A stretch of 36,327 nt of DNA from Deltaproteobacteria bacterium (GTDB lineage Bacteria; Myxococcota_C; UBA6777): positions 1 through 36,327 of the forward strand of contig PCBK01000006.1 in the NCBI GenBank assembly GCA_002731275.1. The letters run 5' to 3'. The notes beneath the pieces were generated by a model that saw only the letters and a list, made by a program, of their open reading frames with translations, was not told where the DNA came from and did no database searches. Positions 1 to 36,327 of the stretch are shown here, piece by piece. The translations under genes and the position numbers were made by a program. Within the stretch, counting starts at the first letter, position 1. The number at the start of each line of letters is the position of its first letter.

Positions 1-2
1 AT

Positions 3-215
3 ATGTTCCAATACCTGGGGCACAACCAGAGTGCAGCGTTGAGCTTCTCTTCCTTTGCGCAGGTTTACGACGGAACTGGTGGGACAAGCACAACAACAAA
101 TGAATTTTGCTTTATCAACTTGCAAGTCATCCGCTACAACGATGCACGTTGCGCACCCTACAACAGCCAAGGAAATGGTAACTGCATCCCCTCCTTTATC
201 ACCTTCAATCGCTAG
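3..215 (+). CDS. C-terminal fragment of an unknown protein (5' end outside window)
   Basis: An open frame runs from the window edge to a TAG stop and encodes at least 70 residues. The Met at position 3 may be internal, because no ribosome binding site can be seen this close to the edge. The residues are rich in Ser, Thr, Gly, Asn and aromatics, with three Cys (one in a FCFINL stretch, two near the end). This composition is common in the C-terminal beta-rich part of secreted proteins. I do not recognise a family. The IS605-type element begins about 200 bp downstream, and that gap shows no gene. Confidence 0.45.
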   Translation: MFQYLGHNQSAALSFSSFAQVYDGTGGTSTTTNEFCFINLQVIRYNDARCAPYNSQGNGNCIPSFITFNR

Positions 216-410
216 GAACAGATTGTAGGATACATATCCAACCTCCTCTCCAGTCTTCGTTCCGAAGATACAAACACCATATGCTTCTCCACATACCAAA
301 CTCTCCTTGTGCCCTTTACACCCAGGCACCAAGCCCTGCTCTCGTCTGGTGACATTCCCTACCAAGCCAACCAAGCATTCGTGCCTATACCGATTGCAAG
401 CAATCCACCA

Positions 411-560
411 GTGAACTACTCGCGCCTAAAGGAGCGAGCTTCCAGTCGCGTGAGCGACCTTCTTTTTTGACGACTCACAGCCATGTGCGCCCACAGCTTC
501 CGCCGTTTGCGTCTTCTCATTGGCTCCTCGTCCAGTATCACGCCGGAGAACCCCCCGTTG
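411..560 (-). ncRNA. Predicted omega RNA at the tnpB 3' end (location only)
   Basis: In TnpB systems the guide RNA scaffold is made from the 3' end of tnpB plus the transposon right end, and the guide itself is the host sequence just outside. The matching region here is the last part of tnpB and the end hairpin, read on the minus strand, with a guide that would lie below about position 411. Nothing in the sequence proves the RNA; the call rests on position and on the intact TnpB. Confidence 0.35.
419..438. repeat. Subterminal hairpin, presumed right end of the IS605-type element
   Basis: CTCGC at 419-423 pairs with GCGAG at 434-438 around a loop that contains the tnpB stop codon. The same stem occurs at the other end of the element. 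TnpA of this superfamily recognises such hairpins, and here the hairpin would also lie near the 3' end of the TnpB guide RNA. Confidence 0.6.
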
Positions 561-1817
561 TGACAACTCCGTTCCAGAGTCCTGTATCAGATTGATTGCT
601 CGTTTCTTTAACACTTTCGCTGCGTTGACGTCAGCATTCTCGCGATGCCCACAACCCAAACATACAAAAAGCTCTCTTCTTTTCCGATTGTCCGGGTGAG
701 TGTGGCCGCAATCTGCACACTCTTGAGAGCTTTGGTACGCGCTTACTTTGAAAACCACTTTCGAAGCACGATGTGCTTTGTATTCCGTAAACTTCTCCAA
801 CTGATGCCATCCCACCGACAGGATCGCCTTGTTGAGTCCTGTTTTTCTTTTGGCACCATTTGGCAAAAAACGACCTGTTTGCTCGTCTACTTTGGCTTTT
901 GGTCGCTTTGTCATTTGTTTCGTCTTCAGATCTTCGAAGATCAGCACGCTGGCATTCTTGACCAGCTTTTTGCTCGTTTTGTGATTGAAATCCTCTCGGA
1001 TATTCGCCTGTTTCTCGTAGCTACGAGCGATACGCCACTTCTTTTTCTGCCTCCTGTTTGAACCCTTTTCTCCCCTGTGCATGGCCTTTTGCAATCGCTT
1101 TCTCTTGCGCTCTTCGCGTTGCAGACTCTTCTTCTGTTCAGGAGAAAAATCATAGCTTGCATCGGTCGTTTGGGCAGGACAACACGTCCCTCGATCGATG
1201 GCTTCGACCATGTTTTCCAACTCTTGTGTCGTCCTGGTTTGCAAAACATCCAGATGCTCTTGTTTTGTCTTCAGCTCGCTTTCATCGATGGGATCGTCAT
1301 AACAGAAGGACACCCAGTAACGACCATTCTTCTTTTTGACACGTATCGATTTGGGTTCTTTGAACTTTCGGTGCGTTTTGAGCACCAAAAAACCGATGTT
1401 GTTGCTCTTTGTTCCGATGAACAAACGAGTCACACCGTCTGGATAGAGCTGGAATTCGAAGAGTTCCCGGGTCAGGTGAATGCTGATGTTGTCGTGCTTT
1501 TTCTTGCGCCTGGGTTTTCCACATTTGCCCTTGATGAAGTTGTTGTACGTTTTGTACCAGTTGACGGCGCTGTTACGCAGAATCTGACTTGGACATTGGG
1601 ATAGCCAGGGGGTCAGCTCTTTGTCTTTAAACTGACTGTATTTTTGATCGACAGGAGCATATGTGCCCACGGGAAGGTATTTGCGGGCAAATGTGGTGTA
1701 GTAACGATGCTCATCACATTTTGCGTTCCAGATCACACGAGCACAACCAATCCACTGACTCAATGTGAGTCTTTGTTCCGGTGTGGGTAGGGCCTGGAAT
1801 CGAATCCCCATCAACAT
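426..1817 (-). CDS. tnpB: TnpB, RNA-guided RuvC nuclease of an IS605-type element
   Basis: The 463-residue protein has the full set of RuvC-type catalytic acids: Asp208 in AIDRG, Glu295 in IFEDLK and Asp396 in ENADVNAA. A zinc ribbon lies between them (Cys367/Cys370 and Cys386/Cys389, in CADCGH and CLGCGH). A basic N-terminal half precedes the nuclease, as in the OrfB_IS605 family. TnpB proteins are omega-RNA-guided DNA nucleases, ancestors of Cas12, that help keep the transposon at its donor site. The ATG start at 1817 has an AAAGGAG site a few bases upstream. tnpA starts 61 bp away on the other strand. No frameshift or catalytic loss is seen, so I expect an active enzyme. Confidence 0.92.
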   Translation of the reverse strand: MLMGIRFQALPTPEQRLTLSQWIGCARVIWNAKCDEHRYYTTFARKYLPVGTYAPVDQKYSQFKDKELTPWLSQCPSQILRNSAVNWYKTYNNFIKGKCGKPRRKKKHDNISIHLTRELFEFQLYPDGVTRLFIGTKSNNIGFLVLKTHRKFKEPKSIRVKKKNGRYWVSFCYDDPIDESELKTKQEHLDVLQTRTTQELENMVEAIDRGTCCPAQTTDASYDFSPEQKKSLQREERKRKRLQKAMHRGEKGSNRRQKKKWRIARSYEKQANIREDFNHKTSKKLVKNASVLIFEDLKTKQMTKRPKAKVDEQTGRFLPNGAKRKTGLNKAILSVGWHQLEKFTEYKAHRASKVVFKVSAYQSSQECADCGHTHPDNRKRRELFVCLGCGHRENADVNAAKVLKKRAINLIQDSGTELSQRGVLRRDTGRGANEKTQTAEAVGAHGCESSKKKVAHATGSSLL

Positions 1818-1878
1818 TTTGTTGCTCCTTTGTTAGCTGTTTGGTAAGGTAGCACATCCCCTGAAAGGAGTCAAGCAT

Positions 1879-2364
1879 ATGAAAAAAGAATATGAGTGGA
1901 GAACCGGAAGAATCTGTGTTTACGAGCTTCAATATCATCTAGTCTTTGTAACAAAATACAGGAGAGGGGTTTTTACAGCAGAGCATCTGCAGCGGTTGGA
2001 GGAGGTCTTCAGACAGACCTGTGAGCAAATGGAGGGAGAATTACTGGAATTTTCGGGAGAAAGCGAACATGTACATCTGTTGGTGAGCTTGCCGCCAAAA
2101 AGAGCGGTCTCGAATGTGGTGGGAAAGCTCAAGGGAAAATCGTCGTATGTGCTGCGCAAAGAATTTGGCGAAGAGCTGAAAGAGAAGTTGTGGGGAAAAC
2201 ATTTGTGGAGCCCAAGCTACTGTGTGGTATCGTGTGGAGGAGCTCCCCTCGAAGTGATCAAAAAATACATCGAAGAACAACAAAAACCACCAGGCAAAAT
2301 ATCAGTAGAACGCTCTCGAAGAGTAATACAACAACACAAACAAAAACAAAAAGTTGCCCACTAA
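1879..2364 (+). CDS. tnpA: IS200/IS605-family TnpA transposase (Y1 HUH)
   Basis: The 161-residue length is typical for the small IS200-type transposase. The HUH motif is His64-Val-His66 in SEHVHLLV, and the catalytic tyrosine is Tyr130 in VIKKYIEEQ. These proteins cut and rejoin single-stranded DNA at the hairpin ends through a 5'-phosphotyrosine link. The ATG start is preceded by GAAAGGAG, an excellent ribosome binding site. The stop falls directly against the end hairpin at 2365-2384. It is divergent from tnpB, the IS605 layout. The basic, Gln-rich tail after about residue 145 is common in the family. It looks complete and functional. Confidence 0.93.
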   Translation: MKKEYEWRTGRICVYELQYHLVFVTKYRRGVFTAEHLQRLEEVFRQTCEQMEGELLEFSGESEHVHLLVSLPPKRAVSNVVGKLKGKSSYVLRKEFGEELKEKLWGKHLWSPSYCVVSCGGAPLEVIKKYIEEQQKPPGKISVERSRRVIQQHKQKQKVAH

Positions 2365-2384
2365 CTCGCCCCTGAAGAAGCGAG
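2365..2384. repeat. Subterminal hairpin, presumed left end of the IS605-type element
   Basis: CTCGC at 2365-2369 pairs with GCGAG at 2380-2384, the same stem as at the other end of the element. It starts immediately after the tnpA stop codon. Confidence 0.6.
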
Positions 2385-2455
2385 ACTGCGTGGGCTTGAT
2401 CTCGTTCAAAGCACACATCCAAAAGCATTCCATACAGAGGTGATTGCTTTTATTG

Positions 2456-2672
2456 GGCTCGTTTCCACTTGCCCCTGCTGCCGCGCTTCGCTTGCCTTCG
2501 GCTGCCTATCTGTGGGCAAGTTGCCACTTGCCCCTGCTGCCGCGCTTCGCTTGCCTCTGTGGGGTTGCCACCCACACCCGCCTGGGGTCGTTGCCCCCAG
2601 ACCCCACGATGCTTACGCATCGTCTGTGTTGCGCTCTGCGAGCGCTGCTGCCGCGCTTCGCTTGGCATGGTG
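2456..2672 (+). repeat. Multi-hairpin dispersed repeat, copy A
   Basis: This copy is a string of short palindromes. GGGCAAGT pairs with ACTTGCCC (2514-2521 with 2526-2533), GTGGG with CCCAC (2559-2563 with 2571-2575), CTGGGG with CCCCAG (2582-2587 with 2595-2600), CGATGC with GCATCG (2607-2612 with 2617-2622), and GCGCTC with GAGCGC (2631-2636 with 2640-2645). A GCCGCGCTTCGCTTG block appears three times between them. The same ordered modules recur near 8.8, 19.6, 21.8 and 25.6 kb. Frames running through it are repeat translation, not genes. The rest of the gap between 2385 and 2847 shows nothing else. Confidence 0.9.
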
Positions 2673-2847
2673 GTATGGGGGAGTCCTGTACATTTTGATC
2701 ATCCCAATTTGTCATTCATCAAGATTTTTTGGGGTCGTTGTGCAAGTCTTGGCGCTTTGGAGGGCATGGTGTGTTGTGTGGCTTGGATTTTTTGTGTTTG
2801 GAATGGCTTTGTTTATCATGTGATTACAATTTTTTTGCAAATTGCGC

Positions 2848-2876
2848 TTGACATACGGGGGGGAGATTGGTATTTA
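2848..2876 (+). promoter_or_regulatory. Sigma-70-type promoter of tRNA-Leu copy 1
   Basis: TTGACA at 2848-2853 and TATTTA at 2871-2876 are separated by 17 bp. The -35 box is a perfect consensus, and the tRNA begins about 47 bp after the -10 box. Confidence 0.75.
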
Positions 2877-2923
2877 AGCTGTCCGACGACGAGAACGAAA
2901 GTTCTGGTTTGTTGAAAACCATC

Positions 2924-3006
2924 GCCGAAGTGGTGGAACTGGTAGACACGCTGTCTTGAGGGGGCAGTGGGCCTAGCCCGTGCCGGTTCGAGTCCGGCCT
3001 TCGGCA
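2924..3006 (+). tRNA. tRNA-Leu (anticodon GAG), copy 1
   Basis: The acceptor stem GCCGAAG pairs with CTTCGGC at the 3' end. The anticodon stem CTGTC/GGCAG encloses the loop TTGAGGG, giving anticodon GAG, which reads CUC/CUU leucine codons. A long variable arm (class II) and a GGTTCGAGTCC T-arm are present. The 3' CCA is not encoded. It is identical over all 83 nt to the gene at 26149, and the ten bases before both copies are also the same. Confidence 0.95.
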
Positions 3007-3010
3007 CAAG

Positions 3011-3044
3011 AAAGCTCCAAGCAAATTCGCTTGGGGCTTTTTTT
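3011..3044 (+). terminator. Rho-independent terminator of tRNA-Leu copy 1
   Basis: A stem of CCAAGC with GCTTGG, extended by AAGC/GCTT pairs, closes over AAATTC and is followed by a run of seven T. It starts five bases after the tRNA. Confidence 0.85.
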
Positions 3045-3159
3045 GTATCTCTCGCACCAAAACCAAAGACACAACATCCCACGTGGACATCATGAGCTGT
3101 TGCATCATGACAATCTCAAGCCTTTGTGTTCACACTGAATGCTCTCAAAGGAGTCGCAA

Positions 3160-3567
3160 TTGAAAAAAGTGAAATTGGCCTTGAAAATCCTTTTGGGTGT
3201 GGCGTTCATCTTGGCGGGTATCAATCATTTCCTCAACCCGGCGTTTTACACGAAGATGATGCCCACATACATTCCTATGCACTACGCAATGGTCATCCTG
3301 AGTGGCGTGACAGAGATTCTCGTGGGGAGCATGTTGCTCATCCCCAGCACGACTCGAATTGGTGCCTGGGGGATCATCGCCCATCTTTTGGTGTTCTTCA
3401 CAGTCCATATTTGGATGTTGCAAAAAGCAGATACACTTTTTAAAGACATCCCTGTCAGTGCACTGTGGGGTAGACTCGCTTTCCAATTTGTCTTCATCGC
3501 TTGGGCCTATTGGTTCACAAAAACAGAACCCTTGACCAAAACCAAGGAGCACACTCATGAAAATTGA
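3160..3567 (+). CDS. DoxX-like small integral membrane protein
   Basis: The product has about 135 residues and four hydrophobic segments. Its pattern is of the DoxX/DoxD type: ILLGVAFILAGINHFLNP near the N-terminus, then a TEILVGSMLLIP segment and an aromatic final helix. This family holds small quinone-linked or otherwise uncharacterised membrane proteins, and no precise reaction can be given. I chose the TTG at 3160 because AAAGGAG lies six bases before it. The upstream ATG at 3139 has no such site and would add only seven residues. The last 11 bases overlap the next gene, suggesting translational coupling. Confidence 0.75.
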   Translation: MKKVKLALKILLGVAFILAGINHFLNPAFYTKMMPTYIPMHYAMVILSGVTEILVGSMLLIPSTTRIGAWGIIAHLLVFFTVHIWMLQKADTLFKDIPVSALWGRLAFQFVFIAWAYWFTKTEPLTKTKEHTHEN

Positions 3568-3850
3568 ACGATACACATTTACACAGCAAGAGATTCGGAT
3601 GGATGGGGTCGAGTTTGTGGACTGCACCTTCGTCAATTGTACACTCGTCTACGCAGGTGGACCTCCTCCATCTATCGTGAATTGTACGTTTGATTCGATT
3701 AACTGGTCATTCACAGAGTCTGCTGGTAACACGATTCAGTTTTTGGGGGCGATATACCAGGGCTTTGGAGAGGGAGGACAAGAGCTTGTCGAACAACTCT
3801 TCGAAAATATCCGTACTCTCGCCAAAGAACCCGAAGACACCATGAATTGA
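3557..3850 (+). CDS. Small conserved hypothetical protein with a short pentapeptide-like core
   Basis: The 97-residue protein has a central stretch where VEFVDCTFVNCTLVY and IVNCTFDSINWSF give alternating hydrophobic and Cys/Asn positions, like one or two coils of a pentapeptide-type beta-helix. A GGPPPS turn joins them. The C-terminal third is a plain amphipathic helix. I recall similar short proteins annotated as hypothetical in proteobacteria and can assign no function. The start is well supported: AAGGAG lies seven bases before the ATG, inside the end of the DoxX-like gene, so the two are probably translated together. It has no signal peptide and is expected in the cytoplasm. Confidence 0.7.
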   Translation: MKIERYTFTQQEIRMDGVEFVDCTFVNCTLVYAGGPPPSIVNCTFDSINWSFTESAGNTIQFLGAIYQGFGEGGQELVEQLFENIRTLAKEPEDTMN

Positions 3851-3963
3851 AGCTCTACTTTCGCTCTTTGATATCAAGTCACATCGCCAACAGCTCCAAC
3901 AGAAATCTCTTCAAAGTCCTTTTTCAAACCTCTTTTCTTGCAGAAGACGCCCTGGAATCCGGA

Positions 3964-4830
3964 TCATTGTAACAGGATCTTCCTCCTGTGGAAGTCGATC
4001 CACACACGATATCTTGCGAAGATATTGGCACCCAAATAGCCATCAACTGGTGGTAATTGAAACGAGAAGAATTGAAATGAGAGGGGTTGTATGTGTTGAC
4101 CTGCAAGCTTGAGAGATGTGGGGGTCCACCTGTGAGAATGTTGCTGTTTTGATGACTTGCTGGAGTCTGTGGCCAAACGTCGACGCACACTTGTTGGTTT
4201 GATGATGGAGTGTGTTGCGCCTGTGTCCCACAGAAAACGTACAGCCTCGCCTGCAAGGGAACCCCGACTGATCACACCATACCCATCAAGAGAGAAGGGG
4301 ATCACCACACCCTTTGCGTCCTTTTTCCAAAGAATCTGCTTGGGTGGGTATAAACGCAAACGCTTCTTTTTGTAGTCAATGAGCACTCCGAATTTCCTGA
4401 GAAAAGCATGTCCAAGTGTGCCGTTTTTATTGGGGGGCGCGAAGTTCTTTGCGTATAGATGTTCATAGCCTCGAAAATGTCGGAGAGACAGTCCTCCAAG
4501 AGTCAATGTTGAAAGAGTAAACTCACGTGCGGAGAAGGTTTGCCCCTTCATATTCCGGTATGCGCGCTTTCTTCCTGTATAGGAGGGCTTCGTTTGTTTC
4601 AGTATTGAAGGGTGAAGGGTGAGACCGTTTCCTCCACCAAGATCGAGCATCACCCAGTGTTTGTATGGGCCGATTTGGATCTGCACTTCTGGCAAGTGTG
4701 AGCGAATACGCAACGGCAATTCGACCATCGAGACGTGAGGATGAGCGTACTTGAACAGAGGCCGTCCTGCACACGAAATGGAACAAAGAAGTGTTGCAGA
4801 GAGGATACATGCGTGAATATATTTCGACAC
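3964..4830 (-). CDS. Lipoprotein with two retropepsin-like aspartic protease domains
   Basis: The 288-residue product starts with a basic, hydrophobic signal ending near Cys20 (SISC|AG), a plausible though non-canonical lipobox. Two similar domains follow. The second contains the full aspartic protease motif WDTGATHSII (DTG at 202-204) and a later ILE-like GYLGANIFARY segment. The first has DLG (63-65) in the matching place, so its Thr is missing. Retropepsin-like enzymes normally pair two DTG motifs, one per monomer or lobe. A DLG+DTG fusion might be a lopsided pseudo-dimer or an inactive binder. The start is a GTG with CCGGAG five bases upstream. The periplasmic or outer-membrane location is inferred from the signal. 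Confidence 0.78.
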   Translation of the reverse strand: MSKYIHACILSATLLCSISCAGRPLFKYAHPHVSMVELPLRIRSHLPEVQIQIGPYKHWVMLDLGGGNGLTLHPSILKQTKPSYTGRKRAYRNMKGQTFSAREFTLSTLTLGGLSLRHFRGYEHLYAKNFAPPNKNGTLGHAFLRKFGVLIDYKKKRLRLYPPKQILWKKDAKGVVIPFSLDGYGVISRGSLAGEAVRFLWDTGATHSIIKPTSVRRRLATDSSKSSKQQHSHRWTPTSLKLAGQHIQPLSFQFFSFQLPPVDGYLGANIFARYRVWIDFHRRKILLQ

Positions 4831-5094
4831 GATAACTCCGGATTCATAGTTCGTTGTTGTGGAAAAGCTTGTCCCCGGAACCTGTCTTCAAGAAACATAC
4901 CTGTGTGGCATCAACTCTTCCCTCTTTCGAGCTTCCTGACGACAACAATCTTGAAACCGATCATCAGCTGACTAGGTTCCTGACATCCAAACACCTGATA
5001 CAGGAAAGGATTGTAGTCAATACAGTCACACCGAAGCCGGAAAAGCGTACCCGAAGCGATTCGCTGGACATGAAGATGGTACGATATGTAAGGC

Positions 5095-5131
5095 TTTTTT
5101 TCCGTATCCTTTTTTCCATCTGACGGCCTAA
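5095..5131 (-). repeat. Dispersed repeat family 2, copy 1
   Basis: Read on the minus strand it begins TTAGGCCGTCAGATGG, then an A-run and GGATACGG. Related copies lie near 7330, 7465, 9050, 10975 and 35440. It ends four bases before the small Cys-rich ORF at 5136. The rest of the gap from 4831 to 5094 shows no gene or clear signal. Confidence 0.75.
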
Positions 5132-5135
5132 GCCA

Positions 5136-5360
5136 ATGTATGATAAGGTGTATGGACGCAACGGCCAAAGTATCACATGCAAGACGGATGCAGACTGTAA
5201 CAATCCCTGTCGACATGTGTGCTGTCGCAACTTTCTCTTTGCTGAGATTGTGGTGTGCAAGCAAGGTGTTTGCACATTTGAAGTCTCGAACAAATGCGGT
5301 TTTTGTGCCTCTGGTACTGGCTCCGAAAGTTGTGGTTTGCCGCCCAACTATACGCCGTAA
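5136..5360 (+). CDS. Short Cys-rich ORF, possible remnant of a secreted Cys-rich protein
   Basis: The 74 residues contain eleven Cys, including a CKTDADCNNPC motif like the C-x-x-D-x-D-C units of the large Cys-rich lipoprotein at 29773. There is no signal peptide and no clear ribosome binding site, and the frame is closed by a TGA just upstream inside repeat family 2. The likely reading is a broken fragment of a longer secreted protein whose N-terminus was lost, perhaps through the repeat. A real small cytoplasmic protein cannot be excluded, since its stop lies 11 bases before the amidohydrolase start and the two could share a transcript. Confidence 0.4.
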   Translation: MYDKVYGRNGQSITCKTDADCNNPCRHVCCRNFLFAEIVVCKQGVCTFEVSNKCGFCASGTGSESCGLPPNYTP

Positions 5361-5371
5361 GGAGTGTGAAT

Positions 5372-7129
5372 ATGTCCAGGACGCTGATCCAACGAGGTCT
5401 ACTGTTTAGCGGTCATCCCGAAGAAAAGAGGCGACTTTGTGATATCCTCATCGAAGACAAACGCATCAAGCAGATCTCCGATGAGCCTCTCTCCGTCGAT
5501 GACAACACGAGAGTCATCAACGCCGATGGGAAGTGGGTCACACCTGGATTTCTCGACACCCACACCCACTATGATGCTGAGCTGCTCGTCTCACCTGCCC
5601 TCAAAGAATCAGCCCGACATGGTGTGACATCCGTCATTATGGGGAGCTGCTCGGTCTCCGCCGTGCTCAATTCTCCCGAAGACACCTCCGATATGTTCAC
5701 CAGGGTCGAAGCCATCCCTCGCGATCAGATGCTCCCCATCATGAAGGAACACAAGACATGGTCGACTCCTGCTGAGTGGGTCGAACACGTCAAAACACTC
5801 CCGCTCGGTGTGAATGTCGCCTCTTTTCTTGGCCACTCCGATCTTAGAGCACATGTCATGGGACTTTCGCGCTCTCTCAAGAGAGGTGAACGCGCGACAC
5901 CTGACGAGCAGCAAAAGATGAATGGTCTCTTGGACGAGGCGTTGGATGCTGGATTTTTGGGTTTGTCGACGATGGACAACCCGTGGGACAAGATGGACGG
6001 TGAGCGTTTTTGGTCGAAGAAGACGCCTTCATATTACTCGACCTGGAAAGAGCGCGCGCCGTTGATACGAACATTGCGACGTCGAGGGGCGATTTTGCAG
6101 GGAGCACCTAATTTGGTCACACGTATCAACGCGCTTGTCTATATGATGAAGAGCACGGGGCTCGGTCGAAAACCCCTCAAGACGACGATGATCGCGATGT
6201 TAGACTTGATCGGTGATCGCTGGATTATGCCCATTGTTGGGCTTGGGACGAGAATCTTTACGCATCTGTTCCGGGCTGATTTTCGGATGCAATCGCCTCC
6301 TGCACCCTTCACTGTTTATTACGATGGGGTGGACTCTGTGATGTTCGAAGAGTTCCCCTCTGGTGAGGCGATCCGCCATCTCGCGAGAGATCTTGAGCAA
6401 CGCAATGAGCTGATCGCAGATCCTTCATTTCGTGAACAATTTAAGGCTGAGTACAGAAAACGTTTTGCGCCCAAAGTGTGGCACCGTGATCTGTCCATTG
6501 CGTACATTTTGAAGTGTCCTGACAAAGAGCTTGTGGGCAAGAATTTCATGGACATCGCCAAAGAGAGGGGTGTTCATCCTGTCGATGCCTTCCTCGACTT
6601 GATCATTGAATACGACAAGGAGATCCGTTGGACCACGACTATCGGCAATGATCGCCCCGAGAAGTACAAGAAGCTCTACAACTATCCCTACAATCTGATC
6701 AGTTTCTCCGATGCAGGCGCCCACCTGAACAATATGGCGTTTTACAATTTTCCGCTCAAGATGCTCAAGTCCGTCCTCGACGCAGAGCAAGCAGGGAAGC
6801 CTATCATGTCGGTTGAGAAGTGTGTATGGCGTGTCTCAAAGGAGCAGGCCGATTGGTTTGGGTTGGACTGTGGTTATGTGGCAGAAGGAAACGTCGCGGA
6901 CCTCAATATTCTCGACCCATCGATGTTTGGTAACATTAGGGAGGAGGTGAGTGAAGCGCCAATTGATGCTTTTGGTGGGTATATACGCCTAGTCAACCGC
7001 GCAAAAGGTGTGGTCTCTCACGTACTCGTAGGTGGAGAGGTTATCTTTGAGGATGATGATTTTGTCGAGGGGATTGGGACCGAGAAGAAAGTAGGGCGTT
7101 TCTTGTCGGCCCATCGGGATGGAGTGTGA
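5372..7129 (+). CDS. Amidohydrolase of the N-acyl-D-amino-acid deacylase (D-aminoacylase) family
   Basis: The 585-residue enzyme opens with a small beta domain and then PGFLDTHTHYDAE, the metal-binding His-x-His (64 and 66) of the amidohydrolase superfamily. The SCSVSAVLNS segment sits where D-aminoacylases carry their Cys metal ligand. SFSDAGAHL near residue 450 supplies the late catalytic Asp and a His. The family hydrolyses N-acyl groups from D-amino acids or related amides and dihydropyrimidine-like rings; the exact substrate cannot be told. The length fits the longer members. I chose the ATG at 5372 because GTAAGGAGTG stands just before it; an open frame upstream from 5294 lacks such a site. 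No signal peptide is seen, so it should be cytoplasmic. Confidence 0.88.
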   Translation: MSRTLIQRGLLFSGHPEEKRRLCDILIEDKRIKQISDEPLSVDDNTRVINADGKWVTPGFLDTHTHYDAELLVSPALKESARHGVTSVIMGSCSVSAVLNSPEDTSDMFTRVEAIPRDQMLPIMKEHKTWSTPAEWVEHVKTLPLGVNVASFLGHSDLRAHVMGLSRSLKRGERATPDEQQKMNGLLDEALDAGFLGLSTMDNPWDKMDGERFWSKKTPSYYSTWKERAPLIRTLRRRGAILQGAPNLVTRINALVYMMKSTGLGRKPLKTTMIAMLDLIGDRWIMPIVGLGTRIFTHLFRADFRMQSPPAPFTVYYDGVDSVMFEEFPSGEAIRHLARDLEQRNELIADPSFREQFKAEYRKRFAPKVWHRDLSIAYILKCPDKELVGKNFMDIAKERGVHPVDAFLDLIIEYDKEIRWTTTIGNDRPEKYKKLYNYPYNLISFSDAGAHLNNMAFYNFPLKMLKSVLDAEQAGKPIMSVEKCVWRVSKEQADWFGLDCGYVAEGNVADLNILDPSMFGNIREEVSEAPIDAFGGYIRLVNRAKGVVSHVLVGGEVIFEDDDFVEGIGTEKKVGRFLSAHRDGV

Positions 7130-7312
7130 AGCCAGATATTCGGAAGTTTGCACTCATCGGATCATTGTGAGTGTGTTTGTCTCTTGTGATTCGAGGGGGA
7201 GCGCCATTCTCACCATACAACCAGAACAAGGCTTGATTTCGGACTTGACCCATCACCGGCCACTTGGTACCCTATGCACCAACAGACCCTTTTATCTTCG
7301 TTTTTGAAGAGA

Positions 7313-7491
7313 TAAGGCCGTCGGATGGAAAAAAGCGAAGACAAGAGGGCAGTGGATGGAGCCTCAAGCAAGGCACGAGGAGAAGGCATAGTATCGCTAC
7401 GCCGACGACGAATAACGATGCTTGCGGTTTCAACAACAACCTCCTGTCTTCGTCTCATTTTCCGTATCCTTTTTTTCATCTGGCGGCCTAA
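7313..7491. repeat. MITE-like unit bounded by inverted copies of repeat family 2
   Basis: The left end (7313-7349, plus orientation) reads TAAGGCCGTCGGATGG, an A-run and GCGAAGAC. The right end (about 7433-7491) is the same motif inverted, in a longer form with the extra GGATACGGAAAATGAGA block. About 85 bp of unrelated sequence lies between. No transposase is inside, so if mobile it would need help from elsewhere. It ends 26 bp before the cytochrome start codon and may carry that gene's promoter. The remainder of the 7130-7312 gap shows no gene. Confidence 0.6.
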
Positions 7492-7517
7492 CTGCTGATG
7501 GCTTGGAGTTGAAAACA

Positions 7518-8762
7518 ATGAAGTTACGTCGTTCGATCTGGTTGGCTGTTGTGAGCATCGCGTGTGTGACATTGGGGTGGTCATCCCTTCACGCAAAAAA
7601 GGCGAAGGCACCTGATCCTGTCCGTGGAAAGGCTCTCTACAAAAAGTGTGAGTCCTGTCATGGTGCACAAGCACAAGGGAATCAAGACATTAAGACGCCA
7701 GCGCTCGCTGGTCTCTCTGGTTGGTATTTGAATCAACAGATGATGGACTTCCGCAATGGAGCTAGGGGTGTACACGCCAAGGATCTGTATGGTCGGTTGA
7801 TGGCTGCTGTCGCCAAAGAACTCAAAGCTGGTGATATCCAGGATGTTGTTGCCTACATTCAGACGTTGAAGCCACGTCCACAGCGCACATTGCTCAAGGG
7901 GAATGTTTCTCGTGGAAAGTCCCACTTTCGAGTGTGTGCGAGCTGTCATGGAGGCCAAGCCCAGGGGAACAAACAAAAGCTCGCACCGTCACTTGTCCAT
8001 CTGCAAGATTGGTATCTTCGAAAGCAGATCCTCAACTTTGGCAAGGGGTTTCGCACATATGCTGGCAAAGGTCAAAGCGACCATATGCAAGCGCTCTCAA
8101 AGATCATCAAGCAGCAAAACGCTGCCGTGGACGTCGTTGTCGATGTCGTCGTGGATCTTGTCGTGTACATTAAGTCGATCAAGAAGATACATAAGGGTGA
8201 TTACTTTAATGGAAAGCGGCTCTACAAAGTGTGTCTTCCTTGTCATGGAGCGAGTGGTCAGGGGAATCATTATCTCCAGACGCCTGCAATCGCAGGGCAA
8301 AAAGGATGGTATATCGCTCAGCAGATCAAGCATTTTCAGAGCGGTGTGAGAGGAAAACACAAGAAGGACATCTACGGCCAGATGATGCGCCCGATGGCAT
8401 TAAGCCTGAAGAACACTCAGGAGATCAAGGACGTTGTTGCGTATGTGAGTACGTTCAAACCAAGAGCCCATAAGACAACCGTGAAGGGCGATGTCAAGGT
8501 TGGTAAGCAGTATTACGAGAATGGATGTGTTGTCTGTCATGGGAAAAAGGCAGAGGGGAATAAGTTGATGGGGGCACCTTCTTTGGCTGATCAACAAGAT
8601 TGGTATCTTGTTCGACAGATCCAATTCTTCCGAGAAGGTATCCGAGGGGCACACGCCAAGGACAAACGTGGTCGCTTGATGACGCCTATCGCCAAATCCC
8701 TCAAGGATCCAAAGGTTATCTCCGATATCGTCGCCTATATCAAATCCCTCCATACCCCCTAG
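7518..8762 (+). CDS. Periplasmic tetra-haem cytochrome c (four tandem class I domains)
   Basis: The 414-residue protein has a Sec signal ending near Ala26. Four tandem units of about 100 residues follow, each with one CxxCH haem site: CESCH (44-48), CASCH (140-144), CLPCH (239-243) and CVVCH (337-341). Each unit also has a P-x-LAGLSGWYL-like stretch and a later Met (RLMAAVAK, HMQALSKI, MMRPMALS, RLMTPIAK) that fits the second axial ligand. The pattern resembles cytochrome c4/c553 repeats, so it is a soluble or loosely bound periplasmic electron carrier. The ATG at 7518 directly precedes the signal peptide; the open frame further upstream is repeat sequence. Domain 2 carries an extra Val/Asp-rich insert near residue 205. 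Confidence 0.93.
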   Translation: MKLRRSIWLAVVSIACVTLGWSSLHAKKAKAPDPVRGKALYKKCESCHGAQAQGNQDIKTPALAGLSGWYLNQQMMDFRNGARGVHAKDLYGRLMAAVAKELKAGDIQDVVAYIQTLKPRPQRTLLKGNVSRGKSHFRVCASCHGGQAQGNKQKLAPSLVHLQDWYLRKQILNFGKGFRTYAGKGQSDHMQALSKIIKQQNAAVDVVVDVVVDLVVYIKSIKKIHKGDYFNGKRLYKVCLPCHGASGQGNHYLQTPAIAGQKGWYIAQQIKHFQSGVRGKHKKDIYGQMMRPMALSLKNTQEIKDVVAYVSTFKPRAHKTTVKGDVKVGKQYYENGCVVCHGKKAEGNKLMGAPSLADQQDWYLVRQIQFFREGIRGAHAKDKRGRLMTPIAKSLKDPKVISDIVAYIKSLHTP

Positions 8763-8782
8763 TTCTTCTCATCCCTTACCTC

Positions 8783-8989
8783 CGGCTGCCTGTCTGTGGG
8801 CAAGTTGCCACTTGCCCCTGCTGCCGCGCTCTGCTTGGCACTGGCTGCCTATCTGTGGGCAAGTTTCCACTTGCTCCTGTCTGCCGCGCTCTGCTTGGCA
8901 TGGTGGGCTGGCTGCCCACACCCGCCTGGGGTCGTTGCCCCCAGACCCCACGATGCTTACGCATCGTTTGTTTTGCGCTCTTCGAGCGC
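8783..8989 (+). repeat. Multi-hairpin dispersed repeat, copy B
   Basis: The stems match copy A in order: GGGCAAGT/ACTTGCCC (8798-8805 with 8810-8817), then a second, weaker version of it, GTGGGC/GCCCAC (8903-8908 with 8914-8919), CTGGGG/CCCCAG (8926-8931 with 8939-8944), CGATGC/GCATCG (8951-8956 with 8961-8966) and GCGCTC/GAGCGC (8975-8980 with 8984-8989). The GTGGGC stem differs from copies C and E on both sides and stays paired. It begins about 20 bp after the cytochrome stop. Confidence 0.9.
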
Positions 8990-9039
8990 CATTTTCTTTG
9001 AGGGGTGTTGCCTGTTGAGGGTGGGGGGGTGAAGGTGCA

Positions 9040-9065
9040 TTCTTTTTTCCATCCGGTGGTCTTAT
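9040..9065 (-). repeat. Dispersed repeat family 2, short copy
   Basis: On the minus strand the core reads TAAGACCACCGGATGGAAAA, followed by more A. It matches the first 25 bases of the family but lacks the longer GAGACGAAGACAGG part. It lies in the leader of the TonB-like membrane protein gene. Confidence 0.6.
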
Positions 9066-9148
9066 CTGTGTTCTAAAAAGCTTGTGCTGACACTTTGTAC
9101 ATAGTTTGTTATACTCGTTTGCTGGACAATATGACGAAAGGGCGAACG

Positions 9149-10693
9149 ATGTGGCTAACAATTCTCAAGATCCTGTTTGGTTTGTTCAAGGGGGTCTTAC
9201 GTTGGAAGAAGGACAAAGACTTTGATGAACGTTTGAGGGCCTTGGAGACGCAGTTTGAGGAGCGTGTTGACAGCACGAAGGGCAAGAAAAAGGGGCGTTC
9301 TTTTACAGAGACGCTTGAGACCACACTTTCGGACATTCGTAAAAAGAAGAGGCAACAATATGAGGCGCTTTGTTTGGAGGGGATTCGTTGGATCGAGATC
9401 TATCCGAGCCGTGCGCTGGACAAATTTGCACAGGCGAAGTCCATTGCGCCGGAGGAGTGCGACAGTACATTTCGGCGTCTTGTGTCAATGGCCGAAGAAG
9501 AGAAGAAGCGTCGGGAAGAGAAAAAGAACACGAAGTTCGCGAAGAGTTTGCAAGAATCTTCTTTTTGGTTGATTGTGCGAAGAGGTGCAGTGTGGGGAGG
9601 GGCTGGTGGGCTTTTGTTGGCTCTTGGATATACGTTTTTGCTCAACAATTATCCTCGGCTCGCTGTATATGTGTGGTTGTTATTATTGGGCTTTGGTGTT
9701 TGTTTTGGTGCCGTGTTTGGGGGGAGACAGGGGAAGGGGTTCGGGCGTGGGGTGATGTTGAGTGCCGGTGTGGGGATGCTTTGGGCTGTCATGTTGCCTT
9801 TTGTAGCGCAGGGTGTGTTTGTCTTTCACGAACTTAACGCCGGGAAAACATATCGATTGGTTCGTGAAGTTCGTCATTTTTCTTTCCTTTGGGCGATATG
9901 TTGTGTCTTTGCGGGGATGTTTTTGTGGTGCTTGTTGTTGTACACTGTACAGGCAGCGAGTCATGGTTCGTGGAAGGGGTTTGTGGCTGGTATTTGGCGT
10001 GGTTTCTTTCTCTCGGCGATGTTGTCTACGTTGGTGTTGTTTTTCGTGCATATTGTGAGTGATGCTGTTTGGGAAGGTTTGGATCCTTTGTTCTTTACGT
10101 GGTTGGTTGCGGGGATTTGTGTGGGGTTGGGTGTTGGGATTGTGTCGGGTCTTTTGACGATGTTGTTGATCCATACGAGTTCGTTGTTGTACATGTCGCT
10201 TTTTTGTGGACTTGGTGTCTTTTTGTACGTGTATCCTCCAACGTTTATGCCTGTGGAGAACAGGGTTCATCGCGAGAGTCGAAGGAAGGTAAAGCGTTTT
10301 TTGATGGAGCTTCAGAAAAAACCGATGTGGAAGAGGCGTAGGAGGAGAAGGTTTTTGAGGAGGCGATATAGAAGAAGGTCAGTTCCTCAGCCCCATCGTT
10401 TGTATCCACCGAGGTCATACAGGCAGGTGTTACATGATCGGGTGCGTGCGGTGATTCACTTTCCGCCAACTTTCAAGGCTAAACAGATCGCGATGTACAA
10501 GAAGAAGTTGCGGCTGGATTTTTTCCTGGATAAGAAGGGGATCCCTAAGAAGCTCAAGATAACAAGGAGTAGCGGGAACAAGGAGTTTGATACATTGATT
10601 ATCAAGTCGATCCTTGCAGGCGCACCTTTTCCACCTCCACCTGCGTCGATGTGGCCCAAGCTACAACACGGTATTTCGCTAGAGTTACGGTGA
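9149..10693 (+). CDS. Polytopic membrane protein with an Arg-rich linker and a TonB-like C-terminal domain
   Basis: The roughly 514-residue protein has three parts. Residues 1-145 are charged and helical. About 150-385 hold seven or eight hydrophobic segments. An Arg-rich stretch follows (residues near 400-425, with MWKRRRRRRF), then a final domain of about 75 residues. That domain fits the TonB/TolA C-terminal fold: LRLDFFLDKKGIPKKLKI, RSSGNKEFDTL and AGAPFPPPP match the beta strand, SSG..FD and pFPppP signatures. Classical TonB has a single N-terminal helix, so this arrangement is unusual. ATG 9149 has AAAGGGC about eight bases before it; ATG 9131 is also possible. The coding strand is strikingly rich in G and T. 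Function is unknown. Confidence 0.75.
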   Translation: MWLTILKILFGLFKGVLRWKKDKDFDERLRALETQFEERVDSTKGKKKGRSFTETLETTLSDIRKKKRQQYEALCLEGIRWIEIYPSRALDKFAQAKSIAPEECDSTFRRLVSMAEEEKKRREEKKNTKFAKSLQESSFWLIVRRGAVWGGAGGLLLALGYTFLLNNYPRLAVYVWLLLLGFGVCFGAVFGGRQGKGFGRGVMLSAGVGMLWAVMLPFVAQGVFVFHELNAGKTYRLVREVRHFSFLWAICCVFAGMFLWCLLLYTVQAASHGSWKGFVAGIWRGFFLSAMLSTLVLFFVHIVSDAVWEGLDPLFFTWLVAGICVGLGVGIVSGLLTMLLIHTSSLLYMSLFCGLGVFLYVYPPTFMPVENRVHRESRRKVKRFLMELQKKPMWKRRRRRRFLRRRYRRRSVPQPHRLYPPRSYRQVLHDRVRAVIHFPPTFKAKQIAMYKKKLRLDFFLDKKGIPKKLKITRSSGNKEFDTLIIKSILAGAPFPPPPASMWPKLQHGISLELR

Positions 10694-11066
10694 TAAAGGC
10701 CCCTTAAACATGTTGTGGTTCTCTCGTGGAGCCGGTGTACAAGCAATAAGTAACATTTTTCGTAGGAGCGGGCTTTGTGCCCGATTCGAATGTCCTTTGG
10801 CATGGTGTTTGTTCGTTGGTGCAGACCTTTTGTCCGAATCTTCTGTTGTGTGATGTGATTTTTCCTCTCGGTTTGGGGTTTGTGCCTGGTTGGGGTACGG
10901 TGTGATGTTTCTCCTGTAGGAGGTGGCCGAGGGGGGGAAGAGCTCATGTGATGTAAGGTCGTCAGATGAAAAAAGCGAAGACAGGAGGTTGTTGCTGAAC
11001 TGTTTTGTTGGGGGTTCGAGGTGGGGAGGGGGGGTTCTGAGCTGAAGCGTCCCATGTTCTTGCTGG
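10694..11066. other. Gene-free stretch with a REP-like hairpin and a family-2 repeat
   Basis: A REP-like element at 10762-10787 has GTAGGAGCGGGC and the stem CGGGC/GCCCG. Family 2 repeat copy 5 lies at 10954-11000 in plus orientation and extends into GACAGGAGGTTGTTGCTG. Long frames on the minus strand across this area have low-complexity Pro/Ser/Thr/Lys translation and no sign of being genes. Confidence 0.55.
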
Positions 11067-11415
11067 AGTGTTTCGTGATTTTTCCTATGTGTTTCGTGAT
11101 TTTTCCTATGTGTTTCGTGGAGTGAGGTGAAGTGTTCCGTGATTTTTCTGAAGTGTTCCGTGATTTTGCTCGAAGGTTTGAGCGATGGTTGCGAAACGGA
11201 GCAGCTCGGAGCTCGAAGGTTCGAGACATTTTTTGAAGTGTTCGAGCTCTTGATACGAAACGTTCCGACTTTTTTCTGGAACGTTCGAGCAAAATCACGA
11301 AGCGTTTGTGTTCTTGTTGCGAAATGCTTCGGATCATTTCTCGAAAGGTTGTGTTCTCTTTTGAAGGCGTCGTGCTCCGTTGTGAAGATGTGATACTTTT
11401 TTCTGAAGAGTTTGT
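11067..11415 (+). repeat. Degenerate tandem repeat, period about 20-22 bp
   Basis: Units begin with variants of GAAGTGTTCCGTGATTT. The first five are close copies (two near-identical GTGTTTCGTGATTTTTCC units, then AAGTGTTCCGTGATTTT twice), and about twelve more decay into a shared GAA.CGTTCG.. start at similar spacing. In one plus-strand frame the clean units read VFRDFSE heptads, but stop codons interrupt that frame. No gene is supported here. Confidence 0.65.
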
Positions 11416-11632
11416 GTTGTGTGGATGGAGTGGTGCAAGATATTGCTTGGGTGTTTGGTTTTTTGGGTGGAGTGACGGACCCTCTTTTGGGGAAGATGGT
11501 GTTTTTGTTGGTGGTGTTTTGGTTTGTGGTATGGGTGGGTGGGGTGGTGTTACTTTGGCGAGGCGTTCAGAGCTGGGGTGGTTATACTTGGAAGGCCTCT
11601 TGGGGTATTCTGAGGTGGTCGAGGGGGGAGGG
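11416..11632. other. G+T-skewed non-coding stretch
   Basis: The plus strand is almost free of C for over 200 bases. Frames in it translate to low-complexity Gly/Val/Phe on one strand and Pro/Thr/Lys on the other. I see no gene or regulatory motif. It abuts the stop of the conserved gene at 11633. Confidence 0.5.
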
Positions 11633-12106
11633 TTACTCGGTGGGTTGGGAATCTGTATTGGAGGAGGAGTTTCTTTTGAAGTACTTTTTGAGTTCTTCGA
11701 GTGCGTCGTCGAGTCCGGCACCGGAGGGCATATTTTGGAGCGCTCGATAGACGATGAGGGAAGCGACATATGCTTCGCTTCCGGCGGTCATGACGGTGTC
11801 GTCTACTTTCTTGGAGAGTTGAGAGAGGGAGAGGGCGATAGGTGCAAGGGAGTCGACGAGTTGGAGGTCTTTTTCGAGTTCATCAACTTTGAAGTACCTG
11901 GGGAGGATTTCATCGTTTTGGGATGCGACTTCGATGGATTTTTTGACGAAGCTTTGTGTACGGGCACCCATTTTGGGGAGTTCACGTCGTTCACTGGGTG
12001 TGAGGGCGACGAGGAATGGGAGTTTTTTGTTGATGGTTTCGATAGCGTCGAGGATTTCTTTTTTGACGGTTTCATTGATATTCGCGCTGACTTTGTTTGG
12101 TAGCAT
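11633..12106 (-). CDS. Conserved hypothetical cytoplasmic protein (157 aa)
   Basis: The sequence is helical and soluble, with recognisable stretches: LPFLVALTPSERRELPKMG, then DEILPRYFKVDELEKDL, then LSQLSKKVDDTVMTAGSEAY. I recall this combination from many bacterial proteins annotated as hypothetical; I cannot name a function. The ATG at 12106 has GGAGA eight bases before it. The tail after residue 145 is low in complexity (Ser/Asn/Thr). It lies downstream of the Zorya-like operon on the same strand, but 357 bp separate them, so co-transcription is not implied. Confidence 0.8.
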   Translation of the reverse strand: MLPNKVSANINETVKKEILDAIETINKKLPFLVALTPSERRELPKMGARTQSFVKKSIEVASQNDEILPRYFKVDELEKDLQLVDSLAPIALSLSQLSKKVDDTVMTAGSEAYVASLIVYRALQNMPSGAGLDDALEELKKYFKRNSSSNTDSQPTE

Positions 12107-12463
12107 ATCATCTCTCCGTTGAGATTAAGTGAAAGTGTACAAAACATAACTATGTGGGGACAAACAAGTCCCGTTGCGCCGAATGTGATGAGATCGTATA
12201 CATGATCTGAGGTGTGATGTCCAGAGTCTATTTCTTGAAGGAAGGCAGTTTTGGTAGGGGCTTCTTGTTAAGAGGCAGAAGAAACGTCCTTTTATTTGAA
12301 TTGTGTAGGACGCTTGTGAATCTTTTTGCTGGACATTTTTGTTTCATCAAGCTACTTTTACCTGAAAGTATGTCGTTTGATTTACAAATGCCAGGATGGA
12401 GATTCATGGGGCTGGTTACATTTCAAAGCACACCAAGCAAAAAAACTCAAGAGGTTATAATCG
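12107..12463. other. Intergenic gap downstream of zorC, no zorD
   Basis: No ORF with a credible start or domain is visible on the minus strand, and nothing resembles a helicase or nuclease fragment. A short palindrome GATC...GATC near 12191-12206 is the only structure noted. No good terminator was found after zorC. Confidence 0.6.
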
Positions 12464-13966
12464 TTATTTTCTTTGGGCAAGGGACGCATCTGTTTGGATA
12501 CCAAACTCTTGCAAGAATTGCTTGAAAATGACTTGCCACTCTGGTTCATGGGACAAAACGCGAAGTGTTGGAATTCTCATGATGTCGGAGTCATAGACTT
12601 TCTGTTTGTCTAGCTTGTCTCTATTTTGGTTGAACTCGTGTTCTGTCAAGAATCTTGCGTGGTTGACAGGTCCGACTCCGTACATATATTGCACGATAAA
12701 CAAGGAGCCAATCTGTATGAAGCAAACGTCACTTTCCTTGTGTTGCCTTCTTCCCAAGTACACTCCCAAGCCTGATTCTTTTAATCGCTCTTTTCCATCA
12801 TCTAGATCAGAGATCCATTCATAGGCTTGAGGAGCGAGTAAAAAGCGTACATATTTCATCTGGAGTTTGTAGTCTTTCCAAAAGTTATAACGACTATTTA
12901 AACGCCTTTTTTCACTGTAGTTATTGGTCTCTGTCCGAATGTTGTCCAGGTAGTCGAAATAGCCTGAATCTTTTAGAATATCGCGAAACTTTCTATAGTC
13001 CTTAAATTGAACACTTCCTCCCCAGTTTATAAATCGTTCGATGGCGAGTGGTGAGAACTTTTTCCATGCATGACTTTCGATGGACAGTGGATGTCCTAAA
13101 CGCTTTCGAAGATATTGAAAGAAGTTCTCTTTGCTTCGGTCTAGTTGTTGATCTTCTATTGTCTGTAATATTGTATCGAGAAACTGATACCAGTCACTTT
13201 TGGGTTGCGTTGTCTCAAGAGATTCGATAAGCCAACGAATATACTTCCAATGATTCCAACGTTCTTGTTCAATGAGTTGCTTTGCTGCCAACTCAGCCTC
13301 TTCAATGAGTACCCCTTCGGTTGGGAAGCCGTATCTCCTGAGAGCCTCGTATGGAAAGGGTTTTTTGGGATGATGAAAGCAGTATTCAATAAAGTTATGC
13401 CCTCTAGAAATTCCCTCTTGTTCAAGCGCCCAAAGCAACCGCATCCCTGGACCTTTGCACATTGCTTTGGGAAGTGATTTTAGAAAGGCTCTGCTTTGTT
13501 CGACAAACTGTACTTTTTGTTCTTTTTGCCATGTCGTTTTTGAGGCTCCTGCTTTGATATCAAGACCATGTGTTGTCGTATCCACCTCTTGTTGAAGAAG
13601 TTGTGCGAGTTGGTGTAGCATTAAGTACAGTAATGGTCCGTATCCATCAAGCTTTGCTTGCTTCCAGCAAGCTGTGATGAGTTTATCTCTTTGCTCTTTT
13701 TGGATATTTTCCGAAAGAAGAGCAAACCATAGATCAAGCCAATCAAGCAGCGATAAATTCTGTGTTTCATCACACATTACATATAGAATGAGTGTTTCAA
13801 GGGTTTTTGGCGTTTCTTCTTTCATGTCCTCAAACACAGGAATCGATGTAACCTCGCCTCGGAACCATTTTTTGATCGAACGTTTGAGATCTATATTGAC
13901 TTTTTTGAGAGCCGTCATCTGCTTTTCAACAGGTCTGAAGTGGGGCATTCTGATCATCATTTTCAC
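12464..13966 (-). CDS. zorC: ZorC-like protein with EH_signature domain
   Basis: The 500-residue protein is last in the Zorya-like operon. Its C-terminal part carries features I associate with the EH_signature family of ZorC: RYNFWKDYKLQMKYV near residue 370, a Y-V-R-F-L segment, SLFIVQYMYGVGPVNHARF near 430, and LSHEPEWQVIFKQFLQEFGI at the end. ZorC of Zorya type I is a DNA-associated component that acts with ZorD downstream of the ZorAB motor. The N-terminal half is helical and unassigned. The GTG at 13966 overlaps the zorB stop in a GTGA arrangement; an ATG at 13960 is an alternative. Domain assignment is by eye and should be checked by profile search. Confidence 0.75.
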   Translation of the reverse strand: MKMMIRMPHFRPVEKQMTALKKVNIDLKRSIKKWFRGEVTSIPVFEDMKEETPKTLETLILYVMCDETQNLSLLDWLDLWFALLSENIQKEQRDKLITACWKQAKLDGYGPLLYLMLHQLAQLLQQEVDTTTHGLDIKAGASKTTWQKEQKVQFVEQSRAFLKSLPKAMCKGPGMRLLWALEQEGISRGHNFIEYCFHHPKKPFPYEALRRYGFPTEGVLIEEAELAAKQLIEQERWNHWKYIRWLIESLETTQPKSDWYQFLDTILQTIEDQQLDRSKENFFQYLRKRLGHPLSIESHAWKKFSPLAIERFINWGGSVQFKDYRKFRDILKDSGYFDYLDNIRTETNNYSEKRRLNSRYNFWKDYKLQMKYVRFLLAPQAYEWISDLDDGKERLKESGLGVYLGRRQHKESDVCFIQIGSLFIVQYMYGVGPVNHARFLTEHEFNQNRDKLDKQKVYDSDIMRIPTLRVLSHEPEWQVIFKQFLQEFGIQTDASLAQRK

Positions 13967-14667
13967 TTACTTTCATCTTTGGGGTTTATGGGAGCTGTCT
14001 TTTTCCTCGATTGGAGGACAAGTTTTCCCCAGATGTCCAAAAACTGAAGGTCTCTGAATTGGATCCTAAAGATGACCTTTCTATCAGAAGCTTTTGCTTC
14101 TGACTTGTTCGCGTCAAGCTCACCTCGGCCACTACATAGAAGACGTTTTTTTAGTTCATCTTTGTATGTGTACAAGAGGTCTTCGGACAGCAAGAAGTTT
14201 GTTACACCAAGTGCTCGGTTCAAACTGAGCCTAAGGTTGATATCAAAGCGGCCTGAACGATCGGTATGACCTTCGACGACTATCCTGACGATCTCTTTAC
14301 GAAAGTCTTTTCGAGAAAAAAGGACCTTTGTGTACACTGGAATAAAACGGCTCAGGAAGCTCCGACCTTCATCTGAAAGATTGCTTTTCCCGTAGGCAAA
14401 AAGAATGTTGTCTTTGATTGTGATAGTACCATTTTGTCTATCTACCACGACATCGATATGAGCCCTTTTGAGAGTTTGTTGTAGCTCTGAAAGGAGTTCA
14501 TTACGTGTGCTTTGTTGTTTTTCTTGGCTTTTATACATCTGGTAGAGGACCAGTAGAAGCAAGAGCACGAAGATCAAAAGCAAACTCGCCATCAAATCGC
14601 CAATAGACTGCCAGAAAGGATTCTCCTGACGTTCTTCGAGCGAAAACTGTGTTTGGAAACCTGTCAT
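13963..14667 (-). CDS. zorB: ZorB-like motor subunit (one helix plus OmpA/MotB domain)
   Basis: The 234-residue protein has a single transmembrane segment (about 25-43) preceded by Asp24 in SIGDLMASLLLIF, the position of the ion-binding Asp in MotB and ZorB. A short linker follows, then an OmpA-like peptidoglycan-binding domain with GHTDRSGR (133-140) and NLRLSLNRALGVTNFL. With ZorA it would form an inner-membrane, ion-driven stator-like complex anchored to the cell wall, known to trigger anti-phage defence in Zorya systems. It starts seven bases after zorA ends and overlaps zorC by four bases, so the three are one operon. Confidence 0.9.
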   Translation of the reverse strand: MTGFQTQFSLEERQENPFWQSIGDLMASLLLIFVLLLLLVLYQMYKSQEKQQSTRNELLSELQQTLKRAHIDVVVDRQNGTITIKDNILFAYGKSNLSDEGRSFLSRFIPVYTKVLFSRKDFRKEIVRIVVEGHTDRSGRFDINLRLSLNRALGVTNFLLSEDLLYTYKDELKKRLLCSGRGELDANKSEAKASDRKVIFRIQFRDLQFLDIWGKLVLQSRKKTAPINPKDESK

Positions 14668-14673
14668 TTTCGC

Positions 14674-16695
14674 TTATTCCCTACCCATTGCTGGAGATGT
14701 TGCGCTCAATGTTTTCGCAGTTACGACAAGATCTCCTGTCTTACTTGCGAGGATCCCACATATTTGCCTCAAGTTTTGGAAAATGTCCTCAAGCGAACCG
14801 GTAAGCTCTGTGTTGAACTTTCCTTGATGCTCAGAAATTAGCATGAAGAACTCTTCAATCCACCCTTGTGACTGCATTTTGAATTCCTGAAAATTCTCAC
14901 GGAAAATTGTGGGAAGTTGACGTTCATGTTCTTCGAGAGCTTTGGTTGTTGATGAAATAGAGTGTGTCGCTTTTGAGAGTGCGCGAGCTGTTTCTGAAAG
15001 TTCTTCGAAGGTATTATCCGCGAACAACGGCATCCCCATGACAAACTTATTCAGTCGCTCTATCAAATCCTGCTGCCTTTGTTGGAATGCTTGTTCTTGG
15101 TTGAGTATTCCTTCAGACAAGGATAGTTGCTTATCTGAAATGCTTCCAAACCCTTGGATCACAGAGTGTATATCTTGTGTGGTTTGTTTCATTGTTTGTG
15201 CAAAGAGGTCTGTTACGTCTGCAAGTTCTTTACGTTGTCGCCCTAATGTTTCTTCGAGGGATGTGTTTTGTTTTGTAAAAAATTCGTCCAAAGATTCCGA
15301 GTAGGTTTGACGAAAGCGTGCGAGTTCATGGGTGACTGCTTGGCTCACATTTGTGAGTTCTTCTCCTATTCCTCCAAGGGTTTGTTTGAGTTGTGTATTT
15401 GCGATATTTATCGACTTTGTGGCTTCATGTGCGATCGTTTCGACTTGTGTGTTTAGTCTGTTTGTGACTTCTTCCATATGTGTTTGAGATTCCTTCAAAA
15501 CCTCTCCAAGTTTATGTACAAAAGTGTCAAGGCTCTCGTGTGATTGCTTGACCACAGCTTGCATTTGTGTGACTTGTTCGTTAAGAATTCCACGAAGCGA
15601 ATCTACACTTTGTCTTGTTGACTCCATTGCTTCCCTTGTTGCGTTCATTGCAACGCTATTTTGTTCGAGGGCATTTTGGAGGGGACCAAACAATGTCGTT
15701 TTGAATTGTGTTAAAAGTTCTTCTCCAAAACGATCTTGTTTTTGGAGAAGTTGCTCCATGACCTTTCCATTTTTTTGGTTTTGTGTGACGAGCGGTTGGA
15801 GGCTTGTTGTGATCGCACTACTTACTACCTGCCCAAGGCCTTGCATGTTCATTTGCATCGCTGCACTTTTCATTTCTTCAGCGACTTTGGACATACTTTC
15901 TGCCACGCCTGCCATGTCAGACGATTGCTGTGAGCGTAAGTAGCGTGTTGGGTTGTCAAGTGCGAAGTGTTTATTGAGCAGATCTTTTTGATGTCTGAGT
16001 TGCATCTTTAGAATGCTCTCCATGACTTTTTCGCTCAAGATGAATATGACAGATGCTCCAATCCCAACAAGGGATGTTACAAATGCTGTAGACATGCCAC
16101 CAAGAAGAGGCTTCATTTTTTCTAAAAGGCGTGCTGAATCAAGTCCGTCGAGCGTCCCAAACCCTAGCAATCCCTGGCTGATACCCCAAAATGTCCCCAA
16201 AACACCTAAAGCTGTGAGAAGGGGAGATACAAACGATAGCCCACTCTTCTGATAATGTTCCACATCGGAAAGAGGGTTTCGCTTCAAGATGATTCTGTCC
16301 GTGTCGGTCGTTGGCTTGAAGCGATATTGTCCTTCCTCCTTTAAAATGGCATCTTCAAAAGCTGTATGTTCGAGGAATAGGAAATTCTTTAACCAAGTAA
16401 CTTCTTGTTTTCGTTTTACATATATGTAGCTATGTGCTTTTTGGGAGAGTTCCGAAAGTAATTTGTTCGAAAATCGAATGTCAAAGCTTCTGAACATTGT
16501 TCGTAGCAAAAGTTGTATGCCAAATGCCATAAGTACAAAGTAGATCAAAAACAAAATGCTCTGACTGCTTGCATCTGTTTTTGGGAAGATACCGAGCTTG
16601 TTGATAAATGATTGAATAAATAAGGCCAGTGGGAAACCTAGAACAAGGGATACCGCAAACAAGAACGTTGAGCAAAAGCGAGAGAGAATGTTCAT
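14674..16695 (-). CDS. zorA: ZorA-like MotA/ExbB-type motor subunit with long coiled-coil tail
   Basis: The 673-residue protein has two helices near the N-terminus (about 9-30 and 46-68) and two in a MotA/TolQ/ExbB core. The core reads FVSPLLTALGVLGTFWGISQGLLGF (about 155-180 in two parts) and MSTAFVTSLVGIGASVIFIL (201-220). About 440 further residues are predicted cytoplasmic, Gln/Glu/Thr/Ser-rich and helical, with no Pro for long runs, fitting the long ZorA tail that signals inside the cell. A CAGGAG site stands eight bases before the ATG. zorB follows directly. The core signature and the partners make Zorya the best reading over a plain TolQ/ExbB or flagellar stator. Confidence 0.9.
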   Translation of the reverse strand: MNILSRFCSTFLFAVSLVLGFPLALFIQSFINKLGIFPKTDASSQSILFLIYFVLMAFGIQLLLRTMFRSFDIRFSNKLLSELSQKAHSYIYVKRKQEVTWLKNFLFLEHTAFEDAILKEEGQYRFKPTTDTDRIILKRNPLSDVEHYQKSGLSFVSPLLTALGVLGTFWGISQGLLGFGTLDGLDSARLLEKMKPLLGGMSTAFVTSLVGIGASVIFILSEKVMESILKMQLRHQKDLLNKHFALDNPTRYLRSQQSSDMAGVAESMSKVAEEMKSAAMQMNMQGLGQVVSSAITTSLQPLVTQNQKNGKVMEQLLQKQDRFGEELLTQFKTTLFGPLQNALEQNSVAMNATREAMESTRQSVDSLRGILNEQVTQMQAVVKQSHESLDTFVHKLGEVLKESQTHMEEVTNRLNTQVETIAHEATKSINIANTQLKQTLGGIGEELTNVSQAVTHELARFRQTYSESLDEFFTKQNTSLEETLGRQRKELADVTDLFAQTMKQTTQDIHSVIQGFGSISDKQLSLSEGILNQEQAFQQRQQDLIERLNKFVMGMPLFADNTFEELSETARALSKATHSISSTTKALEEHERQLPTIFRENFQEFKMQSQGWIEEFFMLISEHQGKFNTELTGSLEDIFQNLRQICGILASKTGDLVVTAKTLSATSPAMGRE

Positions 16696-16746
16696 CTATG
16701 ACTCCTGTATTGTAGAAGTTGTACTTTGTATGCGTAAACCAAAAAG

Positions 16747-17082
16747 CTATGAAATGTTGATCTTGTGAGGCAAATCCCACCCAAGGTAAATTCTCTCGGG
16801 GAGATGGCAGGCATCTTGATAGTGCTCCACTCCTTGGGTAAGCCTGATACTGTAAATCTTGCTTTCTCCAAGGAGCTCTGTGTCATGTCTGAGATAGAGC
16901 TTATTTGGGTAGAGAGAGAGTAACTTCTTTTGAAACCGATGTTTCCGTTCCCGAAAGGAGATTGAAAGTCCATTGTTTGCTTGGAAAAGTTCTTGGGCAA
17001 GGTGCCAACCCTGATTGACTCGATGGATGGCAAGGACAAGTTCTTCGTATTCAGGCTTTGAAAACTCTGGTATTTTTTGCAT
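16747..17082 (-). CDS. Unknown 111-aa protein heading the Zorya-like operon
   Basis: A minus-strand ORF ends 51 bp before zorA. Its ATG has AAGGAA eight to nine bases upstream, and the codons look natural. The product is soluble and mixed-charge, with a helical N-terminal half (EYEELVLAIHRVNQGWHLAQEL) and a basic middle part. I recognise no family. Position alone suggests a regulator, a small partner of the motor, or an unrelated gene that shares the promoter. It is not one of the zorA to zorE components that I know. Overlapping frames on the same strand are longer but look like shadows. Confidence 0.6.
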   Translation of the reverse strand: MQKIPEFSKPEYEELVLAIHRVNQGWHLAQELFQANNGLSISFRERKHRFQKKLLSLYPNKLYLRHDTELLGESKIYSIRLTQGVEHYQDACHLPERIYLGWDLPHKINIS

Positions 17083-17487
17083 TCATGCTTCCTTGAATCA
17101 AATCTTGTATCTGCATGTTTACAATGTACCGATAAATTCCCATATCGTAAAGCACTTACTTTAAAGAATGTGCTTTTAAACACGTTTTATCCTGGTTGTA
17201 TCTTTTTGTTATAAAAAGAGAATTGCTAAAATACCCCGAAGGGGTTCAAATGTTTGGGAAGGCAAGCGAAGCGCGCCTGGGTCTTTTGAAAAGACCCGAT
17301 AGCTGTGTTGCTCATGTATGTCGACTTGGAGGCGAAAGTCTTCTTACTCTGATGTATGTCAGGCATGATTTTGTTACTTGAGCGTAAAGGTCGTCCTCGT
17401 CCCGCTCCAAAAACCCCTCAAAGACCCCATTCATTTATCCTCATGCCCTGGAGCCCCATATACTCCATATGTATGTATTTAAATAGA
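17083..17487. other. Region upstream of the Zorya-like operon with palindromes
   Basis: Three palindromes stand out: ACCCC/GGGGT at 17233-17245, a GGCAAGCGAAGCGCGCC block at 17261-17277 that matches a module of the multi-hairpin repeat, and a 9-bp perfect stem GGGTCTTTT/AAAAGACCC at 17279-17297. The stretch from 17083 to 17220 is A+T rich and is the likely promoter of the operon, but no clear -35/-10 pair could be fixed. No gene is seen. Confidence 0.5.
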
Positions 17488-19284
17488 TTATTTCGGTGGG
17501 AACTTCGCCAAAAAGCCGTCGCTCTTGCCGTCACTCTTCAGGGTTCCGCCATCGTAAGAGAGACTACAGCTTCCTGTACTGCCTCCACATGATGTACCCA
17601 CCATAAAGAGATTGTCCGAACCGTCGATCACAAGATCATTCAACAAGTCCTCTTCGCTACTCCCCAACGAGACCGCCCAGACAGGACTTCCCGTTGTGTT
17701 GAACTTCGCAAGGAAGATGTCATAGGTCCCACGAGTATTCAATGTCGTGTTCCCGAAACTGATCGAACAATTACTCACACCGCCACAGAAGTAACCTGCA
17801 ACGTGTACATTCCCTTTACTGTCCAATGCAATCCCAAAACCGTAATCCTCACTCGTGCTACCAAAGGTCTTCGCCCACTTCGCCACACCATTTGCGTCGA
17901 ACTTCGCGATGTACATTTCCTCTTCACCCTTGATCGTCAACGCCGGAAGACTACTGTCCACTGTCGCACTACATGCCGAACCACCAGAACCATAACAAAT
18001 GGAACCTGTCAGGAAGATCTCCCCCGTCGCGTTCACTACGAGGTTACCAGCGTAATCACTCGACGCACTACCAAACGAAATCGCCCACAACGTGTTCCCG
18101 CTGCTGTCCAACTTCGCCACAAATGCGTCTGATTCTCCCTTACTTGTCAATGTCTTGGTGCCAAACGTCGCACCACAACCCGCTGCGCCACTCTCGCAAA
18201 TGTAACCAGAGACGTGGACATTCCCTGTGCCGTCGACGTGAAGACCTGGCGCAAAATCATCTCCCGTACCACCTGCGCTCTTCGCCCACACAACCTTTCC
18301 TGTGTCGTCGAATTTTGCCATGAAGATGTCTTCGCCACCCTTACTTGTCAGTGTGTCCGTCCCGACTGTCGCCGTACAACTCCCTGTCGCGCCATAACAA
18401 AATGAACCGACGAGGTGTGGATTGCCATTCTTATCGAGCATAAGACCACCATCGTAGTCTTCACCTGTTCCACCTATACCCTTAACCCACAAGAATTTTC
18501 CTGTAGCGTCGAGCTTCGTTAAGAACACATCCGCGTCCCCTTTGGAATTTAATGTATATGAACCAAATGTACCCGAACAGCTCGATGTCGCTTGCAGGCA
18601 GATCGCACCAGCGACGAAGACTTCGCCTTTGCTGTTGACTGCGATCGAGCCACCATAATCGTCTCCTGTACCACCTGCGTTCTTCGCCCAGAGGACCTTC
18701 CCTGTGCTGTCCATCTTGAGGATGAAGATGTCTCCACCCCCCTTGGTGTTCAAGAAGGTGCTGTCGAATTTGACCGAGCAATTTCCAGATGAGGAGCCGC
18801 AAATGGAACCTGTTACGTAGATGTTCCCACTGCTGTCATATGCGACGCTGTAAGTGTTGTCGTCATCTGTCCAACCATGACCCTGAACCAATGTTGGTTT
18901 GGGAGGTTGGAATGCCACAAATTCTGGAATGCTACCCTCTGGACCTGATTCGGGAGTGGCTTCTGTTTGGGTTTCAGGGACGTTTTCCGTTTTGGCCTCA
19001 GGGACACTCTCTGTTTTTGTGTCAGGTGTGGGTTCAACACCAGGCTCTTCTTTTGTACCCGCGTCACTCTGGTCTTGTACTGGCTCTGGAGAAGGCTCTG
19101 TTGTTGGCTCTTTTACGGGCTCTTTTGTAGGTTCTTTTGTAGGTTCAGCCGCTGGCTCCGTCGACTTTTCAGTGACAGGTTCAGTGGTGATTTTTTCTTG
19201 TGTGTTTTCTGTTTTTGTAGGGGGTTTGCCACACGCTCCAGCCAGGAATACCATGGCGAGCAGGCTCATAAACAAGATTCGCAT
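17488..19284 (-). CDS. Lipoprotein with seven SBBP-like beta-propeller repeats
   Basis: The 598-residue product has a lipoprotein signal ending at FLAGAC|GKPP, a spacer of about 110 residues made of TEP/KEP/PEP repeats, and seven repeats of about 65 residues. A repeat follows the scheme GGTGDDYG, then a strand with DSKGNVYVTG, then GSFCYGATGSC (two Cys 5-8 residues apart), and then DIFLAKFDSTGKVLWAK. The count fits one seven-bladed propeller of the SBBP type on the cell surface or in the periplasm. The paired Cys in each blade probably form a disulfide. ATG 19284 has AAAGGAG eight bases before it; a longer upstream frame has no signal peptide at its start. Such domains mediate binding; the ligand is unknown. 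Confidence 0.85.
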   Translation of the reverse strand: MRILFMSLLAMVFLAGACGKPPTKTENTQEKITTEPVTEKSTEPAAEPTKEPTKEPVKEPTTEPSPEPVQDQSDAGTKEEPGVEPTPDTKTESVPEAKTENVPETQTEATPESGPEGSIPEFVAFQPPKPTLVQGHGWTDDDNTYSVAYDSSGNIYVTGSICGSSSGNCSVKFDSTFLNTKGGGDIFILKMDSTGKVLWAKNAGGTGDDYGGSIAVNSKGEVFVAGAICLQATSSCSGTFGSYTLNSKGDADVFLTKLDATGKFLWVKGIGGTGEDYDGGLMLDKNGNPHLVGSFCYGATGSCTATVGTDTLTSKGGEDIFMAKFDDTGKVVWAKSAGGTGDDFAPGLHVDGTGNVHVSGYICESGAAGCGATFGTKTLTSKGESDAFVAKLDSSGNTLWAISFGSASSDYAGNLVVNATGEIFLTGSICYGSGGSACSATVDSSLPALTIKGEEEMYIAKFDANGVAKWAKTFGSTSEDYGFGIALDSKGNVHVAGYFCGGVSNCSISFGNTTLNTRGTYDIFLAKFNTTGSPVWAVSLGSSEEDLLNDLVIDGSDNLFMVGTSCGGSTGSCSLSYDGGTLKSDGKSDGFLAKFPPK

Positions 19285-19407
19285 GTTTGTCGCTCCTTTG
19301 ATGCTTTTGTCATGTGCCATACAGCACGAGGTCAACCGCCTAGCTATAACCCTTCTTACATCAGATGTCTACCCAAACTTGATATATGATGACCACGCTT
19401 TTTGTCG

Positions 19408-19775
19408 GGCAAGCTGCTACTTGAGGGGCAGACCGGTCGTCAGGTATGAGGCCAGGTCGCCACCTTGCTGCCTCTCTGTGGGCAAGTTGCCACCGGGATC
19501 AGGGCAAGTTGCCACCGAGAGCAGGGCGTGTTGCCACCGAGAGCAGGGCGTGTTGCCACCGAGAGCAGGGCGAGTTGCCACCGAGAGCAGGGCGAGTTGC
19601 CACCGAGAGCAGGGCGAGTTGCCACCGAGAGCAGGGCGAGTTGCCACTCGCCCTTACGACTGCCGCGCTTCGCTTGGCATAGTGGGTTTGCCACCCACAC
19701 CCGCTTGGGGGACAGCGCCCCCCAAACCCCGCATTCGATGCCTTCGGCGTGGGCTGACGCGCGTTGCTTGTCTGG
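19408..19775 (+). repeat. Multi-hairpin dispersed repeat, copy C (expanded)
   Basis: This copy keeps the GTGGGT/ACCCAC stem (19682-19687 with 19693-19698) and changes the next stem to TTGGGGG/CCCCCAA (19705-19711 with 19719-19725). Its first module has expanded into a 22-bp tandem array. It sits between two divergent genes, the propeller lipoprotein and the orphan at 19885, so it lies on the promoter side of both. Frames across it are repeat translation. Confidence 0.9.
19480..19653 (+). repeat. 22-bp tandem array inside repeat copy C
   Basis: Seven full units of a GGGC-x-x-GTTGCCACCGAGAGCA pattern run from 19480 to 19633. A last, shorter unit (19634-19653) closes as the perfect hairpin GGGCGAGT/ACTCGCCC. 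Units differ mainly at positions 5 and 6 (AA, GT or GA), and the order AA, AA, GT, GT, GA, GA, GA suggests stepwise duplication. Confidence 0.92.
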
Positions 19776-19813
19776 GGAGAAAATAAATCCTACCCAAGTT
19801 GTTGGATATGCGT

Positions 19814-19819
19814 TATAAT
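19814..19819 (+). promoter_or_regulatory. Possible -10 box of the orphan gene at 19885
   Basis: A perfect TATAAT stands 65 bases before the chosen start codon. No good -35 box is found at the right distance, so this is a weak call. Confidence 0.35.
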
Positions 19820-19884
19820 CGCCGCTTCGATTTTATCTATCAGTTATGGCGTTCCAATACCGGGAACGAACGTGGAGACGACAA

Positions 19885-21630
19885 ATGACCCTCATCAACA
19901 AAGCCAATCGACAGCCGTCCATGCAGGGACTGCCTTCGCTGGAAGCCAACACACAGTCGACCCAAATCAATACAAATACAGAGAGTATGGGTCTTCGCGA
20001 TACATTCACCTCCTCTGAAGGAGCTTCCATCCAGACAGAAGGTAGCATCGCGCAGACAAACACCATCGCGAACGGAAGCACACAGACTGTGATGGGCGCG
20101 TTGATGCAGTCTCTTGAGCCTGAGATGGAAGTCGGGCGAAGTGGTATTCCTGTCGATGTGTCTGTGTTGACGGGGGCTGATGCCCAAGCGAAGATCGCGA
20201 CCTCATGGCCCGATCTCCAGACTGAAGCGCGGATGGACCCTGAGGGCATGCACAAAGAGTGGGCACCTCACATGCCTCTCAATGTATTCAAAGAGATGGT
20301 CGAGGACTTGGGTACCAAAGATATCGCCAAGTACCAGAGTTACTTCAGTCACGACTTGTGGCCTTTTGGACCTTCGACCTTTGATGAGTCAACCCTTGAG
20401 GCCAAGCCTGGGTTCCTGAAAAGTCGTGTCCAGCGTGCGATGCTCTGGTCTGTTTTTGGCATGAAAGCCGAGAATGATATGAAGCCATTCACTGGCAAAG
20501 ATATGATGGATATCTACCAAAATGCCGAAGGTCACAGCAAACCCAAGCTCGGTGATACGTGGTTTTGGGGGAGTGGCGAAGAAAATGGTCACACTGCGAT
20601 GTTTTTGGGGGATGTGCAGGAACTTCACGACACACTGAAGCGTTGGTTGCCTAACGAGAATCCGGCACCTGGTGAACCCACATTTGATCAGGCCTGGAAT
20701 CACATCTCACAAGCCCTCTTCAGCGATATGACAGAAAACGGTAAGAGTCCGCTTGAGCTGCCAGCTGATGATCCGCGTCGTCTGGTCCAACTTCACTCTC
20801 TCGCGACAGGGAAAGGCAATCAGCCAGCCCTGGAGCGTCTTACCTCTGGCTTCAAAAATGAAGTGCTCTCAGACAGTCATCGTATCGGTGTTATCCTCGA
20901 TACAGCAGGGGAGTACACGGAGGAGTATCCACGCACAAACTGGAACTCCGTGCGTGAGTATTTTTGGCATGACGCGGAGACCGCTGTTTCGATCCTCGAA
21001 CCGCTTGTCGAGCATGATCCTAACGTTCAATCGACGATCGATCTCATCAACGAAAAAGGCGATGCGTTCTTGGACTCCGTGCGTAAGAAGGCTGTTCTTT
21101 CGGCCTTTGGACAACTTGGTCAATCATATGGTTGGTCTCTCGATACGGGTGATCATCTCTCTGACGATGGGATTGTGCCACAGTGGGGAAGTGGTGATGG
21201 GGCCATTGAGCGCGACACCCCCATGAGAAGCAACCAAAAAGCCATGAATATCCATTGTTCAGAGGTGACGACGATCTCCCAAAATGATGCGCTTGAGGGG
21301 AGTGGTTTGATGATGCCTGATCTCAACACCATCGCGGTGGATTTTGAGACTGGGAAAGACTTCGATTTCTCCTTCAGTCCATTTGGTATCCTCAGCTCCA
21401 TTGCGAATGGTGCTCGTGAGATGGTCGATTTTGATACATTTGCGGATGTCCCTCAAGCACAAGCGACAAGCCGTACGGCCCTCTTTGTGAATGGCAACGA
21501 AGCAGGTCTCGACTTTTACGTTCACAACATGGAGCGTGCGTTTCGACCCAAGTTTACGGCTGTCATCGGTGATGACGCGTTCACTGAGCGAATGCAAGCT
21601 GCTCGCAAGATGTTGGGACGCGATGAATAG
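19885..21630 (+). CDS. Orphan 581-aa protein of unknown function
   Basis: I do not recognise this protein. It has no signal peptide and no hydrophobic helix. The first 80 residues are Ser/Thr/Gln-rich and probably disordered; the rest is a mixed helical, acidic globular protein rich in Trp, His and Asp (for example GDTWFWGSGEENGHTAMFLGD near residue 225 and REYFWHDAETAVSILEPL near 360). The GHTAMFLGD segment recalls structured enzymes, but no family motif is certain. ATG 19885 was chosen because GTGGAGACGAC stands just before it; a frame from 19846 lacks that. Repeat copy C lies upstream and copy D downstream, so the gene is framed by the same repeat in opposite orientations. Confidence 0.7.
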   Translation: MTLINKANRQPSMQGLPSLEANTQSTQINTNTESMGLRDTFTSSEGASIQTEGSIAQTNTIANGSTQTVMGALMQSLEPEMEVGRSGIPVDVSVLTGADAQAKIATSWPDLQTEARMDPEGMHKEWAPHMPLNVFKEMVEDLGTKDIAKYQSYFSHDLWPFGPSTFDESTLEAKPGFLKSRVQRAMLWSVFGMKAENDMKPFTGKDMMDIYQNAEGHSKPKLGDTWFWGSGEENGHTAMFLGDVQELHDTLKRWLPNENPAPGEPTFDQAWNHISQALFSDMTENGKSPLELPADDPRRLVQLHSLATGKGNQPALERLTSGFKNEVLSDSHRIGVILDTAGEYTEEYPRTNWNSVREYFWHDAETAVSILEPLVEHDPNVQSTIDLINEKGDAFLDSVRKKAVLSAFGQLGQSYGWSLDTGDHLSDDGIVPQWGSGDGAIERDTPMRSNQKAMNIHCSEVTTISQNDALEGSGLMMPDLNTIAVDFETGKDFDFSFSPFGILSSIANGAREMVDFDTFADVPQAQATSRTALFVNGNEAGLDFYVHNMERAFRPKFTAVIGDDAFTERMQAARKMLGRDE

Positions 21631-21707
21631 CAGGGGAATACTTCGGAGTTATGGAACACCGACGAGACATGCATGAAGAAAACTCTTTGTGGGGAAAGAG
21701 GTCAATA

Positions 21708-21862
21708 GCGCTCGAAGAGCGCAACACAAACGATACGTAGTATCGTGGGGTCTGGGGTTGAACAAACCCCAGGCGGGTGTGGGCAGCCAGCCCACATAAC
21801 AAAACAAACCCACAAGGGGCAAGCGGAGCGCGCCAGTCTGAGCGAGTGGCCACTTGTCCATC
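21708..21862 (-). repeat. Multi-hairpin dispersed repeat, copy D (inverted)
   Basis: Read on the minus strand the modules come in the same order as in the other copies. Stems are GCGCTC/GAGCGC (21708-21713 with 21717-21722), CGATAC/GTATCG (21731-21736 with 21740-21745), CTGGGGTT/AACCCCAG (21752-21759 with 21765-21772) and GTGGGC/GCCCAC (21779-21784 with 21790-21795). The second stem differs from copies A, B and E on both sides and still pairs. Confidence 0.9.
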
Positions 21863-21903
21863 CATCAGCAGGTAACTCGCTCACAGAGAACAGGAGAAAG
21901 GTC

Positions 21904-22278
21904 ATGATTACAAACAATATGAGCATCATTCTCTACATAACGGGAGCGATCACGGCTTCGATGTTGTTGCAGTTTTTGTTTCCTCGGACGTTTTTGCGTT
22001 TGGCGAACAAAGTAGAGTTGGAGGATAAAGCGGGGTTATTTTACGCGAGACATTGGGGGATGATGGTTTTTGTTCTTGGGGCTTTGATGGTTTACGTGGG
22101 TTATTATCCCGCAGGGCAGACTCCTGTGTTGCTTGCGGTCACAGTGGAGAAAGTGGCATTTGTGGCCATGGTATTCACAAGTTTGGATGAGCCGCTCTCT
22201 AGAGCATTGATTCCGTCGGCTCTTTTTGATTCGACCTGTGTGATACTCTTTACCCTTTCTCTGACCGGGCTTGCATAG
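21904..22278 (+). CDS. Small four-helix membrane protein, unknown
   Basis: The product has about 124 residues and four hydrophobic segments (about 8-24, 46-66, 72-92 and 102-122), separated by short charged turns such as KVELEDKAGLFYARHWG. I recall similar four-helix proteins annotated as hypothetical and can give no function. ATG 21904 has an AGGAGAAAG region upstream; a second Met at 21919 is possible. The frame extends upstream into repeat copy D but has no credible start there. It converges with the Lnt-like gene, the stops being 38 bp apart. Confidence 0.7.
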   Translation: MITNNMSIILYITGAITASMLLQFLFPRTFLRLANKVELEDKAGLFYARHWGMMVFVLGALMVYVGYYPAGQTPVLLAVTVEKVAFVAMVFTSLDEPLSRALIPSALFDSTCVILFTLSLTGLA

Positions 22279-22316
22279 ATTTTCCTGGGGGACTCTACGA
22301 AGACCAAAGGAGCCTG

Positions 22317-23861
22317 TCAGGCGTTGGTGGGGTTTTTTCGCTGTTGCCATGTGTGCCAGCCACCCCATCCGATGAGACCGATGGTCAGGAAGAAGCAAAG
22401 CATACCCAATAGATCACCAAGCAGGCTGTAGGGGGTCCAAGCCTTCGATGTCATAGGAATGTCAGTATAAAGAATGTACTTGTTCGTTGTGAAGTAGTTC
22501 ATACCTGCGAGGTGTCGTCCATATGAATCGTATGACGCGGATTCGCCGTGGTCAGTGACCCTGAGTAAAGAGAAACCATTCTCGATGGCTCTGAATGAGG
22601 CGATACGTGTGTGGTGTGGAGTGATATCTTTCCAATCACTTGCGGGGACGATGAGCAGGTCAACTTGTTTTTGGCTGGCTTGCTTGACGAGGTGGGGAAA
22701 ATCCATGTCAAAGCAGATCATCGCACCAATCGTGCCAAAGGGTGTGTTGATGGTTTTCATTTTCCCATCACCTTTTTGTACCATCGCGAGCTCAGGGCCG
22801 GGGACAGGGATCGTCTTGAGATATTCGAAGCCGATTTTTCCTTGTGGGGTGACAAAGACGAGTTTGTTCTCGGTCATCTTTTGCTTTTTGTTTTTGATGT
22901 CGAGATGTCTAAACAACCACATTGTCGCGCCGATATACACCTTGTGTTGTTTGGCGAGTGATTGGACCTTTTGTAAGAACGCCTTCTGATCCTTTTGTTG
23001 GATGGGTGCTTGTGCCTCAGCCCAGACGATGACTTTTGCGCCTGCTTGTGCGGCTTGTGCAGTGCGTGAGAGCAAGTCTGCGCGGACAGCGCGGGCACGT
23101 TCAAAGTAGGTTTTCCAGAGCGCGGGAGTGGGTTGTTTTCCTTCGAAGAAGACGGGTTCGATGAGACTACGTAGCTTTTTGTTCTCTGGCGTAACAATTC
23201 CAGCCGCCCGGAATGTTGGCTTCATCGGTGCAGTGGCTAACCTGATCCCACCTCCACAGATGATCGTGACAAGGAGCAGGAGGTAAGTGAGGAGTCCTTT
23301 TTGAATGGTTTCCCACGTGAAGTTGTGTTCCCAGGCCCAGTTGATAGTTGAGGCGGACCAAGACATGAGGAAGATCAGGCCCCAGATCCCAGCGAACGAA
23401 ACACTTTGTATGAGGGGCAATTGTCCTGCTTGTGTATACGCAGTTGAGCCCCAAGTGCCGAATGGGTTGCCTTGTGCGTTAAAGTATTCGAAGGCGACGG
23501 CAAAGGTGGGGAAGAGCAAAGTGTGGAGAAAAGAGGGTTTGTTTGCTGCGAGCCATCGGTCGAGGAGGAAGGGGAGGAGACCGATGAAGCCTCCGATGAT
23601 GAGTGTGACAAAGAATTCGACGGGAGGTTGAGGGATTTGGCCCCAGAGTGCGATCCCTGCGGGGAACAAAAAGAACAGGACACCCAGCAAGTATCCACGA
23701 AGAAGAGGTTGTGTGCGGAGGTAACGCATCATGAAGATTGGAGCGAGCCAGGCGGCGAGTGGGACCATCCAGCGCCCAGCGGAGATGACGACAAAGATAC
23801 CAGCGAGGAATAACCAGGCGTAAGACCAGCGATCGTGTATGTGCTTTTTCTGTGTGCTCAT
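22317..23861 (-). CDS. Apolipoprotein N-acyltransferase-like protein (CN hydrolase fold)
   Basis: The 514-residue protein has several N-terminal helices, then a nitrilase-fold domain, then a C-terminal helix, the layout of Lnt. The catalytic triad is present: Glu282 in WAEAQAP, Lys349 in YLKTIPVPGPE and Cys383 in MICFDMDFP. Lnt adds the third acyl chain to lipoproteins in the inner membrane. The motif contexts (WAEAQAP, ICFDMDFP) are a little unlike the usual WPETA and ICYE, so it may be a divergent paralogue rather than the housekeeping enzyme. The many predicted lipoproteins nearby would be natural substrates. I start at the ATG 23861; the frame can extend one TTG codon. Confidence 0.82.
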   Translation of the reverse strand: MSTQKKHIHDRWSYAWLFLAGIFVVISAGRWMVPLAAWLAPIFMMRYLRTQPLLRGYLLGVLFFLFPAGIALWGQIPQPPVEFFVTLIIGGFIGLLPFLLDRWLAANKPSFLHTLLFPTFAVAFEYFNAQGNPFGTWGSTAYTQAGQLPLIQSVSFAGIWGLIFLMSWSASTINWAWEHNFTWETIQKGLLTYLLLLVTIICGGGIRLATAPMKPTFRAAGIVTPENKKLRSLIEPVFFEGKQPTPALWKTYFERARAVRADLLSRTAQAAQAGAKVIVWAEAQAPIQQKDQKAFLQKVQSLAKQHKVYIGATMWLFRHLDIKNKKQKMTENKLVFVTPQGKIGFEYLKTIPVPGPELAMVQKGDGKMKTINTPFGTIGAMICFDMDFPHLVKQASQKQVDLLIVPASDWKDITPHHTRIASFRAIENGFSLLRVTDHGESASYDSYGRHLAGMNYFTTNKYILYTDIPMTSKAWTPYSLLGDLLGMLCFFLTIGLIGWGGWHTWQQRKNPTNA

Positions 23862-24064
23862 CAACTTTACCTTTGTTGTGGAGGGGGTCTCAGAGAATTC
23901 TGTTGTTGCTTGTATACACAGATTTGTGTGGCAGGCAAATCGTCTTAAAAAAGGTGAGATTTTCTTGAAGGTTGTAGGATGGAATACCTATTCGCTTTTC
24001 GATGTTTGTGGGTGTATTGTAGAGCGCGAAGAAACCAGAACATTGTCAAGAGAAGGAGTTCCTC

Positions 24065-24589
24065 ATGCAGAAGAAGGCGAGAGTTGTTGGTGTCATGTTG
24101 ATGTTTGTGTGCGTTGTGATCGGGCTGACAGGATGCAAGAAGGAGCCAAGCAAGATTGTGTTTAACGGCGAAGATTATTTTCGCGCCAAAAAAATCAAGA
24201 ACGCGCGGTTTTCGATCGTGTCCTACCTGAAGAAGGGGGAGAAAATTCAGACAGCCAAGGAGTTCGTCAACTTTGTAGGGGCAGATGTCGGGAAAAAGGC
24301 TTCGCCCCGGGCAATACAGAGGGTAAAGAAGATGTTTCAGATCGTCATCAAGCGACATGACGCGAACTTCAAGTCCTACAAGAACGGCTTACAATTCTGT
24401 TATCGCCAAAATTACAGGGGACAGTGGATGATCGTGCACTCGGCCTACAACTTAAAATCAAAGGGTTTTAAGGTCTTCCAATATGGTAAAGTCCTCAAGG
24501 CCGATCAAAAAGATGATGATACAGAGGATCTTTGTGAGAACGCTGATTGGATCTTCTCCCAGTTAACCGCTGTGGCCAAATATTTTTGA
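24065..24589 (+). CDS. Small lipoprotein of unknown function
   Basis: The 174-residue protein has a clear lipoprotein signal, basic residues then VCVVIGLTGC|KK, with LTGC as lipobox and Cys24 as the lipidated residue. The mature part is basic, with Lys-rich helices (KKIKNARFSIVSYLKKGEK) and a short Cys-containing segment (LQFCYRQNYRGQW). I know no family. The ATG has AAGGAG eight bases upstream. The DUF4386 gene converges with it and the two stops are only two bases apart, leaving no space for a terminator between them. Confidence 0.75.
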   Translation: MQKKARVVGVMLMFVCVVIGLTGCKKEPSKIVFNGEDYFRAKKIKNARFSIVSYLKKGEKIQTAKEFVNFVGADVGKKASPRAIQRVKKMFQIVIKRHDANFKSYKNGLQFCYRQNYRGQWMIVHSAYNLKSKGFKVFQYGKVLKADQKDDDTEDLCENADWIFSQLTAVAKYF

Positions 24590-24591
24590 TT

Positions 24592-25308
24592 TTACTGTGT
24601 ATCTTTTGCTGGCGCGTTCAGTGACGGAAGTCCTCGAAACAAGAGATACCCACAAAGAGCGAGCTCAGCGATCAGGGGGATGACATAGGCTGCGGCAAAG
24701 GTCGCGGCGAGGGTGGGCGCAACAAGTCGAAGAATACTCCCCGTAAAGTACACAAGTGCCGCAAGAATCACACTCATACCTATCCATTTGAGCGCTTTGT
24801 TGTGTGTCTTCAAGAGGAGGATACCGACAAAGACGCAGTTCAGAGCAAAACAAAACAAGCCGAGATCGTATCCGATAGCGTGTGATTGCAATGAGGTGTT
24901 CACCAACGCGGCTTTTTGTGCTGTGTTAAAGGCCGAGGTGTGAGCGAATGTGATCGCTTGTTGGAGATGAACGAGGTTGAGTCCAAGGATCGCGGCTTGT
25001 GCGAGTCTAAAGGCCATCGCCAAGAAGGAGAGCATTTTATCGACGGGGGCGAGCAGGAAGTAGAGTAGGGCACCAATCCCAACATCTGCGAGGACCATCA
25101 GGACGTCTGCCAGGAGACTGACCCGAAAGGATGTCTCGGCTGCGAGGATATTCGCGAGTGTGTCCGTCGCTGTTTTGCCGATGAGGGGGGCACGCATCAT
25201 CGCTTCACCACCAATCCCACAGAGGATGATAATGAGATAAAGGAGTCCTGCAATTCGAGCGTATGTTTGGGTGTTCATTTGTGTGGTTGTGTGTGTCTGT
25301 GTCGTCAT
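24592..25308 (-). CDS. DUF4386-type integral membrane protein
   Basis: The 238-residue protein has six or seven hydrophobic segments. Features of the DUF4386 family are ARIAGLLYLIIILCGIGGEA in the first helix, the central FRLAQAAILGLNLVHLQQA and the AYVIPLIAELALCGYLLFRGL end. No function is established for this family. The ATG at 25308 is preceded by AGGAGACATGAT, a good ribosome binding site. The Thr/Gln-rich first ten residues are unusual but short. Repeat copy E starts about 190 bp upstream, and the gap between holds nothing clear. Confidence 0.82.
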   Translation of the reverse strand: MTTQTHTTTQMNTQTYARIAGLLYLIIILCGIGGEAMMRAPLIGKTATDTLANILAAETSFRVSLLADVLMVLADVGIGALLYFLLAPVDKMLSFLAMAFRLAQAAILGLNLVHLQQAITFAHTSAFNTAQKAALVNTSLQSHAIGYDLGLFCFALNCVFVGILLLKTHNKALKWIGMSVILAALVYFTGSILRLVAPTLAATFAAAYVIPLIAELALCGYLLFRGLPSLNAPAKDTQ

Positions 25309-25496
25309 ATCATGTCTCCTTTATTGTGTGTGGAGTGGGGTTTTTGTGCATTCGATGTCCTGATGATACGTGGCTAAGGGGCAGAAGCGTAGCTACCAAA
25401 GTAGGGTTTTGGAGTACTGTTTGTTCAGGGAGACCAAGGCACAAAAGTACTGTTTGGGGATGTTTGGTATCGGCTGCCTTTTGAGTGGTGGTGTTA

Positions 25497-25700
25497 CTTG
25501 CCCTTACTTACTGCCGCGCTTCGCTTGGCATTGGCTGCCTTTTTGGGGCGAGTTGCCACTCTTTTTGGGGCGAGTTGCCACTCGCCCTTGCTGAATGCCG
25601 CGCTTCGCTTGGCATTGTGGGTTTGCCACCCACACCCGCCTGGGGTTTTCTCCCCAGACCCCACGATGCGCAAGCATCGTTTGTGTTCCGACTTCGTCGG
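25497..25700 (+). repeat. Multi-hairpin dispersed repeat, copy E
   Basis: Stems are GGGCGAGT/ACTCGCCC (25568-25575 with 25580-25587), GTGGGT/ACCCAC (25617-25622 with 25628-25633), CTGGGG/CCCCAG (25640-25645 with 25652-25657), CGATGC/GCATCG with a GCAA loop (25664-25669 with 25674-25679) and CCGAC/GTCGG (25688-25692 with 25696-25700). The first stem has G and C where copies A and B have A and T, on both arms, so pairing is kept. The last stem is completely replaced but still a hairpin with a TTC loop. Confidence 0.9.
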
Positions 25701-26073
25701 TGTTGGGAATGTTATGATTGTATCCTTGTCGGGATTTGTGATGTTTTTTGGGGTTGTCTACGCTTGCTGTGAGGGGGGTTTTTTGGGTTTTTCTTTGAAT
25801 GGGTTTTTGATGGTTTGGGTGGTGTTGCTTTGTTTGCTGGGTTTTTTGGGGGCTTCGTGAATGATCGTGATCTTGGGAGGGGATTTTGTTGGTGTGTATG
25901 GGTTCTCCGAGGGGGTGAGGTCTTTTGGTTGGGTCTATTTGGGTGTGGTTGGGATGCGTTGATCGGGGGTTTGTTTGTCATTTGGGGGAGGCTGTTTGGT
26001 CCGTTTGTTGGACTTTTTTGTGTTGTTTTGTGTTTGTGTTCTGGTTGGTTAGGATAAAAGTTGGAAATCAAGC
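25701..26073. other. G+T-skewed gap before tRNA-Leu copy 2
   Basis: The plus strand is strongly G+T rich and C-poor from about 25710 to 26050, much like 11416-11632. Frames here translate to low-complexity Gly/Phe/Trp or Pro/Asn/Lys. I see no gene, repeat or regulatory site apart from the promoter at its end. Confidence 0.5.
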
Positions 26074-26102
26074 TTGACAGATGTGGATCTGCGTGGTAGA
26101 TG
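26074..26102 (+). promoter_or_regulatory. Promoter of tRNA-Leu copy 2
   Basis: TTGACA at 26074-26079 is a perfect -35 box, as in copy 1. A weak -10 (TAGATG) lies 17 bp further on. The tRNA begins about 46 bp after it. Confidence 0.55.
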
Positions 26103-26148
26103 GTTGTCTCGTTCTTGAGGACGTTTGTTTTTGAGAATGAAAACCATC

Positions 26149-26231
26149 GCCGAAGTGGTGGAACTGGTAGACACGCTGTCTTGAGGGGGCAGTGGGCCTA
26201 GCCCGTGCCGGTTCGAGTCCGGCCTTCGGCA
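26149..26231 (+). tRNA. tRNA-Leu (anticodon GAG), copy 2
   Basis: It is identical over 83 nt to the gene at 2924, including the acceptor stem GCCGAAG/CTTCGGC and the loop TTGAGGG. The ten bases before the gene (GAAAACCATC) are also the same, but the promoter and the terminator differ. The two copies point the same way, about 23 kb apart. Confidence 0.95.
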
Positions 26232-26235
26232 CAAA

Positions 26236-26272
26236 AAAGCCCCGTAGCACTCATTGCTGCGGGGCTTTTTTT
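26236..26272 (+). terminator. Rho-independent terminator of tRNA-Leu copy 2
   Basis: A strong stem GCCCCGTAGCA with TGCTGCGGGGC closes over CTCAT and is followed by seven T. It begins five bases after the tRNA. Confidence 0.9.
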
Positions 26273-26443
26273 GTGGTTTCTGCGAATCGTCGGACAACCC
26301 CACATCTGATGACTGAGTCACAGGGTGAGGCTCGGACTTTTCTTTCGCCGCTGATCTCCTCCCTTCAGCCAACCCGCTCCGGAGGCCTTTTGATTCTGGA
26401 GATGCCCTTCCCGCGACCTTGGGAAACGAATGGATTAAGACAA

Positions 26444-26460
26444 AGCACAAACTTTGTGCT
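26444..26460. promoter_or_regulatory. 17-bp palindrome upstream of the MalT-type regulator
   Basis: AGCACAAA and TTTGTGCT form a perfect inverted repeat with one central base, about 85 bp before the regulator start. Its size and symmetry fit an operator for a dimeric protein. The binding protein is unknown. The rest of the 26273-26545 gap shows nothing else clear. Confidence 0.5.
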
Positions 26461-26545
26461 ATGGTATCTGCATAGGAGCAGCAGGAAAGACTGAGAGCAC
26501 AGCCAAGGAAAGGTTTAAGCAAACAATCTGGGATCGAACGCAAAT

Positions 26546-29371
26546 ATGGGAACGCATCAGGTGACAGCACCAATACGTCAATCATCGTCTCTTTCGGTCA
26601 GCGCTGACTCTGGAGAATTCCTGCTCTATACCAAGCTCTGGATTCCAAATCATATCCAACAGTACGTCCAAAGGCCGGAACTGGTCGCGCGACTCAATGA
26701 AAGTCTACAAGGTAAATGTGCGCTGGTTTGTGCCCCCGCAGGCTTTGGAAAGACGTCTTTGGTGATCGACTGGCTGCAACAGTTGCAGCGGCCTGCGGCT
26801 TGGTTCTCTCTGGATAGCGCCGACAACGAGCCCAAGCGCTTTTTGCGCTACCTCGTCGCCGCTTTGCAGTCGATCTTCCCCGAGGTTGGGGAGACACTCT
26901 TGGTCCACCTCAATGCTCCACAGCTTCCCACCCTCCAGAAACTGTTTACACTACTGCTCCACGACATACAGAAGGTCGATGAAGCCTTTGTCTTGGTACT
27001 GGACGACTGCCATCTCCTGACCCACGCAGCGCTCCAGGAATGCTTGGGCTTTCTGATGGAACATATGCCTCCTCAGATGCACCTGACACTGACCAGTCGC
27101 CATATGCCATTGTTCCCGCTAGGCCGATTGCGGGCCCGTAGAGAGCTTGTCGAATTATCCACAAACGACCTACGCTTCTCAGCAGAGCGGTCCTGCACAC
27201 TCTTTTCCAACCTCCAACTGGATCTGAACCCTCACCAAGCCAAGCTGCTCTGCCAACAAACAGAGGGATGGGTTGCGGGCCTGCACTTGGCCGGTTTGTC
27301 TTTGCAGCAGTCCAACAATCCAGACCAGCTCCTTGAGAGCTTTTCAGGCAGCCACCGATTTATTGCTGACTTTCTCAGCGAAGAGGTGCTCCAGCGTCAA
27401 TCCCCTCAGCTTCAGCAGTTCTTGCTTAAAACATCGATACTCCAGCGTTTTAATGCAGATCTCTGTAACGCAATGCTTGGCATCGACAAGAGTGAGAGCT
27501 TACTAGAGGAGCTGGAGCGCTCACAACTTTTTATCATCCGATTGGATCACAGACAGAACTGGTATCGCTATCATCACCTCTTTCGCGACCTTTTGTTGAG
27601 CCAGCTAAAGAAACGTACAACGCCAGAGGTGCAAGAAGAGCTTCACCGTAGCGCCAGCCAATGGCTTGTGAGTCACCGCTGGATAGATGAAGGCCTCCAA
27701 CATTTACAGGTGATCGAGGATTATGACAAAGCCGCCAAAATGTTGCTATCGTTGGCCGACTCCTGTTTCCAACAAAGATACCTGGAAGAATTTGTTGTCT
27801 GGTTGAAGCGGTTGCCGACACAAGTGCTTCACCGACATCCCAAGCTGATGATGTACGAGCTCCTAGATAAGTTTGATCAAGGCGACAACACAGGGCTCAA
27901 ACGAAACCTCCCCCCGACCATACAGGCCCTCAAGAACAAGCTGACACAGTTAGAGGAGAAATCCCCTGAGCGTCAGGACTACGAGGGCTATATCAAGTTA
28001 TGCCAGGCCTACATCGCACGCAACCAAGGCGATCAAGAGTCAGTGATTCGGCAAACCAAAGAAGCGATGGCAAAGCTATCAGACAAACAACATAGTTTCG
28101 CCTACCACATGATTATTTCGCAGGTCGTGGCACAATTGAAGCGCCACATCAGTGTGGGAAAAGCACTCACAAAGCTCGACGAGCTCTATGCGCAGTGTGT
28201 GTACCAACAAAACCTCTATTTTATGCAGATGGTCACCTGGGTCTCTGCGTATATGAGTCTGAGACGTGGACGTTTGCTTCGCTCTGAAACAATCAACCTA
28301 CGTCTCCTACAGGATGTCAAACAGATACCCTCGTATAAACCCGGGCACAGTGTGGAGTTGGGTATCCATCAGGGCCTGGCTGAAGTCTATTGGGAGCAAT
28401 ACCGGCTGGAAGAAGCAGAGCAAAGAGCTGAACGTAGCCTGAAAATTGCGCAAAAGCACAAACATTTTCGCTCGATGGTCAAAGCCCTGATCTCGCTAGC
28501 CAACATCCTAAACTCTCAGGGCCGACAAGAAGAAGCGTTTCGACTGATCGACAAAACAAAAGCAATGGTCGCTCCCCACACCATCCTTCCAGGACAGATC
28601 CACCGCAGCCTCTTGTCTATCCAGCGTATCATCCTACAACACGGAGCAACGACACAAGTAGAGGAATGGTTCAAGCAAAAGGACATTGGCCTTGAGACGC
28701 CTGTCAACCACACAACGGAACCCCTATTCATCTTAAAGATCCGCCTCTACCTCAAGCAAAGCAAACTCGAAGAAGCAAACAAATTGCTCCACTATCTACT
28801 TGATGAGATGGCAGACAAAGAGATGATAGGGCCCCTAGCAGAGGCACACCTGCTACAGGCCATTGTGTTTCAAAGACAAAAGAAAGAAGAACAAGCCCAA
28901 GAAGAGTTTGGGCTGGCACTCCAGCTTGCCCAACCCGAAAACAACTTGCGCATTTTTGTAGAAGAAAGGGAAGCCACCCGGTCCTTGCTGCAACACTGTA
29001 TTGTACAGCACACAGAAACGAAAGCTTTTGCCCATAAGATCCTCGCTTTGCTCCCAAAGAAAAAAACCACTCCCAAAGCAGCCGCTCCAACACCTCAGTC
29101 GATACCTCCTATCGCCTCTGAGCCCAACATTCATACTCCCTCATGTGTGATCTACGAAGAAGATCCCTACTTCCTCGATCCACTGAGCAAACGAGAGACC
29201 GAGATCATACAACTTGCCAACACAGGTCTAACCAACAAAGAACTCGCCCAAAAACTGTACCTCGCTCACACCACAATCAAAAAACATATGAGCAACATCT
29301 ACAGCAAACTCGGCGTAAAGAACCGAACCAAGGCACTTGTCAGGGCCAAAGAGCTAGGGCTGATACACTGA
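26546..29371 (+). CDS. MalT-type LuxR-family ATP-dependent transcriptional regulator
   Basis: The 941-residue protein has the LAL (large ATP-binding LuxR) layout. A P-loop ATPase of the STAND type carries Walker A APAGFGKTS (63-71) and Walker B FVLVLDDCH (148-156). Helical winged and TPR-like repeats follow (about 370-830). A C-terminal LuxR HTH holds LSKRETEIIQLANTGLTNKELA and TTIKKHMSNIYSKLGVKNRT in the last 65 residues. In MalT the ATPase and the sensor domain turn activation on when an inducer binds. The start, LYTKLWIP soon after the N-terminus, matches MalT-type proteins, but no strong ribosome binding site precedes it. The downstream Cys-rich lipoprotein on the same strand is a possible target. 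Confidence 0.92.
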   Translation: MGTHQVTAPIRQSSSLSVSADSGEFLLYTKLWIPNHIQQYVQRPELVARLNESLQGKCALVCAPAGFGKTSLVIDWLQQLQRPAAWFSLDSADNEPKRFLRYLVAALQSIFPEVGETLLVHLNAPQLPTLQKLFTLLLHDIQKVDEAFVLVLDDCHLLTHAALQECLGFLMEHMPPQMHLTLTSRHMPLFPLGRLRARRELVELSTNDLRFSAERSCTLFSNLQLDLNPHQAKLLCQQTEGWVAGLHLAGLSLQQSNNPDQLLESFSGSHRFIADFLSEEVLQRQSPQLQQFLLKTSILQRFNADLCNAMLGIDKSESLLEELERSQLFIIRLDHRQNWYRYHHLFRDLLLSQLKKRTTPEVQEELHRSASQWLVSHRWIDEGLQHLQVIEDYDKAAKMLLSLADSCFQQRYLEEFVVWLKRLPTQVLHRHPKLMMYELLDKFDQGDNTGLKRNLPPTIQALKNKLTQLEEKSPERQDYEGYIKLCQAYIARNQGDQESVIRQTKEAMAKLSDKQHSFAYHMIISQVVAQLKRHISVGKALTKLDELYAQCVYQQNLYFMQMVTWVSAYMSLRRGRLLRSETINLRLLQDVKQIPSYKPGHSVELGIHQGLAEVYWEQYRLEEAEQRAERSLKIAQKHKHFRSMVKALISLANILNSQGRQEEAFRLIDKTKAMVAPHTILPGQIHRSLLSIQRIILQHGATTQVEEWFKQKDIGLETPVNHTTEPLFILKIRLYLKQSKLEEANKLLHYLLDEMADKEMIGPLAEAHLLQAIVFQRQKKEEQAQEEFGLALQLAQPENNLRIFVEEREATRSLLQHCIVQHTETKAFAHKILALLPKKKTTPKAAAPTPQSIPPIASEPNIHTPSCVIYEEDPYFLDPLSKRETEIIQLANTGLTNKELAQKLYLAHTTIKKHMSNIYSKLGVKNRTKALVRAKELGLIH

Positions 29372-29736
29372 GACAGGCACGTAATCATACAGAAATAGGG
29401 TTGTATATAGCATGTATGGGTGCCGAGGTGTGGACGATTGGCTTTGCAATCGCCGGATCCGAGTGCACCCATCAAAATAGCCCCACACACAACCCATAGA
29501 AACATCATCAAAATCCCGAATGCCGATGGATTCATCGTTCTGTGGGGTGTCGGGCTGGCACGAGGCGCAGCCCCTACATACCGAATATCACCAAATGCAC
29601 AGGAGTACGGGTTGGCCCCTCACCAATACTGATGTCCCTTCTACTCCCTACTCCTCCCCTTTGGGTCCTTCACTACTCCCCAAAACTGACAAAAATACTC
29701 CTCTGGTAGTAAGACGCAGTGGCACTTTGTCCCTAC
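29372..29736. other. Gap between the regulator and the Cys-rich gene, with hairpins
   Basis: Two structures stand out. A long imperfect hairpin lies at 29418-29470, with an outer stem GGGTGC/GCACCC and an inner stem CGATTG/CAATCG. A shorter stem GGGCTG/CAGCCC lies at 29552-29573. The region could be a leader. No gene was found. Confidence 0.5.
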
Positions 29737-29767
29737 CCTAGGATGACGAACGATCATTCCTAGGAGG
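29737..29767 (+). promoter_or_regulatory. Hairpin over the ribosome binding site of the Cys-rich lipoprotein
   Basis: CCTAGGA (29737-29743) pairs with TCCTAGG (29758-29764), with a few more TGA/TCA pairs inside. The AGGAGG Shine-Dalgarno at 29762-29767 begins within the right arm, and the ATG follows six bases after it. Folding would cover half the binding site and could reduce translation. Confidence 0.5.
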
Positions 29768-29772
29768 TTTAA

Positions 29773-32361
29773 ATGACACAGTCAACACAAGCGTTATCAA
29801 CGCCCACTTTTTTTCGCGTATATATTCCCCTTGCGATGCTTATTGCCTTGTTTTGCTTTCCAAACTGCAGTGGTCCTGAGTGCGCAGAAGATGGAGACTG
29901 TGTGTTTGGACAGCGCTGTAGTTCTGGTGCATGTATCTCCAACAGCTGCACAGGAGACGACGATTGTCTCAGGTCACAAACCTGCCAGGATGGACAATGC
30001 AAAGAGGGCACACAGTCCAAAGACGAATGCACGCAAGATAGTGATTGCAAAGCACCCACGCCAAAGTGTGATGCCAACCAAAAAAAGTGTGTTGGTTGTC
30101 TCAACTCTGATGATTGCAGAAGTGACCAAGACTGTACAAACAACCAATGCAAAGAGAAAGAACAGCCCGAGTGCACAAGCGATGCAGACTGTCGGTCGAA
30201 AGCCAATCCTCGCTGCTCAGGTGATGGCAAGTGTGAGTGGGAATGCACAAGTGACACAGATTGCACAAAGGGTACATGCCAAGAGCACAAATGTGTGGTC
30301 AAGCCAGAATGTACGAAAGACTCTGACTGCCAAGGGACAAAGAGTGTTTGTGAGAACAACAAGTGCGTAAGCAAAGCAGAGTGTTCGACCGACGCAGACT
30401 GCCAGGGCCAGGCCAAACCAATGTGTTCCAGTGCAGGCAAGTGTGAGTGGGAATGTCGTGTCACTTCGGACTGTAAAGGCTCGTCTTGTGTAGACAACAC
30501 ATGCGCCACAGCAAACAAACCATGTGTATCACCCAACGATTGTGCACAGGGGGAGACCTGCTTTTTGGGTGTCTGCGCGAAAGCCTGTAACCCAACACAG
30601 GACACATGCGAAGCAGGTAAGGGGTGTTTTGATGCGAACAGTCCAACCTCAGGCTTTTGTTTGAAGCAATGCAATCCCCAAGACGGACGGACAGCGTGTG
30701 GGGACGCGCTCTTGTGTGTCAAGCGCTTTGACACGAGCACCAAAACATACTGTCTGCCACCTCATGGCCCCCGTCAGCAGGGACAAAGCTGCAACATCCA
30801 AGACCCCAATCAGTTCTGTATGGCATCTCAATACCTAGCCTGCTTCAGTCCACAGATTCCAGGTGGCTCCTTCTCCTGTTTGAAAGGCTGTAATCCAGCA
30901 AAAGGAACCAGCAACAACCCAGACTGCAAAGGGGGTCGATGCACACCTTACCCATTGTCTCACTGGGGAGGAGCTTGCATACCACAATCGACAGAGCCCG
31001 AAGGTTCGCCCTGTCCAGGAGGAAAAGCCTGTCCAACAGGTCAAACCTGCTCGCAAATCAACTTCAGATGCTACAAGTCATGTGCAACAAACGCCGACTG
31101 CGGTGCTGGCAGGTGCATCATTGGTACCTGTGCCTACCAATGTGATCCAGCACAAGGCAGATACACCAACTCCAAGTGTAAGCTTGGACAAGAATGTCGA
31201 GAAGGCCAAAACAACCTACCATCGTACTGTTTGACTCTTTCAAGCCCCTACCGCCAAGGGCCGCGCCAACTTGATGAGTCCTGCTCCACAAGTGAGAAAT
31301 CCCCCAACGAGCACTGTGATGGCAGCAAGAATCTATTTTGTGGGATATCACCAAAGGGTGGGTTGGCCTGCCAACAAGGCTGCGACCCCCGTAAAGGCTT
31401 TGTCAGCAATCCTGACTGTGGTGGTGCAAGCTGTAACATTTATCGCTCGCCCTTTGACGGGATTTGTAGCCCAATCGGGACCAAAAAAGCAGGGGAAACA
31501 TGTGACTTGGGCGCCAACGCCTGTGAAAAAGGTCTCTCGTGTTTGTATGGTGTATGTAGCAAATCCTGTCATCCGGAAAAAACAGCATCGGGTTGTAGCT
31601 CTGATGAGATATGTCAGATTACGGAGTCGGCAACAGGATGTAGCAAAAAATGCGATCCCAAACAGGGCCTCTACCCCAACACAACTTGTGGTGCTGGAAG
31701 TTTCTGCAACCTCGTATGGGACAACCTCACAAGCAGCACCTGCCAACCCCTACCAACTGCACCCAGCGGAACCAAGCAAGAAGGAGATGCATGCAATCCC
31801 AGCACGGACCTCTGTGATGGAAGCAAAGGCTTGGTCTGTAGTAGCCTCGACAGTGTCTGTGTCAAAGCATGTGATCCACAAAAAGGCTCATTGCCCAACG
31901 TAGACTGTCCCACAGACCATACCTGTCGGGTCAACCCAAGTGGTTCGTACAAAGGTGGCTATTGCATCCAGTACAGAACGTATACCCGCAAGAAAGGCGA
32001 AAGTTGCCTGACAGGCACCGACAAGAGCAAGCCAGAGTGGAACAAGTGCGAAGTTGGTTTGGGCTGTAGCACCAACAAGACCTGTGTCGATGGCAAGGCG
32101 GAACACACCCTATGTGGAACGAGCATCAGCACATACTGCTCCAGCGAGTTTTATTGCGTGGGTATCAAATCGGTCAATCGTTTCTACTGTAAAAAGCCAT
32201 GTTGGTTGAACAACCCCACCTGTGGTCCCGGATTGACTTGCCTCCCCTACGCAACGCACCAGGGCGATGGAATTTGTTTCCAAAGCTGCCAGACCAGCAA
32301 CGACTGCACCAAAGAAGGCAAAGAGTGTACAGTGGTTTCTGGGAAGCAAGTTTGTCGCTAG
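29773..32361 (+). CDS. Large Cys-rich secreted lipoprotein
   Basis: The 862-residue protein starts with a hydrophobic signal ending at FPNC|SGPE, a probable lipobox. The mature protein is built from many short Cys-rich units. The first third repeats CTSDADC-like motifs (C-x-x-D-x-D-C), spaced by Lys/Asn/Gln stretches. The rest has longer units with CDP/CNP-type starts, a GLSC or GLTC core and internal C-x(5-8)-C pairs. Such proteins are common in myxobacteria-like genomes and are thought to be disulfide-stabilised surface proteins; no binding partner is known. AGGAGG stands six bases before the ATG. Its TAG stop is shared with the edge of the IS630 element. Confidence 0.88.
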   Translation: MTQSTQALSTPTFFRVYIPLAMLIALFCFPNCSGPECAEDGDCVFGQRCSSGACISNSCTGDDDCLRSQTCQDGQCKEGTQSKDECTQDSDCKAPTPKCDANQKKCVGCLNSDDCRSDQDCTNNQCKEKEQPECTSDADCRSKANPRCSGDGKCEWECTSDTDCTKGTCQEHKCVVKPECTKDSDCQGTKSVCENNKCVSKAECSTDADCQGQAKPMCSSAGKCEWECRVTSDCKGSSCVDNTCATANKPCVSPNDCAQGETCFLGVCAKACNPTQDTCEAGKGCFDANSPTSGFCLKQCNPQDGRTACGDALLCVKRFDTSTKTYCLPPHGPRQQGQSCNIQDPNQFCMASQYLACFSPQIPGGSFSCLKGCNPAKGTSNNPDCKGGRCTPYPLSHWGGACIPQSTEPEGSPCPGGKACPTGQTCSQINFRCYKSCATNADCGAGRCIIGTCAYQCDPAQGRYTNSKCKLGQECREGQNNLPSYCLTLSSPYRQGPRQLDESCSTSEKSPNEHCDGSKNLFCGISPKGGLACQQGCDPRKGFVSNPDCGGASCNIYRSPFDGICSPIGTKKAGETCDLGANACEKGLSCLYGVCSKSCHPEKTASGCSSDEICQITESATGCSKKCDPKQGLYPNTTCGAGSFCNLVWDNLTSSTCQPLPTAPSGTKQEGDACNPSTDLCDGSKGLVCSSLDSVCVKACDPQKGSLPNVDCPTDHTCRVNPSGSYKGGYCIQYRTYTRKKGESCLTGTDKSKPEWNKCEVGLGCSTNKTCVDGKAEHTLCGTSISTYCSSEFYCVGIKSVNRFYCKKPCWLNNPTCGPGLTCLPYATHQGDGICFQSCQTSNDCTKEGKECTVVSGKQVCR

Positions 32362-33560
32362 TGTACCGGAACAGAAATGCCTTGAATAATTAAGGGGATG
32401 TCCCCATCGTAACTCCAAACAAAAACAAAGGAGAACACGATGAGAACAGGACGTCCCCGCAAGCCCATCATTTTAGCGGATGAAGAAAGAAAGTACATGG
32501 AATCTTTGTTGCGAAAAGGCTCAACTCCCCAGAAGATCGCTCGCAGGGTGAAGATTATTTTGATGAGCGCTGATGATATTCCAAACATCGAAATCGGAAA
32601 ACGGCTTGGAATCACCCAACAAACCGTGAGTCACTGGAGAATGAGGTTCTTGAAGTTTCGATTGTCCGCAATCGATGATGCTCCAAGAAGCGGTGCTCCC
32701 AGGACTATTGGGGATGATAAAGTGGCCGAGATCATCAACAAAACACTACACTCCATGCCGAAAGGTCAAACACACTGGAGCACCCGAGAGATGGGGAGTG
32801 AGACGGGAGTCAGCCATTCAACTGTTGGTCGGATTTGGCGGGCCTTCGGGCTCAAACCACATAGGACAGAAACTTTCCAGTTGAGCACAGACCCTCAATT
32901 CGTCGAAAAAGTCCGTGATGTGGTTGGATTGTACATGAACCCTCCAGATGGAGCCCTGGTTCTTTCTGTTGATGAAAAGCCCCAAATTCAGGCTTTGAAG
33001 AGAACACAACCTGTTGTTGGAGTCCAAATTGCCCAAGTGGAGAGAAAGACCTCTGAATACGAAAGGAAGGGAACTACAAATCTGTTTGCAGCGTTAAATG
33101 TGAAAACAGGCCAGGTTCATGGAAAGTGTTTCCAAAGGAAAAGAAGCAGAGAATTTGTGAATTTCCTCAAAGAGCTCGACAGAAACGTTGATGGTAAGGC
33201 AGAATTGCACATTATTCTGGACAACAGCTCGATCCACAAATCACCAGAGACAAAGCAGTGGCTTCTCCGTCACCCCCGGTTCCACCTTCATTTTACACCA
33301 ACACACTCTTCCTGGCTCAACCAGATCGAGCTGTGGTTTTCCTTACTGCAACGGAGACAATTGGACAGAGGAGTATACAGCAGTGTTTCTGCTCTTGAAG
33401 ATGGAATGTCCGAATATATCGAATATACAAACGATCACCCGAAAACATTTGTATGGACCAAAACGGCTGATCAGATCTTGGGAAAAGTCGCTCGTTTTTG
33501 CCACCGAACTCTTGAGTTCTACAACGCTAAATTATGAAAAAGACTAATGTTCCGGTACAC
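32361..33560 (+). mobile_element. IS630-family insertion sequence
   Basis: A single transposase gene is enclosed by perfect inverted repeats GTGTACCGGAACA (32361-32373) and its complement (33548-33560). TA flanks both ends (32359-32360 and 33561-33562), the target duplication of IS630/Tc1-type elements. The element is 1,200 bp long. It has inserted at the TA of the TAG stop codon of the Cys-rich gene, and because its first base is G, a TAG is kept. Confidence 0.93.
32440..33537 (+). CDS. IS630-family transposase (DDE)
   Basis: The 365-residue protein has an N-terminal helix-turn-helix (IGKRLGITQQTVSHWRMRF, about 52-70), a second one (TGVSHSTVGRIWRAFGL) and a DDE catalytic core. The three acids are Asp178 in LSVDEKP, Asp261 in IILDNSSIHK and Glu297 in SSWLNQIELWF. 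The D-35-E spacing is that of the IS630/Tc1/mariner group. The ATG follows GGAGAACACG. Both ends and the gene look intact, so the element may still move. Confidence 0.95.
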   Translation: MRTGRPRKPIILADEERKYMESLLRKGSTPQKIARRVKIILMSADDIPNIEIGKRLGITQQTVSHWRMRFLKFRLSAIDDAPRSGAPRTIGDDKVAEIINKTLHSMPKGQTHWSTREMGSETGVSHSTVGRIWRAFGLKPHRTETFQLSTDPQFVEKVRDVVGLYMNPPDGALVLSVDEKPQIQALKRTQPVVGVQIAQVERKTSEYERKGTTNLFAALNVKTGQVHGKCFQRKRSREFVNFLKELDRNVDGKAELHIILDNSSIHKSPETKQWLLRHPRFHLHFTPTHSSWLNQIELWFSLLQRRQLDRGVYSSVSALEDGMSEYIEYTNDHPKTFVWTKTADQILGKVARFCHRTLEFYNAKL

Positions 33561-33566
33561 TAGTTG

Positions 33567-34019
33567 TTACTCTGGTAGGAGGTGAGCTCGAGGTTCCAAA
33601 GTGAGGTTTCTTGCGGCTTCTGCGAGAATAAGGTGAGCTTCGGAGTCTATTCGTCTGACAGCAGCATTACCTTGAAAGGCCTGCCCCAGGTATCTAGCTG
33701 TGGGTTTGAGAGACAAAGATCGGATAATCGGCTCGATACTTTTTTGCCCTTCCAATCTGAAATATCGACTTTTTTCGAGGTCTCCCCAGATTCGATACGG
33801 GCCATATTCGAAGCTCGGGGGATTGAATGTTTTGGTTTTGACGATCAGTTCTGCAGCTAGAACATAAGTCCCATCAGAACGTCGTGTAAACGCCCAAAGA
33901 CTGTCTCCCAGTTCGAGCTCGTGAAGAGTTGAGTTTCGCTGGTTCAGGTGGTAACTCGCCCCTTCATCAAGGTCGCGGTAGTAGTTGTCGCTACGCCAGT
34001 AGTATATGAGAGGCATCAA
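33567..34019 (-). CDS. Conserved hypothetical protein, possible nuclease-associated PUA/EVE-like domain
   Basis: The 150-residue protein has a compact pattern: LIYYWRSDNYYRDLDEG, then HLNQRNSTLHELELGDSLWAF, then TYVLAAELIV, then FEYGPYRIWGDLEKSRYF. I recall the same arrangement fused to HNH nucleases in other genomes, where it probably recognises a modified base or nucleotide, but here no nuclease domain follows before the stop. The stop lies six bases outside the IS630 element, so the IS did not shorten the gene. Before the insertion this stop and that of the Cys-rich gene were five bases apart. The ATG at 34019 is one of two adjacent Met codons. Function remains open. Confidence 0.65.
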   Translation of the reverse strand: MMPLIYYWRSDNYYRDLDEGASYHLNQRNSTLHELELGDSLWAFTRRSDGTYVLAAELIVKTKTFNPPSFEYGPYRIWGDLEKSRYFRLEGQKSIEPIIRSLSLKPTARYLGQAFQGNAAVRRIDSEAHLILAEAARNLTLEPRAHLLPE

Positions 34020-34349
34020 GCCCTACATTATTGTTTTGCCAGAATCTGAACGAACTTTTCCATCGTGGAGTTCGGGTTTTCAGATGACATGGTCGTGGAA
34101 AAGTTGCAGCTGTTCTGAGCCCAGAAGCTGTCGGGCTTCGGACTGCGGATATGCGATGTCCATTTTCACCTCTTCCGAGCTGGTATGTTTGAGTAGAGGT
34201 TTGTTGTGGAGGTGATGATACCAAAAGAGGCGGAACACCACAACCCAGAACAGACGCCCAACACAGACGATTCACACCAACTTGCTTCCTCCACCAACAT
34301 CTGCCAGAATGGCACCAACAAACACCAAACAGAGAACGGAAAATACTCC

Positions 34350-35408
34350 ATGAGTTTTTGTGAATACCACGAATTTCGAGCTATCGACGCACGCTTGACC
34401 TATGAGCAAAGAGAAGAACTCTCTGCACTTTCCAGTCGAGCGCATGTCACCTCAACTACGGCTTCTTACGAGTATAACTACAGTAGCTTTCCAGGCGATC
34501 CTTATGCCCTTGTAGCCGAATGCTTTGATGCCATGCTGTTCATGGCCAGTCATGGGACACGACAGCTCATCTTCCGGTTCCCACTCGGAACACTCGATCA
34601 AAACATCACGTCTTTGTTCACAATAGAAGATGTTATTGAACTTGACCAAACAGACACACACTTGATTCTTAACCTCTTGATTGATGATGAGGGTCACTAC
34701 AGCTGGATCGAAGGTGAAGGCTGGCTTGATCAACTTGTCGATCTACGTAGAGAATTACTAGAAGGAGACTTCAGATGTCTCTACCTGTTTTGGCTCAAGT
34801 TCGCCGAAATGGAAATACCCTGGCGATATCACCAAGAGAGCGACGAAGATGGAGAAGAAAGGATAGAACCCTTTGTTCCACCAGGATTGCAAACTTTATC
34901 GCCCGCGCAAAACACATTGGTGCAATTTCTCGACATCGACCCTTACCTCATCAAAGCTGCTGCCTTACAAAGCCCCCGCCTCACCAAACCAACAGGGCAG
35001 CAACTCACCAAGTATCTTCCCCAACTCCCCGACGAAGAAAAGCTTGATTTCCTTGAGCGTTTGAGCCGTCAAGAACCTGGACTGGCATTTAAACTGAATG
35101 ATCGGTTACGAAAACTATCAGGACAATCTACCGCTCCCATCCAAGTTCCAGAAAGCAATCGATCTACCAGAGACTTGGAACAAATCGCGGACGAGATCGA
35201 AGAGCAAGAAAAAATCCAAGCGAGCTTGGTGCAAGAGAAAAAACGCCAAACCTATCTGCTCAACCTCTCAAAAAAAGAAAACGAGATATGGGAGGAAATT
35301 GACGAACTGATTCAAACGAAACAATCCAAAAAGTATGACAAAGCGACCTCGTTATTGGTCGATCTATATGATCTTGCCGATGTCGACAACGAATCACAAA
35401 GCCTGTGA
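34350..35408 (+). CDS. Conserved hypothetical protein with C-terminal coiled coil
   Basis: The 352-residue product opens with CEYHEFRAIDARLTYEQ and then LSALSSRAHVTSTTASYEY, a start that I know from a family of bacterial hypothetical proteins often found near SWIM zinc-finger genes; none is visible here. The core is acidic and rich in Trp and Asp (EGEGWLDQL). About residues 255-345 are charged and helical, a likely coiled coil. I chose the ATG at 34350 because the family signature begins there. A GTG at 34206 would add 48 Asn/Gln/Thr-rich residues without conserved pattern. Neither start has a strong ribosome binding site. Confidence 0.65.
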   Translation: MSFCEYHEFRAIDARLTYEQREELSALSSRAHVTSTTASYEYNYSSFPGDPYALVAECFDAMLFMASHGTRQLIFRFPLGTLDQNITSLFTIEDVIELDQTDTHLILNLLIDDEGHYSWIEGEGWLDQLVDLRRELLEGDFRCLYLFWLKFAEMEIPWRYHQESDEDGEERIEPFVPPGLQTLSPAQNTLVQFLDIDPYLIKAAALQSPRLTKPTGQQLTKYLPQLPDEEKLDFLERLSRQEPGLAFKLNDRLRKLSGQSTAPIQVPESNRSTRDLEQIADEIEEQEKIQASLVQEKKRQTYLLNLSKKENEIWEEIDELIQTKQSKKYDKATSLLVDLYDLADVDNESQSL

Positions 35409-35410
35409 TT

Positions 35411-35472
35411 TCAGCAACAACCTTCTGTCTTTGTCTCATTTTCCGTTTCCTTTTTTCCATCCGGCGACCTAA
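35411..35472 (-). repeat. Dispersed repeat family 2, copy 6
   Basis: On the minus strand it reads TAGGTCGCCGGATGGAAAA, further A, GGAAACGG and then AAAATGAGACAAAGACAG, the long form of the family. It starts just after the stop of the coiled-coil protein. Between it and the last gene (35473-35716) I see nothing else. Confidence 0.7.
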
Positions 35473-35716
35473 AAGGAAGTCTCTTCCCTGGACGACGTTG
35501 GTCATTGATTCTGTGAGATGAACGTTTTGAGGGGGCATTGAGGGTTTTGTTGGTGACTTCTTTTCCTAGGCAAATACTTTGATCTGACTTGGGTTTGGTG
35601 TCATTTCTGTCCTCCTATCGTTTTGTCTTGACCCACACATCGCCTCTTGATACCTTTGCTCTCCGTTGTTCTATGGCCTCCACATCAATTGGATATGAGA
35701 CCTGAAGGAGTCGAAG

Positions 35717-36327
35717 GTGGGAGAGAGTGACCACGTTACTTTGTTGGACAAGACATGGATGCACATCATCTTCATCGTCTTGCTCGCGTGTTTGGGGTTG
35801 GGGTATCTGTGGCAAGGAGGGATGCTTCCGTACTCGGTACATTCGGATGTTTTGACTTACCACCTGAGCATGAAGAGCACCCTCTACCAGTCCATCTCCC
35901 AAGGACACATGCCTCCCTTTTGGCGCGCAGACCAACTCTCAGGGATGCCTGTCCTAAACAACCCGCAAGCTCTGTACTTTTTTCCTCTCCATCTTCCTTT
36001 TTGGTTTCTCCCTCCCGAACAAGCAATGGGGCCGGTTTTTTGGTTGTTGTTGCTGTGTTCATCTCTCGGCTGCTATGTCTTGGGAATGGTCCTCAAATTG
36101 CGGACAGGTGCACGATTGGTGATGGCGGCAGCTGGTCTCTTCGCCTTCAAGCTACTGATCGCTGTCTACGCAGGGTGGCTCGTGCCTCTCTCTGCGATTG
36201 TTCTGCTGCCTTGGTTGTGGGCTGCCTTGCTCGCCTTTTTTGAAAAGCCTTCTCTCGTTCGCTCACTCGCGCTTGCCTTTGTCGGGATGTGGTGTCTCCA
36301 CGTTGGTTACATCCAGCTGATCTTCTA
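35717..36327 (+). CDS. YfhO-like/GT-C-type multi-pass membrane protein (3' end outside window)
   Basis: An open frame runs from a GTG at 35717 to the window edge, with AAGGAG six bases before the GTG. The 203 visible residues hold a short N-terminal tail, a helix starting at MHIIFIVLLACLGLGY, and a periplasmic loop with FWRADQLSGMP and NNPQALYFFPLHLPFWFL. At least four more hydrophobic stretches follow. The G-x-P-x-x-x-NPQ-x-x-x-FP pattern in the first loop fits YfhO and related GT-C glycosyltransferases, which use lipid-linked sugars at the membrane. Cut by the window end, so family and length are provisional. Confidence 0.7.
   Translation, partial: MGESDHVTLLDKTWMHIIFIVLLACLGLGYLWQGGMLPYSVHSDVLTYHLSMKSTLYQSISQGHMPPFWRADQLSGMPVLNNPQALYFFPLHLPFWFLPPEQAMGPVFWLLLLCSSLGCYVLGMVLKLRTGARLVMAAAGLFAFKLLIAVYAGWLVPLSAIVLLPWLWAALLAFFEKPSLVRSLALAFVGMWCLHVGYIQLIF

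What the first reader, a model, noticed from the sequence alone, without database searches (positions are those of the whole stretch)
12464..17082. Zorya-like operon with ZorA, ZorB and an EH_signature protein but no ZorD or ZorE, headed by an unknown gene
zorA, zorB and zorC are complete and tightly coupled (7-bp gap, then a GTGA overlap). Described Zorya types carry an effector beyond the motor: zorD helicase/nuclease (type I), zorE nuclease (type II), or other genes (type III). Here none lies on either side: 357 bp of gene-free DNA and a conserved cytoplasmic protein follow zorC, and a propeller lipoprotein lies upstream. The only other operon gene is an unknown 111-aa protein before zorA. 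Either this is a minimal variant in which ZorC and the small protein suffice, or the effector is encoded elsewhere, or the system has lost it. The region also looks more A+T rich than its neighbours.
Basis: partly seen in the sequence, partly recalled or inferred. Interest (0 to 1): 0.85.

Follow-up and report, generated by a model that had tools for sequence, protein, structure and literature searches.

The report
Zorya lacking ZorD, with new protein
A four-gene relative of the Zorya anti-virus system carries the membrane motor and the ZorC recruitment protein but never the usual DNA-cutting ZorD; in its place it has a small unknown protein that recurs with the system in many cyanobacteria, so how it stops phages is an open and testable question.

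Summary
Window 12464-17082 (minus strand) holds four intact genes: a 111-aa unknown protein, then ZorA, ZorB and ZorC (PADLOC E 8e-56, 5e-65, 6e-15). No ZorD, ZorE, ZorF or ZorG was found in the window, and no full-length ZorD elsewhere in its genome. This is a class, not a lone relic. The four-gene set occurs in about 37 distinct loci: Cyanobacteria plus two genera of the window's own small phylum. None of them has ZorD beside it. In 388 Cyanobacteriia genomes the small protein and this ZorC co-occur (22 and 24 genomes, 21 shared; Fisher P 2e-30). The small gene keeps company with zorABC even where gene order changes, is under purifying selection, and folds confidently into a helical hairpin plus sheet with no known relative. 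Published work reports that ZorABC without ZorD does not protect. So this is a new Zorya variant whose effector step must run through ZorC, the small protein, or a recruited host enzyme. My preferred reading is that the small protein plus ZorC replace ZorD. Caveats: no function has been tested, and the window's own ZorC has Gln instead of the signature Glu (E426Q), so this copy may be impaired.

The parts
16747..17082 (-). 111-aa protein of unknown family, the constant fourth member of the cassette (helical hairpin plus three-stranded sheet)
   Evidence: No Pfam, NCBIfam or PADLOC match, and only one non-significant PHROGs hit. Homologues beside zorABC in cyanobacteria and in G003. AlphaFold2 mean pLDDT 89.9. 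dN/dS median 0.26 among Nostoc-type homologues.
14674..16695 (-). zorA: MotA/ExbB/TolQ-like motor subunit with long cytoplasmic tail, 673 aa
   Evidence: PADLOC ZorA1 8e-56; PDB 8VVN ZorA E 3.5e-18 with the GTF...TS polar motif conserved.
13963..14667 (-). zorB: MotB-like subunit with ion-pathway Asp24 and OmpA peptidoglycan-binding domain, 234 aa
   Evidence: PADLOC ZorB1 5e-65; Pfam OmpA 2.6e-7; E. coli ZorB 8QYD E 7e-16 with the Asp aligned.
12464..13966 (-). zorC: EH-signature-type protein, 500 aa; signature His473 kept, signature Glu replaced by Gln426
   Evidence: PADLOC ZorC1 6e-15; profile-profile match to canonical ZorC 96-97%; predicted fold closest to 8R68; E to Q.
12107..12463 (.). 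357 bp with no gene after zorC; no zorD

Best explanation
This is a ZorD-less form of Zorya, a four-gene phage-defence cassette. Shown by sequence: the ZorA/ZorB motor parts are intact (ion-pathway Asp24 in ZorB, the ZorA polar residues, an OmpA-type peptidoglycan-binding domain), ZorC is a true though divergent ZorC, and the 111-aa protein is an obligate companion that stands in the place of zorD as the fourth gene. Inferred mechanism: a phage disturbing the envelope lets ZorB grip peptidoglycan, ions flow, ZorA turns, and its cytoplasmic tail recruits ZorC as in type I. The small cytosolic protein then acts with ZorC as the effector module in place of ZorD, either by switching on a DNA-damaging or DNA-blocking activity of ZorC or by handing ZorC-bound phage DNA to a housekeeping nuclease. 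The last step is inference only.
For: Gene identities. Recurrence without ZorD: 23 loci found by the small protein in an 85,000-species collection, 21 of them with small, zorA, zorB and zorC. A second set chosen by ZorC rather than by the small protein gave 15 of 20 loci with all four genes; the other five are contig ends or broken copies. ZorD profile: nothing beside any cassette except a helicase core 5.5 kb away in one Nostoc, while four ordinary type I plasmid loci all have a ZorD-type helicase directly after zorC. The small-protein profile does not hit the two of these that were scanned. Genome-level association 21/22/24 of 388, P 1.7e-30. Small gene found first (window and most), last (L080-L082) or between zorC and zorA (L014). 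Purifying selection. ZorB and ZorC trees place the small-bearing loci apart from the ZorD-bearing ones, and the small-protein tree shows the same split between the window phylum and cyanobacteria. No other flanking gene family recurs across contexts.
Against: No functional test. No catalytic residues or known fold recognised in the small protein. In canonical Zorya I, ZorABC without ZorD gives no protection (PMC11890865), so a replacement activity must exist and has not been identified. The window's own ZorC has Gln at the signature Glu. Several cyanobacterial copies and the G001 copy are broken.
Confidence: 0.6

Rival explanations
1. The cutting step is supplied in trans: ZorAB and ZorC (with the small protein as adaptor) recruit a general host helicase or nuclease, such as one of the SNF2 proteins in each genome, which does what ZorD does in type I.
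For: All 20 genomes and records searched carry proteins matching the SNF2 helicase core of ZorD; G000 has one of about 1460 aa on another contig. In one plasmid cassette a DpdE/DrmD-type helicase lies 424 bp downstream.
Against: Outside the control records the hits cover only the helicase core (about 510-1104 of the ZorD profiles), not the N-terminal ZorD part, and 11 of 14 unrelated control genomes ring too, so the signal is generic. No particular helicase family travels with the cassette.
Confidence: 0.2
2. The small protein is a regulator or scaffold (keeping ZorC off or positioning it on the ZorA tail), and ZorC itself is the effector.
For: Small size, balanced charge (15 K+R, 13 D+E), compact fold with conserved residues N23, W26, K47, Q51, D67, H93, R97. 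ZorC conserved with its E/H pair in nearly all other members examined.
Against: No nuclease fold is recognisable in ZorC; the model is helical-repeat-like with a small alpha/beta C-terminal part and moderate confidence, pLDDT 68. Canonical ZorC alone with ZorAB does not protect.
Confidence: 0.25
3. It is an ordinary type I Zorya that has lost zorD and is decaying.
For: E426Q in ZorC of the window copy; a clearly deleted copy in G001, with small and zorB remnants joined and zorA gone; broken zorA in several cyanobacteria.
Against: The same four-gene set without zorD is found across many genera and at least two phyla, with purifying selection on small, zorB and zorC and an extra companion gene that no ZorD-bearing locus scanned has.
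Confidence: 0.08

Closest known systems
Zorya type I (ZorA, ZorB, ZorC, ZorD; e.g. E. coli 8QYD/8R68/8QY7, Shewanella 8VVN)
   Same: ZorA and ZorB motor with conserved ion-pathway residues; ZorC homologue; compact operon with zorB-zorC coupling
   Different: No zorD anywhere near; a 111-aa protein is the fourth gene; ZorC shorter (about 460-510 aa, not 560-606) and only distantly alike
Zorya type II (ZorA, ZorB, ZorE)
   Same: Shares the ZorAB motor
   Different: Has ZorC, lacks the ZorE HNH nuclease
Zorya type III (ZorA, ZorB, ZorF, ZorG)
   Same: Shares the ZorAB motor
   Different: No ZorF (DUF3348) or ZorG (DUF2894); the best ZorA and ZorB model matches are type I, not type III

Membership tests
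Zorya (any type) | ZorA: MotA-like subunit with long cytoplasmic tail | tested here: met
   PADLOC ZorA1 8e-56; 8VVN E 3.5e-18 over residues 34-453
Zorya (any type) | ZorB: MotB-like with essential Asp and OmpA/peptidoglycan-binding domain | tested here: met
   PADLOC ZorB1 5e-65, OmpA 2.6e-7, Asp24 aligned with E. coli ZorB
Zorya type I | ZorC | tested here: met
   PADLOC ZorC1 6e-15; profile-profile 96-97%; fold closest to 8R68
Zorya type I | EH signature in ZorC (E400 and H443 of E. coli ZorC align here) | tested here: not met
   His473 kept, Glu replaced by Gln426 in the window copy; all other members of the clade examined keep the Glu. Pfam PF15611 not reached by the window protein but reached by relatives
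Zorya type I | ZorD SNF2 helicase-nuclease next to zorC | tested here: not met
   No match in the window; genome hits only to the generic helicase core
Zorya type II | ZorE HNH nuclease | tested here: not met
   No ZorE model match among the window ORFs scanned
Zorya type III | ZorF and ZorG | tested here: not met
   No ZorF or ZorG match among the window ORFs scanned
Zorya (any type) | Protects cells from phage | not testable with these tools
   Needs a plaque assay

The most novel reading that the evidence does not exclude
A fourth kind of Zorya in which the motor drives a non-helicase, non-HNH effector: the 111-aa protein is the effector, or the activator that turns ZorC into one, a role for which no fold or family is known.
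Probability: 0.35. Interest if true: 0.85.

Novelty: new variant of a known kind. Interest (0 to 1): 0.68.

Why it matters
All described Zorya types pair the ZorAB motor with extra genes, and for types I and II these include a nuclease, so the working model is 'motor recruits nuclease'. A widespread form with the motor and ZorC but no dedicated nuclease makes the coupling question directly testable: what does ZorC do by itself, and can a 111-aa protein stand in for a protein of more than 1000 aa? Current tools that require ZorD would probably miss it or call it incomplete. It occurs in about 6% of sampled Cyanobacteriia, where I found no described Zorya in the papers searched.

Tried and rejected
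ZorD hidden elsewhere: a type I ZorD family model and a four-sequence ZorD profile gave only SNF2-core hits in the window's genome and relatives. Small protein as a split-off piece of ZorC or ZorD: profile-profile comparison gave no match (0.0-0.1%). Known fold for the small protein: Foldseek gave nothing at E <= 0.001, and the VIA-align rows (top Z 5.5) are mostly simple helical hairpins. A conserved fifth gene: none recurs outside the shared Nostoc chromosomal context. The helicase beside the Nostoc HK-01 cassette is DpdE/DrmD-like, next to a DrmMI-like methyltransferase, and belongs to a neighbouring DISARM-like operon. Contrast with Gammaproteobacteria failed: the class of the 'Tatlockia' MAG returned the same genome handles as the cyanobacterial class, and no canonical ZorC rang. 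No match in viral contigs, phage records, or plasmids other than the Nostoc one. No empty site could be shown: the downstream 157-aa ORF has no homologue in the four relatives.

Full report
What is there. On the minus strand of 12464-17082 lie four intact genes in the order small, zorA, zorB, zorC. Spacing is 51 bp, 6 bp and a 4-bp overlap; small and zorA have Shine-Dalgarno-like sequences upstream. PADLOC models name ZorA1 (8e-56), ZorB1 (5e-65) and ZorC1 (6e-15); the 111-aa protein matches nothing in PADLOC, Pfam or NCBIfam, and only one non-significant PHROGs entry. ZorB keeps Asp24 and an OmpA domain. ZorA keeps the polar motif seen in 8VVN. ZorC is divergent: it misses Pfam EH_Signature itself, but its Nostoc relative hits it at 5e-34, and profile and fold comparison point to solved E. 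coli ZorC 8R68. The cassette is 42% GC in a contig whose same-size tiles run 47.7-52.0%, which fits acquisition from outside.

No ZorD. None of the larger window ORFs scanned matches ZorD, ZorE, ZorF or ZorG. A PADLOC ZorD model searched in the window's genome, two relatives and fifteen cyanobacterial genomes finds full-length ZorD only in the two control plasmids; everything else is the common SNF2 core, which also rings in 11 of 14 control genomes. A profile of four ZorDs gives the same answer in the five genomes of the window's phylum.

It recurs. The small protein occurs beside zorC in another genus of the window's phylum, in the order zorC, small, zorA, zorB, and on a Nostoc plasmid in the window's order. 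In G001 a decayed copy remains: the start of the small gene runs into the end of zorB, zorA is gone, and zorC follows. A scan of about 85,000 species genomes with a three-sequence profile of the small protein gave 23 loci, nearly all cyanobacterial. Twenty-one hold all four genes; no ZorD lies beside any of them, the only helicase-core hit being about 5.5 kb upstream in Nostoc sp. WHI. That scan is pattern-based and not exhaustive.

Unbiased check. I searched 388 Cyanobacteriia genomes with the ZorC profile alone: 24 had it. Of twenty loci fetched, fifteen carry small, zorA, zorB and zorC; the remaining five are contig ends or broken copies. In three the small gene follows zorC instead of leading zorA. 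Searching the same 388 genomes with the small-protein profile hit 22, and 21 of these are among the 24 (P 1.7e-30). Four ordinary type I plasmid loci all carry a ZorD-type helicase directly after zorC (two confirmed as ZorD by PADLOC, one annotated zorD and matching PDB 8QY7, one annotated as a DEAD/DEAH helicase that aligns with them), and the small-protein profile found nothing in the two of them scanned. ZorB and ZorC trees place the small-bearing loci apart from the ZorD-bearing ones, and the small-protein tree shows the same deep split between the window's phylum and cyanobacteria (long branches, ZorC tree quick only). Median dN/dS is 0.26 for small, 0.11 for zorB and 0.31 for zorC. Apart from orthologous chromosomal surroundings in Nostoc, no other flanking gene recurs widely.

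The small protein. AlphaFold2 gives a confident model (mean pLDDT 89.9): two antiparallel helices, three strands, a short helix. No solved or viral structure matches convincingly. It is not a detached piece of ZorC or ZorD by profile comparison. Conserved residues include N23, W26, K47, Q51, D67, H93, P95 and R97.

Mechanism. Published work holds that ZorAB senses envelope disturbance through peptidoglycan binding and recruits a nuclease, and that removing any component of type I, ZorD included, abolishes protection (PMC11890865). In the present form the motor and ZorC are kept and the nuclease is missing, so some replacement must exist. The constant companion is the best candidate, as effector or as the switch or adaptor for ZorC; recruitment of a host enzyme is the main rival. 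These last steps are inference.

Caveat for this copy. At the column of E. coli ZorC E400, the window has Gln426 (codon CAA), where all other members examined have Glu; His473 is kept. One base separates the codons, so a sequencing error in a draft assembly, a tolerated change and an inactivating change are all possible. That E400/H443 matter for defence is my recollection of Hu et al. 2025, which I could not read here.

Known or new. The library searched holds no paper on a ZorD-less or cyanobacterial variant of this kind, though most subscription papers are not in it. PADLOC already contains models that match these ZorA, ZorB and ZorC proteins, so the parts were seen before; the ZorD-less four-gene set with its own small protein appears undescribed. 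I file it as a new variant of a known kind.

Noticed in passing
window 12689-12691 (ZorC codon 426): The glutamate of the ZorC EH signature is Gln (CAA) in this copy; every other member of the ZorD-less clade examined keeps Glu.
   Followed up: partly
window 426-1817 (-): 463-aa ORF matching Cas12f/Cas12u models at about 1e-38, so probably a TnpB-type transposon nuclease.
   Followed up: no
window 2924-3007 and 26149-26232 (+): Two fully identical tRNA-Leu (GAG) genes (84 of 84 bases) 23 kb apart, with the cassette between them; flanks differ.
   Followed up: partly
window 19480-19647 and 25539-25583: Tandem 22-bp repeats sharing GGGCGAGTTGCCAC, 7.6 and 2 copies, in different places.
   Followed up: no
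window 26546-29371 (+): 941-aa ORF with a weak C-terminal match to a CARF model (residues 876-923, 4e-7).
   Followed up: no
L004 (G001:C88) 6316-6764: Decayed copy: the first third of the small gene abuts the end of zorB, zorA is missing, zorC is intact.
   Followed up: yes
L015 12457-14022: Two zorB genes in tandem in the Oscillatoria sp. HE19RPO cassette.
   Followed up: no
L012 366-8351: DISARM-like genes (DpdE/DrmD-type helicase, DrmMI-like methyltransferase) directly downstream of the Nostoc HK-01 plasmid cassette.
   Followed up: partly
L023 / G407: MAG named 'Tatlockia' (NCBI Legionellaceae) returned the same genome handles as the cyanobacterial class when its class was searched, so it is probably misnamed or misbinned.
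   Followed up: partly
L035 3-3935 (+): 1310-aa ORF with a ZorD-like SNF2 core about 5.5 kb upstream of the Nostoc sp. WHI cassette; similar proteins of 1560-1578 aa elsewhere in three other genomes.
   Followed up: partly
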